This document shows, piece by piece, positions 1 to 64,000 of a stretch of 64,000 nt of DNA. The position numbers were made by a program, and so were the translations under genes. Numbering within the stretch: position 1 is the first letter of the stretch; the number at the start of each line of letters is the position of its first letter. The notes beneath the pieces are model-generated. The model worked only from the letters and a program-made list of their open reading frames with translations, had not been told where the DNA came from and made no database searches. Source of the stretch: Halosolutus amylolyticus (GTDB lineage Archaea; Halobacteriota; Halobacteria; Halobacteriales; Natrialbaceae); NCBI RefSeq assembly GCF_023566055.1, contig NZ_JALIQP010000003.1, positions 1 through 64,000 on the forward strand, read 5' to 3'.

Positions 1-147
1 CGCCGATGAGCGGCGCTCCTTCGCTCTCTCAACTGCACCTCCACTCACTGGATCAATTACTCCGTCACTTTCGGTGACGAAGCAATCTGTTTCAGCTTGT
101 TCTACATCTTGGTTCGGCAACGACTGTTCAGGGCGGGGAGGATGTCA
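1..147 (+). mobile_element. Probable right end of an IS200/IS605 (TnpB-type) element, cut by the window edge
   Basis: The segment has lower GC than its surroundings and no recognisable gene. It ends in GGGGAGGATGTCA (135-147). The same GGAGGATGTCA ending closes the MITE-like element at 43562-43837, next to a perfect hairpin. Endings of this kind are, as I remember, typical of the right ends of haloarchaeal IS200/IS605 elements. No transposase or TnpB coding sequence is visible, so only the 3' terminal part would lie in the window. The terminal TCA, read on the other strand, is the TGA stop codon of the ArsR-like gene. The identification rests on the short shared ending and on memory of the family. 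Confidence 0.35.
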
Positions 148-558
148 AGGGCGGGGCATCTCTTCGATCTCTCGAATTCGCGGCGTCTTTTCGACTGCCA
201 GGTACTGGCGCTTCCACGCCTCTTCGGGGAACAGGCCGTTGCGATCGAACAGGTCGCGCGCGTCCTCGGTGAGTTCGTAGAACTTGTAGGGGTAGTCCCG
301 GAGCCGTTCGCCCGTCTCGAACTCACGTTCGCGGACGACGCCGACGCTTTCCAGCGTTCGGAGGTGCCGGCGGATGGCGTCGTCGCTCAGGGGCGGGTTC
401 ATGTAGTCCAGTTCCTCGACGCTGGGCATCCCCTTCGGGTGACCGACGACGTCCGCGAGGATGTCGGCCCGTTTCTTGTCGGTCGCCTTCTGGAGGGCCC
501 GCCACGCATCGAACCCCGTCGATCCCTCCTGACCCGGGTCGGCCGTCTCGGGTATCAT
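145..558 (-). CDS. ArsR-like winged-helix transcriptional regulator
   Basis: This 137-residue protein is a predicted DNA-binding regulator. Residues from about 10 to 80 read as a winged helix-turn-helix: an N-terminal helix (WRALQKATDKKRADILADVV), a two-helix segment beginning MPSVEELDYMNPPLSDDAIR, and a wing (GVVREREFETGERLRDYP). The C-terminal part is charged and helical. I chose the ATG at 558 (MIPETADPGQ); a longer frame reaches 654 but its extra residues are basic and AT-rich in origin. The ligand and target genes cannot be inferred. The stop codon falls in the terminal bases of an apparent IS200/IS605 end, so the native C-terminus may have been altered. The frame stays open beyond the stop to the window edge. 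Confidence 0.8.
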   Translation of the reverse strand: MIPETADPGQEGSTGFDAWRALQKATDKKRADILADVVGHPKGMPSVEELDYMNPPLSDDAIRRHLRTLESVGVVREREFETGERLRDYPYKFYELTEDARDLFDRNGLFPEEAWKRQYLAVEKTPRIREIEEMPRP

Positions 559-685
559 ACGTCTCCATAGGGGCGCCAGCATCATAAACACTCGCATCGA
601 AATGAGGCTAGATGCACAAATGAATCTACAACTAATTCGACGGAAAACGAACAATTAATGTGACTACCGAAACCTCGATCGAACG

Positions 686-1306
686 ATGAACACGGACGGC
701 GGGCCCGACTTCGGGAGGCGAGACGAGTCCGAGGGGCGCGAGGGCGCCGAGATACCGACTGAGGAGGAGATTCTGTCCGAGATCGAGTCAGTCACGCTCA
801 CGCCGAGCGAGCACCAGCGGATCAAGGACGTCGTTACCGGCGAGGCGATGGACCGCATCAAGGGCCACGATCGGCGGTACCTGATCGCGGGAGCGGGCGG
901 GGAGACTGGGGCCGCGACGCGACGGACGATGGTTCGCGACCTGCTCGACGCGCGGACCGATCCGCCGGCGGTCGCCCTTCGACTGGAGGATTTCGACCTC
1001 ACGCCCGAAGACATCAGGCTCTGGCACCGCGTCTTCGACATCCTCTGCGGACGGGCGACGCACATCGTCACCGTGCTCGAAGACTTCGACGGCGGCTACG
1101 TCTGGGAACTGGGGCTGTTGTTCGCCCCCTCGTACCGCGACCACGTGTGGGTGTTGAAGCGCCGCTACCCGGACGAAGGGATCGAACGCGAGCGGTACGA
1201 CAACGGGATGGCGGCCTCGCACGTCAAACTCCTCCTCACCGGTGATCGCTGTCACGAGTGGGTCGACGTCGACGAACTGCGGGACGTCGTCGACGAGATT
1301 CCCTGA
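686..1306 (+). CDS. Haloarchaeal protein of unknown function with a WELG motif
   Basis: The 206-residue soluble protein is not a family I can name with certainty. After a charged N-terminus of about 60 residues comes a Rossmann-like region: a beta strand with glycines (YLIAGAGGETG, about 70-80), then a second core with THIVTVLEDF, GGYVWELGLLFA and HVWVLKRRY (about 130-170). An acidic residue inside a WELG-type motif followed by a hydrophobic strand resembles TIR-like and nucleoside 2-deoxyribosyltransferase-like folds, where that Glu is catalytic. This fold suggestion is inference. The ATG at 686 has an AT-rich promoter-like stretch about 30 nt upstream. The neighbours are regulators, which do not explain its role. 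Confidence 0.75.
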   Translation: MNTDGGPDFGRRDESEGREGAEIPTEEEILSEIESVTLTPSEHQRIKDVVTGEAMDRIKGHDRRYLIAGAGGETGAATRRTMVRDLLDARTDPPAVALRLEDFDLTPEDIRLWHRVFDILCGRATHIVTVLEDFDGGYVWELGLLFAPSYRDHVWVLKRRYPDEGIERERYDNGMAASHVKLLLTGDRCHEWVDVDELRDVVDEIP

Positions 1307-1334
1307 GGAGATTCGCGCGATCGTCGTTCCCTCG

Positions 1335-1748
1335 TCACCCCAACTCCTCGTCCAGAATCAGCCGCGTCTTGGTGCTCACGACTTCCTCCTGGTCCCGCGC
1401 TTTCGTGATCAGATCGTTGACCCCGCGCGTGTCCGCGGCGTCGACCACGAGAACGATGTCCTGTTCGCCCGAAACCATCCAGACGAAGTCGACCTCGTCC
1501 CACTCGGCCATCCGCTCGGAGACGGCTTTGGTGTCGACGTCGACCGCGACGCTGATCTCGAGCATCGCCTGTACGTTCCCGGTCCGGGTCGAGATGGTAA
1601 AGCGTTCGATGACGTCGTCGTCCATCATCCGCTCGACGCGATTGCGGACGGTGCCTTCGCTCGTCCCGACCTCGTCTGCGATCTCCGTGTACGGCGTTCG
1701 GGCGTCACGCCGGAGAATATCGAGGATCTGTCGGTCCAGGTCGTCCAT
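1335..1748 (-). CDS. lrp: Lrp/AsnC family transcriptional regulator
   Basis: The 137-residue protein has the standard Lrp architecture. An N-terminal helix-turn-helix (MDDLDRQILDILRRDARTPY, then EIADEVGTSEGTVRNRVERM) is followed by a ligand-binding RAM domain (about 60-135) with the alternating beta strands AMLEISVAVDVD and QDIVLVVDAAD. Such proteins form octamers or dimers that sense amino acids. The gene is divergent from carA with 102 bp between the starts, and a perfect palindrome lies in that gap. Control of carbamoyl-phosphate (arginine/pyrimidine) supply and of its own promoter is therefore likely but not shown. Length is normal for the family. Confidence 0.93.
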   Translation of the reverse strand: MDDLDRQILDILRRDARTPYTEIADEVGTSEGTVRNRVERMMDDDVIERFTISTRTGNVQAMLEISVAVDVDTKAVSERMAEWDEVDFVWMVSGEQDIVLVVDAADTRGVNDLITKARDQEEVVSTKTRLILDEELG

Positions 1749-1784
1749 GGAGATGCGTGACTACGCGTGTCCCGCACTTACCGA

Positions 1785-1799
1785 TTACGAATTTCGTAA
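1785..1799. promoter_or_regulatory. Palindrome between lrp and carA, candidate Lrp operator
   Basis: TTACGAATTTCGTAA is a perfect 15-bp palindrome around position 1792, with the core TACGA-N3-TCGTA. That core matches the motif I remember for haloarchaeal Lrp-type regulators. It lies 36 nt upstream of the lrp start and 51 nt upstream of the carA start, so one bound oligomer could act on both promoters. A TTCGTA half-like sequence also lies directly before the carA ATG. Confidence 0.55.
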
Positions 1800-1850
1800 C
1801 TCAGCTTCGAAGACAACACTTATGCCGGTAGGATCAATACGTAGTTCGTA

Positions 1851-2927
1851 ATGACACCAGCCTACGTTGCACTGGAGGGCGGCCACGTAATCGAGGGGCG
1901 TGGTCGTGCTCCGGGAACGGCTCGTGGCGAACTGGTTTTCACGACGGCCTACACCGGTTACGAGGAGAGCCTGACCGATCCGTCCTACGAGGAACAGGTC
2001 CTGACGTTCTCGTACCCGCTGATCGGCAACTACGGCGTCCGGGAAGAACGGTTCGAGTCCGACCGCGTCCACCCGCGTGCGGTCCTCGCCCGCGAACTCA
2101 CCGAGGACGTCGCCGAGTGGCTCGAGAGCGAAGGCGTCCCCGCGATCGATCACCTCGACACGCGAGAGGTCGTCACCGACATCCGCGACGGCGGCGCCAT
2201 GAAGTGCGGGATCGCCGTCGGCGAGGACGTCACCGAGGCGGACGCCCTCGCGGAACTCGAGGAGTGCAAGGCGATGAGCGACCACACCGAGATCGGCGCG
2301 CAGGTCAGCGTCGACGAGACGGTCGTCCACGGCGCGGACAACGACGGCGAGACCGTCGCGCTGGTCGACTGCGGCGCGAAGGGGTCGATCGTCGACTCGC
2401 TGCTCGAGCGCGACGCGACCGTCCACGTCTTCCCGCACGACGCGACGCCCGCGGACGTCGAGGCCGTCGACCCCGACGTCCTGTTCATCTCGAACGGACC
2501 CGGCGACCCCGCGAACTACGAGGAAGCGATCGCGCTCGTCGAGGCGTTCGTCGAGGACACGCCCGTCGCCGGCATCTGTCTCGGCCAGCAGATCGTCGCC
2601 GAGGCGCTCGGCGGCACCACCGAGAAGATGACCTTCGGCCACCGCGGCGTCAACCAGCCGGTCCTCGACCTCGAGTCGGGCCGGGTCGTCATGACGACCC
2701 AGAATCACGGCTACACCGTCGCCGACCCTGGTGAGCACCTCGAGGTCACGCAGATCAACGTCAACGACGACACCCCCGAAGGAATCGACGGCATCGAGTA
2801 CGACGTCATCACCCGCCAGTACCACCCCGAGGCCAACCCCGGACCGGAGGACACCCTCGACTTCTTCGACGACGTCCTCGCGATGGCGGACGGGCAGAGC
2901 CAGCGAGCCGTTCCCGCCGACGACTGA
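1851..2927 (+). CDS. carA: Carbamoyl-phosphate synthase small (glutaminase) subunit
   Basis: The 358-residue protein hydrolyses glutamine and passes ammonia to the CarB subunit for carbamoyl phosphate, the precursor of arginine and pyrimidines. The N-terminal CPSase domain (AYVALEGGHVIEGRG, TGYEESLTDPSY, FSYPLIGNYGV) covers about 1-150. The class I glutamine amidotransferase domain follows, with the nucleophile in AGICLGQQ (Cys near 243) and the catalytic pair in YHPEANPGPED (near 324). Length and order are those of a complete CarA. CarB is not adjacent. The ATG at 1851 lies about 30 nt after a TATA-like ACTTATG, so the transcript is probably leaderless. It is divergent from the Lrp gene. Confidence 0.97.
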   Translation: MTPAYVALEGGHVIEGRGRAPGTARGELVFTTAYTGYEESLTDPSYEEQVLTFSYPLIGNYGVREERFESDRVHPRAVLARELTEDVAEWLESEGVPAIDHLDTREVVTDIRDGGAMKCGIAVGEDVTEADALAELEECKAMSDHTEIGAQVSVDETVVHGADNDGETVALVDCGAKGSIVDSLLERDATVHVFPHDATPADVEAVDPDVLFISNGPGDPANYEEAIALVEAFVEDTPVAGICLGQQIVAEALGGTTEKMTFGHRGVNQPVLDLESGRVVMTTQNHGYTVADPGEHLEVTQINVNDDTPEGIDGIEYDVITRQYHPEANPGPEDTLDFFDDVLAMADGQSQRAVPADD

Positions 2928-3563
2928 TTCTCTCGTCGCCAGTTGATTCCGCCGCTGGACGTTTCATCACGGTTCGATCGGCGAGTGGCCACGCTGTCGT
3001 TCGGCGCTCTGCCCGGAGTGTCTGGACAGATAGCTATTCCGAGAGATTCCGTTTAGTATCGGACTATATATGAAAATGGGGCCCTCGAATCTGCGTTCAG
3101 AGATTCGACGATAGAGCCATATTAGTTGCAATTAACTGCATATTTCCAGTTTCGTTCGTCCGCTCCACCATCTACTATCGATTCTCGCTTGTACTGCGTT
3201 TGTAGGTGTTCTGGTTCGTTATACTACCGACTGGCACCTCCATTCCAGAAGTGATTGATATACAATATATCTAGATCTATTTTGTAATACCAATCTGTCA
3301 CATATGGTCGTCGATACGAGAGCTCGGTTGGAGAACTGAACTCCACTCCCGGTATTTTACAGAGGTACGGACGTAATTGGATGGTCGTTCGAACGGGACC
3401 GCTGTGGAGGTACTCCGTCGACCGATCGCGTTCCGCACAGCCGAACACCGGGTCACGAGCGGCGTCGTTCTTGCGACGAACTGGCGATTTCGGCTCTCGA
3501 CCGATCGACAGTCGGGCGAGTTGCGCGTTGTCGTGGTCCGTGTTCTGTGATACCAGACACGGC
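2928..3563. other. Low-GC gap without a convincing gene
   Basis: This 636-bp stretch between the convergent carA and iclR genes is much richer in A and T than the genes around it. I find no ORF with haloarchaeal codon use. It contains a TATA-like ACTATATATG at 3064-3073 and a hairpin with perfect 8-bp arms (TCGAATCT 3085-3092, AGATTCGA 3101-3108), which could be a terminator or part of a small RNA. It marks the left border of the catabolic region. Confidence 0.6.
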
Positions 3564-4328
3564 TTAGCTGTACGTCGTTCTGATCGTGATGACGCGGGCG
3601 CTTCGCTGGACCTGCTCGGGGAGGTCGCTCTCGTGGACGGTGTCGTCGATGCGCGTCGTCGGAACCGAGACGCTGATCGAACCCAGCACGTCGCCGTCGT
3701 CGGTGAGAATCGGCGCTCCCACTGCGCGCATCCCCTCGATTCGCTCTTCGTGATTCAACGCGTACCCGCGCTCGCGGACCGCCTCGAGTTCGGCCAGGAA
3801 CTCCGACCGGTCGGTGATCGTGTGTTCGGTTCGTTCCTGGAGACCGACGGTCTCGAGGTACGTCTCGAGGTCGTCGTCGGGAACGTGGGCGAGATAGGAT
3901 TTCCCGACGGCGGTACAGTGGAGATCGACGGTGCTCCCGATGTGCGAGTCGGTCTGGACGGCCTGTTCACCCGCCGTCTGGTAGATGTAGACCCCACGAA
4001 GGTTCTCGGCGACCATCACCTGACACCGTTCGCCCGTCGACTGTGCGAGCTGGTCGGCTTCCGACTTGGCCGCCTCGTAGAGGTTGTACCTGGATCGGGC
4101 CTGGTGTCCGAGTTCGAGAAACTTGAGGCCAAGTCGATACGTCCCGCCCACTTTGACGACGTAGCCGAGCGATTCGAGGGTCGTCAGGTGGCCGTGCGCG
4201 GTGCTCTTCGAGACTGATAGGGCAGTCGCGATGTCGGTGATGCCGGCGCCGTCGTTGTCGCGAACGTACTCGAGAACGTCGAACGCGGTTTTCACCGATC
4301 GAATCCCGTCCGATGTGCCGTCTTCCAT
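3564..4328 (-). CDS. IclR family transcriptional regulator
   Basis: The 255-residue protein has the IclR layout: an N-terminal winged helix (SVKTAFDVLEYVRDN to GYVVKVGGTYRLG, about 10-70) and a C-terminal GAF-like effector domain (SEADQLAQSTGERCQVMVAE; the conserved LHCTAVGKSYLAH; RGYALNHEERIEGMRAVGAP). IclR proteins usually control aromatic- or organic-acid catabolic operons next to them. This one is divergent from the flavoprotein gene at 4670 and heads the catabolic cluster, so it is the likely local regulator. I chose the ATG at 4328 (MEDGTSDG); the frame extends to 4538, but the extra residues are arginine-rich and unlike the family. Confidence 0.93.
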   Translation of the reverse strand: MEDGTSDGIRSVKTAFDVLEYVRDNDGAGITDIATALSVSKSTAHGHLTTLESLGYVVKVGGTYRLGLKFLELGHQARSRYNLYEAAKSEADQLAQSTGERCQVMVAENLRGVYIYQTAGEQAVQTDSHIGSTVDLHCTAVGKSYLAHVPDDDLETYLETVGLQERTEHTITDRSEFLAELEAVRERGYALNHEERIEGMRAVGAPILTDDGDVLGSISVSVPTTRIDDTVHESDLPEQVQRSARVITIRTTYS

Positions 4329-4669
4329 GGTTTCCGTTCGGGGCGGACGCCCAAAGTTCTTTCTAGCCGAACTGCCGTTCGCCACCCCGGAACGACGACG
4401 CCGTCGGCCGGCCGGTCGATCGCTCGAACCGGTCCCGTTCCAGAAACTCGAGCGGTCGTGTGCAGTGTTTTCACGCGCCTCGTGCGGCGATCGCAGCCGT
4501 CCGGTTACGCGCCGGAGACGCCCGACTCGACCGCTCACCGCCGGGCCGTTCCGCTCTGCCGAATCCGAGAGGGTTCGGTCGCCACCGATCGCGTCGAGAA
4601 TCCGGTTGCGTCCGGCGGTTCGCTGGGTGAGATAAGTTTACATAGTGGTAGGACCACCATCGGGGTGTA
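4329..4669. other. Divergent intergenic region iclR / flavoprotein
   Basis: This 341-bp gap separates the start codons of the IclR regulator and the flavoprotein dehydrogenase. It holds their promoters and no gene that I can support; apparent ORFs here are arginine-rich shadows. The only clear signals are the TATA box and palindrome at 4635-4657. Confidence 0.6.
4635..4657 (+). promoter_or_regulatory. TATA box and overlapping palindromic operator candidate for the flavoprotein gene
   Basis: A TATA-like AGTTTACAT (4635-4643) lies about 30 nt before the ATG at 4670. Directly after it is GTGGTAGGACCAC (4645-4657), a perfect inverted repeat with 5-bp arms and a 3-nt spacer. A factor bound there would cover the space between TATA box and transcription start and block initiation. 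The divergent IclR protein is the obvious candidate, by inference. Confidence 0.5.
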
Positions 4670-6109
4670 ATGCCTGCGGAGCTAGGGAACCGGACGATCG
4701 ACGACTCGACACCGGAAGTACTCGACGTCGCGGACGTGACGTTCGACGTCGAAACCGACGTTCTCGTCGCCGGGGGTGGCGGAACGGGACTGGTCGCGGC
4801 GCTCGCGGCCGCGGAACGAACGGGCGGCACGGTGACCGTCCTCGAGAAGTCACACCGACTGGGGGGAAATACGTCGCTTTCGACCGGCATGATCCCGGCC
4901 GCTGGAACCCGGTTCCAGCGCGACGCGGGGATCGACGAGACGCCCGCGGACATGGCCCGGGACATCCTCGAGAAGAACGACTACGAGGCCGACGAGGAGA
5001 TGGTTCGCCACCTCTGTACCGAGAGCACGAACCTGATCCACTGGCTGGTCGACGACTGGGACATCACGCTGCAGTTCGTCGACGACTTCACCTACCCGCA
5101 ACACTCGACCTATCGGATGCACGCCCCGCCGGGCCGGAACGGCGAGAACCTGGTCGCGGAACTGGCCGATCGGATCGAGGCGACGGACAACGTCGAACTC
5201 CTCAAACACACGCCCGTCAGGAAACTCGTCGCCGACGGGGACGCAGTGGTCGGGGCCGTCGCCGGCGAGACCCACGAGGAGGTGATCGGCGCGCGGAAGG
5301 TGATCCTCGCGACCGACGGGTTCGCCGGGAACCGGCGGATGGTCGACCGAAACTGCGGGCAGATCGCCGACGCGCTCTACTTCGGGTCGGACGGGAACAC
5401 CGGCGACGGCATCCGCTGGGGGGCCGCACTCGACGCCGAACTCGCCTGCATGGACTCCTACCAGGGCCACGCGACCGTCGTCCAGGGGACGGGTGCGCTC
5501 TCGACGTACGCCGTCATCATGAACGGCGGCTTTCTCGTCAACGAGGACGGCGATCGGTTCGGTAACGAGGCCAAGGGGTACTCCGCGCTGGCGATCGACG
5601 TCGTCGAACAGCCGGACAACGTCGCTTACGAGATCTTCGACGAGCGAATCTTCGAGAAACTCGAGGGCGAGTTCGACGACTTCGACGAGGCGGTCGAACT
5701 CGGCTCGTACGTCAGCGCGCCCGACGTCGAGTCGCTCGCAGAACGGCTCGGCTGCGACCCCGACTCGACCGCCGAGGCGCTCGAGACGTACAACGAGGCC
5801 GTCCGCAACGACGAACCCGACTCGGTCGGCCGGGTCGACGGTCGATCGGTTCTCGAACCGCCGTTCTACGGAGCGACCGTCACCGGATCGCTGTTTCACA
5901 CACAGGGCGGACTCGTCGTCGACGAGCACGCCAGGGTACAGACGACGGACGGCGGCGTCGTGGGGAACCTCTACGCGGGCGGCGGGACGGCCGTCGGCAT
6001 CAGCGGGCACGGGCCCGGCGGCTACCTGAGCGGCAACGGACTCACCACGGCGCTCGGCCTCGGACGGCTCGCCGGGATGCACGCGGGGGCGACGATCGAT
6101 GCCGAGTAA
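4670..6109 (+). CDS. FAD-dependent oxidoreductase, fumarate reductase / 3-ketosteroid dehydrogenase-like
   Basis: The 479-residue flavoprotein belongs to the FAD_binding_2 superfamily, whose members add or remove hydrogen across a C-C bond next to a carbonyl. The dinucleotide-binding motif VAGGGGTGLVAALAA is at about 33-47, followed by EKSHRLGGNTSLSTG. The C-terminal FAD segment GLVVDEHARVQTTDGGVVGN and the closing GHGPGGYLSGNGLTTAL are complete. No signal peptide or membrane segment is seen, so it is cytoplasmic. It is the first gene after the IclR regulator and reads in the same direction as the amidase and imidase genes, so it probably acts on the same substrate. The substrate is unknown; desaturation of a succinate- or succinimide-like compound is conceivable. 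Confidence 0.88.
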   Translation: MPAELGNRTIDDSTPEVLDVADVTFDVETDVLVAGGGGTGLVAALAAAERTGGTVTVLEKSHRLGGNTSLSTGMIPAAGTRFQRDAGIDETPADMARDILEKNDYEADEEMVRHLCTESTNLIHWLVDDWDITLQFVDDFTYPQHSTYRMHAPPGRNGENLVAELADRIEATDNVELLKHTPVRKLVADGDAVVGAVAGETHEEVIGARKVILATDGFAGNRRMVDRNCGQIADALYFGSDGNTGDGIRWGAALDAELACMDSYQGHATVVQGTGALSTYAVIMNGGFLVNEDGDRFGNEAKGYSALAIDVVEQPDNVAYEIFDERIFEKLEGEFDDFDEAVELGSYVSAPDVESLAERLGCDPDSTAEALETYNEAVRNDEPDSVGRVDGRSVLEPPFYGATVTGSLFHTQGGLVVDEHARVQTTDGGVVGNLYAGGGTAVGISGHGPGGYLSGNGLTTALGLGRLAGMHAGATIDAE

Positions 6110-6221
6110 CCGGGACCGTGGATCGACGTCGGGGTCGCCTCGCCGATTGCAGCACGCGAGCGCCCGTGCCCGAGAGCGCGATCGATCGACGAACCGTCAG
6201 ATTTTGGAGCGGAGTACGCAA

Positions 6222-6229
6222 GTTTATAA
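6222..6229 (+). promoter_or_regulatory. TATA box of the amidase-imidase operon
   Basis: GTTTATAA is centred 28 nt before the ATG at 6254, the spacing expected for a leaderless haloarchaeal transcript. The amidase operon therefore has its own promoter in the 144-bp gap after the flavoprotein gene. Confidence 0.55.
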
Positions 6230-6253
6230 CCATCGACTCACACGATTTCTACT

Positions 6254-6925
6254 ATGACGGAACGTATCTGGGAGGACCTGCTCTCGGAGCAGGACCAGCG
6301 CGTCATCGAGAAGGCAGGGTACGACAAGGAAGGCGCCTCGTCGTGGGAATCCCGCGGCGCGGGGGAGAACCCGATGGTGCTGGTGATCGACGTCCAGCAG
6401 TTGATCGTCGGTGACGACGTGCCGATCCTCGAGGCCGTCGAGGAGCATCGGACCGCGATGGGCGAGATCGCCTGGGACGCCGTCGATCGGATCGAGGACT
6501 TCCTCGCGTTCGCCCGCGAGAACGACGTTCCGGTCGGCTACACGCGGGTGATCCCGAGTTCGTACGACGACCCGGACCACGAGGACCTCCGGATCGTCGA
6601 TCCCGTCGCGCCGGAACCGGACGACACCGTCATCGACAAGAGTTACGCGAGCGCGTTCTACGGGACGGACCTGCTGGCGCGGCTGAATCGCAACGATATC
6701 GACACGCTCGTCATCGTCGGCAACTCCACCAGCGGCTGCGTGCGGGCGACGACGGTCGACGCCCAGCAACACGGCTTCGACGTCGTGCTCCCCCAGGAGT
6801 GTATCTTCGATCGGATCGAGGCTTCCCACAAGATCGGCCTCCTCGACATGTGGATGAAGTACGCGGAAGTGCTCGAGACCGACGAGGTCGAGACGTACCT
6901 GCGGAACATGGGTGAGACGGCGTGA
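6254..6925 (+). CDS. Isochorismatase-family cysteine amidohydrolase (N-carbamoylsarcosine amidase / maleamate amidase type)
   Basis: The 223-residue enzyme has the complete triad of the isochorismatase-like hydrolases: Asp46 in VLVIDVQQL, Lys in VIDKSYASAFYGTDL (about 125), and Cys162 in NSTSGCVRATTVDA. The TSGCVRAT form is that of N-carbamoylsarcosine amidase and maleamate amidases, which split an amide or carbamoyl group and release ammonia. About 40 extra N-terminal residues precede the core, as in that subgroup. It overlaps the downstream hydantoinase/imidase gene by four bases (GTGA), so the two are cotranslated and probably act one after the other: ring opening, then hydrolysis of the open-chain amide. 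Confidence 0.9.
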   Translation: MTERIWEDLLSEQDQRVIEKAGYDKEGASSWESRGAGENPMVLVIDVQQLIVGDDVPILEAVEEHRTAMGEIAWDAVDRIEDFLAFARENDVPVGYTRVIPSSYDDPDHEDLRIVDPVAPEPDDTVIDKSYASAFYGTDLLARLNRNDIDTLVIVGNSTSGCVRATTVDAQQHGFDVVLPQECIFDRIEASHKIGLLDMWMKYAEVLETDEVETYLRNMGETA

Positions 6926-8313
6926 GCTACGAACTGGTCGTCACTGGCGGCACGCTCGTCACCGAGAACGGGCTTCTCGAGGCCGACGTCGCCGCCGAGG
7001 ACGGGCGGATCGCCGCGATCGGGAATCCCGGCTCGCTCGAGGGTGAGGAGGTCGTCGACGCCGACGGCAACCACGTCCTCCCCGGCGCGATCGATCCGCA
7101 CACCCACCACGGGATCTACAACTCGCTGGCCGAGGACGCGAACACCGAGAGCCGATCGGACCTCGTCGGCGGCGTGACGACGACCGGGAACTTCTTCCGC
7201 CGGCCGGGCGCCTACGCGGAGATCATGGACGACTACGTCGCGGCCGCCGAGGAGAACTACCGCCACGATTACTTCTTCTCGCTCGGCCTGCTCTCCTTCG
7301 ACCATATCGAGGAGATCCCGACGATCGTCGACGACCTCGGGATCACGACGTTCAAGTGGTACATGAACTACAAGTACGCCGCCAGCGAGAAGTTCGGCGT
7401 CGACTGCGAGATGCGCGACGACTTCGGGAGCCAGTTCATCGAGACCCTGGCCGAGCAGGACGTGGAGACGACGCTCGGCTACCACTCCGAGAACGTCGAG
7501 ATCACGAACGCGCTAGCGGGCGGAAACCCCTACGTCGAGACCGAAGCGAACGGCGACCCCGAGGAGGGGGACTACGGGGTCTTCGTCGAGGAGTTCCCGG
7601 ACTACGCGGAGGCCCAGAGCCTCGTCTCGGGGGCGAGTCTCGCCCGCCAGCACGATTACGACGACAGCTTCTACGCCGTCCACGTCAGCGCGGGCCGGAC
7701 GGCCGACGAACTCGCGACGCTCCAGGAGGCGGGCTACGACGTGACGGGGGAAACGTGCACGCACTACCTGACGCTGACGACCGAGGAGTGCGACGATCGG
7801 ATGAAGGTCAACCCGCCGGTCCGTAGCGCCGAGGACCAGGAGACGCTCTGGGAACGCCTCGCGGACGGAACCATCTCCTGTATCGGCACCGACCACTGCG
7901 CGAACACGACCGACGAGAAGATCGGCGACACGATCCGCGAGAGCAAACTCGGATTCCCCTCGAGCGCGACCATGCTCCCGCTGATCCTCTCGGAAGGGGT
8001 CGATGAGGGCCGGATCAGTCTCGAGCGCGCCGTCGAGGTGACCAGTACGAACACGGCGAAGGCGTGGAACCTCTACCCGAAGAAGGGGACCATTCGCGTC
8101 GGCAGCGACGCGGACCTCGTCGTCGTCGACCTGGACGAGACGAAGACGGTGACGCCCGACCTCCTCCAGAGCGTCGCGGACTACTCGATCTACGAGGGGC
8201 GGGACGTGACCGGCTGGCCGACGCACACGATCGTCGGCGGCGAGGTCGCCTACGAGGACGGCGAGGTGCTCGCCGAGCCCGGATCGGGAACCCACGTCGA
8301 CCGGCCGATTTAA
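6922..8313 (+). CDS. Dihydropyrimidinase/hydantoinase-family amidohydrolase (cyclic amide or imide hydrolase)
   Basis: The 463-residue enzyme has the full binuclear metal set of the D-hydantoinase family: His60 and His62 (AIDPHTHHG), the probable carboxylated Lys145 (TTFKWYMNYK), His188 (LGYHSENVE), His254 (YAVHVSAG) and Asp324 (IGTDHCAN). Members open hydantoins, dihydropyrimidines or cyclic imides. It starts at GTG 6922, overlapping the stop of the amidase gene. The pairing with a maleamate/carbamoylsarcosine-type amidase and with dehydratase and lyase genes downstream points to a cyclic imide or hydantoin whose carbon skeleton is then degraded. No other pyrimidine-degradation gene is nearby. 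The specific substrate is inference. Confidence 0.9.
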   Translation: MSYELVVTGGTLVTENGLLEADVAAEDGRIAAIGNPGSLEGEEVVDADGNHVLPGAIDPHTHHGIYNSLAEDANTESRSDLVGGVTTTGNFFRRPGAYAEIMDDYVAAAEENYRHDYFFSLGLLSFDHIEEIPTIVDDLGITTFKWYMNYKYAASEKFGVDCEMRDDFGSQFIETLAEQDVETTLGYHSENVEITNALAGGNPYVETEANGDPEEGDYGVFVEEFPDYAEAQSLVSGASLARQHDYDDSFYAVHVSAGRTADELATLQEAGYDVTGETCTHYLTLTTEECDDRMKVNPPVRSAEDQETLWERLADGTISCIGTDHCANTTDEKIGDTIRESKLGFPSSATMLPLILSEGVDEGRISLERAVEVTSTNTAKAWNLYPKKGTIRVGSDADLVVVDLDETKTVTPDLLQSVADYSIYEGRDVTGWPTHTIVGGEVAYEDGEVLAEPGSGTHVDRPI

Positions 8314-8381
8314 CACCCCGAACGCACTACCCACCGACACTCGCCACGACCACAGGACTCAGCAGATATCCACTAGCTACT

Positions 8382-9587
8382 ATGACAACAGATCAACCGG
8401 GTCCGCTGGACGGACTCACCGTAGTCGAAGCAGGATCGATGATCTCCGGACCGACCGTCGGTCGGTTCCTCGCCGATTTCGGCGCGGACGTGATCAAGAT
8501 TGAACACCCCGAACACGGCGACCACATCCGTAACTTCGGGACCCAGAAGGACGGGATCGGGATGTGGCACAAATACCTCAGCCGGAACAAACGATCGGTC
8601 ACGCTAGACGTCTCGTCCGAGCGGGGCGGGACGGTCTTCCGGGACCTCGTCTCCGAGGCGGACGTGCTGATCGAGAACTTCCGTCCCGGGACGCTCGAAC
8701 GCTGGAACCTCGGCTGGGAGACGCTCTCCGAGGAGAATCCGGGGCTCGTCATGCTCCGGATGTCCGGCTACGGACAGACGGGCCCGTACGCGGAGAAACC
8801 CGGCTTCGGGACGCTCGCGGAGGCGATGAGCGGCTTCGCCTACGTCAACGGCTTCGAGGATCGCGAACCCCTGCTCCCGCCGACCGGCCTCGCGGACAAC
8901 ATCGCCGCGCTCTACGCGACCTTCTCGGTGATGTTCGCGCTCTATCACCGCGACGTCAACGGCGGCAGCGGCCAGGTCGTCGACGTCAGCCTCATCGAAC
9001 CGATCTTCAACCTCATCGGGCCGTTCCCGCTTTCCTACGACCAGACGGGAGAGATCGCCCGTCGCTCGGGGAACCGATCGACCTCGTCCGCGCCGCGCAA
9101 CGTCTACCGGACGAAAGACGATCGCTGGGTCGCGCTGGCCGCGAGTGCCCAGCCCCTGGCGATGCGAACCTTCGACGCGATCGGGCGGCCGGACCTGAAG
9201 GACGACCCGCGCTTCGAGGACAACGAGAGCCGCCTCGAGAACGTCGAGGAACTCGACGCGATCATCCAGGACTGGATGGCAGACCACACCCGCGAGGAGA
9301 TCCTCGAGACCTTCGAGGAGCACGACGCGACGATCGCGCCGGTCTACAACGTCGCCGACATCATGGCGGACGAACACTACCGGGCCCGGGAGGCCGTCGT
9401 CACCGTCGAGGACGACGACCTCGGCGAGGCGGCCGTCCAGAACGCGATTCCGAAGTTCAGCGAGACGCCGGGCGACGTCGAGTACCTCGGGCCGGACCTC
9501 GGCGAGCACAACGAGGAGGTGCTGGGCGGGGACCTCGCGTACGACGACGAGGTGCTCGCGGAACTCGAGGCCGAGGGGGTGATCTGA
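8382..9587 (+). CDS. Class III (CaiB/BaiF) CoA-transferase
   Basis: The 401-residue protein moves CoA between carboxylic acids. The N-terminal Rossmann half is recognisable (GPLDGLTVVEAGSMISGPTV; LADFGADVIKIEHPEHGD; VLIENFRPGTLERWNLGW), and the catalytic Asp lies near residue 201 in SGQVVDVSLIEPIFN. Length is normal. The ATG at 8382 was chosen over a longer frame that overlaps the upstream gene. The stop codon overlaps the start of the HMG-CoA-lyase-like gene by one base (TGATG). In Chloroflexus a class III CoA-transferase acting on (R)-citramalate sits next to an HMG-CoA-lyase-related (R)-citramalyl-CoA lyase; this pair looks similar, which suggests a hydroxy-acid substrate. Confidence 0.93.
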   Translation: MTTDQPGPLDGLTVVEAGSMISGPTVGRFLADFGADVIKIEHPEHGDHIRNFGTQKDGIGMWHKYLSRNKRSVTLDVSSERGGTVFRDLVSEADVLIENFRPGTLERWNLGWETLSEENPGLVMLRMSGYGQTGPYAEKPGFGTLAEAMSGFAYVNGFEDREPLLPPTGLADNIAALYATFSVMFALYHRDVNGGSGQVVDVSLIEPIFNLIGPFPLSYDQTGEIARRSGNRSTSSAPRNVYRTKDDRWVALAASAQPLAMRTFDAIGRPDLKDDPRFEDNESRLENVEELDAIIQDWMADHTREEILETFEEHDATIAPVYNVADIMADEHYRAREAVVTVEDDDLGEAAVQNAIPKFSETPGDVEYLGPDLGEHNEEVLGGDLAYDDEVLAELEAEGVI

Positions 9588-10528
9588 TGGACCTGCCCGA
9601 GTCGGCGACGATCGTCGAGATGCTCCCGCGGGACGGCTTCCAGCGCTATCCCGACTTCGTCCCGACCGACGAGAAGGTCGCCCTGATCGACGCGCTCTCG
9701 ACGACGGGCGTCGACGAGATCGAGTTTACCTCCTTCACTCATCCGAAGGCGGTGCCGGGGCTGCGCGACGCCGACGAGGTCGCGGCCCGGATCGATCGCC
9801 ACGACGACGTCTGCTACCGGGCGCTCGTGCCGAATACCGTCGGGATGGAACGCGCGATCGAGGCCGACGTGGACAAGGTCAACGCCCTGGTCGTCATCAG
9901 CGACGCCTACCGCCAGAAGAACCAGGGGATGACCCTGGAAGAGAACCTGGCGCAGATCGAGGCGATCGTCGACCTCGCGGACGGCACCGATATCGAGGTC
10001 GAGGCCGGCCTCGGGACGAGTTTCTTCTGCCCGTACGAGGGCGAGATCCCGAAGGAGCGGACCCTCTCGGTGGTCGATCGAGTCCTCGAGGCGGGCGTCG
10101 ACGAGGTGACGCTCGCGACGACGATGGGGATGGCCGATCCGCGACAGGTGACGGCGATGCTCGAGGCCCTGTACGACGACCACCCCGACGCGGACGTCGG
10201 CCTGCACCTGCACGATACGAACGGGATGAGTCTCGCGAACACGCTCGCGGCGATGCAGTGTGGCGTCTCCCGGTTCGACGCCTCCGTCTGCGGGCTCGGC
10301 GGCGGGACCATCCTGCCCGGCGGCCTCGGGGACGTCGGCAACACGCCGACCGAAGACCTCGTCAACATGCTGCGGGACATGGCGATCGAGACCCGGACCG
10401 AGTTCGATCGACTGCTCGAGGTGGCCGACGACGTCGCGGATCGGCTCGATCTCGGAACGCCGAGCCACGCCCTGATGGGCGGCACGCGCGAGCAGGTGCT
10501 CGCGACGACGGACGACGAACCGAACTGA
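9587..10528 (+). CDS. HMG-CoA lyase-like enzyme (candidate citramalyl-CoA lyase)
   Basis: The 313-residue protein is a DRE-TIM metallolyase of the hydroxymethylglutaryl-CoA lyase group. It carries the metal/substrate motif MLPRDGFQ (about 12-19), EFTSFTHPKAVPG, VGLHLHDTNGMSLAN (His-x-His metal ligands, about 205) and GNTPTEDLVNML. One point is odd. The loop that in HMG-CoA lyase carries the catalytic cysteine (GLGGCPYA) reads SVCGLGGGTILPGG here, so the usual cysteine is Gly and a cysteine occurs four residues earlier. Together with the upstream CoA-transferase it could cleave citramalyl-CoA to pyruvate and acetyl-CoA; HMG-CoA cleavage in leucine degradation is the alternative. Confidence 0.88.
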   Translation: MDLPESATIVEMLPRDGFQRYPDFVPTDEKVALIDALSTTGVDEIEFTSFTHPKAVPGLRDADEVAARIDRHDDVCYRALVPNTVGMERAIEADVDKVNALVVISDAYRQKNQGMTLEENLAQIEAIVDLADGTDIEVEAGLGTSFFCPYEGEIPKERTLSVVDRVLEAGVDEVTLATTMGMADPRQVTAMLEALYDDHPDADVGLHLHDTNGMSLANTLAAMQCGVSRFDASVCGLGGGTILPGGLGDVGNTPTEDLVNMLRDMAIETRTEFDRLLEVADDVADRLDLGTPSHALMGGTREQVLATTDDEPN

Positions 10529-10558
10529 CGACCACCCACACCAGCGACAGACACCACT

Positions 10559-11878
10559 ATGACAGGACAAACGATAACGGAACAGATACTCTCGGAGAAG
10601 GCCGGACGGGACGTCACCGCGGGCGACTACGTCGAGGCTGCCGTCGACGAAATGATCGCCCACGACGTGACCGGCCCGCTGGCGATCGACGCGTTCGAGG
10701 ACGTGACGGGCGAGGACGGCGACCTCGCCGCGCCCGACGACGTCGTCTTCACGCTCGACCACCACGCGCCGGCCGACGGCGTCGAAGCGGCGAACAACCA
10801 CAACATCGTCAGGGAGTTCGCCCGAGCGTACGGCACGCACCAGTACGAGATCAACGACGGCATCTGCCACCAGGTGATGATCGAGGAGGGGTTCGTCGAA
10901 CCCGGCGACCTCGTGATCGGCGCGGACTCGCACTCGACGACCTACGGCGGGCTTGGTGCGTTCGGCACCGGCGTCGGCTCGACGGACCTCGGCACCGCCT
11001 TCGCCACGGGCGAACTGTGGTTCCGCGTCCCCGAGACGCTCCGGTTCGAGGTCCACGGCGACCTGCCCGAGGGCGTCTACGCGAAGGACCTCATCCTGAC
11101 GTTCATCGGCGACGTCGGCTTCGCCGGCGCGACGTACATGACCGCCGAGTACGCCGGGAGCGCGATCCAGGACCTGCCGATCCACCAGCGACTCGTCCTC
11201 GCGAACATGGCGATCGAGATGGGCGGCAAGGCCGGCATCGTCGAACCCGACGACCGCGTCGCGACCTACCTCGAGGAGCAGGCCGGACTCGACGTGTCGA
11301 TCGATCCGGACCTCGCGTCGGACGACGACGCGACCTACGAGGCGGTCCACACCTACGAGGGGAGCGACCTCGCGCCGCAGGTGTCGAAGCCGTCGAACCC
11401 GGAGAACGCCGTCGACGTCGACGAGGTCGTGGGGACGCCGGTCGACCAGGTCTTCGTCGGGACCTGCACGAACGGCCGGTACGAGGACATCCGCACCGTC
11501 GCGGACGTGCTCGCCGGCGAGCGGGTCGCCCCCGGGACCCGGCTGATCGTCGTCCCGGCGTCGAAGGCCGTCTACGAGAAGTGCCTCGAGACGGGCGTCC
11601 TCGAGACGCTGGTCGACGCGGGCGCGACGTTCCAGAGCGCGGGCTGTGGCGCCTGTGCGGGCTACCACCAGGGCGTCCTCGGCGACGACGACGTCTGCCT
11701 GGCGACGGCGAACCGCAACTTCCCCGGGCGCGAGGGGTCGATGGAGAGTCGCGTCTACCTCGGGAGCCCCGCGACCGCGGGCGCGACGGCGCTGTACGGC
11801 GAGATCACCGATCCGCGGGAGGTCGAGACGCCGCGGTACGACGATCACGCGGTCGCCGACGCGGGGGTGGTCCGATGA
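10559..11878 (+). CDS. Aconitase-type hydro-lyase, large subunit (LeuC / dimethylmalate or citraconate hydratase type)
   Basis: The 439-residue protein holds the [4Fe-4S] cluster of an isopropylmalate isomerase-type dehydratase. The cluster ligands are Cys near 303 (VFVGTCTNGRYED) and Cys near 362 and 365 (SAGCGACAGYH). The substrate-binding segments DHHAPADG, GADSHSTTYGGLGAFGTG and IEMGGKAGIVEPD are intact. Enzymes of this two-subunit type hydrate isopropylmaleate, citraconate, maleate or dimethylmaleate. No leucine or lysine-alpha-aminoadipate genes are nearby, whereas CoA-transferase and lyase genes are, so a catabolic role is more likely than leucine synthesis. It overlaps the small subunit gene by ATGA. 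Confidence 0.92.
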   Translation: MTGQTITEQILSEKAGRDVTAGDYVEAAVDEMIAHDVTGPLAIDAFEDVTGEDGDLAAPDDVVFTLDHHAPADGVEAANNHNIVREFARAYGTHQYEINDGICHQVMIEEGFVEPGDLVIGADSHSTTYGGLGAFGTGVGSTDLGTAFATGELWFRVPETLRFEVHGDLPEGVYAKDLILTFIGDVGFAGATYMTAEYAGSAIQDLPIHQRLVLANMAIEMGGKAGIVEPDDRVATYLEEQAGLDVSIDPDLASDDDATYEAVHTYEGSDLAPQVSKPSNPENAVDVDEVVGTPVDQVFVGTCTNGRYEDIRTVADVLAGERVAPGTRLIVVPASKAVYEKCLETGVLETLVDAGATFQSAGCGACAGYHQGVLGDDDVCLATANRNFPGREGSMESRVYLGSPATAGATALYGEITDPREVETPRYDDHAVADAGVVR

Positions 11879-12378
11879 GCGTCGAGGGCCCCGGCCGCGC
11901 GTGGGTGTTCGGCGACGACGTCGACACCGACCAGATCACGCCCTCGCGGTTCATCGTCTCGACCGACCCCGAGGAACTCGCCGACCACGCGTTCAACGAC
12001 CTCCGGCCGGAGTTCTCGGCGAACGTCGCGGACGGCGAGTTCGTCGTCGCCGGCGAGAACTTCGGGAGCGGGTCCTCGCGTGAGCACGCGCCGCTGTCGC
12101 TGCTCGGCGCCGGCGTCGACGGCGTCGTCGCCCAGTCGTTCGCCCGGATCTTCTTCCGGAACGCGATCAACCTCGGACTGCCCGTCCTGATCTGTCCCGA
12201 CGCCGATCGGATCGACGACGGCGACGAGATTTCGATCGATCTCGACGCGGGAACCGTGACGAATCACGAGACCGGCAAGGAGTACGACGCCGAACCGTTG
12301 CCGCCGTTCCTGCAGGACCTCGTCGACGGGGGCGGGCTGAAACCGTACACGAAACGAAAGCTCGGGACGGCCGAGTAA
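11875..12378 (+). CDS. Aconitase-type hydro-lyase, small subunit (LeuD type)
   Basis: This 167-residue swivel-domain subunit pairs with the large subunit upstream. The conserved DVDTDQITPSRFIV near the N-terminus and the substrate-gripping loop GENFGSGSSREHAP (about 61-74) are present, followed by ARIFFRNAINLGLPV. In this fold the loop closes over the iron-sulfur cluster of LeuC and sets substrate choice. The ATG at 11875 overlaps the large-subunit stop codon. The gene ends the plus-strand run and converges with the isocitrate-lyase-family gene, with only 42 bp between the stop codons. Confidence 0.93.
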   Translation: MSVEGPGRAWVFGDDVDTDQITPSRFIVSTDPEELADHAFNDLRPEFSANVADGEFVVAGENFGSGSSREHAPLSLLGAGVDGVVAQSFARIFFRNAINLGLPVLICPDADRIDDGDEISIDLDAGTVTNHETGKEYDAEPLPPFLQDLVDGGGLKPYTKRKLGTAE

Positions 12379-12420
12379 CGCGGACACTCGGGACGGTCGA
12401 GTCGCGGTTTCGGCGACCGA

Positions 12421-13287
12421 CTAACCGTACCGTTGCTCGAGGTCGCGCCAGCGATCGAGTCCGGTGACCTCGTCGCGGGTCTCCCACGTCGCGACCCTGT
12501 CGGTCAGGTCGCGCTCGTCGCCGGTCTCGACGAGGTGTTCGTAGACGTCCGCGAGCAGTTCGATCTTCGCCTTCTGGGCCGTCGTCGCGAACAGCATGCA
12601 GTCGTAGCCGAGTTCCGCGAGTCGGTCCGCCGGGAGCATCGGCGTCTTCCCACCGTAGGGAACGTTGACGACGAGGGGCACGTCCGCGAGTTCGTCGCCG
12701 ATCCGTTCGAGGTGGGCTTCGGTTTCCGGCGCGTCGACGAACACCGCGTCGGCCCCGGCATCGACGTAGGCGCGGGAGCGATCGATCGCCGCGTCGATCC
12801 CTTCGACGGCGACGGCGTCGGTGCGGGCGACGACGACGAACGCGTCGTTCGCGCGGGCGTCACACGCCGCGCGGAGTTTCCCGCACATCTCCTCGATCGG
12901 GACGAGGGATTTGTCGTCGAAGTGGCCGCACTGCTTCGGCGCGTCCTGGTCCTCGACGTGAACGCCGGCGGCGCCCGCCCGTTCGAACTCCTGGACCGTC
13001 CGACGGACGGAGAGCGCGTTGCCGTAGCCGTCGTCGGCGTCCGCGAGCACCGGCCGGTCGACCGCGCCGGCGATCTGTCGAACCCGATCGACCGTCTCGG
13101 TCATCGTCGTGAGTCCGAGGTCCGGGCCGCCGTGGACCGACGAGGCGACGGCGTTGCCGCTGACGTAGAGGATCTCCGCACCCGCGCGTTCGGCGAGGAC
13201 GCCCTCGAGCGCGTCCGAGACGCCCGGGGCGAGAACGATCTCGTCGTCGGTGAGACGTCGGCGCAGAACGGTAGCGTTCGAGTCCAT
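12421..13287 (-). CDS. Isocitrate lyase/PEP mutase-family C-C lyase (methylisocitrate / dimethylmalate lyase-like)
   Basis: The 288-residue protein is a TIM-barrel lyase. The metal-binding LADADDGYGN (about 88-97), GVHVEDQDAPKQCGHFD (about 119-135) and VVARTDAVAVEG are clear. The KQCGH motif keeps the catalytic Cys that true lyases of this family use and that PEP mutases lack, so 2-methylisocitrate-, oxaloacetate- or 2,3-dimethylmalate-type cleavage is expected. In Eubacterium barkeri a LeuCD-like dehydratase feeds 2,3-dimethylmalate to a lyase of this family, and the same two families are neighbours here. I chose the ATG at 13287 (MDSNATVL); an ATG nine codons earlier is also possible. The MmgE/PrpD gene lies just upstream on the same strand. 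Confidence 0.9.
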   Translation of the reverse strand: MDSNATVLRRRLTDDEIVLAPGVSDALEGVLAERAGAEILYVSGNAVASSVHGGPDLGLTTMTETVDRVRQIAGAVDRPVLADADDGYGNALSVRRTVQEFERAGAAGVHVEDQDAPKQCGHFDDKSLVPIEEMCGKLRAACDARANDAFVVVARTDAVAVEGIDAAIDRSRAYVDAGADAVFVDAPETEAHLERIGDELADVPLVVNVPYGGKTPMLPADRLAELGYDCMLFATTAQKAKIELLADVYEHLVETGDERDLTDRVATWETRDEVTGLDRWRDLEQRYG

Positions 13288-13337
13288 ATCGTCGGTCAGC
13301 GTCGGCGGTCGCAAATGTCTGTTGATCGTCTCGGTGA

Positions 13338-14726
13338 CTACCGATCGCCTCGACGTTCCGGGCGAAGCGCGGCCCCGATCGCCCGCGCGTCGTACTCCCT
13401 GGGCGATCGGACGACCGCGGTCGCCCGCTCGCGATCGGCGGCCGGGAGCCCGTGCGCGAGGAGCGTCTCGAGCCGGGCCGCGAACTCGTCGCCGGGGATC
13501 GGATCACGGTAGTCGCCGCGCGGGTACGCGCGCTCGGCGCTGACCGCGTCGCCGTCGCGACGCTCGACGGTGACGCGGGCCCCCCAGTCGTCCGGGAACG
13601 CGGCCTCGAACTCGTCGTCGGCCCGGACCTCGACCCGGTCCGCGAGCCGCTGGACTGCGTCCTCGGCGATCGCGTCGGGGGTGAAGTGCTCGAGCGCGAC
13701 GTCGCCGCTGTGGAGCTGTCGGGCGAGGACGTACGGGATCGAGAACTTCGCGCCCGTCAGCGTCTCCGGCGAGGTGTGGGCCATGTCCGCCGCGTTCGCG
13801 TACGTCTCGACGACGACCCGATCGATCTGGGCGGGTTCGATATCGCGATCGACGGCGCGCAACGCGTCGAGCGGGGCGTGCGTGTACCGGCAGGACGGAT
13901 ACGGCTTGAAGTAGTTCTCCGTGATCGCCCAGCGCTCGCCGAGGTCGGCGAACAGCGACGCGAACCCCTCGGGGAGCAGGTCCTCGAAGGGATCGTACAC
14001 TGACTCCATCACCGTCGCCGACCCGGGCATCCCGGCTCGTGCGAGCTGGGCCATCGTGACGCCAGCGCTCGCGGACGCACCCGCGGTCACGTTCCGCGAC
14101 GGCGGGCCCGCTTCGTAGGGGTCGTCCATCGAGACGACGGCGCGGTTCGCCGCGAGTCGGAACGTCTCGCGGACCGTCGACCGATCGGGATCGGTACAGA
14201 GCACGCCCGCGACGGCCGGGCCGACGGTCGTCCACGTCGAGTGTGGGTCCCTGACGAGCCACGGGACGGCGTCGTTGAGCCGATCTTTCATCGCGAAGAT
14301 GGCGTACTCGAGCCTGGCACAGATCTCGTAGGCGCGCACGCAGCTCTCGACCAGCGTCTCGCCGTCGGCGTCCGCCCGTTCCGCCATCGCGAGCGCCCCG
14401 GTGACGATTCCGGCACCGACGTGTCCGCCCGTGTTGTGCCCCTCCTCGATCTCCTGGACGATCGCCGCGGTCCCGTTCAGCGTCGCCGCCTGGACCGGTG
14501 CCGTCGTCCGGTCCGTGCCGACGACCGTCGCGTCGCCCGGCGGCAGGTCGACGCGCTCCCAGACGTCGTCGTACGGCTCGGCCGCGCTACCGGCGACCGT
14601 CGCCGCCAGCACGTCCGCGACCGTCTTCGCACCGCGATCGAGCACCGGATCGGGAACCGGCGACTCGAGACCGTCGAAGATCGACGCCTCCCACTCGCTC
14701 GTCGGGTCCGGTTCGTCGTCGCTCAT
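13338..14726 (-). CDS. MmgE/PrpD family protein (2-methylcitrate dehydratase-like)
   Basis: The 462-residue protein belongs to the MmgE/PrpD family of iron-independent dehydratases and related enzymes, for example 2-methylcitrate dehydratase. Typical segments are ATLNGTAAIVQEIEEGHNTGGHVGAG, found around residues 85-110, the helical SVYDPFEDLLPEGFASLF, and YFKPYPSCRYTHAPLDA, found near 290. Its stop lies 51 bp before the start of the isocitrate-lyase-family gene, so the two form an operon on the minus strand. A second family member occurs at 22744-24084 with only general similarity. I used the ATG at 14726 (MSDDEPDP). The natural substrate is unknown; a branched hydroxy-diacid fits the cluster. 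Confidence 0.9.
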   Translation of the reverse strand: MSDDEPDPTSEWEASIFDGLESPVPDPVLDRGAKTVADVLAATVAGSAAEPYDDVWERVDLPPGDATVVGTDRTTAPVQAATLNGTAAIVQEIEEGHNTGGHVGAGIVTGALAMAERADADGETLVESCVRAYEICARLEYAIFAMKDRLNDAVPWLVRDPHSTWTTVGPAVAGVLCTDPDRSTVRETFRLAANRAVVSMDDPYEAGPPSRNVTAGASASAGVTMAQLARAGMPGSATVMESVYDPFEDLLPEGFASLFADLGERWAITENYFKPYPSCRYTHAPLDALRAVDRDIEPAQIDRVVVETYANAADMAHTSPETLTGAKFSIPYVLARQLHSGDVALEHFTPDAIAEDAVQRLADRVEVRADDEFEAAFPDDWGARVTVERRDGDAVSAERAYPRGDYRDPIPGDEFAARLETLLAHGLPAADRERATAVVRSPREYDARAIGAALRPERRGDR

Positions 14727-14895
14727 CGATTCCACCTCGTCGCGAACTCGCGGACTGGGGTCGTCGCGTCGGGTTCCCGCCCGTAGCCGTGGCACTCGCG
14801 TCTCCTCGGGTAGCTGTCACACGATCGCATACCGCCCCGTTTCGCCGGGAGCGACCTAAAGCTATCTCACCGGTACGGCGAGGCGACCGGTGGGA

Positions 14896-14908
14896 GAAAT
14901 ACTTTTGA
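14896..14908 (+). promoter_or_regulatory. Promoter of the HalOD1 gene
   Basis: The AT-rich AAATACTTTTGAG is centred about 33 nt before the ATG at 14935, in an otherwise GC-rich divergent gap. It is the likely TATA element for the plus-strand genes. Confidence 0.45.
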
Positions 14909-14934
14909 GGTGGGGCGGTGCATCACGTGATAGC

Positions 14935-15222
14935 ATGACCAGTGACGAGGGGGGACACCGTGATTACGCCGACGGCGACGAGCGGCTCTGGGACAGGGCG
15001 ACGACCGGTCCCCCGTCGCACACCGTGATAACGGCAGTTGCACGGCTCGAAGGCTGCAATCCGATGGATCTACCGCCGCTGTACGACGCGATCGATCCGG
15101 AGGCGATCGACGCGCTGTTTCCGGACGAGCCGAACTGCGGGGCCGATCGCGTCTCGTTTCGGTACTGCGGCTACGAGATCGACGTTCGACCGTCGGTCGT
15201 TCGCATCCGGGATGGCGACTGA
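14935..15222 (+). CDS. HalOD1 output-domain protein
   Basis: This 95-residue protein matches the haloarchaeal HalOD1 domain: a helix with AVARLEGCNPMDLPPLYDAI, the segment DPEAIDALFP, and a beta hairpin with VSFRYCGYEIDVR. The domain is found alone or at the C-terminus of haloarchaeal response regulators and is thought to be a signalling output or protein-interaction module. Its molecular role is not established. I used the ATG at 14935 (MTSDEGG). It precedes the SnoaL-like and LLM genes, with a 106-bp gap, and may not belong to the same transcript. Confidence 0.85.
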   Translation: MTSDEGGHRDYADGDERLWDRATTGPPSHTVITAVARLEGCNPMDLPPLYDAIDPEAIDALFPDEPNCGADRVSFRYCGYEIDVRPSVVRIRDGD

Positions 15223-15328
15223 GTTGGACAGCGATCCGCAGGAGCGCGGCGTCGGGGGGATAGCCGGCGAACTGACAGGCGAACTGCGGGTAGAACTATG
15301 GGTCTCGCACGACAACCGCCGATCGCGC

Positions 15329-15703
15329 ATGAGTCAGACACCACGCGCTGTCGTCGAGGAGTTCTTCGATCGGATGGCGGACGACGACGAGCGCGACACC
15401 GTCGACGAACTGTTCACCGCGGACGCGGTCGTCACGCTCCCCGGAACGCGCTTCGAGGGTGCGGACGCCGCGACGGAACTGCTCGAGTGGCTCGCGCCGC
15501 GATACGAGTGGGCCGAGAAAGAATTCGACCGCTGGATCGAGGCGGGATCGCACGTCGTGAGTCAGGGGACGCTCTACGGCGTCGACGCCGACGGGGAGCG
15601 GTTCGAGGACGTCCGGTACGTCGACGTCTACCGGGTCGAAGACGGCCGCATCGCCCGGCTGGACATCTACAACGACCTCGCTGCGGAGGGGGTCGTCTCG
15701 TGA
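15329..15703 (+). CDS. SnoaL-like / NTF2-fold protein
   Basis: The 124-residue protein has the NTF2-like cone fold common to SnoaL cyclases and limonene-epoxide-hydrolase-type enzymes and to many small ketosteroid-isomerase-like proteins. An N-terminal helix (RAVVEEFFDRMADDD) is followed by ELFTADAVVTLPG, a central strand pair (VVSQGTLYGVDADG), and YVDVYRVEDGRIARLDIYND, which closes the fold. The start ATG at 15329 follows AT-poor sequence without a clear Shine-Dalgarno. Its stop overlaps the LLM oxidoreductase start by GTGA, so the two proteins are coupled. Whether it is an isomerase, hydratase or binding protein cannot be told. Confidence 0.88.
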   Translation: MSQTPRAVVEEFFDRMADDDERDTVDELFTADAVVTLPGTRFEGADAATELLEWLAPRYEWAEKEFDRWIEAGSHVVSQGTLYGVDADGERFEDVRYVDVYRVEDGRIARLDIYNDLAAEGVVS

Positions 15704-16680
15704 CGGGGCGGACGGGCGTGCTGTTCGCGACGCGAGACGACCCCGACCTCGTCTGCGAGGCTGAACGCCTCGGCTTCGAGAGCGTCTGGGCGGCGGAGGG
15801 ACAGGGGAAAACGGCGTTCGGGAAACTCGAGCGCTGGGCGGTCGCGACCGAGGAGATCGGGCTGGCGACCGGGATCGTCAACGTCTTCTCGCGCACGCCG
15901 GCGGCGACGGCGCAGGCGATCGCGACCCTCGACGCCCACTCCGGCGGGCGCGCGATCCTCGGGCTCGGCGTCGCCCACCCCGGCGTCGTCGAAGCGTTCC
16001 ACGGCACCGAGTTCGAGCGACCGATCGCCCGGCTGGCGGAGTACATCCGTCTCGTCAGGCGGTACCTCGCCGGCGACCCGTCCGGGTTCGACGGGGAGTT
16101 CTTCAGCCCCGATCGAACGGCGTTCTGGGAGGCGTTCGATCCGGTTCGTTCCGAGATTCCCATCTACAACGCGGCGCTCGGGCCGACGAACGTCCGATTG
16201 ACCGGCGAGCTGGCCGACGGGTGGCTCCCCAACCTCTACCCGCGACCGGCGTTCGAGCGCGCCCAGGAGTGGCTCGACGCGGGTCTCGAGCGGGGCGATC
16301 GGGAGCGATCGGACGTCGACGTAGCGATGTACGTGCTCGTCTCGGTCGACGACGATCGATCGGTCGCTCGCGACGCCGCGGCCGCTCACGTGGCGCGGTA
16401 CTTCAGGGACGTTCCGGGCTATTACGACCGCGTCGCCGCCGAGGCCGGCTTCGACGAGATGATCGACCGCGTCGAAACGGCACCGACCCCGGCCGCGGCC
16501 GCCGACGCGGTGGACGACGCGTTCCTCGATCGGGTCGCCGTCGTCGGCGACGAGTCGAGCGTCAGGGCACAGCTGTCGGACCTGCGCGAGGCGGGCGTCG
16601 ACCTGCCGATCGTCCGCGCGCCGAGCGGGGTCGACAGGGCGGCCGTCGAGGCCGTGCTCCGCGCGACGCGGCCGCGATGA
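15700..16680 (+). CDS. LLM-class (luciferase-like) flavin/F420-dependent oxidoreductase
   Basis: The 326-residue protein is a bacterial-luciferase-like TIM barrel. The N-terminal strand (VLFATRDDPDLVCEAERLGF), ESVWAAEGQGKT, the conserved GIVNVFSRTPAATAQAIATL and GRAILGLGVAHPGV are typical of F420- or FMNH2-dependent enzymes. In haloarchaea F420 is common, so an F420-dependent dehydrogenase or reductase is the more likely reading; the cofactor is not proven. It starts with GTG at 15700, overlapping the SnoaL-like gene. It may oxidise or reduce an intermediate of the neighbouring catabolic pathway. Confidence 0.9.
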   Translation: MTGRTGVLFATRDDPDLVCEAERLGFESVWAAEGQGKTAFGKLERWAVATEEIGLATGIVNVFSRTPAATAQAIATLDAHSGGRAILGLGVAHPGVVEAFHGTEFERPIARLAEYIRLVRRYLAGDPSGFDGEFFSPDRTAFWEAFDPVRSEIPIYNAALGPTNVRLTGELADGWLPNLYPRPAFERAQEWLDAGLERGDRERSDVDVAMYVLVSVDDDRSVARDAAAAHVARYFRDVPGYYDRVAAEAGFDEMIDRVETAPTPAAAADAVDDAFLDRVAVVGDESSVRAQLSDLREAGVDLPIVRAPSGVDRAAVEAVLRATRPR

Positions 16681-16696
16681 CGGTCGACCGGCGGGC

Positions 16697-17448
16697 CTAC
16701 CCGAGCGCCGCCTGCCCGCCGTCGACCAGGATCGTCTCGCCGCTGACGAACGCGGCGCGATCGCTCGCCAGAAACGCGACGACCGCGGCGACGTCCTCGG
16801 GGTCGCCGAGCCGATCGATCGCCGTCTTCTCCCGGAACGCGTCTTCCCGTCCCTCGTCGAGATGCGTTCGGGTCATCTCGGTCCGGATGAAGTCGGGGTT
16901 GACCGCGTTGACACGGACGCCGTCGGGCCCCAGTTCCGCGGCGAGTGCCCGCGTCATCGCGTCGAGTCCGCCTTTGGACGCGCTGTAGGCGGCCCGGTCA
17001 CGGTACCCCACGTGGCTGAGGAGGGACGAGATCGTGACGATCGCACCGCTCGACGCGCGGAGCGCGGGCGTCGCTGCGCTGATCGCGTTGTAGGCCCCGG
17101 TGAGGTTCGTCTCGATCACCTCGTCCCACTGCTCCGGCGCGAGGTCGTCGATCGGTTCGCGGGCGATCACGCCCGCGTTGTTGACCAGTACGTCGAGGCT
17201 TCCGTCACCCCGTTCGGTCGCCTCGGCGACGAGTCGATCGAGATCGGCGGGTTCCCTGACGTCCGCGTCGATCGCGCGGATCGTTCCGGGCAGGTCGGTG
17301 GCGTCGGCGACTACTGCGTCACAGTCGGCCACGTCGCCGGCGACGACCGTCGCCCCGCGTTCGGCCAGCGATCGCGCACACGCGCGCCGATCCCGCGGGC
17401 TGCGCCGGTGACGATCGCCGTCCGTCCCTCGAACCACTGGTCCGTCAT
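16697..17448 (-). pseudogene. SDR-family oxidoreductase interrupted by a one-base frameshift
   Basis: The gene would encode a short-chain dehydrogenase of about 250 residues. The N-terminus from ATG 17448 reads MTDQWFEGRTAIVTGAARGI with the nucleotide motif TGAARGIG. The remainder, RACARSLAERGATVVAGD, with NNAG, the catalytic Ser, YSASK and the C-terminal VDGGQ, is in another frame. Inserting one base near 17385 restores the canonical GIGRACARSLAERG. Everything downstream is open to the stop at 16697 and well conserved, so the deletion is either recent or a sequencing error in a GC-rich run. It stands between the LLM oxidoreductase and the ABC importer and probably belongs to the same catabolic group. 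Confidence 0.88.
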
Positions 17449-17603
17449 TCGTCCCTCCGCGAGACTGCCCTGGTTGTGAATGGTCTCCGGTGCATCGGAT
17501 AGCACCTGAATTCGACCCGTGTTATACGTTGCGGGCTCCGCGATCGTTCGGCTCCGGAATCCGCGAATCGATCGCGGGGAGCGCCGCCGGACGGCCTGGG
17601 AAA

Positions 17604-17613
17604 CCCTTATACT
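17604..17613 (+). promoter_or_regulatory. TATA box of the ABC ATPase gene
   Basis: CCCTTATACT is centred 26-27 nt upstream of the GTG at 17635, indicating a leaderless transcript for the fused ATPase. Confidence 0.5.
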
Positions 17614-17634
17614 GGACTGGTCTGATATACGGCT

Positions 17635-19254
17635 GTGAGCGACTACATACTCGAGACTGCGGACCTAACCAAGACGTTCGGCGAGTTGATCGCCAACGAC
17701 GGCATCTCGCTGGGCGTGGAACGGGGTGAGGTACACGGGATCATCGGGCCGAACGGGAGCGGCAAGTCGACGTTTTTCAATACGGTGACCGGCTTCTACG
17801 ACGCCGACGGGGGGCAGGTGTTCTTCGACGGCGCGGAGATCACGGGGATGGGACCGGACGAAATCGCCCGGAACGGGCTCGGGCGCACGTTCCAGATCGC
17901 CTCGCCGTTTACCGACCTCACCGTCCGCGAGAACCTCCTCAGCGTCTACACGGAGGGGCTGGGGTCCGGGCTCCGAATCACCGACGAGAAGCGCGATCGC
18001 GCCCAGGAGATCCTCGAGCGCCTCGAGATCGAACACATCGCCGAGCACGAGGCGAGCGATATCAGCGGCGGCCAGCAGCAGCTCCTCGAACTCGGCCGGA
18101 TCCTGATGCTCGATCCGCAGTGTATCATGCTCGACGAACCGACCGCCGGCGTCAATCCGGCCCTGCAGAACCGCATCCTGGAGCACCTTCGGGACCTGAA
18201 CGAGGACGGCAAGACGTTCGTGATCATCGAACACGACATGAGCGTCATCTCGGGGCTGACCGATTGCGTCAGCGTGCTGAACCAGGGGCAGGTCGTGATG
18301 CAGGGCGACTTCGAGACCGTCACGAGCGACGATCGCGTCAGGGAGGCCTATCTCGGCGAGGAGACCGACCCCGACGCGGGACTCGGCGAGACGCTCGATC
18401 GCAATACACGGTCGAGCACGGAGATCACGGCGGACGACGCCGGCGAAGGGGGCACCGTGACTGCATCCGGCGGTGCGTCCGCCGCGAGCAACGGCGGGTC
18501 GACGGCGGGCCTCTCGGAGGTGTCGCCCGACGTGACGTCGACGGCCAAGCGCCTGGTCGCCGAGGACATCGTCACCGGCTACGGGAACCACACGGTCATC
18601 GACGGCGTGTCGGTCGAGAGCCACGACGGCGTGACGTGCATCTTCGGCCCGAACGGGAGCGGGAAGTCGACGCTACTCAAGTCGCTCGTCGGTGCCGTCC
18701 CGGTCTGGTCGGGGTCGATCAGCTACGGGGAGACCGACATCACCGAGACGAACGCGTACCAGAACCTCGATCACGGGATGGTGATGCTCCCCCAGGACGG
18801 CGGGATCTTCGGCAACCTGACCGTCCGCGAGAACCTGCTCCTGGGCGGCTACCGGGTCGACGACCGATCGGTCCGACGGGAGCGACTCGACACCGTGCTC
18901 GACGCGTTCCCCGCCCTCGAAGACAAACTCGACGCCGACGGGCGGTCCCTCTCGGGCGGCCAGCAGATGATGCTGAGTTTCGGCCGGGCGATGATGACCG
19001 GTTCCGACCTCTTCTTGCTCGACGAACCGAGCGCCGGCCTCTCGCCGTCGCTCGTCGACGACGTCTTCGACATGACCGAGACGCTCGTCGAGCAGGGCGT
19101 GCAGGTCGTTCTCGTCGAACAGAACGTCAGGGAGGCGCTCAAGATCGCGGACCACGTCTACATCCTCGCTCAGGGAGAGTTACAGTTCGGCGGGGAGGCA
19201 CACGAACTGCGCGACGAAGACGACCTCGTCGAACTGTACCTCGGACTCGAGTAA
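17635..19254 (+). CDS. Fused LivG-LivF type ABC transporter ATPase
   Basis: The 539-residue protein carries both ATPases of a branched-chain amino acid (HAAT) importer in one chain. Domain 1 (about 5-245, LivG-like) has GPNGSGKST, SGGQQQLLELGR, IMLDEPTAG and the His switch in VIIEHDM. A linker of about 60 residues rich in Gly, Ser, Thr and Ala follows (about 250-308). Domain 2 (about 310-537, LivF-like) has GPNGSGKST, LSGGQQMMLSFGR, LFLLDEPSAG and LVEQNV. Both sites look catalytically complete. In most organisms these are separate genes. The binding-protein and two permease genes follow on the same strand, so the set is a complete importer. Confidence 0.93.
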   Translation: MSDYILETADLTKTFGELIANDGISLGVERGEVHGIIGPNGSGKSTFFNTVTGFYDADGGQVFFDGAEITGMGPDEIARNGLGRTFQIASPFTDLTVRENLLSVYTEGLGSGLRITDEKRDRAQEILERLEIEHIAEHEASDISGGQQQLLELGRILMLDPQCIMLDEPTAGVNPALQNRILEHLRDLNEDGKTFVIIEHDMSVISGLTDCVSVLNQGQVVMQGDFETVTSDDRVREAYLGEETDPDAGLGETLDRNTRSSTEITADDAGEGGTVTASGGASAASNGGSTAGLSEVSPDVTSTAKRLVAEDIVTGYGNHTVIDGVSVESHDGVTCIFGPNGSGKSTLLKSLVGAVPVWSGSISYGETDITETNAYQNLDHGMVMLPQDGGIFGNLTVRENLLLGGYRVDDRSVRRERLDTVLDAFPALEDKLDADGRSLSGGQQMMLSFGRAMMTGSDLFLLDEPSAGLSPSLVDDVFDMTETLVEQGVQVVLVEQNVREALKIADHVYILAQGELQFGGEAHELRDEDDLVELYLGLE

Positions 19255-19285
19255 TCGGTCTCGACCGCTCAGTCGTCCGTCTCGC

Positions 19286-19380
19286 CGATCGCTCTCTCGC
19301 GGTGACGGTTGGCCCAGCGATCGCTCTCTCGCGGTGACGGTTGGCCCAGCGATCGCTCTCTCGCAGTGACTGGTTGCCGA
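19286..19380. repeat. Three-unit tandem repeat of 32 bp
   Basis: Two identical 32-bp units occupy 19286-19317 and 19318-19349. A third, diverged and incomplete unit runs to about 19380. Each starts CGATCGCTCTCTCGC and the first two end GGTTGGCCCAG. The repeat lies in the 186-bp gap between the ATPase and the binding-protein gene, just upstream of the latter's TATA box. Confidence 0.9.
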
Positions 19381-19408
19381 GATGACTATCAGGAATGAAA
19401 AGTACAAA

Positions 19409-19417
19409 CCTATATGT
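19409..19417 (+). promoter_or_regulatory. TATA box of the binding-protein gene
   Basis: CCTATATGT is centred about 28 nt before the ATG at 19441. A separate promoter here would allow much more binding protein than ATPase to be made, as is usual for ABC importers. Confidence 0.5.
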
Positions 19418-19440
19418 AGTTCGATTCCAGATGGCAGTAC

Positions 19441-20682
19441 ATGGGGACGCATAGCAATCGGAATCCCAGGCGCAAGTTTCTCAAGTACGTCGGTGCAGCG
19501 GGGGCTGCTGGACTCGCGGGGTGCGTCGGACAGGACCCGGGCGAGGACGACGGCGGTGATGGCGGCGACGATACGGTCGTGATCGGATCGAACCATCCGC
19601 TGAGCGGCAGTCTCGGCGGGACGGGCGAGCGGATGGACAACGCCGTCAAGCTCGCTGCGATGATGAAGAACGAGAACGGCGGGATCGAGTCGATGGACGG
19701 CGCCGAACTCGAGGTCGTAAGCGGCGACAACCAGGGGGAACAGGAACTCGGCGGTGAGATCACGGACGAACTCATCGGCGAGGGCGCGGACGTTCTCACG
19801 GGGTGTTTCTCGTCGCCGGTCACCAACGCCGCGACCCGCGCCGCGGAACGCGATGGGACTCCGTTCGTCATCTCGGTCTCGGTCGCCGACGACATCCTGC
19901 AAGAGTCCGAGATGAACTACGTCTACCGACCACAGCCGCGGGCGAGGCAGATGGCCGTAGACCACGCGGACCTGATGCCGGCCGCGATCCGGGACGCCGG
20001 CCACGAGGTCGAAACCGCGGGCATCTACTACATCGACATCGACTTCGGTCAGTCCGTCCGCGACGCCCTCGAGGAGGAGCTTCCGGAACAGGGGATCGAA
20101 GTCGTCGAAGACGTCGGGATCGGATTCGGCGAAACGGCGGACACGCAAGTGACGCAGCTGCAGTCGGCCGATCCGGACGTCGTGATCGCGATTTCCTACG
20201 AGGGTGAGACCGTCGAACTGCTCCGTGCGATGGACGATCAGGACTACCGTCCGCCGTTCCTGGCTGGCTGTGCGAACGAGGCGCTCAACGACCGCAGCGC
20301 ACTGGAGGAGATGGGCGACACGGCAGAGGACGCGCTCGCGACGAACTTCGCGCTCAATCCAGTCGACGATCGCGCCGCGGATGTCCGCGACCGCTTCGAA
20401 GAGGAGTTCGATCAGTCCTTCGACGCGAACGTCGCGATGACGTACGTGGCGACGGAGGTCATCATCGCCGCGATCGAGGACGCCGGCTCCGGCGACCCGG
20501 AGGACATCAACGACGCGCTGGCGGAGATCGAGGTGTCCGAGCACGTGGCCGCCATGCCGCCGATCACGTTCGACGAGTACGGCGAGAACGAGAACGCACT
20601 GGCACCGCTGTTCCAGGTGCAGGATCTCGAAGACCGGGTCGTTGCACCCGAAGAGTTCGCCGAAATCGACGTTGACCTCTAG
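19441..20682 (+). CDS. Branched-chain amino acid-type ABC substrate-binding lipoprotein
   Basis: The 413-residue precursor has a Tat signal and lipobox: NPRRKFLKYVGAAGAAGLAG is followed by the lipidated Cys near residue 28. An acidic linker comes next, then a type I periplasmic-binding fold (VVIGSNHPLSGSLGGTGERM; LIGEGADVLTGCFSSPVTNA; FVISVSVADDILQ). It is therefore exported folded and anchored outside the membrane. The family binds amino acids, amides, urea and aromatic or dicarboxylic acids. Given the catabolic genes on both sides, the ligand is probably the substrate of the cluster, by inference. The permease gene starts 9 bp downstream. Confidence 0.93.
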   Translation: MGTHSNRNPRRKFLKYVGAAGAAGLAGCVGQDPGEDDGGDGGDDTVVIGSNHPLSGSLGGTGERMDNAVKLAAMMKNENGGIESMDGAELEVVSGDNQGEQELGGEITDELIGEGADVLTGCFSSPVTNAATRAAERDGTPFVISVSVADDILQESEMNYVYRPQPRARQMAVDHADLMPAAIRDAGHEVETAGIYYIDIDFGQSVRDALEEELPEQGIEVVEDVGIGFGETADTQVTQLQSADPDVVIAISYEGETVELLRAMDDQDYRPPFLAGCANEALNDRSALEEMGDTAEDALATNFALNPVDDRAADVRDRFEEEFDQSFDANVAMTYVATEVIIAAIEDAGSGDPEDINDALAEIEVSEHVAAMPPITFDEYGENENALAPLFQVQDLEDRVVAPEEFAEIDVDL

Positions 20683-20691
20683 ACTCACTAA

Positions 20692-21645
20692 ATGTTATCT
20701 ACGGTTCCCATCGGACAGCACGTTCTCGACCAGGGACTCGGCGGTACCGCTGCGGCGATCGGGACGCCGATGTTCGTCGATCCCTCGATCGCGCTGCAAC
20801 TGGTCGCGTTCGCGATCCTGCTCGGCGGCATCTACGGGCTCGTCGCGCTCGGTCTGACGATGATCTTCGGGGTCATGGACGTCATCAACTTCGCACACGG
20901 CGCGTTGATGGTCGCCGGGATGTACACCGTCTGGTGGCTCACCAACGAAGGTGGCCTCAACCCGTTCCTGACGATCCCGATCGCTATCGTCGTGTTATTC
21001 GTGCTGGGACTCGCCATCCATCACGTGACGATCGCTCCGATCATCGAGGCACCCCAGGAGAATCAGTTGATCGTCACGTTCGGCGTCCTCTTGATCCTCG
21101 TCAGCGCGATCGAGATCGCGTTTTCGGCGGATCCACAGAGTCTCGACATCGATCTCGGGTCGATCGGTGTCGCCGGCATCTACCTTCCCGAGGGACAACT
21201 GTACGCGCTCGTGTTCGCCGTCGTGGCCGTCGTCGCCTCGTGGGGATTCCTCCAGTACACGCAACTCGGACGGGCGATCAGGGGGACGGCGGACAACAGG
21301 GACGCGGCCCAGTACGTCGGCATCAACGTGCCGCGGATCGATTACCTGACGTTCGGGCTCGGAGCGGCGCTTGCCGGTCTCGCCGGCGCGGTGATCCCGC
21401 TGTTCCAGCAGATCAACCCCCATCTCGGGGACGCCTACCTGATCAACGCGTTCGTGATCGTCGTGCTCGGCGGACTGGGATCGTTCCCCGGCGCGTTGCT
21501 CGGCGGGATGATCATCGGCTTCGTCCACGTGTTCGGGCAGTTCTTCCTGCCAGGGTCGGGCTACCAGATCGCGATCTTCCTGATCTTCATCCTGGTGCTC
21601 CTGCTGAAGCCCGAGGGACTGCTCGGAGGTGAGACTCATGAGTGA
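20692..21645 (+). CDS. Branched-chain amino acid-type ABC permease (LivH type)
   Basis: This 317-residue protein has about eight membrane segments. The characteristic LivH motif GLTMIFGVMDVINFAHGALM is at about 58-77, and the coupling-helix region RAIRGTADNRDAAQYVGINV interacts with an ATPase domain. The C-terminal QIAIFLIFILVLLLKPEGLLGG is typical for the family. It forms the importer with the LivM-type subunit, whose gene overlaps its end by eight bases, and with the fused ATPase at 17635. Confidence 0.94.
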   Translation: MLSTVPIGQHVLDQGLGGTAAAIGTPMFVDPSIALQLVAFAILLGGIYGLVALGLTMIFGVMDVINFAHGALMVAGMYTVWWLTNEGGLNPFLTIPIAIVVLFVLGLAIHHVTIAPIIEAPQENQLIVTFGVLLILVSAIEIAFSADPQSLDIDLGSIGVAGIYLPEGQLYALVFAVVAVVASWGFLQYTQLGRAIRGTADNRDAAQYVGINVPRIDYLTFGLGAALAGLAGAVIPLFQQINPHLGDAYLINAFVIVVLGGLGSFPGALLGGMIIGFVHVFGQFFLPGSGYQIAIFLIFILVLLLKPEGLLGGETHE

Positions 21646-22747
21646 GACCCAGTACGGTCGTCTCGATCGCGCTCGATTGCGGTATCGCCGGTTCCGCCAG
21701 CAGTGGTATTCCACGCCGATCGTACTGACGGCGATCTTCGGCGCCCTGCTCGTCTTGCCGTTGACGCTGAACCTGTACGCGTTCGGCTTCAGTCTCGGGA
21801 CCTGGATCAGCGTCCACATGCTGATCATCACGCTAGTCTGGGCGACGACCGGCCAGGCGTGGAACATGATGTCCGGCTACACCGGCCAGTTCTCGTTCGG
21901 GCACGCCGCGTTCTTCGGCCTCGGCGCCTACGGGACGATCCTGTTGCTGAACGTCGTCGGGCTGAACCCGTGGCTCGGGATGCTGGTCGGCGCAGTCGCC
22001 GCCGGGCTCTACGGACTGGTGATCGGCGTGCTCTGTTTCCGCTACGATCTCCGCGGGCACTACTTCGCGCTGGCCACGCTCGCGTTCGCGGAACTGATCC
22101 GGTATACGTTCAACACGGTTCCGCAGCTGGGCGGGGCGAGCGGCTTCTACAAGCCGCTCCCGCGAACGTACGCGGACGGGTTCGGGCTCGCCGCGTTCCA
22201 GTTCGAGGGCGTGCTCCCGTACTACTACGTCATCCTGGCGTTCCTGATCGTCGTGACCGTCGTCTCGCTCGTCATCAAACAGTCCCGACTCGGACTGTAC
22301 CTGTTCGCCATCCGCGAGAACGAGAACGCCGCCGCTGCCGTCGGCATCCCGACGTACCGGTACAAGCTGCTGGGAACCACGGTGAGTGCCTTTTTCACCG
22401 CCTGGGCCGGCGCGTTCTGGGCCATGTACTTCGATACGATCCGGCCGGAGACCGTCTACGACATCCTCGTCAACGTCGAGGTCCTGTTGCCGGCGATCGT
22501 CGGCGGTATCGGCACCGTCATCGGGCCGATCGTCGGCGCGTTCATCGTCATCCCGCTGAGCGAGGTCGCCCGCATCCTCGTCGACCTCTCCGGGTTCGAC
22601 CGCATCATCTACGGCGTATTGCTGATCGGGATCGTCCTCTACAGTCCGAAAGGTGCGGTCTCCTGGCCGGGACGGTTCTTCGAGGTGCTCGAACGAAACG
22701 GGCTGTACGAGAACGCAATCGACGACGGGGCCGAAACCGACGAATGA
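21638..22747 (+). CDS. Branched-chain amino acid-type ABC permease (LivM type)
   Basis: The 369-residue protein is the second membrane subunit. LivM features are NMMSGYTGQFSFGHAAFFGLGA around residue 75, the ATPase-contact segment FAIRENENAAAAVGIPTYRYK and the ending SPKGAVSWPGR. There are about nine hydrophobic segments. I prefer the ATG at 21638 over a GTG three codons upstream. Its stop overlaps the start of the second MmgE/PrpD gene by ATGA, so transport and catabolism are translationally linked, good evidence that the imported compound is the substrate or a precursor for that enzyme. Confidence 0.93.
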   Translation: MSETQYGRLDRARLRYRRFRQQWYSTPIVLTAIFGALLVLPLTLNLYAFGFSLGTWISVHMLIITLVWATTGQAWNMMSGYTGQFSFGHAAFFGLGAYGTILLLNVVGLNPWLGMLVGAVAAGLYGLVIGVLCFRYDLRGHYFALATLAFAELIRYTFNTVPQLGGASGFYKPLPRTYADGFGLAAFQFEGVLPYYYVILAFLIVVTVVSLVIKQSRLGLYLFAIRENENAAAAVGIPTYRYKLLGTTVSAFFTAWAGAFWAMYFDTIRPETVYDILVNVEVLLPAIVGGIGTVIGPIVGAFIVIPLSEVARILVDLSGFDRIIYGVLLIGIVLYSPKGAVSWPGRFFEVLERNGLYENAIDDGAETDE

Positions 22748-24084
22748 CCCGGGCCGACGCGCTCTCGTCGTTCGTCGCCACGCTGTCGTTCGAGGACCTT
22801 CCAGCCCCCGTTCGCGACCGCGTCGGACTCGTCGTCGCCGACACCGTCGGCGCGATCGTCGGGGGCGCACCGACCGACCCGGTTCGGACGCTTCGGGAGC
22901 AGTACGTCGATCGCGATTCGGGACCCGCGTCCGTCCTCGGAACGACGGCGACGCTCCCGCGGTCCCAGGCCGCGATGCTCAACGGGATCGCCGGGACGGT
23001 CCTCGAACTCGACGAGGGGCACAAGCGGGCCGCCGGTCATCCGGCGATCCACGTCCTGCCGGCGGTCCTCGCCGTCGCCGAAGCCGACGATGGCTCCGTC
23101 GCGGACCTGACGACGGCGTTCGTCGCCGGCTACGAAACCGCCGTTCGCGTCGCGCGGGCGTGCCAGCCCCTGGCCGACGGCTACCACCCGCACGGAGTCT
23201 GGGGCGTCGTCGGTGCGACCGCGGCGATCGCGAACTACGAGGGTCTCGACGACGAGACGGTCGCGAACGCGCTCGCCATCGCGGCCAACCACGCCCAGCA
23301 GACGCGCTTCGAGGCCGCGCTCGAGGGTGCGACGGTCAGGGACACGTACGCCGGAATGGTCGCGCCCGACGCGATGCGGGCCGTCGACCAGGCGCGAGCC
23401 GGATTCACCGGAATCGAAAACGGGGTTCGGACGCACCTCGAGCACGTCGCGGCCGAGCCGATCGACGACGTTCCGACCGACGCACTCGGCGACCGGTGGG
23501 AAGTCCTCGACGGCTACTTCAAGGTTCACGCGGCGTGTCGGTACACGCACCCGGCACTGGACGCGATCGACGACCTCTCGATCGAGAGTTCGATCGACGC
23601 CGACGACGTGGACCGGGTGACCGTCGAAACCTATCCCGCCGCGGCCACGCTTTCGGATCCGGAACCGACGTCGCGACTCGCCGCGAAGTTCTCGATCCCG
23701 TTCGCGGTCGCGTCGCGAATCGTCCACGGTCACGCGAGGAAAGCGGCGTTCGAACCCGCGGCGTTCGAGGAGTCGGTGTACGATCTCGCGGGACGCGTCG
23801 CCGTCGAATCGACGCCGGAATTCGCCGACGCCGTCCCGGAGAGTCGGGGCGCGCGCGTGACGATCGATCTCGACGACGCGACGCGATCCGCGACGGTTCG
23901 TCACGCCCGCGGCGGCGCACAGCGCCCGTTCGACGAGGCGCGCCTCCGCGAGAAGTTCCACGCGCTCGTCGACCCCGTCCTTGGCCGATCGGACGCCGAG
24001 GAGGCGTGGACGACGCTCCGGACGCTGTCTCCGACCGACGTGCGATCGCTCTGTCTCTCGACGCGACCGGACGGGGCGGAGTGA
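22744..24084 (+). CDS. MmgE/PrpD family protein (second copy)
   Basis: The 446-residue protein belongs to the same dehydratase-like family as the one at 13338-14726. Signature stretches are VVADTVGAIVGGAPTDPVR at the start, LNGIAGTVLELDEGHKRAAG, found near 85, YFKVHAACRYTHPALDAID near 260, and AKFSIPFAVASRIVHG. It is directly coupled to the LivM gene by an ATGA overlap. Some members act as 2-methylcitrate, aconitate or iminodisuccinate-related enzymes, so a dicarboxylate or tricarboxylate with a hydroxyl or amino group is expected. It is the last gene of the transport operon and borders the low-GC gap. Confidence 0.9.
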   Translation: MTRADALSSFVATLSFEDLPAPVRDRVGLVVADTVGAIVGGAPTDPVRTLREQYVDRDSGPASVLGTTATLPRSQAAMLNGIAGTVLELDEGHKRAAGHPAIHVLPAVLAVAEADDGSVADLTTAFVAGYETAVRVARACQPLADGYHPHGVWGVVGATAAIANYEGLDDETVANALAIAANHAQQTRFEAALEGATVRDTYAGMVAPDAMRAVDQARAGFTGIENGVRTHLEHVAAEPIDDVPTDALGDRWEVLDGYFKVHAACRYTHPALDAIDDLSIESSIDADDVDRVTVETYPAAATLSDPEPTSRLAAKFSIPFAVASRIVHGHARKAAFEPAAFEESVYDLAGRVAVESTPEFADAVPESRGARVTIDLDDATRSATVRHARGGAQRPFDEARLREKFHALVDPVLGRSDAEEAWTTLRTLSPTDVRSLCLSTRPDGAE

Positions 24085-24588
24085 GTCGCCCCGACGACGA
24101 TCGTCCCGTTCGATCGAGAAGCGGTGTCACCGTCGGGACGTTCGGTCGATGCCGATCGGTCCGCGATCGGTCGCGACACCCCGTCGGTTCGCGGGACGTT
24201 CGTGCTCATTCGAGCGGCCCATCCGATTATAGTAAACATTCATATATAATATCCTAATTGGTATATACTGATACGGCCCGATCGTGCGAAACAGGTGGCT
24301 TCTGCTCCACAAGTACGGTACAGAAGCTCTATGTGTGAGATATTGGGGCGATACGAAAACCCAACTCCGTCTCGATTCAGATGATGGGGTTGCTACCAGG
24401 TCTACCGTGGTAATCGGCTTACTAGAGGCTCTGTAATCCTCGTCTGTATCGACCCCCATCGAGAAGTACAGATCATCGGCAAAATCCATTTGAATTCTTA
24501 TGAATGCCTTATTATATCGTTTTTAACTCATTTTTCGGGTGGGCTGTGGCCAACCGGACCGAACCCTGGTCACCGCTCCACCGATCGA
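24085..24588. other. Low-GC gap at the right border of the catabolic region
   Basis: This 504-bp stretch is AT-rich from about 24225 to 24540 and holds no gene I can support. On the minus strand an ORF of 120 codons starts at 24489 behind a TATA-like ATATAATAA, but its product resembles nothing familiar and changes into arginine-rich sequence. The region mirrors the AT-rich gap at 2928-3563 on the other side of the catabolic genes and could hold remnants of mobile DNA. Confidence 0.55.
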
Positions 24589-25335
24589 TCAGGGCTCGAA
24601 CTCGTACACTACCGTCACGCTCGCGCTCACGGTCACCGGATCGGCGTCGAACGACGTCTCGGGCGCGGCGCCGTCCGCGCTTTCCGCGACGTCGTCCGCC
24701 GCGTATCGGACCGAGCCGATCCGCACGTCGCTCGTCGTGACCGATTTCGTACCGGTAATCTCGACCTCGCGATTGGCAGCGACGTGTTCGGCCTCGCTAT
24801 CGGCGTTGTCGAGCGCGTCGTCGAGTGCATCGTTGCGCAGGTCGTCGCGCGTCTCCTCCTGCAGAGTGAAATTCACGCGGCCGACGTCGTCCGCACCGGC
24901 CTCGATCGCCGCGTCGACGACCTCGCCGACGCGGTCCACGTCGTCGATCGTGAGGTGGAACGATCGCGACCCGCGGAAGCCGTCCCCGGTGCCCTCCCGG
25001 TCCCGATCGGGGTGGACGCGATACCGGCCTTCCTCGACGTTCTCGTCGGGAAGGCCGAGGTCGTCGAACGCCTCCCGGAGCGGTTCTGATCGCGTGGCCA
25101 GTTCGTCACGGACCGCCTCGGCCGTGTCGCCGCGTGCTTCGATGCCGACACTGACCGTCGCCCTGTCCGGATCGGTTTCGACCTGGCCGTCGGCGCTGAC
25201 GGCAATCTCGTACTCGGTCTCGTCAGTGGTCGTCGTACCCTGGTTCTCGTCGCTACTGAGGGCGCTTCCGGCACAGCCTGCCATCGCCGTTGCGACACCG
25301 ACGCTCGATGCCGCGAGGAACTGTCGTCGATCCAT
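24589..25335 (-). CDS. SIMPL (DUF541) domain lipoprotein
   Basis: The 248-residue protein starts with a Tat-like lipoprotein signal (MDRRQFLAASSVGVATAMAG, then Cys) and continues with a SIMPL domain: EIAVSADGQVETDPDRATVS, VGIEARGDTAEAVRDELA, RYRVHPDRD, SFHLTIDDVDRVGEVVDAA, and DDLRNDALDDALDNADSEAE. SIMPL proteins are oligomeric surface or periplasmic proteins of loosely defined stress-related function. It is alone on its strand, and divergent from the universal stress protein with a long inverted repeat between them. Confidence 0.9.
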   Translation of the reverse strand: MDRRQFLAASSVGVATAMAGCAGSALSSDENQGTTTTDETEYEIAVSADGQVETDPDRATVSVGIEARGDTAEAVRDELATRSEPLREAFDDLGLPDENVEEGRYRVHPDRDREGTGDGFRGSRSFHLTIDDVDRVGEVVDAAIEAGADDVGRVNFTLQEETRDDLRNDALDDALDNADSEAEHVAANREVEITGTKSVTTSDVRIGSVRYAADDVAESADGAAPETSFDADPVTVSASVTVVYEFEP

Positions 25336-25400
25336 ATCCGATCGCTCTCGTGCCAGTGAAAAAACACCTCGTCAAGCTCAAATGAATCTTTGAGTGATGC

Positions 25401-25484
25401 TATAGTAGCAACTGAAACGATTTACACACTGATCGCAAAGCCGTCCTGCGATCAGGTGTGCATTGACTTTCAGTTGCTACTATA
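25401..25484. repeat. 84-bp imperfect inverted repeat (MITE-like hairpin)
   Basis: The left arm TATAGTAGCAACTGAAA (25401-25417) is the exact reverse complement of 25468-25484. Nested inside is a second, nearly perfect pair (ACACACTGATCGCA and TGCGATCAGGTGTG). The whole can fold into one long cruciform or hairpin. It lies between two divergent genes, so it is not a simple shared terminator. From memory, closely similar 'tagcaactgaaa' hairpins are scattered in other haloarchaeal genomes, which suggests a miniature mobile element. Confidence 0.85.
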
Positions 25485-25552
25485 TTCCCGTCGGACGGGT
25501 CAGGTACTTGTCGCGACACGTTGTCACTGACGGTACGGCGACGCTTCACCCC

Positions 25553-26416
25553 ATGCCACCCGATCGCCTCTTGCTCCCCGTCGCGAACCCGGACACCGCC
25601 GATCGACTGCTCGACACGGCGATCGACGTCGCTCGCGATCGCGCGCTGGAGATCCTCGTGCTGTCGGTCGTCACCGTCCCGGTCCAGCTCTCGCTCGAAC
25701 AGGCGCGCCGCGAACTCGAGATCGACGATCGCGAGGCGCTCGTCGACGACGTGGTCGGGCAGGCCCGGGCGAACGGCGTCGACGCGACGGGACGGATCAG
25801 GTTCGCCCGCAACGCGGCGACCGCGATCTGTGGCGTCGCCGAGGACGACCCCGTGTCGACGATCCTGCTCGGCTGGCGCGGCCGGCCGCGCCGACAGGAC
25901 GTCATTCTCGGGAGCACGATCGACGCGGTGCTGACCGACGCGCCGTGTGACGTGCTCGTCGAGCGACTCGACGAGGGGCCGGCCGGGGTCTCGTCGATCC
26001 TCGCCCCCGTCGCCGGCGGGCCGAACACCGATCTCGCCGCCGAGACCGCTGGGTCGCTCGCGCGGGAACGCGAGGCTCACGTCGAACTGGTCACGATCGT
26101 CACGGACCGCGACGACGACACCGTCGCCGACGCACGGGACCTGCTCGCCAGCACGGAGTCGGCGCTGGGTGCCGTCCCGTCCGTCGAACGGACCGTTCTC
26201 TCGGGGCCGGTCGTCGAGACGATCGTCGATCGGACGGCGCGCCACGACGTGACCGTCGTCGGTGCCGCCGAGGGCGGCTTCCTCCGGCGCGTGCTCGTGG
26301 GTAGCGTCCCGGAAGCCGTCGCGCGCGGGGCCGACAGTACGGTCATCATGGCCAGGCGCAACGAACCCGTTTCCCGGGCGCTCTGGCGGCGGGCACGCGA
26401 TCGGATCCGGTGGTGA
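25553..26416 (+). CDS. Two-domain universal stress protein
   Basis: The 287-residue protein contains two UspA-type domains. The first starts RLLLPVANPDTADRLLDTAI and ends before residue 145 with ILGSTIDAVLTDAPCDVLVE; the second starts SSILAPVAGGPNTDLAAETA and ends VLVGSVPEAVARGADSTVIM. The ATP-binding GSxxxxVxxxxPC-type loops are only partly conserved, so nucleotide binding is uncertain. Proteins of this sort are cytoplasmic stress or regulatory proteins, and some accompany transporters. I used the ATG at 25553 (MPPDRLLL), not the earlier in-frame ATG inside the inverted repeat. Confidence 0.88.
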   Translation: MPPDRLLLPVANPDTADRLLDTAIDVARDRALEILVLSVVTVPVQLSLEQARRELEIDDREALVDDVVGQARANGVDATGRIRFARNAATAICGVAEDDPVSTILLGWRGRPRRQDVILGSTIDAVLTDAPCDVLVERLDEGPAGVSSILAPVAGGPNTDLAAETAGSLAREREAHVELVTIVTDRDDDTVADARDLLASTESALGAVPSVERTVLSGPVVETIVDRTARHDVTVVGAAEGGFLRRVLVGSVPEAVARGADSTVIMARRNEPVSRALWRRARDRIRW

Positions 26417-26467
26417 CCGGCCGCTCGACGAGTACCGGGATCGCGATCGCACTGACAGTCCCGTCGA

Positions 26468-27280
26468 TCAGGCGTCCTGGAGCACGTCGAAGGCGAAATC
26501 CGGCCGGTTCGTGACGAGGACGTCGAGATCGTGTTCGAGCACGTCGCGGATAGTCTCTTTCGTGTCGACGAGTTTCCAGACGCCGGCGGTGAGCCCCCGC
26601 TCCCGCGTCTCGTCGACGAAGGTCGGCACGCCGTGAGGGGCGTAGTGCGTGAACGCCGCGTCCGCACCGGCGGCCGCCGCGTCCTCTGCGAGCCACGGCG
26701 TCGGCACCGAGCCGACCAGTCCGGTCGAAACGCCGGCCCCCTGTGCCGGGTCGAGCACCGGCGCGTCGAACGCGATGATCGTGGTCCGATCGGTGAGGCC
26801 GTGCTCCGCGACGGTCTCGAGGACCGCATCGGTGTAGCCGCCGTCTTTCAGTTCCAGGTAGATCGACGCGTCCGAGGGCGCGATCGTTTCGAGCGCCCGA
26901 TCGAGCGTGACGAGCGGTTCGCCGTCGACCTGGGCACCCTCGATCTCGTCCCAGGGCGTGTTCCGGATCCAGCCGTGTCCCGTCGAGTCCCAGTCGAGGA
27001 CGGGGTCGTGGAACAACAGCAGTTCGCCGTCGCTGGTCCGTCGCACGTCGAGTTCGACGCCGTCGACGCCGACCTCGAGTGCGCGCCGGATCGCGGCCTC
27101 CGTGTTCGGCGGTGCGAGGCCCTCCGCCCCGCGGTGGCCGACGATCTGCGGTCGATCGGACGTCACCGATCCGGACCCGATCAGCGGCGACAGTCCCCAG
27201 ACTGCGACGCCCGAGACTCCCGCACCCATCCCGGCGAGCAGGCGTCGCCGCGAGACGTCGGGCCGGGAGGAAAATGACAT
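26468..27280 (-). CDS. Glycerophosphodiester phosphodiesterase family protein, Tat-exported
   Basis: The 270-residue precursor has a twin-arginine signal (SRRRLLAGMGAGVSGVAVWG, about 10-30) and a GDPD TIM barrel. The catalytic motif GHRGAEGLAPPNTEAAI carries the His and Arg-Gly pair, GVELDVRRTSDG the metal-binding Glu and Asp, and LLLFHDP the second His. Such enzymes hydrolyse glycerophosphodiesters to glycerol 3-phosphate and an alcohol, probably from lipid headgroups outside the cell. It converges with the stress protein gene, with a 51-bp gap between stop codons. Confidence 0.92.
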   Translation of the reverse strand: MSFSSRPDVSRRRLLAGMGAGVSGVAVWGLSPLIGSGSVTSDRPQIVGHRGAEGLAPPNTEAAIRRALEVGVDGVELDVRRTSDGELLLFHDPVLDWDSTGHGWIRNTPWDEIEGAQVDGEPLVTLDRALETIAPSDASIYLELKDGGYTDAVLETVAEHGLTDRTTIIAFDAPVLDPAQGAGVSTGLVGSVPTPWLAEDAAAAGADAAFTHYAPHGVPTFVDETRERGLTAGVWKLVDTKETIRDVLEHDLDVLVTNRPDFAFDVLQDA

Positions 27281-27458
27281 ATTCGACGTCTCTCAGTGCA
27301 TCCATATCAATGTTCTTCCGACGAAACGACGGTCCGTGTGATACACGTTGTCGGGTTTTCGGCCGATCCGGGCTCGCCGATCGGCCGTCGATCCCGGTTC
27401 GAACTGCGCCCGCTCCGAATCCGGAACAGCTTTGCTGTCAACTCTCCAAGGTAGCGGC

Positions 27459-27815
27459 GTGAGTCGTCTCGAGCGCGTCACCGCCTGGCTACGTGCCCGT
27501 CCAGTCCTCACGGTCTTCCTGTCGCTCGCAGCCGTACCGACCTGCCTCGCGGCCCTCTCCTTTCGCCAGCCAATCGGGCTCCCCAACACCGTCCTCTCCG
27601 GGCTCGAACTGCTCTTCTCGCTGCTGGTCTACGCACCGGTCGCCGGCATCCGGTCGTGGCTGCTCGAACCGATCGGGCTCGACGCCCTCTTTGCCGTCCC
27701 CGGTCTCCAGCAGACCCTCGTGTTCGTTCTCCTGCTCGGGTTCTACTACGTCCTCAGCCTCTCGATCGTTCGGATCGGCACGGCGATCCGGACCCACTAC
27801 CGGACCCGGACGTGA
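27459..27815 (+). CDS. Small membrane protein of unknown function
   Basis: The 118-residue protein has at least two strong membrane segments (VLTVFLSLAAVPTCLAALSF, about 17-36; LQQTLVFVLLLGFYYVLSLS, about 85-104) with a hydrophobic stretch between them (LELLFSLLVYAPVAG), and short arginine-rich ends. No family motif is recognised. The GTG at 27459 follows an unstructured leader; the longer in-frame start at 27348 would add an unlikely soluble extension. It converges with the next membrane-protein gene with a 10-bp gap. Confidence 0.7.
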   Translation: MSRLERVTAWLRARPVLTVFLSLAAVPTCLAALSFRQPIGLPNTVLSGLELLFSLLVYAPVAGIRSWLLEPIGLDALFAVPGLQQTLVFVLLLGFYYVLSLSIVRIGTAIRTHYRTRT

Positions 27816-27825
27816 CGACCGACGG

Positions 27826-28254
27826 TCAGAGACGCACCGCGCCGATCAGGACGGCGACGAGAGGCACGGCGACGGCGGCGTGAACGATCACCAGCACCGC
27901 CTGTCCGACCGTCGAGACCCCCATCGAGGGGGCAACGACGAGCACCGGGGCCAGCATGGCAACGAAGACGACGGCGGCGAGTGCGACGAAGTTCCGGGTT
28001 GGGCGGGCAGTCACGCGAGCCAGTACCGCGTAGGCGACCGCGGCCCCGGCGCCAGCGAAGACGATACTGGCGATCGTCGGCCCGGCGGTGAACGGGCTGT
28101 CCGGCCCGGAAACGCCGAGGTCGATGCCGAGAAGGGTGACGATCCCGAGAACGAGCAGGCTCGCGGCGATGGCGACAACGACGCCGATCGTCGTCCGACG
28201 GACGAGGTTGCTCGCACTCGTTGCTACCGGGTATCTCGTGTCAGTAATTCTCAT
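27826..28254 (-). CDS. DUF6069-like four-helix membrane protein
   Basis: The 142-residue protein consists of four hydrophobic helices (GVVVAIAASLLVLGIVTLLG; TIASIVFAGAGAAVAYAVLA; FVALAAVVFVAMLAPVLVV; AVLVIVHAAVAVPLVAVLIG) with short loops. The pattern, including an ARPTRNF loop before the third helix, fits the DUF6069 family as I remember it. Function is unknown. It starts at an ATG that follows a short AT-rich spacer upstream at about 28280. Confidence 0.8.
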   Translation of the reverse strand: MRITDTRYPVATSASNLVRRTTIGVVVAIAASLLVLGIVTLLGIDLGVSGPDSPFTAGPTIASIVFAGAGAAVAYAVLARVTARPTRNFVALAAVVFVAMLAPVLVVAPSMGVSTVGQAVLVIVHAAVAVPLVAVLIGAVRL

Positions 28255-28339
28255 GAGAGTGGTAGGCAGGGGTCGGATATAAACTACGCACTCGCCGATC
28301 GGCCGGAACTCGGTTGTGGGAAATACTCTTGCGCGTTGC

Positions 28340-29971
28340 TCAGTCGTGTCGAAAGCTCCGCTGACCCGTAAACGCCATCGCCATGCCGTGTTCGTCCGCG
28401 GCTTCGATCACGTCGTCGTCGTTGACCGACCCGCCGGGCTGGACGACCGCCTCGATGCCCGCCTTCGCGGCTTCCTCGATGCCGTCCGGGAACGGGAAGA
28501 ACGCGTCGGAGGCCATGACCGCCCCGTCGCCGTCCTTGCCCTCGGCGTGTTCGTCGGCCTTCATCGCCGCGAGCCGAACCGCGTCGACGCGGGAGACCTG
28601 CCCCATGCCGATCCCGACCGTCTCGGTGCCGTCCGCGAAGAGGATCCCGTTCGATTTGACGTGCTTGAGCGTCTGCCACGCGAACACCATCGACTCGAGT
28701 TCCTCGTCCGTCGGTTCGCGCTCGGTCACGACCTCGAGGTCGTCGACGGCGATCGACTGCAAGTCGCGTTCCTGGACGAGTCGGCCGCCGACGATCGGCT
28801 TCTCGGTGAAGCGTTCCGTCACCTCACCCAACTCATCCACGTCGAGGACGCGCAGGTTCTCCTTCTCGAAGAGCACGTCCAGCGCGTCCTCGGTGTAGCC
28901 CGGCGCGACGACGACCTCCTTGAAGGAGTCGACGATCTGCTCGGCGGTCTCTGCGTCACACTCCCGGTTGAGCGCGACGATGCCGCCGAAGGCGCTCATC
29001 GGGTCCGTCGAGAGCGCCTTCTCGTAGGCCTCGGCCAGCGAGTCGGCGGTCGCACAGCCCGCCGGGTTGGTGTGTTTGATGACCGCCGCCGCGGGCGCGT
29101 CGAACTCCTTGATGAGGTTCAGCGCGCCGTCGGCGTCGTTGTAGTTGTTGTACGACAGCGCCTTTGCGCCCTCGTTCAGTTGATCCGCGTGGACGACGCT
29201 CGCTTCGTCGCAGGTGTAGTCAGCGTAGACCGCGGCGTCCTGGTGGGGGTTCTCCCCGTAGCGGAGGGTGTCGGCGCGATCGCTCGAGACGAGTCGGCGA
29301 GCGGGTAGCCCCTCGGCATCGGGTGCGTTCGGGGTGTCGGCGTCCACCGTCACCTCGCTCGCCTCCGTATCCACGTCGACGGCACCCTCGGCGAACCACT
29401 TCACCGCACGCGGATAGGCGCGGAACTCACCCTCGTAGAGGACGCGCTCTTTCAGCGTCTCCTCGTCGTCGCCCTCGTAGACCGGGATCGGCTCCTGGGT
29501 GACGATCGGGCCGCCGTCGACCTCGCCCTCGACGATATTCCCCTCCTCGTCGGTCGCGTCGGTGACGACGTGGACCGTACAGCCGGTGACCGAGACGCCG
29601 GCGTCGAGCGCGTCGCCCCACGCGTCCATCCCGGGGAACGACGGCAGCAGCGCGGGGTGGACGTTCAGCGTCGTCGGCTGGGCGTCGAGGAACGTGTCCG
29701 AGAGGATCCGCATGTAGCCGTCCAGGCAGACGAGGTCGAACTCGTGGCCCGAAAGCGCCTCGTTGACCGCCTGCTCGTGCTCACGGCGGCTCATGTCGTC
29801 CTCGAGCGGGACGACCTCGGTCGGAATCCCACGCTCGGCGGCGGCCTCGAGCACCGGCGCTTCCTCGCTGTTCGTCAGCACGACGGCGAGTTCGGCCCCG
29901 CCCGGGGCTCGATCGGCGATGTTCAACAGGTTGCGCCCTCGGTTGCCGGCCATCCCGGCGATTCGCGTCAT
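28340..29971 (-). CDS. purNH: PurN-PurH fusion: GAR formyltransferase / AICAR formyltransferase
   Basis: The 543-residue enzyme joins two folate-dependent purine steps. Residues 1 to about 195 are GAR-transformylase-like (RIAGMAGNRGRNLLNIADRA; CLDGYMRILSDTFLD; LNVHPALLPSFPG with the active His; HVVTDATDEEGNIV). After a linker, the rest is the AICAR transformylase part of PurH (LRYGENPHQDAAVYADY; LSYNNYNDADGALNLI; VIKHTNPAGCATA; SNGILFADG; MASDAFFPFPDG). The IMP-cyclohydrolase domain of bacterial PurH is absent, which fits haloarchaea that use PurO for cyclisation. The ATG at 29971 is chosen; the frame extends upstream to 30214 without family-like sequence. It is divergent from purB. Confidence 0.95.
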   Translation of the reverse strand: MTRIAGMAGNRGRNLLNIADRAPGGAELAVVLTNSEEAPVLEAAAERGIPTEVVPLEDDMSRREHEQAVNEALSGHEFDLVCLDGYMRILSDTFLDAQPTTLNVHPALLPSFPGMDAWGDALDAGVSVTGCTVHVVTDATDEEGNIVEGEVDGGPIVTQEPIPVYEGDDEETLKERVLYEGEFRAYPRAVKWFAEGAVDVDTEASEVTVDADTPNAPDAEGLPARRLVSSDRADTLRYGENPHQDAAVYADYTCDEASVVHADQLNEGAKALSYNNYNDADGALNLIKEFDAPAAAVIKHTNPAGCATADSLAEAYEKALSTDPMSAFGGIVALNRECDAETAEQIVDSFKEVVVAPGYTEDALDVLFEKENLRVLDVDELGEVTERFTEKPIVGGRLVQERDLQSIAVDDLEVVTEREPTDEELESMVFAWQTLKHVKSNGILFADGTETVGIGMGQVSRVDAVRLAAMKADEHAEGKDGDGAVMASDAFFPFPDGIEEAAKAGIEAVVQPGGSVNDDDVIEAADEHGMAMAFTGQRSFRHD

Positions 29972-30020
29972 GGTCGGAACCCCACCCGCGAAGGCCAAAG
30001 TGGTTGCGGTCTCGATCGGC

Positions 30021-30113
30021 GAATTATACACGATCGTGGTTATATTTGCGCCAATACTCGATCGCATGCGTCGAAATATGCACACTCGTGGCTCCGACTT
30101 TCGATACCCTTTT
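30021..30113. promoter_or_regulatory. Divergent purNH / purB promoter region
   Basis: The 167-bp gap between the two purine genes contains a TATA-like GAATTATAC (30021-30029), suited to purNH on the minus strand with a leader of about 25 nt. It also contains ATACCCTTTT (30104-30113), about 30 nt before the purB ATG, suited to a leaderless purB transcript. No clear shared palindrome was found. Confidence 0.4.
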
Positions 30114-30138
30114 GCGCGACGCTGGAAAGAATCGGACG

Positions 30139-31527
30139 ATGACCGACACCGACGCCCTGTACGCCGTCTCGCCGCTGGACGGCCGCTACGGTAGCCGGAC
30201 CGCACCGCTGTCACCGTACGCCAGCGAGGCCGCGCTCATGCGGGCCCGCGTCCGCGTCGAGGTCGAGTACCTGATCGCCCTCGCGGACCTGGACGTGACG
30301 CCGCTCGAACTCGACATCGACGACCGCGAACACCTCCGGGGACTGTACAGGCACTTCGCGGAGGAGGACGCCCAGTTGATCAAGAAACTCGAGACGGAGG
30401 GCCACGCCGGCTTCGAGGCGACGAACCACGACGTCAAGGCAGTCGAGTACTTCGTCCGCCACCGACTCCCGGAAGACAGCGATGCCTCGTCGTGGATCCA
30501 TTTCGGGCTGACCAGCGAGGACGTGAACAACCTCGCCCACCGACTGCTCGTCCGCGACGCGGTCGACGAGGTCCTCCTGCCGGAACTGTACACGGTCCAG
30601 GACGCACTCGCGGAAATGGCCCGCGACTACCGCGACCTGCCGATGCTCGCGCGCACTCACGGCCAGCCCGCGACCCCGACGACCTTCGGCAAGGAGATGG
30701 CCGTCTACGCCGCCCGCCTCGGGCGCGCGACGGGCCGCATCCGCGAGGCGACCGACGCCCTCGCCGGCAAACTCGGCGGCGCCTCCGGGACCTACGCCGC
30801 GCACGTGGCGGCCTACCCCGACGTGGACTGGCAGGCCGTCGCCGAGGAGTTCGTCACCGGCCTCGGCCTCGAATTCGAACCGCTCACCACGCAGGTCAAC
30901 CCCTGCGACGACCTCGCGGCACTGTTCGACGCGTTCCGCGGCGCGAACGACGTCCTGCTGGATCTCGACCTCGACATGTGGCTCTACGTCTCGGATCGCT
31001 ACCTCGGCCAGGAGGCCGTCGCGGGCGAGACCGGGTCGTCGACGATGCCCCACAAGGTCAACCCGATCGACTTCGAGAACAGCGAGGGGAACCTCTCGAA
31101 GGCGAACTCCGACCTCGGATTCCTCGCCGACTACGTGACGACGTCGCGGCTCCAGCGCGACCTCTCGGACTCGACGGTCAAGCGCAACATCGGTGCCGCG
31201 TTCGCCCACTGCCTGATCGGCTACGGCAAGACCGCGGCCGGCCTCTCGAAGGTCGTCCCGAACGAGCAGGTCATGCGCGAGGCCCTCGAGTCGACCCCCG
31301 AGATCATCGGCGAAGCGGTCCAGACGATCCTGCGCCGCGAAGGCCAGGAAGACGCTTACGAGCGCGTCAAGGCCGTCACCCGGGGGAAGGACGTCACGAT
31401 CGAGGACTTCCGCGAACTGTTCGACGACTTAGACGTCGACGAGGACATCCGCGAGGAACTGCACGCGCTTACGCCGGCGGGGTACACCGGCGTCGCGAGC
31501 GACCTGGTCGACGACGTCGAGCGGTAA
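30139..31527 (+). CDS. purB: Adenylosuccinate lyase
   Basis: The 462-residue enzyme removes fumarate from SAICAR and adenylosuccinate in purine synthesis. Family motifs are complete: YAVSPLDGRYGSRTAPLS at the start, EATNHDVKAVEYFVR, the TSEDVNNLAH segment, the catalytic-loop signature GSSTMPHKVNPIDFENSEG, found near residue 300, and TRLQRD-like SRLQRDLSDSTVKRN. Length is normal for this lyase. The ATG at 30139 gives the canonical N-terminus. It is divergent from purNH, which supplies one of its substrates two steps upstream. Confidence 0.97.
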   Translation: MTDTDALYAVSPLDGRYGSRTAPLSPYASEAALMRARVRVEVEYLIALADLDVTPLELDIDDREHLRGLYRHFAEEDAQLIKKLETEGHAGFEATNHDVKAVEYFVRHRLPEDSDASSWIHFGLTSEDVNNLAHRLLVRDAVDEVLLPELYTVQDALAEMARDYRDLPMLARTHGQPATPTTFGKEMAVYAARLGRATGRIREATDALAGKLGGASGTYAAHVAAYPDVDWQAVAEEFVTGLGLEFEPLTTQVNPCDDLAALFDAFRGANDVLLDLDLDMWLYVSDRYLGQEAVAGETGSSTMPHKVNPIDFENSEGNLSKANSDLGFLADYVTTSRLQRDLSDSTVKRNIGAAFAHCLIGYGKTAAGLSKVVPNEQVMREALESTPEIIGEAVQTILRREGQEDAYERVKAVTRGKDVTIEDFRELFDDLDVDEDIREELHALTPAGYTGVASDLVDDVER

Positions 31528-31595
31528 CCGGTCGCGACGGGCGCCGATCGGAGTCTTTGTAAGCCGATATGCGGAACCGAGGGTACGAACCCGAG

Positions 31596-32483
31596 ATGAG
31601 TGACAGTCCCACGTCCCGGTCCCTCGACGCCGAATACGTCGGCATCGCGCTGGTCCTCGTCTCGGCGATCGGGTTCGGGACGCTCGGCATCTTCGGGACG
31701 TACGCCCAGCGGGCGAACCTCTCGATCCCGACGGTGCTCGTCTTTCGCTTCCTGCTCGCCGGCCTCCTCGTCTGGCTCTTCCTCGCGTGGCGGGGCGAGG
31801 CGACGATTCTCCGCGGTCGGCCGCTGTGGATCGCCCTCGCACTCGGGGCGATCGGCTACACGGCCCAGAGCGGGCTCTACTTCCTCGGACTGGAGTTCAT
31901 GACCGCCGGCCTGGTCGCGATCGTCCTCTACACGTATCCCGCGTTCGTCGTCGTTCTCGCGGTCGCGACGATCGGCGAGCGGCCGAGTCGGCCCATGCTG
32001 GTCGCGCTCTGTCTGGCCTTCGCGGGCATCGTCCTCGTCACCGGTGCGAACCCGGCCGGTGCGTCGCTCGTCGGCGTGATCGTCGTGCTCGGCGGCGCGC
32101 TCGCGTACGCCTTCTACATCACCGGCTCGAGGGCGGTACTCGACGCGGTCGATCCGATGGTCCTGACCGCGTACGTACTGCCCGCCGCCGGGGCGTCGTA
32201 CGTCGTCATCGGCACCGCGTCGGGGCAACTCGCGGTTCCGACGGCCCCGTCCGCGTGGGCGATTCTGCTCTCTATCGCCGTCTTCGCGACCGCGGTCCCG
32301 GTCGTGACGTTCTTCGCGGGTCTGCAGTACGTCGGCGCCAGCCGGGCGAGCATCGTCAGCACCGCGGAACCGCCCGTGACGGTCGCCCTCGGTGCGATAC
32401 TGTTCGCCGAACCGGTCACGGCGACGACCGTCGTCGGCGGCGTCCTGATCCTGACCGGCGTGATCGTGCTCGAACGGGAGTGA
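31596..32483 (+). CDS. EamA-family (DMT superfamily) transporter
   Basis: The 295-residue protein has ten hydrophobic helices arranged as two EamA repeats (from ALVLVSAIGFGTLGIFGTYA, and from LVGVIVVLGGALAYAFYIT), the usual architecture of drug/metabolite exporters. The sequence AGLVAIVLYTYPAFVVVLA at the end of the first repeat and ASIVSTAEPPVTVALGAILF in the second are the conserved loop-helix regions. Substrate unknown, perhaps an amino acid or metabolite. I take the ATG at 31596 (MSDSPTS); an in-frame ATG at 31569 is possible. Confidence 0.9.
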   Translation: MSDSPTSRSLDAEYVGIALVLVSAIGFGTLGIFGTYAQRANLSIPTVLVFRFLLAGLLVWLFLAWRGEATILRGRPLWIALALGAIGYTAQSGLYFLGLEFMTAGLVAIVLYTYPAFVVVLAVATIGERPSRPMLVALCLAFAGIVLVTGANPAGASLVGVIVVLGGALAYAFYITGSRAVLDAVDPMVLTAYVLPAAGASYVVIGTASGQLAVPTAPSAWAILLSIAVFATAVPVVTFFAGLQYVGASRASIVSTAEPPVTVALGAILFAEPVTATTVVGGVLILTGVIVLERE

Positions 32484-32593
32484 CGAGGCGCGGACGAGGT
32501 CGATCGGATCCCCGTTCGGTTTCGATAGTCTCTGGAAATGGTTGTGACCGATCGGTCCATCACTCGCGTCGAAACTGACGTATCGACGACTAT

Positions 32594-32602
32594 CTTTTAT
32601 TA
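32594..32602 (+). promoter_or_regulatory. TATA box of the acyl-CoA synthetase gene
   Basis: CTTTTATTA lies 30-37 nt before the ATG at 32631 and 15-25 nt before two earlier in-frame ATGs at 32616 and 32619. The spacing favours the ATG at 32631 as the start. Confidence 0.45.
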
Positions 32603-32630
32603 CCTGTCATGTGGTATGATGGTTCGTACC

Positions 32631-34283
32631 ATGGAATACCACCACGGGGATCGGCTCACACACGCGGGTGCACTTCCGACGATGGCGGCCGATCGGTACG
32701 GGGAGAAGACGGCGTTCTCGTTCATGGGGAGCGAGCAGAGCTACGAGGAGTTCGAGTCACAGGCGAACAGCGTCGCGAACGTCCTGGTCGACCACGGCGT
32801 CGAACCGGGCGATCGGGTCGGCCTGTTCATCCCGAACACGACGCAGTTCCCGTCGGCCTACTTCGGGATCCTCAAGGCGGGCGCGGTGGCGACGCCGCTG
32901 AACCTGCGGATGGATCCCGAGACGCTCGGGTACGTCATCCAGGACGCGGGCATCGACACGATGATCGCCTCCGCGTTCCTCGCGGAGGAGGCCCAGGAAC
33001 TCGCGGCGGCCGCGGGCGTCGAGACGCTGTTCCTGCCCGGCGTCGCCGACGAAGAGCGCGGGGTCGTCAACTACTCGCACGCGACGATGGAGGCCGACGA
33101 GACGTTCGACCCGATCGATCGCGAGATGGACGATATCGCCGTCCAGCCGTACACCAGCGGCACGACGGGCCGGCCGAAGGGCGTCCTGCTCAGCCACCGG
33201 AACGTCCTCTCGACGCTCGAGAGCTACAGCCGCGGCGGGCTGGCGATCGACGCCGACGACTCGATCCTGCTCGTATTGCCGATGTTCCACATCTACGCGC
33301 TGAACGCCCTGATGGGGTCGTTCGTCTATCGCGGCGCGACGATGGTCCTGCAGCCCGAACCCGATCCGGTCGACATGCTCACAGCGATCGACGAGCACGA
33401 CCTGACGAAGTTCGCGGGCGTCCCGGCGATGTACACCATGATGTTCCGGGAGTATCGCGAGAACCCCGACGAGTACGACGTCTCGTCGCTGGACGACGTC
33501 ACCTGCGCGGCCGCGCCGCTGGCCGAGGAGGTCCGCCGGAGCATCGAGGAGGCCTGGAACGTGCCCGTCGTCGAAGGGTGGGGTATGACCGAGACGTCGC
33601 CCGGCGGCACGCTCGAACCGGCCCGCGGCGTTCGCAAGGAGGCCGGCTGTATCGGTCCGCCGTTGCCGAACATCGAGTTGAAGATCGTCGATCCGGCGAC
33701 CCGCGAGACGAAGATCGCGCCGGACGACCTCGAACCGTTCCCGGATCCCGAGATCGACTTCGACGACGAGGAGGCGGTGACGGGCGAACTCGCGATCCGC
33801 GGGCCGAACGTCTTCGAGGGGTATCACAACCGTCGCGAGAAGACCGACGAGGTGTTCGACGACGAGGGCTGGTTCTACACCGAGGACGTCGCCCGCGTCG
33901 ACGAGGACGGCTACTTCTGGATGGTCGATCGGGCCGACGACATGATCCTCACCGGCGGGAACAACGTCTACCCGGCGGAGGTCGAGGACGCGCTGTACGA
34001 GCACCCCGACGTCGCGGAGGCCGCGGTCGTCGCCGCACCCCACGAGGTGAAAGGCGAGGCCCCGGTCGCGTTCGTCGTCCCCGAGGCGGGATCGGACGTC
34101 TCCGAGGCCGACCTGCGCGCGTTCGCGCTCGATCGAGTCGCGACCTACGCCCACCCGCGGCGGGTGTTCGTGGTCGAGGAACTCCCCCGTAGCGCGACCC
34201 AGAAGGTCCAGCGCTACGTCCTCGAGGAGGAAGTCGAGGAGCGACTCGACGAACCGCTCCAGTCGACGGACGAGGAACTGTAG
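32631..34283 (+). CDS. AMP-forming acyl-CoA synthetase / ligase
   Basis: The 550-residue enzyme activates a carboxylic acid with ATP and CoA. The ANL-superfamily motifs are complete: the phosphate loop YTSGTTGRPKGVLLSH, found near 170, GWGMTETSPGG, found near 320, YTEDVARVDEDGYFWMVDR with the ATP-ribose-binding Asp, and the C-terminal catalytic Lys in RSATQKVQRY. Medium- or long-chain fatty acids are the usual substrates of such haloarchaeal copies, but specificity is not predictable. Start uncertainty: ATGs at 32616, 32619 and 32631 are in frame. No acyl-CoA genes are adjacent. Confidence 0.93.
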   Translation: MEYHHGDRLTHAGALPTMAADRYGEKTAFSFMGSEQSYEEFESQANSVANVLVDHGVEPGDRVGLFIPNTTQFPSAYFGILKAGAVATPLNLRMDPETLGYVIQDAGIDTMIASAFLAEEAQELAAAAGVETLFLPGVADEERGVVNYSHATMEADETFDPIDREMDDIAVQPYTSGTTGRPKGVLLSHRNVLSTLESYSRGGLAIDADDSILLVLPMFHIYALNALMGSFVYRGATMVLQPEPDPVDMLTAIDEHDLTKFAGVPAMYTMMFREYRENPDEYDVSSLDDVTCAAAPLAEEVRRSIEEAWNVPVVEGWGMTETSPGGTLEPARGVRKEAGCIGPPLPNIELKIVDPATRETKIAPDDLEPFPDPEIDFDDEEAVTGELAIRGPNVFEGYHNRREKTDEVFDDEGWFYTEDVARVDEDGYFWMVDRADDMILTGGNNVYPAEVEDALYEHPDVAEAAVVAAPHEVKGEAPVAFVVPEAGSDVSEADLRAFALDRVATYAHPRRVFVVEELPRSATQKVQRYVLEEEVEERLDEPLQSTDEEL

Positions 34284-34507
34284 AATCGGCCCTCACTCGG
34301 GGAATCCGGAACCGACGATCCGACGCAGACAGGACGGCCTCCGCCCGGTAGATTCGTCCGCGGCGCACCCTAGATTCATCCTGCTCCGTCGTGTGGGACC
34401 CCTGAGACGCGCCCCAGCGCACCGATCGAGTCGGCGCGCCGGCCTGCTCGGTTCTCGAACCGGCGGCCCCGGGCCGTGCCTCCGAACGCGACTCCCCCAC
34501 GACACGT

Positions 34508-35815
34508 ATGAACCAGCGAACCCGCGTCACCGTCGCCGTCGGCGTCATCGTCCTGTTGATCGCGTCACTCGGGATCCAGGCGATCGCGATCGATCGGTCC
34601 CCGAACGTCGTCGACGAGGGCGACAGGTATCCGGGGAACACGCTCGTCGGCGTCCACTCGTTCTCCAGCGAGGGGCGTATCGTCGAACTGTCGCCCGACG
34701 GCGAGGTCGTCTGGGAGTGGTCGGTGCCGGACTCGCGCGTCTTCGGCGTCGAACGACTCGACGAGCGGACGGTGCTCGCGGCCGTCGCGGTCAGGATCCC
34801 CGACGACGACTGCGACGCGGAGTACCTCGAGTACGAGGAGGAGGACGAACACTGCGTCCACAATCGCGTCGTCGAGATCGACACCGAGACGGACGCAGTC
34901 GTCTGGGAGTACGACTGGTACGACGAGTTCATCGCCGACCACGAGGTCCACGACGTCGAGCGCCTCGAGAACGGCGAGACGGCGATCGTCGACACGGGGG
35001 CCGATCGCGCGTTCACCGTCGATCGCGACGGCGAGATCACCTGGGAGTGGCAGGCCGAGGAGCACCTGACGCCCGGCACCCCGTTCTACGAGGCGTACGG
35101 CGGCCCCGAGAAGGAGGGAGAACACGACGACTGGACGCACGTGAACGACATCGATCGACTGGAGAACGGCAACTTCCAGTTGAGCATCCGCAACTTCGAC
35201 GTGATCGTCGAGGTGGACCCGGAGACCGACGACGTCGTCGACGTCATCGGTACCCCTGGCGATCACGACGTCATGGCCAGACAGCACAATCCACACCGCA
35301 TCGAAGCCGCGGAGACGATCGTCGTCGCGGACAGCGGGAACGATCGCATCGTCGAACTCGACACGGCGTCCGAAGAACGCGTCTGGCAGTACACCGGCCC
35401 GCCGGGCGATCGCCTCCAGTGGCCCAGGGACGCCGATCGATTGCCCAACGGAAACACGCTGATCACGGACACCCGGAACAACCGCGTGCTCGAGGTCAAC
35501 CCTGACGGCGAGATCGTCTGGCAGTTCCACGATCCCCGCGGCGAGGTGATGCCGCAGCCGTACGAGGCCGACCGGGTCGGCGTCGGCGAACGATCGGACG
35601 TCCCGCCGGGGTCCGAACTGACCGACGTCGACGGCGAACCTGGCCCAGTCGAGTCGACGGTTCGGGAGTGGGAGGCCATGGCCCGATACGTCTTCCCGAC
35701 GTGGATGCACCTCCCGCAGCTACTGCACGTCGTCGGCATCGCCCTCGGCGCGCTGTGGCTCTGTGCGGAGGGGGCCGTCTTCGCCTGGCGACGGCTCACC
35801 GCCGATCGGCGGTGA
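34508..35815 (+). CDS. Arylsulfotransferase (ASST)-like beta-propeller membrane protein
   Basis: The 435-residue protein has an N-terminal signal-anchor (VTVAVGVIVLLIASLGIQA, about 8-26), a propeller of about 300 residues with recurring aromatic motifs (VVWEWSVPD, VVWEYDWYDEF, ITWEWQAEEH, RVWQYTGPPG, IVWQFHDPRG), and a C-terminal membrane helix (LLHVVGIALGALWLCAEGAV). The layout matches ASST-family proteins, whose bacterial members transfer sulfate between phenols. The catalytic His of the bacterial enzyme cannot be placed with confidence, so a structural or binding role outside the cell is equally possible. The following genes concern cell-envelope chemistry. Confidence 0.85.
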   Translation: MNQRTRVTVAVGVIVLLIASLGIQAIAIDRSPNVVDEGDRYPGNTLVGVHSFSSEGRIVELSPDGEVVWEWSVPDSRVFGVERLDERTVLAAVAVRIPDDDCDAEYLEYEEEDEHCVHNRVVEIDTETDAVVWEYDWYDEFIADHEVHDVERLENGETAIVDTGADRAFTVDRDGEITWEWQAEEHLTPGTPFYEAYGGPEKEGEHDDWTHVNDIDRLENGNFQLSIRNFDVIVEVDPETDDVVDVIGTPGDHDVMARQHNPHRIEAAETIVVADSGNDRIVELDTASEERVWQYTGPPGDRLQWPRDADRLPNGNTLITDTRNNRVLEVNPDGEIVWQFHDPRGEVMPQPYEADRVGVGERSDVPPGSELTDVDGEPGPVESTVREWEAMARYVFPTWMHLPQLLHVVGIALGALWLCAEGAVFAWRRLTADRR

Positions 35816-35885
35816 GCCGTGGTCGGTCGTCGGCGATCGGCGATCGGTGATCGGGACGCGATCGCTCATCGGGATGCCTCGTCCG

Positions 35886-36851
35886 TCACCGGGATGCCTT
35901 GTACGTGAGAAACACCGCCGTCCCGAGCGCCGCGGCGTACCACAGCGTCCCCACGCGGATCACGATCGTGGCGGCCGCCGCGACGGCTTCCGGGTAGCCG
36001 AACGTAACCAGCACGCCGACCATCGAGGCCTCCGCGGCCGCGAGTCCCCCGGGGAGCATCGACACGGCGCCGACGACCGATCCGAGACCGAAGACGAACA
36101 GGCCGATCACGACGCCCGCCTCGACGCCGAACCCGTCGAGTACCAGCCAGAGCGCGACTCCCTCGAGCCCCCAGGCCGCGAGGCTGAACAGGGTCGAGAC
36201 GACCAGCGGACGGACCTGGAACAGGCGGTACGCGCTCTCGTAGAACTGTTCCAGTTCGGACGCGTGGCCCCCGACGACCGGGAGCGACTCGAGTCGATCG
36301 AGGATCGCCAGACAGGCCCGTCGCCACTGGAGCAGGCCGATCCCGGCCCCGATGGCGCCGAGGACGACGACGATCGGGAGCGACGATCGGCTGTAGACGA
36401 CCAGTCCGAGCGCGGCCATCGCGCCGAGGGCGACGAGGTCCGTCACCCGCTCGGCGCCGACGACGGAGGTGGTCTTGCTCGCGGGCACGCCGCGGTTGTC
36501 TCTGAGGAACCACGCCTTCCAGACCTCGCCGGCCTTCCCGGGCGTGACGACCATCATCAGACCGCTGAAGAAGGTGATGGCGCTCGCGTCGAGCGGAACG
36601 TCGACCTCGAGGTACCGGAGGTAGTAGTGCCACTTGGCGAACCGGAAGCCGTAGCCGACGGTCGTCAGGCCGAGGACGGCCGCGAACGTCCGCCAGTCGA
36701 CGGCCACGAGGGCGCTCGTCACGTCGCCGACGTCCGCGTAGACGGCGAGACCGAGGAAGACGACGACCGAGAACAGCGCCGTCACCCAGACGCCGTGGTC
36801 GCGGACGACCGCCCGGCCGCGATCGACGACGGTCTCGCTGTAGTCGCTCAT
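35886..36851 (-). CDS. LPG-synthase-type (flippase-like, UPF0104) integral membrane protein
   Basis: The 321-residue protein has about eight membrane helices and the family signature of lysylphosphatidylglycerol synthase TM regions: FRFAKWHYYLRYLEVDVPL, then GLMMVVTPGKAGEVWKAWFL around residue 97, and VVGAERVTDLVALGAMAALG. C-terminally, SVVGAVSMLPGGLAAAEAS is also conserved. Archaeal relatives such as AglD and AglR carry this domain in protein glycosylation, where it may flip or modify lipid-linked sugars. The gene overlaps the PHP gene upstream by four bases, so they are cotranslated. Confidence 0.9.
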   Translation of the reverse strand: MSDYSETVVDRGRAVVRDHGVWVTALFSVVVFLGLAVYADVGDVTSALVAVDWRTFAAVLGLTTVGYGFRFAKWHYYLRYLEVDVPLDASAITFFSGLMMVVTPGKAGEVWKAWFLRDNRGVPASKTTSVVGAERVTDLVALGAMAALGLVVYSRSSLPIVVVLGAIGAGIGLLQWRRACLAILDRLESLPVVGGHASELEQFYESAYRLFQVRPLVVSTLFSLAAWGLEGVALWLVLDGFGVEAGVVIGLFVFGLGSVVGAVSMLPGGLAAAEASMVGVLVTFGYPEAVAAAATIVIRVGTLWYAAALGTAVFLTYKASR

Positions 36852-37534
36852 CGCCGCAGCATTCCCCCCGACGTGAGGCTCGCGACGGCGCGACTGGAGA
36901 CGGTCCGGAACTGGTGGAGTTTCGTCGCGACGTGTCCCGAGAGGTAGCGTCCGCGGCCGCCCGGTCGCACGCGCCCGTCGCGGACGGCGTCCGCGAGCGA
37001 GCCGCCGCCCTCGACGCTGGTGTACGCCCGGCCGACTTCCATCGGGAAGTGCGCGTCGCTCCCGCCGGTCGCCGGCAGGTCGCGGGCGGTCGCGAACGCC
37101 GCCGCGCGATCGTTGAACCGGCGGCGGACGCACCGGGAGTTCACCGCTTCGACGCCGTCGACGGCGGCCGCGAGGGCGTCGAGGTCCGTCTCGTAGTACT
37201 GTCGTAGCGCGTCGAACGGGTGCGAGAGAACGGCGACGCCGCCCTGCTCGTGGACGCGATCGACGACCGTCAGCGGGTCGGTCCGGGGCGGCGCCTCCGT
37301 GACGTCGATCGCGAGCAGGTGCCCCTCGGTCGTCGTCACCTCGACCCCGGGGACCACGTCGAGGTCGTCCGGCGCGGCGTCTCGAACGGCGTCGACGTTG
37401 GCGAGCGTGTCGTGATCGGTGACGACGATCCCGTCGAGTCCGGCGTCGGCCGCCGCCGCGGCCACGCGATCGGGCGACGCGCTCGAGCAGGGCGAGGCGT
37501 CCGTGTGCACCTGGAGATCGTACCGTTGCGTCAT
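36848..37534 (-). CDS. PHP-domain phosphoesterase
   Basis: The 228-residue protein has all four PHP metal motifs: LQVHTDASPCSSASP at the N-terminus, VVTDHDTLAN (about 38), GVEVTTTEGHLLAI with the bridging Glu (about 63), VLSHPFDALR, and the C-terminal GGSDAHFPMEVG. This points to an active metal-dependent phosphoesterase, such as histidinol-phosphatase- or nucleotide-phosphatase-like members. It is sandwiched between the UbiA-type gene (upstream, 31 bp) and the LPG-synthase-type membrane protein (overlapping), so removal of a phosphate from a lipid-linked sugar phosphate is a plausible role, by inference. Confidence 0.9.
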   Translation of the reverse strand: MTQRYDLQVHTDASPCSSASPDRVAAAAADAGLDGIVVTDHDTLANVDAVRDAAPDDLDVVPGVEVTTTEGHLLAIDVTEAPPRTDPLTVVDRVHEQGGVAVLSHPFDALRQYYETDLDALAAAVDGVEAVNSRCVRRRFNDRAAAFATARDLPATGGSDAHFPMEVGRAYTSVEGGGSLADAVRDGRVRPGGRGRYLSGHVATKLHQFRTVSSRAVASLTSGGMLRR

Positions 37535-37565
37535 GCTGGTCTCGATGTGGAGCGGTGTGTTCGAG

Positions 37566-38480
37566 TCACGTGATCAGCCCGAGTAGTCGGACCGGAACCT
37601 CGTAAAGGACCGCGACGACGAGCAGTCCCCAGACGGCGAGATTGACGAGAAACGGGTGATCTCCGAAGAGGAACGTCGGGTCGCCGCCCAGATTTTGCGT
37701 GTGAGCGAGGAAGTGGTAGCGGAAGGCCGCGAAGAAGGCGAACGGGAGCGTGGACATCATCCACAGTCCGCCGCGGAAGAACGTGTACAGCGAGTAGGAG
37801 ACGACCAGCGCGGCGAGGACGACGACGAGCAACTGGTCGAGGATCTCCTCGGTGTACTCGGCGAGAGTCCCGCGCGACGCGGCCGGATCGTCGCTGACGG
37901 CCATCTCGTGGCGGCGCTTTCCGATCGCGAGCATCAGGGCCCCGAGGAACGTACAGACGACGAGCCAGGGACTCAGGTAGACGTCGATGGCGACGACGCC
38001 CGCGATCGCCCGCAGGACGAACCCGATCGCGACGATCATCACGTCGACGATGACGATTTCTTTCAGAAACGAGGAGTAGAGGGCGTTCTGGCCGAGGTAG
38101 GTGAGCACGACGAGGAGGAACAGCGGGCCGACGTACCACGAGAGCGCGAGGCCGACGACGAAGAGCACGAGCGCGAACGACACCGCGACGGGGATCGGGA
38201 CCTGTCCGCTGGCGATGGGACGGTGCTTCTTCCGCGGGTGGTTTCGGTCTTCCTCGATATCGAGAATGTCGTTGCCGATGTATGTCGTCCCCGCGACGGC
38301 ACAGAATGCGACGATTCCGAGGGCGACGTTCGTGACCGCGATCGGATCGAACAGACTCCTGGAGAAGACGAGCCCCAGAAGCAGCACGCTCTGCTTGTAC
38401 CACTGCCAGGGGCGCATCTCCTTTACCAGGCCGGAAAGGGTTACCACGACCCGACTCCGGGTGGCATGGGCGCGGGCCAT
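37566..38480 (-). CDS. UbiA prenyltransferase, polyprenyl-phosphate phosphoribosyltransferase type
   Basis: The 304-residue protein has eight to nine membrane helices and the two Asp-rich UbiA motifs. The first, NDILDIEEDRNHPRKKHRPI, falls near 70-89, and the second has the form KEIVIVDVMIVAIGFVLRAI, found near 140-160. The combination of the DRxHPxKxxRPIASG form with the WQWYKQ start is that of decaprenyl-phosphate phosphoribosyltransferase (mycobacterial Rv3806c) more than of quinone or lipid prenyltransferases. It would then transfer 5-phosphoribose from PRPP to a polyprenyl phosphate. The nearby PHP phosphoesterase, epimerase and GT-C genes fit such a pathway. Start at ATG 38480; MRPWQWYKQ 21 codons later is possible. 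Confidence 0.9.
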   Translation of the reverse strand: MARAHATRSRVVVTLSGLVKEMRPWQWYKQSVLLLGLVFSRSLFDPIAVTNVALGIVAFCAVAGTTYIGNDILDIEEDRNHPRKKHRPIASGQVPIPVAVSFALVLFVVGLALSWYVGPLFLLVVLTYLGQNALYSSFLKEIVIVDVMIVAIGFVLRAIAGVVAIDVYLSPWLVVCTFLGALMLAIGKRRHEMAVSDDPAASRGTLAEYTEEILDQLLVVVLAALVVSYSLYTFFRGGLWMMSTLPFAFFAAFRYHFLAHTQNLGGDPTFLFGDHPFLVNLAVWGLLVVAVLYEVPVRLLGLIT

Positions 38481-38963
38481 CTGTCCCTATCGCCCCACGC
38501 AGGACGGCAAAAAGATCCGGCTTGCTTGTGACCGATTCACGGGTATACCCTGACGCTAATCGGCGGTAAGTACCGGACGAACGGTCGTCCAGAGCGGCAG
38601 GGGGGGGCACCGAGCGTTCGAATACTTCGCTTCGAGAAACGAAACCGAACGACCGGGTGTGATACCCGGTCCGTCGAACGTCCGTACCAGCCGTGTGGTG
38701 CGCTTACGTGCCACGTACTCGAGCGACCGGATACGAGCGGGACGGCCGGTACCGTAATGTACCATTGCGGTGTGAACAACCGCTGACCATCGTCCCGTTT
38801 CTACGACGCGAAACGATTGCTCGTCTCGAAGTCGGCGTCCGTTCAGTCGCACCGCCGTGGCCCCGGGATTCTGAGCTGTATAAGGAGTATTCCGCCAGTA
38901 CAAGAGCCGCTACTCGGCGATACACTATTGGGGCACCGTATTGACGTCCCGCCTGAAATCACG
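38481..38963. other. Divergent intergenic region UbiA / epimerase
   Basis: This 483-bp gap between divergent starts contains no supported gene; the frames here are arginine-rich or break often. It includes a run of seven G (38600 region) and AT-rich patches near 38880-38935 that may form the promoter of the epimerase gene. Confidence 0.5.
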
Positions 38964-40055
38964 ATGAGCGATAGCGAGCACGCCACCGACGACTCGAACG
39001 GTTCGGTTCTCGTGACGGGGGGCACCGGTTTCCTCGGCCTCCACACGTGCCAGTACTTCCGCGATCGGGGCTGGGACGTCACTGCGCTCGATCTCAAGCC
39101 CTTCGAGGAGGAAGACGACACTGATGGCCTCGGGTTCGTCGAGGGGGACGTCCGGAGCGAGAGTGACGTGGCCGACGCGATCGAGGAGAGCGGTGCCACC
39201 GCCGTCGTGCACGCGGCGGCCGCGCTCCCGCTCTGGGACGCCGATCGCATCCGCGAGACGACCATCGACGGAACGCGGAACGTGCTCTGGGCGGCGAACG
39301 AACGCGACGTCGATCGGGTCTGTTACATCTCCTCGACCGCGGTCTACGGGACCCACGACGAACACCCCATCACCGAGGAGTCACCCCTGGATGGGGTCGG
39401 CGCCTACGGCGAGGCCAAGATCCAGGCCGAGAAGGTCTGCCAGGACTTCCGCCGCATGGGGATGTGCGTCCCGATCCTTCGTCCGAAGACGTTCATCGGG
39501 CCGCAGCGACTCGGCGTCTTCCAGGTCCTGTTCGACTGGATCGAGGACGGCGCGAACGTCCCCCTCGTCGGGTGGGGGAACAACCGCTACCAGCTGTTGC
39601 ACGTCCACGACCTCGTCACCGCTATCGAGTTGCTGCTCACCGGCGACGAGGCCGACGTCAACGACACGTTCAACGTCGGCGCCGACGAGTTCGGCACGAT
39701 GAAGGAGGACTTCCAGGCTCCGATCGACCACGCGGGGACGGGCAAGCGAACGATCGGGACGCCCGCCACCCTCACGGTCGCGGTCCTCCGCGCATTGGAG
39801 AAACTGAACCTCTCGCCACTGTACCCGTGGGTCTACGAGACGGCCCACGAGGACTCCTACGTCTCCGTCGAGAAACTGAAACGCCTCGGCTGGGAGCCCG
39901 AGTATTCCAACCGGGAGGCGCTCGTGGAGACCTACGAGTGGTACCTGGAGCAGTACGAGGCCGACGATGCGGGTGACGAGACCGGCCTCGACCACCGCGT
40001 CGCGTGGGATCAGGGAGCCCTCGCCGTCGCGAAGAAGGTTTCACAGCACATCTGA
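38964..40055 (+). CDS. NAD-dependent epimerase/dehydratase family protein
   Basis: The 363-residue extended SDR has the Rossmann motif SVLVTGGTGFLGLHTCQYF (about 14-32), an acidic residue ending the second strand (VTALDLKP), SSTAVYG and the catalytic YGEAK (about 145-150). C-terminal substrate loops (LLHVHDLVTAIELLLTGDEA, FNVGADEFGTMKED) fit nucleotide-sugar or related epimerases. An NAD-dependent modification of a sugar donor used by the two glycosyltransferases next to it is likely. I used the ATG at 38964 (MSDSEHATDD); a longer frame from 38817 is promoter DNA. The GT-C gene starts one base after its stop. Confidence 0.92.
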   Translation: MSDSEHATDDSNGSVLVTGGTGFLGLHTCQYFRDRGWDVTALDLKPFEEEDDTDGLGFVEGDVRSESDVADAIEESGATAVVHAAAALPLWDADRIRETTIDGTRNVLWAANERDVDRVCYISSTAVYGTHDEHPITEESPLDGVGAYGEAKIQAEKVCQDFRRMGMCVPILRPKTFIGPQRLGVFQVLFDWIEDGANVPLVGWGNNRYQLLHVHDLVTAIELLLTGDEADVNDTFNVGADEFGTMKEDFQAPIDHAGTGKRTIGTPATLTVAVLRALEKLNLSPLYPWVYETAHEDSYVSVEKLKRLGWEPEYSNREALVETYEWYLEQYEADDAGDETGLDHRVAWDQGALAVAKKVSQHI

Positions 40056-40056
40056 G

Positions 40057-41424
40057 ATGGCTGTGCGTTCACGTCTCCAGACCCGCTCCGACTGGGTCGT
40101 CATCCTCGGACCGATCGTCGCCGTCCTGTTCGCCGCCGGACTCGCGGACTATCTGCTGACCGGGTGGCCGCGGATCGCGACCGATCCGGCGTTCTTCCAG
40201 CACACGGGCTGGTATGTCCTCCAGGGCGGAATTCCGTACGTCGACGTCTGGGACGTGAACCCGCCGGTTCCGTTCGCCATCACGGCCGCGCTCGCGTCCG
40301 TCTCGGGCGGGAACATGCTCGTCCTGCACGGCCTGAGCGTGACGCTCACGGTGCTCGTCGCCGGCGCGAGCGTCATGCTCGTCGGGTGGGTGGCATACCT
40401 CGTGACCGGGCGGAACGCGGCCGCGATCGCCGCCGGTCTCACGATGCTCGTCGTCCCGGAACTCTTCCTCCTCTCCCCGGAAGGGGTTCGGGCGCAGTTC
40501 TACGCGCTGTTCTTCGGGACCCTGGCGCTCGGGCTGGCCCTTCGCGATCGGCCGTTTCTCGCCGGGGCCGCGGCGGCGCTGAGCGCCGGGTCGTGGCAGT
40601 CGGGTGTAGTTTTCGCGCCGCTAGTCGTCGGGATTGCGTACCAGCGAGCCGGTGGGAAGAACGCGCTCCGGGCGATCGCGGGCGGCGGCGTCGTGACCGG
40701 ACTCGTCGTTCTCGCGTTCGCGGCCGCGGGCGCGCTCGTTCCGATGGTCGTCCAGGCGATCGTCGCGCCGCTGGTCGCGGGATCGTCGTACACCCTGTCC
40801 GAGAACGTCTACTCGATCCTGCTGGTGTTCGGCTACGGATCTCTGCTCCTCCCGGTGGCGCTGTTCGGCTGGGCCTATGCCGCCGTCCGCAACCGTCGGC
40901 GGCTGTGGTGGGTGCCGACGGGCGGGCTGCTCCTCGGCTACCAGGTGCTGTTCGTCGATCTCGACGGTTCGACGGACGCGTTGCCGTGGCTCGCGTTCGT
41001 CGCGATCGGCGTCGCCCTCGCCGTCGACCGTGTGCTCGTGTACGCGAACCGATCGGGGGCGACCGATTCCCGCAGTGCCGACGCGATCGGACCGTCCCGC
41101 TATCAGTGGACAGCCGTTGCGGCCGTCGTCGCAGTCGTCGGACTGCTCGTCCTCTCGGGGGTCGTCTGGCACCAGGGTTCGCCGTACCCGCAGTCGACGT
41201 TGCAGACGATGCAACAGGACGCCGAGGTGGAGGGGGAGCCGCCACCGATAACGCCGGCCGACGGCGAGGCCCCCTCGATGCAGACCATCTACTGGGAGCA
41301 ACTCGAACCCGAGACCTGTCACTACCGGTTGAGCTGGAACGAAGTGCGATGGGTCGCGATGACCGACGATCGACTGGATAGACAGCACTGCGGCGGGTGG
41401 CCGAGTCGAACCGATCGCGGCTAG
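40057..41424 (+). CDS. GT-C type membrane glycosyltransferase (DolP-mannose mannosyltransferase-like)
   Basis: The 455-residue protein has about ten membrane segments and a short soluble C-terminus. The first extracytoplasmic loop, FFQHTGWYVLQGGIPYVDVW, and the DVNPPVPFAI that follows, carries the acidic residues expected in GT-C enzymes that use dolichol-phosphate sugars. It resembles the haloarchaeal DolP-mannose mannosyltransferase group. It is translationally close to the epimerase gene (1-bp gap) and convergent with another GT-C gene, so a role in N-glycosylation or lipid glycosylation at the outer membrane face is likely. Donor and acceptor are unknown. Confidence 0.82.
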   Translation: MAVRSRLQTRSDWVVILGPIVAVLFAAGLADYLLTGWPRIATDPAFFQHTGWYVLQGGIPYVDVWDVNPPVPFAITAALASVSGGNMLVLHGLSVTLTVLVAGASVMLVGWVAYLVTGRNAAAIAAGLTMLVVPELFLLSPEGVRAQFYALFFGTLALGLALRDRPFLAGAAAALSAGSWQSGVVFAPLVVGIAYQRAGGKNALRAIAGGGVVTGLVVLAFAAAGALVPMVVQAIVAPLVAGSSYTLSENVYSILLVFGYGSLLLPVALFGWAYAAVRNRRRLWWVPTGGLLLGYQVLFVDLDGSTDALPWLAFVAIGVALAVDRVLVYANRSGATDSRSADAIGPSRYQWTAVAAVVAVVGLLVLSGVVWHQGSPYPQSTLQTMQQDAEVEGEPPPITPADGEAPSMQTIYWEQLEPETCHYRLSWNEVRWVAMTDDRLDRQHCGGWPSRTDRG

Positions 41425-41464
41425 CGGGTCGGCATCTCCGGCGCGCGTCAGTCTTCCGGCGCGA

Positions 41465-43084
41465 TCACCGGATCAGTCGTCGATTCGAGCGGTCTCGATC
41501 GCCGACGGCGATGCTCGGCTCTGCGTCCGCGTCCGTCTCCCCCTCCGCTGCGGTGCGTTCGAACCGGACCACCGTGATTCCGTTGTACTGGCGCTCCTCC
41601 ACCGGCCCGCGGTACTCGTCGTGGGACGCCACCGCCTGGCTGATCCGCCGGTCGGTCGACGAGTCGGTGTACGAGAGGACGATCCAGACGTCGTCGTGGC
41701 CGTCGACGGCGCCCCGTATTTCGTCGGTCGACGCGTCGGGCGGGATTCGCACCGTGGTCACGTCCGATCGATCGACGTAGTAACCGAACGGCCGTTCCGC
41801 GAACGGTCTGCTCACGAGGACGACGTCGTCACCGTCGGCGGTCGCCTCGACGTCGGCGGCGGCCTCCCGCCACTGTTCTTTCTGGTCCGCCTGGTAGTAC
41901 GTCGGGAGCGGCGCGACGAGGGCGACGAGGAGGACCCCGATCACGACGAACCGAAGCGACGACCGAGAGATCGTCCGGACCCCGACCGCGATCAGGAGGA
42001 AGAAGGCCAGCGACGCCCCGATCGAGTACCGATCCACGAAGATCGGCGTGACGACGTGCGAGAGGGCGATCGGGACGAGTATCGGCACGACGAGCCAGAG
42101 GAGGGTCAGGTAGACGGCGTTTACCGGTGAATCCTGTCGATCGGCCGCCGCCGTTGCGGTCCCGCGATCGCCCGAGAGCGCGAGGACCAGACAGCCAACG
42201 ACGACGAGCGAAACGAGAAACGGGAACGACTCGCCGAACAGGTAGCCACCGAGATAGGCCGCGAACGTCTCTCTGACGGTCTCGGCCGTCGGGAGCGGAA
42301 TCCACGAGACGTTGCTCGCTTCTCCTCCGTGTGCTGCTATCGTCCGGCGGAGCAATCGCACCACCCACGGAAGGAGGAGAGCGGCGGTGATCCCCTGGAG
42401 TGCGATCCAGCGGCGGAGCGTCAGCCGCGATCGGGGGACGATCCGGACGACGGGCCGAGAGAAGACGTACGCGTTCTGTGCGAGGATCGCGAACAGGCCG
42501 AACACGTGCGTGTACCCGAGGAGAACCGTGGAGACGGCGTACCCGATCTCGTCGCGGATACCGCCTTCGTCCCGCGGTTTCGCCGTCTGTAAGCGGACGA
42601 ACCAGTAGAACGAAAGCACGGTCAACAGCGCGAGCAGATTGTACATTCGCACCTCCTGGGAGTACCAGACGTGGAACGGCGAGACGGCGACGAGCAACGC
42701 TGCGATCGCCCCGACCTCTCGGTCGAAGAGTCGGCGGCCCACCCCGTAGCAGACGACGACGGTGGCGACGCCGACGAGGGCCGACAGCAGTCGCGTGGCC
42801 AGTTCCGACGTTCCGAAGATCGCCGTCCATCCGGACAGGAGGAGATAGTACAGCGGCGGGTGCGGATCGTTGCCCGGCACGCTGACCAGGAGTTCGATCG
42901 GCGCGTTCGACGTGACGATGGTCACCGAGACGACTTCGTCGAGCCAGTAACTCTCGGACTCAAGCCGGAACAACCGAAGCGAAGCGGCGACGAGCGCGAT
43001 CGGGTACAGTTCGATCGGGACGCCCGCCAGGGACCGATCGCCGTTTTGCTCCCCGTCCATCCAGGCCGTCGGGGACAGCGACAT
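41465..43084 (-). CDS. Glycosyltransferase family 39 (PMT-like, GT-C) membrane protein
   Basis: The 539-residue protein has about eleven membrane segments and a C-terminal soluble domain. The first loop ESYWLDEVVSVTIVTSNAP contains the GT39 Asp-Glu pair and is followed by GNDPHPPLYYLLLSGW, a standard motif of archaeal and bacterial ArnT/PMT-like enzymes. AVSPFHVWYSQEVRMYNLLA is also characteristic. Such enzymes transfer a sugar from a polyprenyl-phosphate donor to a protein or lipid outside the cell. I used the ATG at 43084 (MSLSPTAW). It converges with the other GT-C gene with a 40-bp gap. Confidence 0.9.
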   Translation of the reverse strand: MSLSPTAWMDGEQNGDRSLAGVPIELYPIALVAASLRLFRLESESYWLDEVVSVTIVTSNAPIELLVSVPGNDPHPPLYYLLLSGWTAIFGTSELATRLLSALVGVATVVVCYGVGRRLFDREVGAIAALLVAVSPFHVWYSQEVRMYNLLALLTVLSFYWFVRLQTAKPRDEGGIRDEIGYAVSTVLLGYTHVFGLFAILAQNAYVFSRPVVRIVPRSRLTLRRWIALQGITAALLLPWVVRLLRRTIAAHGGEASNVSWIPLPTAETVRETFAAYLGGYLFGESFPFLVSLVVVGCLVLALSGDRGTATAAADRQDSPVNAVYLTLLWLVVPILVPIALSHVVTPIFVDRYSIGASLAFFLLIAVGVRTISRSSLRFVVIGVLLVALVAPLPTYYQADQKEQWREAAADVEATADGDDVVLVSRPFAERPFGYYVDRSDVTTVRIPPDASTDEIRGAVDGHDDVWIVLSYTDSSTDRRISQAVASHDEYRGPVEERQYNGITVVRFERTAAEGETDADAEPSIAVGDRDRSNRRLIR

Positions 43085-43235
43085 AGTACCGACTGCAACG
43101 ATCCGGCGTATGAATGTTGGTCGACTACCGGAGCCTCCCAGCGAGAACAACTGCGACGAGAACGTCGCTCAGGTGGCTCCGTCGAAGTCGAATGGCAGGT
43201 CTGATCATTCCCGGACTATCGGGTCGTGGCGAAAA

Positions 43236-43554
43236 TCAATCGTCTTGCTCGGTATTCGATGGTTGGACGTCCTCCGGTTGCGGCTGTAGCTGCCGGACGA
43301 GGTTCAGGTGCATCAGGTGAAGATGCATGCCGATTCCGTACAGAATCAGTCCCAGCCCGGTGAACGTAAGCGGCATGAGTACCGACTCGATTGCCCGTGA
43401 TGTACTTTCGAGATTCGCGGGACACGCCGACAACGGCCAACAGAAACGCACTTAGGATGACTGCAAATCCCGCGCGGACGACACGGGAGTATCTCCCGAC
43501 CTGTTGAATCCGTTCTCTGATCTCCTCTCGGGAGGGTGCCGGTTCACGAGCCAT
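43236..43554 (-). pseudogene. Frameshifted small two-helix membrane protein
   Basis: From ATG 43554 one frame reads MAREPAPSREEIRERIQQVG and a first membrane helix (AGFAVILSAFLLAVVGV), then becomes implausible. The expected continuation, ESTSRAIESVLMPLTFTGLG with a second helix (GLILYGIGMHLHLMHLN), runs in the neighbouring frame to the stop at 43236. An extra base (or two missing) near 43405-43430 would explain the break. Function is unknown. A MITE-like element ends 7 bp upstream of the start codon, so the promoter is probably displaced and the gene may be decaying. Confidence 0.7.
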
Positions 43555-43561
43555 AGCTTAC

Positions 43562-43837
43562 AGTTGTTCGAGGCGAAAGCCCACGACTTCAGTCGTGGGA
43601 TGAAGCCGACAACCGGCGAAACGTTGATTGTCTCGGCGTCCGTGGGTTGTGATACCGAGTCCGGGGTAAGGATACGCACTCCACGCGGAGGTAGATGAAG
43701 CCCGCTATCCCGGTCGGGGGCCGCACTGGCACGGCCCACAACCCCACCGTGCGGTGCGACGAGTGGGGAACCTCTCGAAGTCGGGGTACGGTCTGTGACC
43801 GTGGAACCCCACGACTTCAGTCGTGGGAGGATGTCAG
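43562..43837 (+). mobile_element. MITE-like IS200/IS605 derivative with two identical hairpins
   Basis: The element starts directly after TTAC (43558-43561), the target site of several IS200/IS605 elements. It ends at GGAGGATGTCA (43826-43836), and has the identical perfect palindrome CCCACGACTTCAGTCGTGGG near both ends (43580-43599 and 43808-43827). The 200 bp between them have no coding capacity for TnpA or TnpB but form further short stems, which is what a non-autonomous copy that keeps the structured 3' end would look like. The left end lies 7 bp before the start codon of the frameshifted membrane protein. Confidence 0.65.
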
Positions 43838-43871
43838 GACTCTCCCATTCTCCCTCGCGGAGGAGTTCCGC

Positions 43872-44210
43872 TCAATCTTCGGTCCACCACATGAGGTCCT
43901 CCTTTTCGGTGCCGCAGTTGGGGCATCGCTCCGGGAGTCCGCCGGCAATCTCCCCCATCTCACCGCAGCTCATGCATCGCCACATGAGGTGGGCCTCACC
44001 GAAGTCGTGCCCCGACCTGGCGTGTTCGATACTGAGCTGTTCCATGCCGTCACGCGTGGATACGAAGAACCCCCCTTTCTCGTATCCCCGTACAGTCCCG
44101 AGTAACTCTCCGTCGGTATTGTAAACGTTCTCTCCAAGAGCGACCGACTCTGCCTCTTGTGTCGCCTGTTCGTCTCCCTCTTCTTCGGGTCGTTCACCAC
44201 GTCCACTCAT
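43872..44210 (-). CDS. DUF7130-like rubredoxin-type zinc-ribbon protein
   Basis: The 112-residue protein has an acidic N-terminus, a PRC-barrel-like beta part (VALGENVYNTDGELLGTVRG, YEKGGFFVSTRDGMEQLSIE) and a C-terminal rubredoxin-like ribbon with two CxxC pairs (LMWRCMSCGEMGEIAGGLPE, then RCPNCGTEKEDLMWWTED). Four cysteines could bind iron or zinc. This fits the haloarchaeal DUF7130 family as I remember it, whose role may be in electron transfer but is not established. I used the ATG at 44210 (MSGRGERP); the frame extends further upstream. Confidence 0.85.
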   Translation of the reverse strand: MSGRGERPEEEGDEQATQEAESVALGENVYNTDGELLGTVRGYEKGGFFVSTRDGMEQLSIEHARSGHDFGEAHLMWRCMSCGEMGEIAGGLPERCPNCGTEKEDLMWWTED

Positions 44211-44716
44211 AGTATCGTACTGAAGTCGTCGAAAGCCCACGTCGCCTCCCGTCTTGTTGTTCGTGAAAACAGGCATTCGTGTAGACGACCGGGTTTGGTT
44301 GGGTGTCTGTGACGAGGCCATACCGCGGCAGGAGTCGGCACACCACTCTCACGCTTGAGCGGCTTCAGAGCAGTTGTCGATGCGTTCTGCCGTTCGATCG
44401 GTCGCCCTCACGTGGTCGATTTGAGCTCCTGCCACTGGAGTGTGCTTCACCAGTTAGGTGGGCAAAGCTGGGGCCGGAACGTGCAGTCTGCGAAGCGAAT
44501 GTTCTTGTACCGACTGGTTTTCCGGCTCTCTCTGAGACTGGAGGGGACCGAGAATCCGGTCATTGCGGACTGACGGGTGACCGTGACGGCTGACCTCGCG
44601 GACAGTTACCCCGTAGTAAGTACGGATGAGTTCAGCACGTCGGCGTCGTTTCTATAAGATGTTCTATATGAGGTTCGCACCCCGGTTATATATCGTTGGT
44701 ATGAGTATTCGTATAC
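44211..44716. other. 506-bp gap without a convincing gene
   Basis: The region has mixed composition and several interrupted frames. A 72-codon ORF at 44355-44573 and an overlapping 96-codon ORF give peptides that look like pieces of an eroded protein but match no family I know. The right end (from about 44650) is AT-rich and contains the TATA box of the small zinc-finger gene. With the MITE and the frameshifted gene nearby, the stretch looks like decayed DNA. Confidence 0.45.
44685..44694 (+). promoter_or_regulatory. TATA box of the small zinc-finger gene
   Basis: GTTATATATC is centred 27 nt before the ATG at 44717, a strong match to a leaderless haloarchaeal promoter. Confidence 0.6.
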
Positions 44717-44896
44717 ATGGCTCACGCCCCAGAACGGCCGGAAAAGTACGTTTGCACAAATTGTCAGACGATGCACGCCGGGACAGTCACCGAACGAACC
44801 GATACCGGTCCTCACTACGATGCACCTGCGGAGTGTGGCTGTTGCGGCGCAACAGAACTGGTCACTGAAGAAACCTGGCCGCATTTCAACCAATAG
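44717..44896 (+). CDS. Small zinc-finger protein (59 residues)
   Basis: The reading frame from ATG 44717 to TAG 44896 encodes 59 residues starting MAHAPERPEKYVCTNCQTMH. A CxxC pair (YVCTNCQ) and a second cysteine group (AECGCCGATELV) separated by 23 residues, with histidines in between, form a probable zinc-binding site. It resembles the very small zinc-finger proteins common in haloarchaea, some of which affect motility or biofilm formation. The strong TATA box at leaderless distance and acidic, haloarchaeal codon choice support expression. The stop is followed by about 200 bp without a gene. Confidence 0.8.
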   Translation: MAHAPERPEKYVCTNCQTMHAGTVTERTDTGPHYDAPAECGCCGATELVTEETWPHFNQ

Positions 44897-45099
44897 CTAC
44901 TCTCTCGATACGAGTCGACGAACAGCAATCGTTTCTGATATAACTGCCGACGATCGGTTCGCACACGTATTTTCCGCGAGCGTCGTGTCCGCGAAGCCGT
45001 TCCCGGGGACACCTTGCCTGCAGGAAGTACAGCCAACACTCGTAACAGTCGGTCAGAAGTTCTCGCGTACACTTGCACTATCGACGTCGATCGGGCCGG

Positions 45100-45501
45100 C
45101 TACGCTTCGAAGGCGCTCACGCGCTCCGGCCGGATCGACATGATGACACGCTCCGTCTCGATCGGGTTCTGGTACTCCTCCGCGTCGGTGTATCGCCGTG
45201 CCAGTTCGTCGATGTGCTCGCGTGCGCCCTCGGTCGTGAGTTCGTCGACCTCGCCGGTCACCGAGAGCATTCGGTAGGGGTTGTCCGGGTCGGTCATGCT
45301 GACGGCGACCCGTGGGTCGTGACGGACGTTCTTTTCCTTTCGCCGATCGCGCTCGGTGTTGACGAGCAGTCGATCGGCGTCGGGGTCGTAACCGATCCAC
45401 ACCGGCGTCACGTGCGGGGAGCCGTCGGGCAACAGGGTCGAGACGTGGGCGAACGTCTCTTTCTCGAACAGGTCCTGGAAGTCGTCCGGAATCGAGGCCA
45501 T
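45100..45501 (-). CDS. PPOX-class (pyridoxamine 5'-phosphate oxidase-like) flavin/F420 protein
   Basis: The 133-residue protein has the split-barrel fold of PNPOx-like enzymes: AHVSTLLPDGSPHVTPVWIG, DPDADRLLVNTERDRRKEKN, VRHDPRVAVSMTDPDNPYRM and SVTGEVDEL are the classic strands and loops. Small members with RRKxxNVR-type sequence usually bind F420 or FMN and reduce small organic compounds. I used the ATG at 45501 (MASIPDDF). It is a single gene, without obvious functional link to its neighbours. Confidence 0.9.
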   Translation of the reverse strand: MASIPDDFQDLFEKETFAHVSTLLPDGSPHVTPVWIGYDPDADRLLVNTERDRRKEKNVRHDPRVAVSMTDPDNPYRMLSVTGEVDELTTEGAREHIDELARRYTDAEEYQNPIETERVIMSIRPERVSAFEA

Positions 45502-45640
45502 ACCCACAGTGCTGCGCCCTGGCATAAATTCACGATGCCTTTCTATGCAACCGGGACGAACGGGCCGATCGAGTCGAATATCGGCCCCAGAGCTCCGAAT
45601 ATCGGACGTTCGGCTCTACGAGGATCGATCGACTCACAGG

Positions 45641-45720
45641 CGGACCACTGAAAGTCAGTTTCGGTGTAACCGCGACCGTCCTGCGGTTGTCCCGGTAAAC
45701 CGTTACAGCAGACCGTCTCA
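45641..45720 (-). repeat. Dispersed repeat, copy A (begins with the acyl-CoA dehydrogenase stop codon)
   Basis: Read on the minus strand, the copy begins TGAGACGGTCTGCTGTA and ends near CAGTGGTCCG. Inside is an inverted-repeat-like GC-rich core (ACCGCAGGAC and GGTCGCGGT). The first three bases are the stop codon of the acyl-CoA dehydrogenase gene. Copies B (62850-62922) and C (54907-54986) share the same order of blocks. Confidence 0.75.
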
Positions 45721-46884
45721 GTACGATCGGGGCAGGCCGAGCGTGTGTTCGGCGAGGAAGTTCCGGACCATCTCGTTGGTGATCGGGACGGTCTTGAGCA
45801 GTCGGGAGTTCTGCCAGATGTCGTAGACCTCGTAGTCCGCCGAAAACCCGTTGCCGCCGTGGGTCTGGACCGCCTGGTCGGCCGCCTTCGTCGCGGCCTC
45901 GCTCGATCGGAGTTTGGCGATGTTCGCTTCGGCGCCGGCGTCCTCGCCGTGGTCCCACTTGGAGGCCGCCTTGTAGGTCATCTCGCGGGCGCACATGAGT
46001 TCGGCGTAGGCGTCGGCGAGCGGGTGCTGGATCGCCTGGTGGCCGCCGATCTTCTGCCCGAAGACCGATCGTTCGTTCGCGTAGTCGACGGCGAGATCGA
46101 TCGCCCGGAGGCCGCCGCCGATCGCGCTGGCCGCGCCGGCGATCCGCTCGGTGTTCAGGGTGTCCCACAGGAGGTAGAGGCCGCCGTCCTCCGCGCCGAG
46201 GATGCGGTCCTCGTGGACGCGCAGGCCGTCGATGTCGACCTGGTACTGGGTCTCGAACCACGGTACCTCGACGTCGAGCGGGGTGAGCGAGATGCCGTCC
46301 TGGTCGGCGGGTTCGGGGACGAGGAACATCGAGACGCCGTGGGTCGGGTTGTCCGGGTCGAGGTCGGAGGTGCGGGCGATCAGCAGCATTTCGTCGGCGT
46401 TCTCGACGCCGCTGATCCACATCTTCTGGCCGGAGATGACGAACTCGTCGCCGTCTCGCTCTGCGGTCGTATCGATGTTGATCGTGTTCGTCCCGGCTCC
46501 GGCCTCGGTCAGGCCCATACAGAAGCGCATCTCGCCGTCGGCGATCGCCGGCAGATACTCCTCCTTCTGTTCCTCGGTGCCGTGGCGCTGAATGCTGATC
46601 CCGCCGAAGACGGGCGTGAGAACGAAGATGATCCCGCCCTGTCCGCCGCCCCGGGAGAGTTCCTCGATCACCATCGACATCTCGAGCATCCCCAGGCCGG
46701 CCCCGCCGTGCTCCTCGGGGATGGTGACGCCGAGCCAGCCGTCTCGCGCGAGGTCGGCCCAGTACTCCTCGGGGAACTGCTTCTCCTCGATGCAGGTCTT
46801 CCAGTACTCCCAGTCGTAATCGCTGGCGATGTCCCGGACGCTCTCCCGGATCAGCCCTTGTTCCTCGGTCTCGGTATAGACCAT
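45718..46884 (-). CDS. Acyl-CoA dehydrogenase
   Basis: The 388-residue flavoprotein introduces the alpha-beta double bond into an acyl-CoA. Domains in order are an N-terminal helical domain (ARDGWLGVTIPEEHGGAGLG), the middle beta domain (RFCMGLTEAGAGTNTINIDT, then GQKMWISGVENADEML) and the C-terminal helical domain (YANERSVFGQKIGGHQAIQH; AVQTHGGNGFSADYEVYDIW with the FAD-contacting glycines and nearby acidic residues). Length is normal. I used the ATG at 46884 (MVYTETEEQ). Its stop codon starts dispersed-repeat copy A. The carboxyltransferase gene is divergent, so both may belong to the same acyl-CoA pathway. Confidence 0.94.
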   Translation of the reverse strand: MVYTETEEQGLIRESVRDIASDYDWEYWKTCIEEKQFPEEYWADLARDGWLGVTIPEEHGGAGLGMLEMSMVIEELSRGGGQGGIIFVLTPVFGGISIQRHGTEEQKEEYLPAIADGEMRFCMGLTEAGAGTNTINIDTTAERDGDEFVISGQKMWISGVENADEMLLIARTSDLDPDNPTHGVSMFLVPEPADQDGISLTPLDVEVPWFETQYQVDIDGLRVHEDRILGAEDGGLYLLWDTLNTERIAGAASAIGGGLRAIDLAVDYANERSVFGQKIGGHQAIQHPLADAYAELMCAREMTYKAASKWDHGEDAGAEANIAKLRSSEAATKAADQAVQTHGGNGFSADYEVYDIWQNSRLLKTVPITNEMVRNFLAEHTLGLPRSY

Positions 46885-47004
46885 GCGTATCGATACCAAT
46901 CGATGCACACGCTTGTTACACTTTCCCACGATCGCAAACGGCAACGGCGTTCAACCGATAACGGGAGCCGAATACATTTGTCACTTGGTACCAATGGCCC
47001 GTCT

Positions 47005-47073
47005 ATGAGCAATCGACTCCGTGACGACACCCCGGACGGGCGATCCCGTATTCACGGCGGGTGGTGGCGATGA
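47005..47073 (+). CDS. Possible 22-codon leader peptide overlapping the carboxyltransferase start
   Basis: An ATG at 47005 opens a frame of 22 codons (MSNRLRDDTPDGRSRIHGGW, then WR) whose TGA overlaps the ATG at 47070 (ATGA). An AT-rich AATACATTT lies about 30 nt upstream, so this could be the first AUG of a leaderless transcript and deliver ribosomes to the carboxyltransferase start. There is no sequence similarity to support it; it may also be chance. Confidence 0.3.
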   Translation: MSNRLRDDTPDGRSRIHGGWWR

Positions 47074-48770
47074 AGATCACGGTCGACGCGGCGCCCGACG
47101 AAGAGACGGCCCGGGCGATCGCAAGCGCCCTCGCCGCCCACCTCGGCCGGGGGGTCGAACTGGTCGTCGACGGGACCGAAGAGCCCGTCGCGACCGCCGG
47201 CGACGGGGACTGGGACGACGCGGTGGTCACCGAGCGCGAACGCGAACTTCGAGCGGAAATCGAGGAGATCATCTCGGGCGGTCCCGAGCGGGGCCACGAG
47301 AAGATCGAAGAGTTAGGGAAACTGTTCGTCCGCGATCGACTGGACCTGATATTCGACGAGATCGAGTACGAGGACGGCACGTTCGCCCGCCACGACGCGG
47401 ACGGGGACCTTCCCGCCGACGGGATGATCACGGGCGTCGGGACCATACACGGCCGGACGGTTTTCTTCGCGGCGAACGATTACACCGTCAAGGCGGGCTC
47501 GCTCGGGGGGATGGGCGTCGAGAAGGAGATCCGCCTCGCCGAGCGTGCAGCCGAGGCCGGCGCGCCGATCCTCCGGCTGATCGACTCGACCGGCGCGCGC
47601 CTGAACCTGGACGATCGGGAGCCCGGCGACACCCACATGGACCGGTACCGGGGCGGACGGATGTTCTTCAACCAGTGCATCCACTCCGGGCAGGTGCCCC
47701 AGATCGGCGTCCTCTACGGCCCCGACATCGCGGGCTCGGCCTACACCCCGGTGTTCTGTGACTACCTCGTCATGGTCGAGGAGATCAGCGGGATGGCGAT
47801 CGCCAGCCCGCGCGTCGTCGAGGCCGTGACGGGCGAACAGACGACGATGCAAGGGCTCGGCGGGCCCCGCGTCCACGCGACCGAGTCCGGCAGTGCCGAC
47901 CTCGTGGTCGAGGACGAACGCGCCGCGGCCAACGCCGTGCGCGACCTCCTGACCTACCTCCCACAGCGCCACGACGCGCCGCTCCCGACTCGCGAACCCG
48001 ACTCCCCCGCGGCGAATCCGAAGGGGCTCGACGCCGTCATCCCCGACGAACCGAACGAGGGCTACGACGTTCAGGGGGTGATCGATCGACTCGTCGACGA
48101 CGGATCGTGGTTCGAACTCAAGCCGCGGTTCGCGCCGGAACTCGTCACCGGGTTCGGCCGGATCGAGGGCCGGCCGGTCGGTATCGTCGCGAACCAGCCC
48201 GCAGTCAAGAGCGGGGCGATCTTCCCCGACTCCGCGGAGAAGGGGGCCGGCTTCGTCTGGACCTGCGACGCCTTCGGGATTCCGCTGATCTACCTCTGTG
48301 ACACGCCGGGGTTCATGGTCGGCTCGCAGGTCGAACGCGAGGGCGTCCTCCAGAAGGGCCGGAAGTTCATCTACGCGACCTCGAACGCGCAGGTACCGAA
48401 GCTCTGTGTCGTCACCCGCAAGGCGTACGGTGCGGGCATCTACGCGATGGCCGGCCCCTCTTTCGACCCGGACGCCACCCTCGCGCTCCCGAGCGCCGAA
48501 ATCGCCGTGATGGGGCCCGATGCCGCGGTGAACGCGCTCTTCGCGGAGCAACTCGAGGAGATGGATCCCGAGTCGCGGCAGGCCTTCACAGAGAGCATGC
48601 GCGAGGAGTACGACAAACACATCGACGTCCGGACGCAGGCGGCGAAGATGCAGGTCGACGAACTGCTCCCGGCCGGCAACCTGCGCGACCAGCTCGCGGC
48701 GCGACTGCGCGCGCTGCGGAACAAGCGCCGGACGGAGCGCGATCGGTACCACGGGACGGTGCTGTTCTGA
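47070..48770 (+). CDS. Acyl-CoA carboxylase, carboxyltransferase subunit
   Basis: The 566-residue protein is the beta (carboxyltransferase) subunit of a biotin-dependent acyl-CoA carboxylase such as propionyl- or methylcrotonyl-CoA carboxylase. The N-terminal half has FVRDRLDLIFDE, ANDYTVKAGSLGGMGVEKEI, RLIDSTGARL and GPDIAGSAYTPVFCDYLVMV; the C-terminal half has GIVANQPAVKSGAIFPDSAE, DTPGFMVGSQVEREG and RKAYGAGIYAMAG. About 55 residues before the usual start (MKITVDAAPDEETARAIASA and beyond) resemble a small epsilon-like subunit. An upstream in-frame GTG at 47061 is possible. Biotin carboxylase is not in the window. Confidence 0.93.
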   Translation: MKITVDAAPDEETARAIASALAAHLGRGVELVVDGTEEPVATAGDGDWDDAVVTERERELRAEIEEIISGGPERGHEKIEELGKLFVRDRLDLIFDEIEYEDGTFARHDADGDLPADGMITGVGTIHGRTVFFAANDYTVKAGSLGGMGVEKEIRLAERAAEAGAPILRLIDSTGARLNLDDREPGDTHMDRYRGGRMFFNQCIHSGQVPQIGVLYGPDIAGSAYTPVFCDYLVMVEEISGMAIASPRVVEAVTGEQTTMQGLGGPRVHATESGSADLVVEDERAAANAVRDLLTYLPQRHDAPLPTREPDSPAANPKGLDAVIPDEPNEGYDVQGVIDRLVDDGSWFELKPRFAPELVTGFGRIEGRPVGIVANQPAVKSGAIFPDSAEKGAGFVWTCDAFGIPLIYLCDTPGFMVGSQVEREGVLQKGRKFIYATSNAQVPKLCVVTRKAYGAGIYAMAGPSFDPDATLALPSAEIAVMGPDAAVNALFAEQLEEMDPESRQAFTESMREEYDKHIDVRTQAAKMQVDELLPAGNLRDQLAARLRALRNKRRTERDRYHGTVLF

Positions 48771-48845
48771 TCGGCGGATCGATCGAGCGGATTCGAGGCG
48801 GTCGAATCCCCGTACTTATCACGCGTTTGAACGAACTGTCGAGCG

Positions 48846-50123
48846 ATGACGACGCCGCGACTCGTCCACGTTGCAGACCTCGAGACGATCTACGACGATC
48901 CCGAGCGAGTCGGCCGACTGGCCGGCGCGATCCGCGACCGACGTGACGATCGGACGCTCGTCGTCGGTTCCGGTGATACGACGGCGCTGGGGGCGCTCGC
49001 GTTCGTCAGCGATGAGGGGTTTGAACTCGCGCGGCCGCTGTACGAGACGATCGCACCCGACGCCGATACGCTCGGAAATCACGAGTTCGATTACGGCGTT
49101 GACCGTGCCTCCGCGTGGGCTCGGACGACGCCGGGACGCCACCTCCTCGGGAACGTCGAGGGGCTGCCGGATGACCCGACGTCGCCGAGCGCGGTCTTCG
49201 AAGTTGCGGGTACCCGCGTCGGCCTCGTCGGCGTGACAGACCCCCGAACCGACGACATTTCGGGGCTCGACCTCGACGCGACGTTCACCGATCCGGTCAG
49301 GACCGTCCGTGATGCGAGCGATCGGCTTCGCTCTCGCGGCTGCGAGTGGATCGTCGTCCTCTCACACTGCGGCTCGCTCGACGCGACGATTGCCGCGGAG
49401 ACGGACGCGGACATCGTTCTCGGGGGCCACGACCACGAGCGCGTCTGCGAGCGGATCGAGGGGACGGTCGTCGCGCGCACCGAGGGTGGTCAGGCGGGAA
49501 CGTTTCAGATCGTCCGCCTGGCCGACTCGCCCGCCGTCGAGGCCCGGACGATCGAGAGTGCGCCCAGTCACGACGGAATCGAGTCGAGCTACCGCGAGCG
49601 CTACGAGGCCACCGGACTCGCCGACTCCGTGACGACGCTGTCGGCGCCGATCGATCGCGGAACGACGGCCCGGACGGTCGCCCGCGCATATCGCGAGCGC
49701 GGAACCGCCGCCGTCGGCCTCGTCCCACGAGGGTCAGTCCGGGACGGACTCCCCGAGCGCGTCACCCGCGGCGACGTGATCGGAGTCGTCCCGTTCGGCT
49801 CGGTCCTGCACGTTCATCGCGTCGCGGGTCAAACGCTGGAAGCGATTGCCGACCGCTGCAGGGATCGCGACGACGGGACGCCGGGGACGATCGTTATGGA
49901 TTGCCCGTCCTGGTCGACCGACGGTGACGCGCTCGTCGACGGGGACCCGATCGATCCGGGCGGATCCTACCGCGTCGCCTGTATGAGCTACCTGACGGAG
50001 GTGAACCTGCTCCCCGAACTCGATTCCGAGACCCTCGCCGAGGACTGGGGTCCGCAACACGAGCACGTCCTGGCGTATCTGGCGAACGGCGGGTCCGTCG
50101 CCGACCTCGCGGGCGTCCGGTAG
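48846..50123 (+). CDS. 5'-nucleotidase/UshA-like metallophosphoesterase
   Basis: The 425-residue protein has the calcineurin-type phosphoesterase motifs in order: an N-terminal Asp (RLVHVADLE), VVGSGDTTALG with the second Asp, TLGNHEFDYGV (about 77-87), VVLSHCG and LGGHDHERV. C-terminally, a 5'-nucleotidase-C domain (TRGDVIGVVPFGSVLHVHRV) is present. The first motif lacks the usual His (D-x-Glu instead of D-x-His), as seen in a haloarchaeal subgroup. No signal peptide is visible, so it should be cytoplasmic. Nucleotides or sugar phosphates are possible substrates. It stands alone, 75 bp after the carboxyltransferase gene. Confidence 0.88.
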   Translation: MTTPRLVHVADLETIYDDPERVGRLAGAIRDRRDDRTLVVGSGDTTALGALAFVSDEGFELARPLYETIAPDADTLGNHEFDYGVDRASAWARTTPGRHLLGNVEGLPDDPTSPSAVFEVAGTRVGLVGVTDPRTDDISGLDLDATFTDPVRTVRDASDRLRSRGCEWIVVLSHCGSLDATIAAETDADIVLGGHDHERVCERIEGTVVARTEGGQAGTFQIVRLADSPAVEARTIESAPSHDGIESSYRERYEATGLADSVTTLSAPIDRGTTARTVARAYRERGTAAVGLVPRGSVRDGLPERVTRGDVIGVVPFGSVLHVHRVAGQTLEAIADRCRDRDDGTPGTIVMDCPSWSTDGDALVDGDPIDPGGSYRVACMSYLTEVNLLPELDSETLAEDWGPQHEHVLAYLANGGSVADLAGVR

Positions 50124-50155
50124 CGGGCATCGGACGAACGAGAACCTCGTGGCGA

Positions 50156-50962
50156 TCACATCGGCGTCGGCGCCAGCAGTTGCCCGCCGTCGACCGCGTA
50201 GTACGACCCGGTCACGTACGCCGCGGCCTGACTCGAGAGGAACAGCGCCACGGCGACGCAGTCGGCCGGCGTCCCGAGCCGATCGGCCGCAAGATCTTCC
50301 TCGACCACTTGCTCCGCGACCGCCTCGCCCATCACCTCCATGACGCCCTCGGTCCGGATCACGCCGGGCGCGACCGTGTTCGCCCGGATCCCGTACTGCG
50401 CCCACTCCGCGGCGACGGTCTGCATGAGGTTGTGGACGCCGGCCTTGCCCGCGCCCGAGTGGACGTGGTAGGGTGCGCCGCGGACGGAGTTCGTCGCACC
50501 CATCGAGACGATCGTGCCGCCGCCGCGATCGATCAGGTGGTCGCCGACGGCGAAGGTGCAGTTGGCGGTGCCGTCGAGGATGGTCCCGACGACGGAGCGC
50601 CAGCCGTTGGCCGACATGTCCTCGGCGGGACAGAGGAAGTTCGCGCCGGCGTTGTTGACGAGGATCGAGCAGTCGCCTAACTCGTCGAGGACGGTCTCGA
50701 GCATCGCATCGACGTCGTCGGGGTCGCGTACGTCGACCGTGGTCGCACAGGCGTCGGCCCCGCGCTCCTCGAGTTCGTCGGCGACGGGGGCGAGGTTGTC
50801 CATCGATCGGCTGGCGATCGCCACGTCCGCGCCGTGGTCGGCGTACGCGAGCGCGAGTTCCTTCCCGATCCCCGTCCCGCCACCTGTCACCAGCGCGGTT
50901 TCGCCCGCGAGCAGATCGTCGGCGAAGATTTCGGTCGTGGGTGGCGTCTCCTCGAAACTCAT
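50156..50962 (-). CDS. SDR-family oxidoreductase, 2,4-dienoyl-CoA reductase-like
   Basis: The 268-residue SDR has TALVTGGGTGIGKELALAY (about 22-40) with the nucleotide motif and NNAGANFLCPAEDMSANGW around residue 100. The usual YxxxK is replaced: HVHSGAGKAGVHNLM has Ser where Tyr is expected, followed by the conserved Lys. This substitution, the NFLCPAEDM loop and the following AVEWxxYGIRxN-like VAAEWAQYGIRANTVAPGVI are those of peroxisomal and mitochondrial 2,4-dienoyl-CoA reductases. A role on an unsaturated acyl-CoA is therefore likely. The gene overlaps the BKACE gene upstream by four bases and ends the operon. Confidence 0.9.
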   Translation of the reverse strand: MSFEETPPTTEIFADDLLAGETALVTGGGTGIGKELALAYADHGADVAIASRSMDNLAPVADELEERGADACATTVDVRDPDDVDAMLETVLDELGDCSILVNNAGANFLCPAEDMSANGWRSVVGTILDGTANCTFAVGDHLIDRGGGTIVSMGATNSVRGAPYHVHSGAGKAGVHNLMQTVAAEWAQYGIRANTVAPGVIRTEGVMEVMGEAVAEQVVEEDLAADRLGTPADCVAVALFLSSQAAAYVTGSYYAVDGGQLLAPTPM

Positions 50963-51861
50963 CCCTCGACCCCCAGGATCTCGCGCGCCTCGTCGGGGGT
51001 GGCAGGTTCGCGGCCCACCTGTGCGGCCATCTCCACGGCGTCGGCGACAAGGTCTGCGTTGCTCTCGGCCATCTCGCCGGACGGCCGGTAGAAGTTGTCC
51101 TCGAGGCCGACCCGGACGTTGCCGCCCATCGCGATCGCGGCCGAGACGAGCGGCCACTGGTCCCGGCCGATGCCGATCACCTGCCAGGTGCAGTCGTCGG
51201 GGAGTTGCCGCACCTGATGGGAGAGGTTCTCGACCGTCGCCGGAATCCCACCGAGGACGCCCATGATCAGGCTGGCGTGGAACGGCCGATCGAGGACGCC
51301 TTCCTGCAGGAGCGGCCGCGTGTTCCCGATGTGCCCGGTGTCGAAACACTCGAGTTCGGGCGTGACGCCCGCCTCGTTCATCCCCTCGAGGAGGTCCCGG
51401 ATCTCGGAAAAGGGGTTCTCGAACACCATGTCGAAGACGTAGTCCTCGCGGGACTCCGAGTACTTCGCGTAGTTCATCGAGCCCATGTTCAGTGCCGCGA
51501 TTTCGGGCCCGACGTCCTGCACGTAGTCGAGGCGTTGCTCGAGGGGCGTCTCGATCGCGCCCGTCGAGAAGTTGATCACGATGTCGGTGCGATCCCGCAC
51601 TTCATCGTAGATCTCCCGGTAGGTCTCCGTACTGAACGTCGGCGCGCCGTCGTCGGTCCGGGCGTGGATGTGCGTCACGGCGGCGCCGGCCTCCCGCGCG
51701 GCGGCGGCCTCCGCGGCGATCTCGTCGGGCGTGTAGGGGATCGCCTCACACTGGTCGCGAGTCGTCAGCGCGCCGGTCAGTGCCGCGGAGATCACCACCT
51801 TCTCGGGATCGTTGCCCTTCGTCGATTGCTGTCGGTCGTAGAAGTCGGTCTGTCCGCTCAT
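50959..51861 (-). CDS. BKACE family (beta-keto acid cleavage enzyme)
   Basis: The 300-residue TIM-barrel protein belongs to the family of 3-keto-5-aminohexanoate cleavage enzymes, which combine a beta-keto acid with acetyl-CoA to give acetoacetate and a new CoA ester. Motifs are the metal-binding THIHARTDDG, found near 63-72, the VINFSTGA strand, and the conserved VRVGLEDNFYRPSGEMAESN, found near 255-274. Substrate selectivity cannot be read from the sequence with certainty. It lies between the enoyl-CoA hydratase (1-bp gap) and the SDR (4-bp overlap), all on the minus strand, which makes a three-gene acyl-chain pathway. Confidence 0.92.
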   Translation of the reverse strand: MSGQTDFYDRQQSTKGNDPEKVVISAALTGALTTRDQCEAIPYTPDEIAAEAAAAREAGAAVTHIHARTDDGAPTFSTETYREIYDEVRDRTDIVINFSTGAIETPLEQRLDYVQDVGPEIAALNMGSMNYAKYSESREDYVFDMVFENPFSEIRDLLEGMNEAGVTPELECFDTGHIGNTRPLLQEGVLDRPFHASLIMGVLGGIPATVENLSHQVRQLPDDCTWQVIGIGRDQWPLVSAAIAMGGNVRVGLEDNFYRPSGEMAESNADLVADAVEMAAQVGREPATPDEAREILGVEG

Positions 51862-51862
51862 G

Positions 51863-52663
51863 TTATCGTCCCCGCCACTCGGGTTCGCGATCGGTCAGGA
51901 ACGCGTCGATCCCCTCCTCGGTCTCCTCGCTCATGGCGATCATGGCGATGATCTCCCTGAGGTAGGCGAGCGCGGCCCCGAACTCCATGTCGCGTTGCTC
52001 GTAGTAGGCCGCCTTGCCCATCTCGATCAGGACGGGGCTGTTGGCCGCCAGCGTATCGACGAGGTCGTCGAGTTCGGTCTCGAACGCGTCCGGATCGACG
52101 ACGTCGGTCACCAGCCCCATCTCGTGGGCGCGTTCGGCCCCCACGCGATCGCCGGTGAACAGCAGTTCGAGCGCCGCTTTCTCGCTCGCGGCGCGGGTGA
52201 TCGGGGCCATCGCCTGCGCGGGGAAGAGGCCGACCTCGACCTCGGGCGTGCCGAACTCGGCGTCGGCGCTCGCGAGGACGAACTCGCAGGCCGTCGCGAG
52301 GCCGAGTCCGCCCGCCAGGCAGTGCCCCTCGACGGCGGCGACCGTGAGCGCGCTCGTCTCCTGTAACTGCTCGACGAGCCCCGAGAGCGCACCGAAACTC
52401 TCCCGATAGGCCTGGGTTCCCTGGCCGATCGGGAACTCTCGCAGGTCCCCGCCCGAGCAGAAGGTGCCCTCGGCGCCCCGGATCACGACCACCCGCGTCG
52501 GGCCCTCGTCGGCGGCCGCGAGGACGTCGATCAGACCCCGGATGACGCCGTCGTCGAGCGCGTTCCGTCGATCGGGCCGGTCGATCGTCGCCCTGACCAC
52601 GAGTTCGTCCTCGCTGATAGTCACCGCGAGGTCGTCGCTCGAGAGGCGCTCAGCGTCGCTCAT
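51863..52663 (-). CDS. Enoyl-CoA hydratase/isomerase family protein
   Basis: The 266-residue crotonase-fold protein has TIDRPDRRNALDDGVIRGLI, the oxyanion-hole segments FCSGGDLREF (about 70-80) and VAAVEGHCLAGGLGLATACE (about 105-125). The second catalytic acid of hydratases is replaced or shifted in FGTPEVEVGLFPAQAM, so either hydratase or isomerase activity is possible. It is the first gene of the operon ECH-BKACE-SDR. I used the ATG at 52663 (MSDAERLS). Upstream residues in the longer frame are arginine- and proline-rich and unlikely to be protein. Confidence 0.92.
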   Translation of the reverse strand: MSDAERLSSDDLAVTISEDELVVRATIDRPDRRNALDDGVIRGLIDVLAAADEGPTRVVVIRGAEGTFCSGGDLREFPIGQGTQAYRESFGALSGLVEQLQETSALTVAAVEGHCLAGGLGLATACEFVLASADAEFGTPEVEVGLFPAQAMAPITRAASEKAALELLFTGDRVGAERAHEMGLVTDVVDPDAFETELDDLVDTLAANSPVLIEMGKAAYYEQRDMEFGAALAYLREIIAMIAMSEETEEGIDAFLTDREPEWRGR

Positions 52664-53175
52664 CGTCGCCTCCGGGTCGGTAGTCGGTCGTCCGGCCGGT
52701 CGTCCCACCGGGGCTTCGCCGGTATCCAGTCTTCTCGACGCGCTTTCTGCCGTCCGGACTGTCGGCACCGTGATCGTCCCTGTTCATATGAGTGGGATTG
52801 ACAACCACGAACGTAAACCTTCAGCAAGACAACTCGTCGCGCGTCGCGTGGCGTTTCCGGCCTGCACCACGATCGCCGGGTCGCCGCGTTCTGCCACAAC
52901 GTTAATTCGCTTCGAACGACGTGGTAGTAGAAGATGCGTGAAACGTTCGCGACGCCCTCGATCGGGTGGTGACGGATGCGCCGGACACGCTGGCCGTTCG
53001 ATGCTGACGGTGGCGGTGACGGCAGTGCCGGCCGGTGCGCGCGGTCGTCCCCTGCTCGGGTCGGCCGTTCGAGTGACGACGCGGATCACGCGACCGTTCC
53101 ACGCCGATCGATCGCCCGGCCCGGTTTCGGCGAGGGGTCGTCCGGACAGACCCGCAGAATCCGTCGAGGTCCCCC
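52664..53175. other. Divergent intergenic region of 512 bp
   Basis: The gap lies between the start of the enoyl-CoA hydratase operon (minus strand) and the histidine kinase (plus strand). It is GC-rich for most of its length. Frames on both strands are arginine-rich and unlike haloarchaeal proteins. A more AT-rich part around 52785-52920 could hold promoters. I see no RNA gene or repeat in it. Confidence 0.5.
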
Positions 53176-54888
53176 ATGACGATCGAATTCACGCCGCTGG
53201 CAACCCCGTACGTCGTCGCGTTCATCACTAACGTCGCGCTCCTGGCGGTGCTGTGGCGACACCGCGATCGACGGGGAGCCAGGGGGTTCATCGTCGACGT
53301 CGTCGGCGTGATCCTCCTCTCGGGGACGGTCGCGCTCCAGATGGTCTCGGTCGATCTCGCGACCAAACAGTTCTGGTGGAACTGGCGGTTCCTGGCAGTG
53401 AGTCTCATGTCGATCGGCTATCTGACGATGGCAGTCGAGTACACGAACCGCGAGGACCGCATCACCGTCCGGACCGGCCTGTTGCTCCTCGTCGTCCCCG
53501 TCCTCACGCAGGTCGCCGTCTGGACCAACGACGTCCACGGCCTCGTCTACGCCCACTCGGTCGATCCCGCAACGGGGCTGGCGATCCCGGCGTTCGGACC
53601 GCTCTACTGGGTGTACGCGATCCCGATGGTCGCCTACGTTCTGCTCGGCGCCGCGCTCCTCTCGCGACTGTTCCTCTCGATGCCCGGCTTCAAGAAGCAG
53701 GCCGCGACCCTCGTCGCGACGATCGCGTTCGTCCTCGTCGGCGCCGTCGTCTGGTGGCTCGGCATCGTCACCGTCGATACCCTGGCGCTAACCTCGACCG
53801 TAAAGGTCGTCGCCTTCTACGTCGCCGTCACCAGACTGGAACTGCTGGACATCGTTCCTGTCGCCCGATCGAAGGTCATCGACAACATGCGCGACGCCGT
53901 CGTCGTGGTCAACGCGGCCGATCGGATCGTCGACGTCAACCCGGCGGCGGAGCGACTCCTCGACGGGGAACGGGTAGTCGGGAAACCGCTCGCGGACGCC
54001 TGTCCGGCCGATATATCCCAGTACGACGGCGTGACTGACGTCCAGGACGAGCTCGCGTTCGAGGTCGACGGCGAGCAGCGACACTTCGACCTTCGCATCT
54101 CGCCGCTGTACGAGCGCGAGGCGGCACGCACGGGTCGGCTGATCGTGTTGCGCGACATCACGCCGCTGAAGAGCCGCGAGGAGGAACTGACGGTCCTCAA
54201 CCGGATCGTCCGTCACGACATCAGAAACGAGATGAACGTCATCACCGGGCGGGGCGACCTCCTGGCCCCCCACGTCGATCCTGCCGGGAAGGAACACTTC
54301 GAGCTGATGATGGAGAGCAGCACCCACGTGATCGAACTGACGGAGGTCGTCGGCGACCTGATGGAGACGATCGCCGGAAACGACGACCTCTCGGTCGAAC
54401 CCATCCCTCTCGAGCGGACGATCCGGAACCAGCTGGAGAAGGCCCGGACCCGCTATCCGGACGCCACGTTCGAGTACGAGTCGTGCGCGCCGACCACACG
54501 GGTCTACGCGAACGAGATGCTCTCGTCGGTCTTTACGAACCTGTTCAACAACGCCGTCCTCCACAACGACGGCGACCAGCCCGAGGTCCGCATCACCGTC
54601 GAGGACCGCGGCGACGCGGTCCGGGTCCACGTCGCGGACGACGGTCCCGGCGTCCCGGCCGATCGACGCGAGGAGATCTTCGGCCGCGGCCGGAAGGGCC
54701 TCGAGAGCGAGGGTACCGGCGTCGGTCTCTACCTCGTCGACACGCTGGTCACGGGCTACGGCGGCGACGTCTGGGTCGACGACGCCGATATGGGCGGTGC
54801 CGTCTTCACGGTCGAACTCCCGACGGTCACCGACCAGCACGACGCGGCCGCCGACCGATCGGCAACTGTCTCGACGCCGCGCGAGTGA
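53176..54888 (+). CDS. Sensor histidine kinase with 7TM N-terminal domain and PAS domain
   Basis: The 570-residue kinase has about seven membrane helices (residues 1-225), a PAS domain (DNMRDAVVVVNAADRIVDVN to LIVLRDITPLKSREEELTVL), a HisKA domain with the phospho-acceptor in RIVRHDIRNEMNVITG (His near 345) and a HATPase domain with FTNLFNNAVLHND (N box), VADDGPGVP and EGTGVGLYLVDTLVTGYGG. The architecture (7TM, PAS, HisKA) is common in haloarchaea and senses membrane or soluble signals that remain unknown. No response regulator is next to it. The HalOD1 protein in this window is far away and not obviously linked. Confidence 0.93.
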   Translation: MTIEFTPLATPYVVAFITNVALLAVLWRHRDRRGARGFIVDVVGVILLSGTVALQMVSVDLATKQFWWNWRFLAVSLMSIGYLTMAVEYTNREDRITVRTGLLLLVVPVLTQVAVWTNDVHGLVYAHSVDPATGLAIPAFGPLYWVYAIPMVAYVLLGAALLSRLFLSMPGFKKQAATLVATIAFVLVGAVVWWLGIVTVDTLALTSTVKVVAFYVAVTRLELLDIVPVARSKVIDNMRDAVVVVNAADRIVDVNPAAERLLDGERVVGKPLADACPADISQYDGVTDVQDELAFEVDGEQRHFDLRISPLYEREAARTGRLIVLRDITPLKSREEELTVLNRIVRHDIRNEMNVITGRGDLLAPHVDPAGKEHFELMMESSTHVIELTEVVGDLMETIAGNDDLSVEPIPLERTIRNQLEKARTRYPDATFEYESCAPTTRVYANEMLSSVFTNLFNNAVLHNDGDQPEVRITVEDRGDAVRVHVADDGPGVPADRREEIFGRGRKGLESEGTGVGLYLVDTLVTGYGGDVWVDDADMGGAVFTVELPTVTDQHDAAADRSATVSTPRE

Positions 54889-54906
54889 ACCCGACGGCGG
54901 ACGGCC

Positions 54907-54986
54907 GATACGATCTGCTGTACCGATGTACCGCCGATCGCAAGGGGCGGGTCGGCGACCGGCGGTAATTGACTACAGGAGTCCGT
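54907..54986 (+). repeat. Dispersed repeat, copy C
   Basis: This more diverged copy starts about 18 nt after the histidine-kinase stop codon. It shares the blocks TCTGCTGTACCG, TGTACCG, CGGGTCGGCGACCGG and TGACTACAGGAGTCCGTA with copies A and B in the same order. It lies between the kinase and the convergent dapE gene. Confidence 0.6.
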
Positions 54987-55036
54987 AGAAACGAGACACG
55001 GTGGAATCGATCGGCTCGAAACGCGTCGCGATCGAC

Positions 55037-56185
55037 CTACTCGACCAGCGCGGCGAGCGTCTCCTCGAGTGCCCTCGCGGCGGCTTCGACCGCCGAGACG
55101 CGGACGTACTCCCGCGGCGAGTGGGCCACGGCACCCTCGTCGTCGGCCAGCACGCCCGGGCCGAAGACGACCGTCGGGGCGTCGGCCGCGAAGTACGAGG
55201 CCTCCGTCGCGGCGGTGAACGGGCGGACGTCGCCGCCGGCGGCGTCCGCGAGCAGGTCGACCACCCGTGCCTCGGGATCGGTGTCCCAGGCCTCGAGAAA
55301 CGGCGTCGGCCGATCCGTGAACCGGAACTCGACGCCGACGTCCTCTGGCACGGCCGCTTCGAGGTGGTCGGTCAGCGCGTCGTGGAACGCGGCGGCCGTC
55401 TCGGGCGGGACGCTCCGCCGGTCGAGCGTCAGCGCGCAGTCGGCAGGCACCTGGTTGGTCGACTCGCCGCCCTCGACGACGGTCGGCGTGAGCGTCGCGG
55501 ACCCGAGTTGCGGGTGCGCCGGCGGCGCGTCCTCGCGATCGTCGAACGTGCGAATCGCTCCGAGTGTCTCTTCGAGCGCCGCGATCGCGTTCGTCCCCGA
55601 CTGGGGTTCGGCCGCGTGGGCGCTCGCCCCCGAGAGGTGAACCGTCCCCTGGAAGCGCCCCTTCGCGGCCGTACAGACGTCGAGGTCGGTCGGTTCGCCG
55701 ACGATCACGGCGTCGGCCGCGGCCGTCAGCGACGGCTCGTCGGCGACGAGCGCGTGGGCACCCGTCGAGAGCACCTCCTCGTCGGGCGTGACGGCGAGGG
55801 TCACCCGCGCGTCGTCGGGATCGATCGCGAAGAAGGCCGACAGCAGGGCGGCGAGCGGCCCCTTGGCGTCACAGGAGCCGCGGCCGCGGACGATCTCGTC
55901 TCCGACCGATCCGTCGTCGCCCTCGTCGCGATCGAACGGCACGTGCGGCGAGACCGTGTCGATGTGCGTGTTCAGGACGACGTGGGTGTCGGCGTCGGCC
56001 GGCCCGCGACTCGCGAGGACGTTCCCGGCGTCGTCGACCCGCGGCGTGACGCCGCGGTCCTCGATCGTCTCGCACAGGAACGCCCGCATCGGCCCGACGT
56101 CCTCGTTCGAGGGGTGCTGGACGGCCGTCTCGAGGAACTCGATCGGGTCGAACCCGCTCGCGCGAGCGGAGTCGCCCCCGGTCAC
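55037..56185 (-). CDS. dapE: M20 peptidase-family succinyl-diaminopimelate desuccinylase-like protein
   Basis: The 382-residue zinc hydrolase has the M20 metal ligands: LNTHIDTVSPHVPFD (first His and Asp), RGRGSCDAKGPLAALL (bridging Asp), TPDEEVLSTGAHAL (catalytic Glu pair) and the C-terminal Glu and His region. The lid domain (GASAHAAEPQSGTNAIAALE) is present. Its position as the last gene of the lysine operon identifies it as the enzyme that releases LL-diaminopimelate from its N-succinyl form. Start GTG at 56185 overlaps the dapF stop; a frame further upstream is antisense to dapF. Confidence 0.94.
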   Translation of the reverse strand: MTGGDSARASGFDPIEFLETAVQHPSNEDVGPMRAFLCETIEDRGVTPRVDDAGNVLASRGPADADTHVVLNTHIDTVSPHVPFDRDEGDDGSVGDEIVRGRGSCDAKGPLAALLSAFFAIDPDDARVTLAVTPDEEVLSTGAHALVADEPSLTAAADAVIVGEPTDLDVCTAAKGRFQGTVHLSGASAHAAEPQSGTNAIAALEETLGAIRTFDDREDAPPAHPQLGSATLTPTVVEGGESTNQVPADCALTLDRRSVPPETAAAFHDALTDHLEAAVPEDVGVEFRFTDRPTPFLEAWDTDPEARVVDLLADAAGGDVRPFTAATEASYFAADAPTVVFGPGVLADDEGAVAHSPREYVRVSAVEAAARALEETLAALVE

Positions 56186-57015
56186 GGCTCGATCGGCGGT
56201 TCGACGGACACCTCGCCGTCGAACTCGTGTTCGACGGGGCCGGCGAGCATCGCCCGCCCGCGATCGTTGAAGCTCACCTGCAGGTCGCCGCCCGGCGGTC
56301 GGACCTCGACCGGGTCCGCGTCGGTGTACCCGAGTCGGCGCGCCACGACCGCGATGGCGACCGCGCCGGTGCCACAGGAGTCGGTTTCGCCCTCGACGCC
56401 CCGTTCGTAGGTGCGCTGGGAGAAGCCGCCGTCGCCGTCCGGACTGGCCACGGTGACGTTCGTCCCGCGGGGGAAGACGTCCGCGTGGCGGACCGGCGGT
56501 GCGACCGTCTCGAGGTCGACGTCGTCCACGTCGTCGACGAACGAGACGGCGTGCGGGACGCCGGTGTTGACCATCGTCACCTCGAGTCCCTCGATCTCCT
56601 CCTCGAAGACCCCCTCGTCGGCGTCGACGGGGATCCCGGCGGGGTCGAACGTGAGTTCGGTCATCTCGACGGCGACGCCGTCGTCGGTGCGATCGGCCCG
56701 CAGGGTCCCCGCCTGCGTGTCGATCATCACGCTGTCGGTTCCCGTCCGCTGCATGGCCCACTCGGCCGCACAGCGCGCGCCGTTGCCGCACATCGGGGCC
56801 GTCTCCCCGTCCGGCTGGACCAGCGTCATCACCACTCGCGGCGGCTGGAACGCCTCCTCGAGCGCGAGAAAGAGGATCCCGTCGGCGCCGACGCCGTCGG
56901 TCCGGTCGCACTCGCGTCTGGCGAGTTCGCCCCGATCGGGGACGGTGTGTTCGTCCGCGTCGATGATCAGAAAGTCGTTGCCGGTGCCGTGGTACTTTTC
57001 GAATGGAACGGTCAT
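56182..57015 (-). CDS. dapF: Diaminopimelate epimerase
   Basis: The 277-residue enzyme converts LL- to meso-diaminopimelate using two cysteines. Both are present: CGNGARCAAEWAM (first, about residue 75) and ETDSCGTGAVAIAVVARRLG (second, about 218). FEKYHGTGNDFLIIDADE at the N-terminus is typical. Length is standard. It is the fifth gene of the operon, overlapping lysA by four bases upstream and dapE by four downstream. Confidence 0.96.
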   Translation of the reverse strand: MTVPFEKYHGTGNDFLIIDADEHTVPDRGELARRECDRTDGVGADGILFLALEEAFQPPRVVMTLVQPDGETAPMCGNGARCAAEWAMQRTGTDSVMIDTQAGTLRADRTDDGVAVEMTELTFDPAGIPVDADEGVFEEEIEGLEVTMVNTGVPHAVSFVDDVDDVDLETVAPPVRHADVFPRGTNVTVASPDGDGGFSQRTYERGVEGETDSCGTGAVAIAVVARRLGYTDADPVEVRPPGGDLQVSFNDRGRAMLAGPVEHEFDGEVSVEPPIEP

Positions 57016-58358
57016 CGTCCTGTCTCCGGATTGCTGTCGCGATCGGATCGCCGTCGATCCGTCTCCAGCCGTGTCACGTCGTCGATCGTTTCCCGGCGGC
57101 GCGCGAGTCGGACCTCGTCGCCCTCGAGGACGACCGAGGCGGGCCGCGGCCGGGTGTTGTACTGATTCGCCATCTCGTAGCCGTACGCGCCCGCGTTGCC
57201 GATCGCGAGGACGTCGCCGCGTTCGCTCGCGGGCAGTTCGCGGTCCGTACAGAAAACGTCCCCGCTCTCACAGATCGGGCCGGCGATCGTCTGCGGGACC
57301 GTCTCGCGCGCGGCGCCGTCGTCGGCCGTCAGGTTCCGGATCGGGTGGTACGAGCCGTACATCGCCGGCCGGGCGAGCGTCGTCATCCCGGCGTCGACGC
57401 CGACGACGGTCGTTTCGCGGGCCTCTTTGACCGTGTTGACATCGGTCAGGAGCACGCCCGCGTCGGCGACGACGTAGCGGCCGGGTTCGATCGACAGCGT
57501 CGCGTCGATGTCGCCGATCGCATCGCGGGTGGCCTCGGCGACGGCGTCGAGATCGAGGGGGTCCTCGTCCTCGCGGTAGGGGACGCCGAAGCCGCCGCCG
57601 ACGTCGACGAACTCGAGGTCGCCGACGGCGTCGGCCACGTCCCTCGCGAGGTCGCCCATCCGCGAGACGAACTCCCGGTGGGCGTCCAGCTGCTCGCTCT
57701 GTACGCCGGAGCCGACGTGAGCGTGGATCCCGACGACGTCGAATCCCCGATCGGCAGCGTCGGCGAGCACGTCGACCGCCCGCTCGGCCGGGACGCCGAA
57801 CTTCGCGGCGGCGCCCGTCCGAACCTTCTCGTGGTGGCCGGCCCCGATGCCGGGGTTGACCCGGAGACAGAGCCGCCCGTCGTAGCCGCGGTCGGCGAGG
57901 CGATCGATCGTGTCCTCGGCCCCGGCGGTGATCGTCAGGTCGGGGTGGTCCTCCCACGCGTCGACGACGACGTCGAGGTCGCGGGCGGGCGGATTGACGG
58001 CCGTGTAGCGGACCGCAGATCCTGGCGCGCCCGCCGCGAGCGCCCGCGTGACTTCGCCCGCGGAGGCGCACTCGAGTCCCGCGCCGGCCTCGTGGATCGT
58101 CTCGAGGAGCGTCCCGAGCGCGTTCGCCTTCACCGCGTAGAGGATCTCCGCGTCGGGAAACGCCTGATCGAGTCGCCGATAGTTCTCCCGGACCCGATCG
58201 AGGTCGAGGACGTACAGCGGCGAGCCGTTGTCGTCGACGAGGGCCTGCAGTTCTTCGGCGTTCCAGTCGTCGAGACGCCGTACTGCGGGGTTCTCGTTGC
58301 TATCGGCGTCGCCGGAATTTGTGTCCGATACTACGCCGTCCGCGGACTGATTCACCAT
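57012..58358 (-). CDS. lysA: Diaminopimelate decarboxylase
   Basis: The 448-residue PLP enzyme makes lysine from meso-diaminopimelate. PLP-binding Lys is in EILYAVKANALGTLLE (about 76); HAHVGSGVQSEQLDAHREF, found near 225, GGGFGVPY, EPGRYVVADAG and the active-site Cys of GPICESGDVFCTDREL complete the fold III signature. The first 30 residues are a variable acidic extension, so the start (ATG 58358) is less certain than the rest. Fourth gene of the dap operon, 44 bp after dapD. Confidence 0.96.
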   Translation of the reverse strand: MVNQSADGVVSDTNSGDADSNENPAVRRLDDWNAEELQALVDDNGSPLYVLDLDRVRENYRRLDQAFPDAEILYAVKANALGTLLETIHEAGAGLECASAGEVTRALAAGAPGSAVRYTAVNPPARDLDVVVDAWEDHPDLTITAGAEDTIDRLADRGYDGRLCLRVNPGIGAGHHEKVRTGAAAKFGVPAERAVDVLADAADRGFDVVGIHAHVGSGVQSEQLDAHREFVSRMGDLARDVADAVGDLEFVDVGGGFGVPYREDEDPLDLDAVAEATRDAIGDIDATLSIEPGRYVVADAGVLLTDVNTVKEARETTVVGVDAGMTTLARPAMYGSYHPIRNLTADDGAARETVPQTIAGPICESGDVFCTDRELPASERGDVLAIGNAGAYGYEMANQYNTRPRPASVVLEGDEVRLARRRETIDDVTRLETDRRRSDRDSNPETGR

Positions 58359-58402
58359 CGTCGGATCTCCGGTCCGACGTGCATCGTGATCCCCCGGATC
58401 AC

Positions 58403-59239
58403 TCAATCCCTGAGCACCTCCTCGCGTTCGGTCGCCTCGAGCGTCTCCGTCTCGAGGTCGGTCGCGACGACGGCGGGCTTGTACGCGCCGCCCTCGAAGA
58501 GGTCGTGGTCGCTGATCGAGGACTCGACGAACCGGGTGAAGGCGCGCCGATCGGCCGGGAGTTCTCCGTACAGGACCTCCTCCTCGACGAGGTCGTAGAC
58601 CGGAATCCGCGGTGTCAACAGGGTGTTTTCGCCGACGACGCTGTTCTCGCCCACGACGAAGCCGCTCGTGACGCGACAGCCGGCACCGAGCGAGACGTTG
58701 TCCTCGACGATCACGGGCGCGTTCTCGACGGGTTCGAGCACGCCCCCGATCAGCGTGTTCGCGCCGAGTTTGACGTTCGCACCGATCTGGGCGCAGGAAC
58801 CGACGGTATCGCAGGAGTCCACGAGGGTGCCGTCTCCGACGCGTGCGCCGATGTTGACGAAGGCCGGACTCATCAGGATACAGTCCGACCCGACGTGGGC
58901 CCCGCGGCGAACGACGGTGCCGTCCGGGGTGTTTCGGCTCCCGCGATCGCTGTACGCGTCCGTCTCCGCCAGCGGCAGGACGTCGTTGTACGTGACGCCG
59001 CCGTGCTCGTACTGGCCGATCGATCGCAGGCCGAAGTTGAGCAGGATACCCTGCTTGACCCACTCGTTGGCCTCCCACGCGTTACCGTGCTTCTCGGCGG
59101 CGCGGATCTCGCCGGCCTCGAGGGCGTCGAGGAACGCGTCGAGCGTGGCGTACTCGTCCTCGCCGGCCGAGTCGGCGCCGACGTCGCCGTCGTCGTATCT
59201 CGTCCAGAGGTGTTCGATTTCGTCCTGTAGTGCACTCAT
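58403..59239 (-). CDS. dapD: Tetrahydrodipicolinate N-succinyltransferase
   Basis: The 278-residue enzyme succinylates tetrahydrodipicolinate. After an N-terminal helical domain (LQDEIEHLWTRYDDGDVG), the left-handed beta-helix is visible as hexapeptide repeats (VGSDCILMSPAFVNIGARVG; SCAQIGANVKLGANTLIGGV; VIVEDNVSLGAGCRVTSGFV). DapD shows that lysine is made by the succinylase variant of the diaminopimelate pathway. It follows dapB with a 4-bp overlap. The partner aminotransferase (DapC) is not in the operon. Confidence 0.96.
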   Translation of the reverse strand: MSALQDEIEHLWTRYDDGDVGADSAGEDEYATLDAFLDALEAGEIRAAEKHGNAWEANEWVKQGILLNFGLRSIGQYEHGGVTYNDVLPLAETDAYSDRGSRNTPDGTVVRRGAHVGSDCILMSPAFVNIGARVGDGTLVDSCDTVGSCAQIGANVKLGANTLIGGVLEPVENAPVIVEDNVSLGAGCRVTSGFVVGENSVVGENTLLTPRIPVYDLVEEEVLYGELPADRRAFTRFVESSISDHDLFEGGAYKPAVVATDLETETLEATEREEVLRD

Positions 59240-60003
59240 TCGTCGATCACGTCCGCAAACTCGTAGCGGCCCGCCTTCCGTCCTGCGATCCAGACCGCCG
59301 CGTCGACGGCCCCGGCGGCGAAGACGCCCCGATCCTCGGCGCGATGGGTGAGCCGGACCTCCTCGTGGTTGCCCGCGATGACGACCTCGTGTTCGCCGGT
59401 CACGTCGCCGGCACGGAGCGCGTGGACGCCGATTTCGGCCCCCTCGCGCGGGTCCTCGCCCTCGCGGCCGTGCGTACGGCCATCGAAGTCGCCGCTGGCT
59501 TCGATCTCGGAGAGCAGCCGCTTCGCGGTGCCGCTCGGGGCGTCCCGCTTCGCGTTGTGGTGGGTCTCGACCAGTTCCACGTCGTAGCCCGGCAGGTTCC
59601 CCACTGCCTCGCCGACGACGTTCAGCAGGGCCTGTACCCCCCGGGCGAAGTTCGGCGCGTCGAGGACGGGGACGTCCTCGCTCGCCGCCTCGAGCGCCGC
59701 GTTCTGGTCGTCGTCGAAGCCGGTCGTCCCCGTGACGAAGGCGATGCCCGCCGCCACACAGGTTTCGGCGTAGTCGATCGCCGACGCCGGTCCCGTGAAG
59801 TCGATCACGACGGTCGGCTCTCGATCGGCGACCAGCGACTCGAACTCGGCGGCGGGTTCGACGTCGACGCCGTCTACCGTCTCGTCGTCCGGGTCCCGGT
59901 TGACCGCGAGGACGACCTCACAGTCCGCGTGGTCGTCGGCCGCGGCGATGACTTCCCGGCCCATGCGGCCCGTCGCGCCGGTGACGCCGATGCGGACCGT
60001 CAT
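59236..60003 (-). CDS. dapB: 4-hydroxy-tetrahydrodipicolinate reductase
   Basis: The 255-residue enzyme reduces the DapA product with NAD(P)H. VRIGVTGATGRMGREVIAAA is the nucleotide fold, GTTGFDDDQNAALEAASED the middle part, and VELVETHHNAKRDAPSGTA contains the catalytic His-His pair and the substrate-binding Lys and Ser-Gly-Thr. Complete length. Second gene of the operon, coupled by 4-bp overlaps on both sides. Confidence 0.96.
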   Translation of the reverse strand: MTVRIGVTGATGRMGREVIAAADDHADCEVVLAVNRDPDDETVDGVDVEPAAEFESLVADREPTVVIDFTGPASAIDYAETCVAAGIAFVTGTTGFDDDQNAALEAASEDVPVLDAPNFARGVQALLNVVGEAVGNLPGYDVELVETHHNAKRDAPSGTAKRLLSEIEASGDFDGRTHGREGEDPREGAEIGVHALRAGDVTGEHEVVIAGNHEEVRLTHRAEDRGVFAAGAVDAAVWIAGRKAGRYEFADVIDE

Positions 60004-60926
60004 CGATCACCCTCTGGCGCGTCCGCGACTGCGGTCGAGTCGCGATCGAGGTCGGCGAGGACCGCCTCGAGGTCGGCGCGGTACTCGTCGGCCAGTCGCG
60101 TGAGCGGCGGCCGCAGTCGAGCGGGGCCGTAGCCGCGGATCTCCATCGCTTCCTTGACTGGGATCGGGTTGGTCTCGACGAACAGCGCTCTGAAGAGCGG
60201 CCCGAGTTCGTGGTGCAGCCGACGGGCGCGCTCGTAGTCACCGTCCAGCGCCGCACCGACCATCGCGCAGGTCCGCTCGGGTTCGATGTTCGCGGCGACG
60301 CTGATCGTCCCGGTTCCGCCGACGGAGACGGTCGGAAGCGTGAGCGCGTCGTCGCCCGACAGCACCGCGAACTCCTCGTCGGTCGTCCGCTCTGCGATCT
60401 CGCCGATCTGGCCGAGATCGCCGCTTGCGGCCTTGTATCCCGCGATGTTTTCGTGGCTCGCCAGTTCGACGGCCGTGTCGGGTTCGATGTTCTGGCCCGT
60501 TCGCGACGGGACGTTGTAGACGATCTGTGGCAGGTCGACGGCGTCGGCGATCGTCCGGTAGTGCTCGACGAGTCCGCGCTGTTCGGGCTTGTTGTAGTAC
60601 GGCGAGATCAGCAAGAGCCCGTCGGCACCGGCCTCGGCGGCGCGTTCGGACAGTTCCAGCGCCTCGCGAGTGTTGTTCGAACCGGTGCCCGCGATGACCG
60701 GCACGTCGTCGACGGCCTCGATGACGGCCTCGACGACGCGGACGTGTTCGTCGTGGGTCAGCGTCGCGGATTCGCCCGTGGAGCCGACGGGGACGAGCCC
60801 GTCGACGCCGGCCGCCTCGAGACGCTGGGCGTCGGCCTGCAGTGTTTCGAAGTCGATCCGTTCGTCCTCGTCGAAGGGCGTGCACATCGCCGGAAAGACG
60901 CCCGAAAGGTCGATATCTGAGCTCAT
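60000..60926 (-). CDS. dapA: 4-hydroxy-tetrahydrodipicolinate synthase
   Basis: The 308-residue TIM-barrel aldolase condenses pyruvate with aspartate semialdehyde. The pyruvate-binding GSTGESATLTHDEHVRV (about 47-63), catalytic Tyr in IVYNVPSRTGQNI (about 135) and the Schiff-base Lys in IAGYKAASGDLGQIGEIA (about 163) are intact. First gene of the six-gene lysine operon; its start ATG at 60926 follows a 394-bp divergent gap. Confidence 0.96.
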   Translation of the reverse strand: MSSDIDLSGVFPAMCTPFDEDERIDFETLQADAQRLEAAGVDGLVPVGSTGESATLTHDEHVRVVEAVIEAVDDVPVIAGTGSNNTREALELSERAAEAGADGLLLISPYYNKPEQRGLVEHYRTIADAVDLPQIVYNVPSRTGQNIEPDTAVELASHENIAGYKAASGDLGQIGEIAERTTDEEFAVLSGDDALTLPTVSVGGTGTISVAANIEPERTCAMVGAALDGDYERARRLHHELGPLFRALFVETNPIPVKEAMEIRGYGPARLRPPLTRLADEYRADLEAVLADLDRDSTAVADAPEGDR

Positions 60927-61075
60927 GTGTGTCGTAGTCGGTCTGGTGTGTGTCGGTCTGCGGTCGTGGAGTAGTTAGTGATCGATCGTGCGTGCTCGAA
61001 CCGTGCCCGGGACGGGGGTGCCACTCCCGCCGCGAGCACACTCACACGCGTTTCCGTTTCGAAAAACGAGGGGCG

Positions 61076-61115
61076 GCGCCGCTCACGACGCGATCGACGG
61101 TCGAGTGAGCGGCGC
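61076..61115. promoter_or_regulatory. Inverted repeat in the dapA/htpX gap
   Basis: GCGCCGCTCAC (61076-61086) is the reverse complement of GTGAGCGGCGC (61105-61115), with an 18-nt spacer. Lying between divergent genes, it could be a regulator site or, less likely, an antiterminator or small-RNA hairpin. No T-run follows on either strand. Confidence 0.35.
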
Positions 61116-61288
61116 GGCGCATGTGTGACACAACCGGGTTCGACTGACTTAGCCGTTGTGACTTGGCTCAACTCTTGCCACGATCGATGAATGTCGCGTC
61201 CCGGTCGCCCGTGGATGGCGCGCTCACGTCCACCCGGCGATCGGGTTCGCCGGCGCTCGTGTCACCAGATACCATGAAATTCCGCGCA

Positions 61289-61297
61289 ATTTATACC
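61289..61297 (+). promoter_or_regulatory. TATA box of htpX
   Basis: ATTTATACC lies 24-32 nt before the ATG at 61321, the spacing of a leaderless transcript. Confidence 0.6.
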
Positions 61298-61320
61298 CGA
61301 CGCGAACCGTTCGTTCGTAT

Positions 61321-62145
61321 ATGACTGACTTCGGCTTGAAAGTGCGAATGGCGGTCGTCGGATCGATCCTGTTCGCGTTCTACATGCTGGTCGGCGCGTT
61401 CGGGCTGGCGATGTTCGGCATCGGCGCGTGGCCGCTGGTCCTGCTCGGTCTCCTCGTCCTCCCGTTCATCCAGTACAAGATCGGCGTCTGGTCCGCGACC
61501 AGGCGCGCCGAGGAGATGCCCGAGGAGGGCCAGTACCGGGATATCCATCAGATGACCGAGTCCCTCTCCCGGGACATGGGTATCGAGAAACCCACGCTGA
61601 TGGTCATGGACATGGGCGTCCCGAACGCCTTCGCGACCGGCCGGAAGGGCAACGGCGTCGTCGTCGTCTCGACGGAACTCGTCCGGCTCCTCCAGCGCGA
61701 CGAACTCGAGGGCGTGATCGCCCACGAACTCGCCCACATCAAGAACCGCGACGTCCTCGCGATGGTCGTCGGCAGTTCCATCGCGATGATGGTCGGCTGG
61801 GTCGCCTACATGGTCTACATCATGAGCAACGAGCGCGGAATCGGCAGCATCATCGTCGGGATGGTCATCTCCAACATCGCACAGATGCTCGTGATGGTCT
61901 TCGTGCTCGCCATCTCGCGGTACCGCGAGTACGTCGCCGACGACGACGCACGCCAGTACATCGGCAGCGGCGACCCGCTCGCACGCGCACTCGAGAAGAT
62001 CTCGGAGGGTGCCGAGGGCCGGGAGTCGGCGGTCGACGACAGCGTGAGCGCGCTGTGTATCTTCAACACGAACCGGAGCCTCCTGGCGCAGCTGTTCGCC
62101 ACCCACCCGCCGACCGAGAAGCGGATCGAAAAGCTCCGCAGCTGA
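61321..62145 (+). CDS. htpX: M48 family membrane zinc metalloprotease HtpX
   Basis: The 274-residue protease degrades misfolded membrane proteins. Two N-terminal membrane helices (VVGSILFAFYMLVGAFGLAM; GAWPLVLLGLLVLPFIQYKI), the zinc-binding motif GVIAHELAHIKNRDV (about 135-149), two further helices and the distal Glu in SRYREYVADDDARQYIG (about 200) match HtpX. The active site faces the cytoplasm. Length is normal. A clear TATA box at leaderless distance precedes it. Confidence 0.95.
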   Translation: MTDFGLKVRMAVVGSILFAFYMLVGAFGLAMFGIGAWPLVLLGLLVLPFIQYKIGVWSATRRAEEMPEEGQYRDIHQMTESLSRDMGIEKPTLMVMDMGVPNAFATGRKGNGVVVVSTELVRLLQRDELEGVIAHELAHIKNRDVLAMVVGSSIAMMVGWVAYMVYIMSNERGIGSIIVGMVISNIAQMLVMVFVLAISRYREYVADDDARQYIGSGDPLARALEKISEGAEGRESAVDDSVSALCIFNTNRSLLAQLFATHPPTEKRIEKLRS

Positions 62146-62354
62146 GATCGGCCGCGGTCACGGATTCTCGCGGCTGACCCCGTTTCCCGGTTCCAGTCTC
62201 GCGTCCGTGAGCCACCGGACGGTCTGCCCATCCAGGGCGTGTGGACGGTCCCGATCGATCGAACTGTTCTGGGCGATCGAACCCCCCGATCTTCTCCGCG
62301 AACCGGGCCAACTCGAGGGAAGCGGTTTTTACGATCGCCCGTCACGGCTAGACT

Positions 62355-62852
62355 ATGACCGAGATTCATCCAGGCCAGCGCGTCGCCGTCCTCGTCGACG
62401 CCCAGAACCTCTATCACACGGCCCAGAGCCTCCACAGCCGCAACATCGACTACTCCGCACTGCTCGACAAGGCGGTCCAGGACCGCCAGTTGACGCGTGC
62501 GATCGCCTACGTCATCCGGGCCGATTCCCCGGAAGAGGAGAGCTTCTTCGAGGCCCTGGTTGACATCGGCTTCGAGACGAAGATCAAGGACATCAAGACG
62601 TTCGCCGACGGTTCGAAGAAGGCCGACTGGGACGTCGGGATGAGCCTCGACGCGGTGACGCTCGCCAACCACGTCGACACGGTCGTGCTCTGTACCGGCG
62701 ACGGGGACTTCTCGCGGCTCTGTTCGCACCTGCGCCACGAGGGCGTTCGCGTCGAGGTGATGGCCTTCGAGTCCTCGACCGCGGAGGAACTGATCGCGGA
62801 GGCAGAATCCTTCCTCGACCTCGGCGAACGCCACGAAACCTTCCTCCTCTGA
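62355..62852 (+). CDS. NYN-domain (LabA/DUF88) nuclease-like protein
   Basis: The 165-residue protein has the PIN-like NYN fold: an N-terminal acidic strand (RVAVLVDAQNLYHTAQSLHS), a middle Lys-Asp segment (SKKADWDVGMSLDAVTLA) and the conserved VVLCTGDGDFSRLCSHLRHE, found near 110. The acidic residues could bind a metal for RNA cleavage, as in other NYN proteins. Targets are unknown. Its stop codon starts dispersed-repeat copy B, immediately downstream. Confidence 0.92.
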   Translation: MTEIHPGQRVAVLVDAQNLYHTAQSLHSRNIDYSALLDKAVQDRQLTRAIAYVIRADSPEEESFFEALVDIGFETKIKDIKTFADGSKKADWDVGMSLDAVTLANHVDTVVLCTGDGDFSRLCSHLRHEGVRVEVMAFESSTAEELIAEAESFLDLGERHETFLL

Positions 62853-62922
62853 GACGGTCTGCTGTACCCGGTGGGACCGCAGTTCGGTCGCGGTTGCACC
62901 GGAACTGACCGACAGAAGTCCG
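62850..62922 (+). repeat. Dispersed repeat, copy B (begins with the NYN-gene stop codon)
   Basis: The copy begins TGAGACGGTCTGCTGTA, identical over 17 bases to the start of copy A, and continues with CGGTCGCGGTTGCACCGGAA to GAAGTCCG. The first three bases are the stop codon of the NYN gene, exactly as copy A begins with the stop codon of the acyl-CoA dehydrogenase. Confidence 0.75.
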
Positions 62923-62941
62923 CACGAGCGCCGCTGGATCG

Positions 62942-63124
62942 CTACTTGTTCGCCGGCCGATCGCCGTTCGCCACGCCGACGAGCAACGCGCCCGCCGAGA
63001 CGACGAGCGTCGCACCCGTCAGCGCATAGACGAGGACGGGCGACTCGACCACGGCTGGCCCGACGAACGTCAGGGAACTCACCACGAGGAGGGCCACCCC
63101 GAGGGAGATCTGCGTGAGATCCAT
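62942..63124 (-). CDS. Small two-helix membrane protein
   Basis: The 60-residue protein has two membrane helices (LTQISLGVALLVVSSLTFVG and VLVYALTGATLVVSAGALLV) joined by a short loop and ending in a charged tail. I used the ATG at 63124 (MDLTQIS); an in-frame upstream extension to 63196 has no promoter spacing to support it. Such two-helix proteins are common in haloarchaea and their roles are unknown. It is divergent from the PUA-domain gene. Confidence 0.65.
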   Translation of the reverse strand: MDLTQISLGVALLVVSSLTFVGPAVVESPVLVYALTGATLVVSAGALLVGVANGDRPANK

Positions 63125-63308
63125 CTCAGCACCCGAGTACCGGGCCGGCGTATATAACGTTCGTGATGACAGTCCGCCTGTGGGTACTGTCCTCACGATC
63201 GACAGCTGGTCCGGCTACAGTGTGATGGCAGTGCTACCAGTCGTTGACGCGACGATCCCGCCACACGCAGTCGAAGGGCTTTCGACGGCCCGCGCCGAAC
63301 GGGAACCG

Positions 63309-63797
63309 ATGACCGATCCAGCCGACGGGAGCGCGGGTCTGGCCCAGCTCCGGACGATCGCGGACTACCAGTTCGGTGCCGGCGCGGGACGAGCGCTGTT
63401 CCCGCCCGACGAGTCGTTGAGGATCAAGCGGACCTCCTCGGGCCGGCCCCAGCAGGTCCACGGCGTGGACGGTCGGATCGTCTCGTTCGGGATCGACGGC
63501 CGGTTCACGCTCGGCATCGACGGCGGTCGCCGACTGGATGCGGCCCTCGAGGAACCGGCCTACCGCGTCGTCGTCGACGACGAGAGCGAACCCTTCGTCC
63601 GCGACGAGAAGAACGTCTTCGCGAAGTTCGTCGTCGACGCCGGCCCGGAGATCCGGCCGGGCGACGAAGTGGTGGTCACCCACGAGCGCGGCGAGGTGCT
63701 CGCGGTCGGCCGCGCGGAACTCGACGCGGCGGCGATCGCGGACTTCGACACCGGGATGGCCGTGAACGTTCGCGAAGGTGCGCCCGCTGAGCACTGA
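63309..63797 (+). CDS. PUA-domain RNA-binding protein
   Basis: The 162-residue protein starts with a helical part containing LRTIADYQFGAGAGRALFP, a conserved motif of haloarchaeal and other archaeal PUA proteins. The region from about 85 has the PUA fold (EPFVRDEKNVFAKFVVDAG, EIRPGDEVVVTHERGEVLAV). The domain binds RNA, often tRNA or rRNA. It may assist RNA modification or the translation process. I used the ATG at 63309; the frame reaches 63114 but that part overlaps the divergent small membrane gene. It precedes the NAC gene by 122 bp. Confidence 0.87.
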   Translation: MTDPADGSAGLAQLRTIADYQFGAGAGRALFPPDESLRIKRTSSGRPQQVHGVDGRIVSFGIDGRFTLGIDGGRRLDAALEEPAYRVVVDDESEPFVRDEKNVFAKFVVDAGPEIRPGDEVVVTHERGEVLAVGRAELDAAAIADFDTGMAVNVREGAPAEH

Positions 63798-63919
63798 CGG
63801 CGGCGCCTCGGCTGTCCGATTCTATCGGCTCGAAGCGATCGTGAACCCGATGCTCGATCGACCGCGCGCCGCTCTCCCGAAAGACAAAGTAAAAGGCCGC
63901 GGGTGGCGACGTCACGAGT

Positions 63920-64000
63920 ATGTTTGGAGGAGGCGGCGGACTCAATCCGCGCAAGATGGAACAGATGATGGAGCAGATGGGCATCGACGTCGAGGACATC
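63920..64000 (+). CDS. Nascent polypeptide-associated complex (NAC) protein, N-terminal fragment
   Basis: The first 27 codons are visible ([20 protein letters not shown], then GIDVEDI) and the gene runs off the window. The glycine-rich start followed by [15 protein letters not shown] is characteristic of archaeal NAC (homodimeric alpha-NAC), a ribosome-associated chaperone for new proteins. The preceding PUA gene fits the common archaeal neighbourhood. The identification is good despite the short fragment. Confidence 0.85.

Follow-up and report, generated by a model that had tools for sequence, protein, structure and literature searches.

A candidate polyprenyl-phosphate-linked pentofuranose pathway in the haloarchaeon Halosolutus amylolyticus

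Gene content and conservation of the locus

Does the clustering of a UbiA-superfamily enzyme with a phosphoesterase, an epimerase and glycosyltransferases in a haloarchaeon mark a pathway for a lipid-linked pentose? This question was addressed in Halosolutus amylolyticus (Natrialbaceae; assembly GCF_023566055.1), using the first 64,000 nucleotides of contig NZ_JALIQP010000003.1 (positions 1-64,000, hereafter the window). The whole gene set of the original prediction, namely UbiA, PHP, an LPG-synthase-type protein, an epimerase and two GT-C proteins, was recovered, and is given below with one accessory gene and the divergent intergenic region.

34508..35815, + strand: arylsulfotransferase-like beta-propeller protein, accessory (PF05935/PF14269)
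35886..36851, - strand: LPG_synthase_TM / TIGR00374 flippase-like membrane protein, 321 aa, proposed lipid-linked pentose flippase (PF03706, TIGR00374)
36848..37534, - strand: PHP-family metallophosphoesterase, 228 aa, proposed 5'-phosphatase of lipid-linked ribose-5-phosphate (PF02811 and PF13263)
37566..38480, - strand: UbiA-superfamily polyprenyl-phosphate phosphoribosyltransferase candidate, 304 aa (NF008977, 8j8j, PRPP-site residues, predicted fold)
38481..38963, no strand: intergenic region from which the UbiA and epimerase operons diverge and which would probably hold both promoters
38964..40055, + strand: extended-SDR NAD-dependent epimerase, 363 aa, proposed lipid-linked pentofuranose epimerase (PF01370)
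40057..41424, + strand: first GT-C, PF15971 Mannosyl_trans4 / DolP-mannose mannosyltransferase (AglS) family, 455 aa, proposed pentosyltransferase
41465..43084, - strand: second GT-C, PMT_2 / GT39-like, about 539 aa from its ATG (PF13231/PF02366)

The open reading frame of the second GT-C opens with a TTG at 43150, upstream of the ATG. The UbiA, PHP and LPG_synthase_TM genes form an operon, the last two being joined by an ATGA overlap, and the divergent layout of this operon and the epimerase operon was repeated in most haloarchaeal loci. Of the 45 haloarchaeal loci examined, all had the PHP gene next to UbiA and 44 also had the flippase-like gene. The UbiA-PHP pair, or the triad with the flippase-like gene, was also present in distant non-haloarchaeal relatives (36-45% identity in UbiA). 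Among the sampled haloarchaea, a single genome had a close PHP ortholog and no UbiA match, and it harboured only a C-terminal UbiA remnant, which adjoined the PHP and flippase-like genes. Next to bacterial phosphoribosyltransferase genes, the same position was taken by a HAD phosphatase and GtrA, by PAP2, or by an FAD oxidoreductase and an SDR. The gene cluster is far beyond chance, because the UbiA protein passed the cut-off of the NCBI equivalog model for decaprenyl-phosphate phosphoribosyltransferase (NF008977; 246.4 bits against 234), the set recurs at 45 haloarchaeal and at distant loci, and the epimerase tracks UbiA in 391 genomes. The gene identities, the operon structure and this co-occurrence were observed directly, as was the conservation of a PRPP site in UbiA.

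Proposed pathway and comparison with known systems

The locus probably represents an archaeal pathway for the synthesis and use of polyprenyl-phosphate-linked pentofuranose. In the first step, UbiA would use PRPP to form polyprenyl-phosphate-ribose-5-phosphate, from which the PHP protein would strip the 5'-phosphate. The SDR may then oxidise and re-reduce one carbon, converting some or all of the lipid-linked ribose to another pentofuranose (xylo or arabino). The LPG_synthase_TM protein would carry the donor through the membrane and the AglS-type GT-C, perhaps together with the second GT-C, would pass the pentose to a surface glycan, a wall polymer or a glycoprotein. All of these activities, the order of the second to fourth steps, the sugar and the acceptor are predicted from sequence. 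As originally predicted, a candidate polyprenyl-phosphoribose donor pathway with PHP as putative 5'-phosphatase was upheld by residue-level, structural, neighbourhood and phylogenetic-profile tests.

A parallel with the mycobacterial decaprenyl-phosphoryl-arabinose pathway (Rv3806c, Rv3807c, DprE1/DprE2, Rv3789) had also been proposed, and it held in part. The first-step enzyme is clearly related to Rv3806c and conserves its PRPP site, but the phosphatase, flippase and transferases of the archaeal locus belong to other families, and PHP occupies the place beside the synthase that is held in mycobacteria by the PAP2-type Rv3807c. The formation of arabinose via DprE1/DprE2 was set aside, as no match to the DprE1 oxidase family (ALO, PF04030) was detected in the host genome by a search that was positive in the Corynebacterium control. 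For this reason the bacterial three-component system is the closer parallel.

Bacterial three-component pentofuranose glycosylation, as in Citrobacter youngae O1/O2, uses a single optional SDR epimerase (PMC11127046). The C. youngae system has a UbiA-type polyprenyl phosphoribose synthase, a phosphatase, a flippase, a GT-C and an SDR, for each of which the archaeal locus holds a candidate by sequence, and the synthase, GT-C and SDR epimerase occur together in one locus in both cases. In C. youngae, however, a HAD phosphatase domain is fused to the synthase and the flippase is of the MATE type, whereas the archaeal locus has the PHP and LPG_synthase_TM proteins instead; neither HAD nor MATE matches were found in the scanned window proteins. 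A further apparent difference concerns the GT-Cs, that of the bacterial system being of family GT136, while Pfam places the archaeal ones in the AglS (PF15971) and PMT (PMT_2) families. The locus is most likely an archaeal version of the three-component systems of bacteria, in which PHP would most likely replace the PAP2 or HAD phosphatase, and LPG_synthase_TM the SMR, GtrA or MATE flippase.

The AglD-AglR-AglS dolichyl-phosphate-mannose branch of Haloferax (PMC3871713) is similar in that a monosaccharide on dolichyl phosphate is flipped and then transferred by an AglS-family GT-C, but in Halosolutus the donor would derive from PRPP via UbiA rather than from a GT2 synthase, and the sugar would be a pentose and not mannose. 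Corresponding genes in matching order are present in RefSeq loci annotated with decaprenyl-phosphate phosphoribosyltransferase and PHP, for example on a Halostagnicola larsenii plasmid and in Halanaeroarchaeum (HLASA_2008-2013; PMC4866403), where only UbiA has a functional name and no pathway is proposed.

The chances appear evenly balanced that Archaea possess their own, old pentofuranosylation machine, based on the UbiA-PHP-LPG_synthase_TM operon. A Gln-substituted PHP metallophosphatase and an LPG_synthase_TM flippase would there do the jobs of unrelated bacterial proteins, and a single SDR would give a pentofuranose that has so far gone unreported among the surface glycans of archaea. If the pathway is correct, lipid-linked pentose donors made from PRPP, so far investigated chiefly in mycobacteria and a small number of O antigens, extend to archaea, and specific functions could be assigned to one PHP subfamily, one LPG_synthase_TM subfamily and one SDR left unnamed in databases. 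Pentoses would also be predicted in the surface glycans of haloarchaea that are named and often culturable, Halococcus included, and about whose wall-building enzymes little is known.

The epimerase and the identity of the sugar

The TGxxGxxG and YxxxK motifs of the epimerase were invariant in 15 homologs. Among 391 genomes, the epimerase was present in 44 of the 45 that carried UbiA and absent from all 346 that did not (Fisher p ~1e-57, treating genomes as independent and with phylogeny uncorrected), and it was more conserved than UbiA. Among NCBIfam models, the SDR scored best with that of the hopanoid epimerase HpnA, but this name was rejected, as the score of 96 bits lies far below the cut-off (368). 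It is fairly likely, judging from its association with UbiA, that the SDR epimerises lipid-linked pentofuranose. Alternatively, the pathway might end at ribose, with ribofuranose being delivered and the SDR acting on a different sugar of that glycan, such as a nucleotide sugar used for the acceptor chain. The closest solved SDRs are indeed nucleotide-sugar enzymes, one genome (G641) has UbiA and PHP and lacks the epimerase, and in the wall of Halococcus salifodinae ribose was reported at 60 nmol/mg, with neither xylose nor arabinose (PMC4187196). An end at ribose is nevertheless rather doubtful given that the epimerase was found only with UbiA and exceeds it in conservation, and that a single SDR is the known diversifier in the bacterial systems (PMC11127046).

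Of ten Halococcus genomes, nine have UbiA and the other is 72% complete; the sampled Halococcus genomes carry the epimerase too. The ribose of the Halococcus wall fits the proposed pathway. Ribose in wall preparations can also be carried over from RNA. The literature on pentoses in haloarchaeal glycans held nothing decisive beyond the Halococcus wall table.

Proposed membrane passage and transfer to the acceptor

The LPG_synthase_TM protein scored 142 bits against PF03706 (cut-off 33) and 98 bits against TIGR00374 (cut-off 43), and it was also conserved in distant relatives of the locus. By analogy, LPG_synthase_TM proteins may flip lipid-phosphate sugars, and the protein of this locus is best read as the likely flippase of the donor.

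For the first GT-C, the PF15971 score was 102 bits (cut-off 33). Each of the 18 host-family genomes that carry the module has an ortholog of it (at least 62% identity), and no ortholog was found in any genome known to be without the module; a second copy, 79% identical, is located elsewhere in the host genome. Orthologs of the PMT_2 GT-C (at least 72% identity) occurred in 10 genomes, every one of them module-bearing. Mannose is the known sugar of AglS-family enzymes. Transfer of the pentose to a surface acceptor by the AglS-type GT-C, and perhaps also by the second GT-C, appears moderately likely from this distribution. The lipid-linked pentose could otherwise decorate a membrane lipid, or be the precursor of a ribosylated small molecule, as polyprenyl-phosphate phosphoribose could be a general donor. 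This is quite unlikely, since the outer face is where GT-C transferases work, those of the locus strictly co-occur with the module in the host family, and the flippase-like gene belongs to the operon.

The accessory arylsulfotransferase-like protein has two hydrophobic segments, one predicted membrane helix lying at either terminus. Its orthologs (at least 72% identity) were present in 14 genomes, all module-bearing, and many of these orthologs are unlinked to the module.

The PHP protein as candidate phosphatase

The PHP protein matched PF02811 above cut-off as well as PF13263, and its predicted fold resembled PHP phosphoesterases (Z 18-22). The Asp of an HPFD motif was present in 54/54 UbiA-linked PHPs, compared with a Gln at the same position in 9/9 unlinked PHPs, and a C-terminal HxxTK motif provided further residues that mark the UbiA-linked proteins and are absent from the unlinked paralogs. 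A membrane-binding amphipathic C-terminal helix was considered for the PHP protein and dropped, as the hydrophobic moments, measured for PHP alone, were unremarkable.

The HxH metal motif of the UbiA-linked PHPs begins with Gln rather than His in every haloarchaeal case. This loss might indicate that the protein is inactive, regulatory, or directed at another phosphoester. Such a reading is improbable, as the other conserved His/Asp/Glu positions are kept, the first His itself is retained in the non-haloarchaeal UbiA-linked PHPs, and PHP was never absent beside UbiA in the haloarchaeal loci examined. In addition, family-profile searches of the genes scanned in the window cluster gave no other phosphatase family. 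Removal of the 5'-phosphate from lipid-linked ribose-5-phosphate can be assigned to PHP, as a predicted activity, with good confidence.

The UbiA enzyme as candidate phosphoribosyltransferase

The DIEEDRNHPRKKHRPIASG stretch is present in the window UbiA, whose best PDB relative was Rv3806c (8j8j; E 1.7e-36). The predicted fold was closest to PRPP-bound Rv3806c (8j8j; E 1e-11, TM 0.81/0.84), compared with E 5e-6 for the best prenyl-transferring UbiA, and was nearer to Rv3806c than to DGGGP synthase or AfUbiA. Nine residues of the Rv3806c PRPP and Mg2+ site, whose roles have been described (PMC10994848), namely R22, K28, Y70, N73, D77, K87, R90, Y138 and K143, were kept in 43/43 sequences (the window UbiA and 42 other archaeal homologs). 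In the seven other UbiA proteins of the host, K28 was found in none, Y70 in two and K87 in one. Of other Rv3806c residues, Gln135, which contacts the ribose, is replaced by Asn in the window UbiA and Tyr157 by Phe, and Lys208 is not conserved.

The resemblance to mycobacterial polyprenyl-phosphate phosphoribosyltransferase originally noted for this enzyme was borne out by the NF008977 score, the nine residues and the fold, and UbiA is, with high confidence, predicted to be a polyprenyl-phosphate phosphoribosyltransferase with PRPP as donor. That it is an ordinary prenyltransferase (with an aromatic or glycerol acceptor, or in carotenoid elongation) among unrelated neighbours is highly improbable: members of the superfamily mostly transfer prenyl groups and the host has seven other UbiA genes, but the phosphoribose-specific residues that set this protein apart from those paralogs, the equivalog match, the fold and neighbours fixed across distant archaea all argue against it. 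No UbiA relative was detected in the viral contigs searched; in phages, one distant match was observed, in a short unannotated record.

Gene layout and proposed pathway

The UbiA, PHP and flippase-like (LPG_synthase_TM) genes, together with an SDR epimerase and GT-C genes, constitute a real, conserved and functionally coherent module, and the proposed pathway is a new archaeal variant of a pathway type that is already known. As the UbiA enzyme is already rightly named in databases, what is new is the pathway as a whole, the phosphatase and flippase proposed for it, and the epimerase and transferases that co-occur. The original prediction had located a candidate pentose donor pathway at 35886-43084, and its coordinates and gene types were borne out. 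The window contained two divergent operons and flanking genes:

34508-35815, plus: arylsulfotransferase-like protein
35886-36851, minus: LPG_synthase_TM protein, overlapping the PHP stop as ATGA
36848-37534, minus: PHP protein, starting 31 bases past the UbiA stop
37566-38480, minus: UbiA
38964-40055, plus: extended-SDR epimerase
40057-41424, plus: GT-C of the AglS family, one base after the epimerase
41465-43084, minus: second GT-C (PMT_2)

Just past the second GT-C, G+C dropped to 0.593 (44001-46000), against about 0.67 around it; no insertion was identified at this stretch.

From the gene identities, linkage and conserved sites established here, we infer that UbiA probably converts PRPP and polyprenyl phosphate to polyprenyl-P-ribose-5-P, from which PHP would probably remove the 5'-phosphate. 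The SDR is the probable epimerase of the product, the LPG_synthase_TM protein probably flips the donor, and a GT-C would then probably transfer the pentose on the outside.

UbiA enzyme

The window UbiA exceeded the curated cut-off of NF008977, the decaprenyl-phosphate phosphoribosyltransferase model, and its best solved relative was mycobacterial Rv3806c (8j8j; E 1.7e-36). The published account of the PRPP contacts of Rv3806c remarks that other UbiA proteins do not conserve the residues that bind phosphoribose (PMC10994848). Fifteen Rv3806c positions were mapped onto the window UbiA, 42 other archaeal homologs and the seven other host UbiA proteins. Arg22, Lys28, Tyr70, Asn73, Asp77, Lys87, Arg90, Tyr138 and Lys143 were kept in the window UbiA and in all 42 homologs; the window protein has Asn for Gln135 and Phe for Tyr157, and does not keep Lys208. 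Among the host's other UbiA proteins, Lys28 occurred in 0/7, Tyr70 in 2/7 and Lys87 in 1/7. A structure model that drew on 33 archaeal sequences reached a mean pLDDT of 89; its predicted fold was nearest to PRPP-bound 8j8j (TM 0.81/0.84), with prenyl-transferring UbiAs behind.

Linkage and distribution

UbiA was present in 45 of 391 genomes of Halobacteria and the epimerase in 44, all within the 45 (Fisher p about 1e-57, with no correction for phylogeny). At the loci examined, PHP adjoined UbiA in 45/45 and the flippase-like gene was there in 44/45. One genome (G641) had UbiA and PHP only, and in two (G616, G652; L104/L112, L137/L138) the epimerase lay on a different contig from UbiA-PHP-flippase. 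Among the sampled genomes, only G348 gave no UbiA hit despite having a close ortholog of PHP; there, PHP and the flippase-like gene stood beside a mere C-terminal UbiA remnant. Carriers include Natrinema, Natronorubrum, Natrialba, Haloarcula amylolytica, Halococcus, Halalkalicoccus and Natronococcus, and megaplasmids hold several module copies. The same gene order is annotated in Halostagnicola and was tabulated, without a pathway, for Halanaeroarchaeum (PMC4866403).

In non-haloarchaeal loci of the same phylum (UbiA 36-45% identity), UbiA, PHP and the flippase-like gene occurred together in L035-L038, L041, L042 and L045, and UbiA with PHP in L039 and L040. Two Natrialbaceae loci (G576, G690) are read as mosaic, because UbiA, PHP and flippase were merely about 60% identical to the host's, whereas the epimerase and second GT-C were 65-87% identical, as was the AglS-type GT-C of G576.

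Several other genes adjoined the module. A DUF362 protein lay next to UbiA in two non-haloarchaeal UbiA-PHP-flippase loci (L036:8092-9261, L037:10608-11672). In seven haloarchaeal loci the flippase-like gene had a VTT-domain membrane protein as a neighbour (L105:6861-7511, with comparable ORFs in the other six). A membrane protein of ~470 aa recurred in nine loci (L033:8976-10373 and eight others), mostly in Halococcus-type genomes; it had no Pfam match and is possibly another GT-C.

PHP protein

The predicted PHP fold resembled PHP phosphoesterases (3e38, Z 22; PsfC, Z 21; RNase AM, Z 19; 2yb1 with AMP and phosphate, Z 18). UbiA-linked PHPs from 54 loci beyond the window were compared with nine unlinked PHPs. 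The HPFD position was Asp in the former and Gln in the latter, and a C-terminal HxxTK motif was common to linked PHPs and absent from the unlinked ones aligned. As these residues separate linked proteins from paralogs that overall lie no further away, they are read as substrate-related. The main doubt on the proposed dephosphorylation is that the HxH motif has Gln in place of its first His in 45/45 linked haloarchaeal PHPs. Their remaining conserved His, Asp and Glu positions were intact, and the non-haloarchaeal linked PHPs aligned had His at this position.

Epimerase and transferases

The SDR motifs TGxxGxxG and YxxxK were kept in 15/15 sequences aligned. DprE1 (ALO family) had no match in the host genome, in a search that was positive in the Corynebacterium control. 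One SDR would suffice, because in Citrobacter O2 the step from lipid-linked ribose to xylose is carried out by just one such enzyme (PMC11127046).

AglS-type GT-C orthologs (at least 62% identity) were found in 18/18 module-bearing Natrialbaceae genomes of known module status and in none known to lack the module. The genomes with an ortholog of the second GT-C (10) or of the arylsulfotransferase-like protein (at least 72% identity; 14, all Natrialbaceae) likewise all bore the module, the latter gene often lying distant from it. Beyond the family, a different transferase lay beside the module. The host has a second AglS-type copy (L149; G000:C3:533396-534733), 79% identical to the window gene, about 490 kb away and with no adjoining pentose module; in G430 an arylsulfotransferase-like ortholog adjoins such a second copy (L150).

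Wall chemistry and bacterial loci

Ribose has been reported in the Halococcus salifodinae wall at 60 nmol/mg (PMC4187196), and UbiA was found in 9/10 Halococcus genomes, a count made at genus level (the tenth genome is 72% complete). Together these provide a chemical hint for the pathway, and RNA carry-over may be the source of the ribose.

Where archaeal loci have PHP, bacterial loci had other genes beside the synthase: a HAD phosphatase and GtrA on a Lactococcus plasmid, a PAP2 protein in Marivivens, and an FAD oxidoreductase and SDR resembling DprE1/DprE2 in Flammeovirgaceae.
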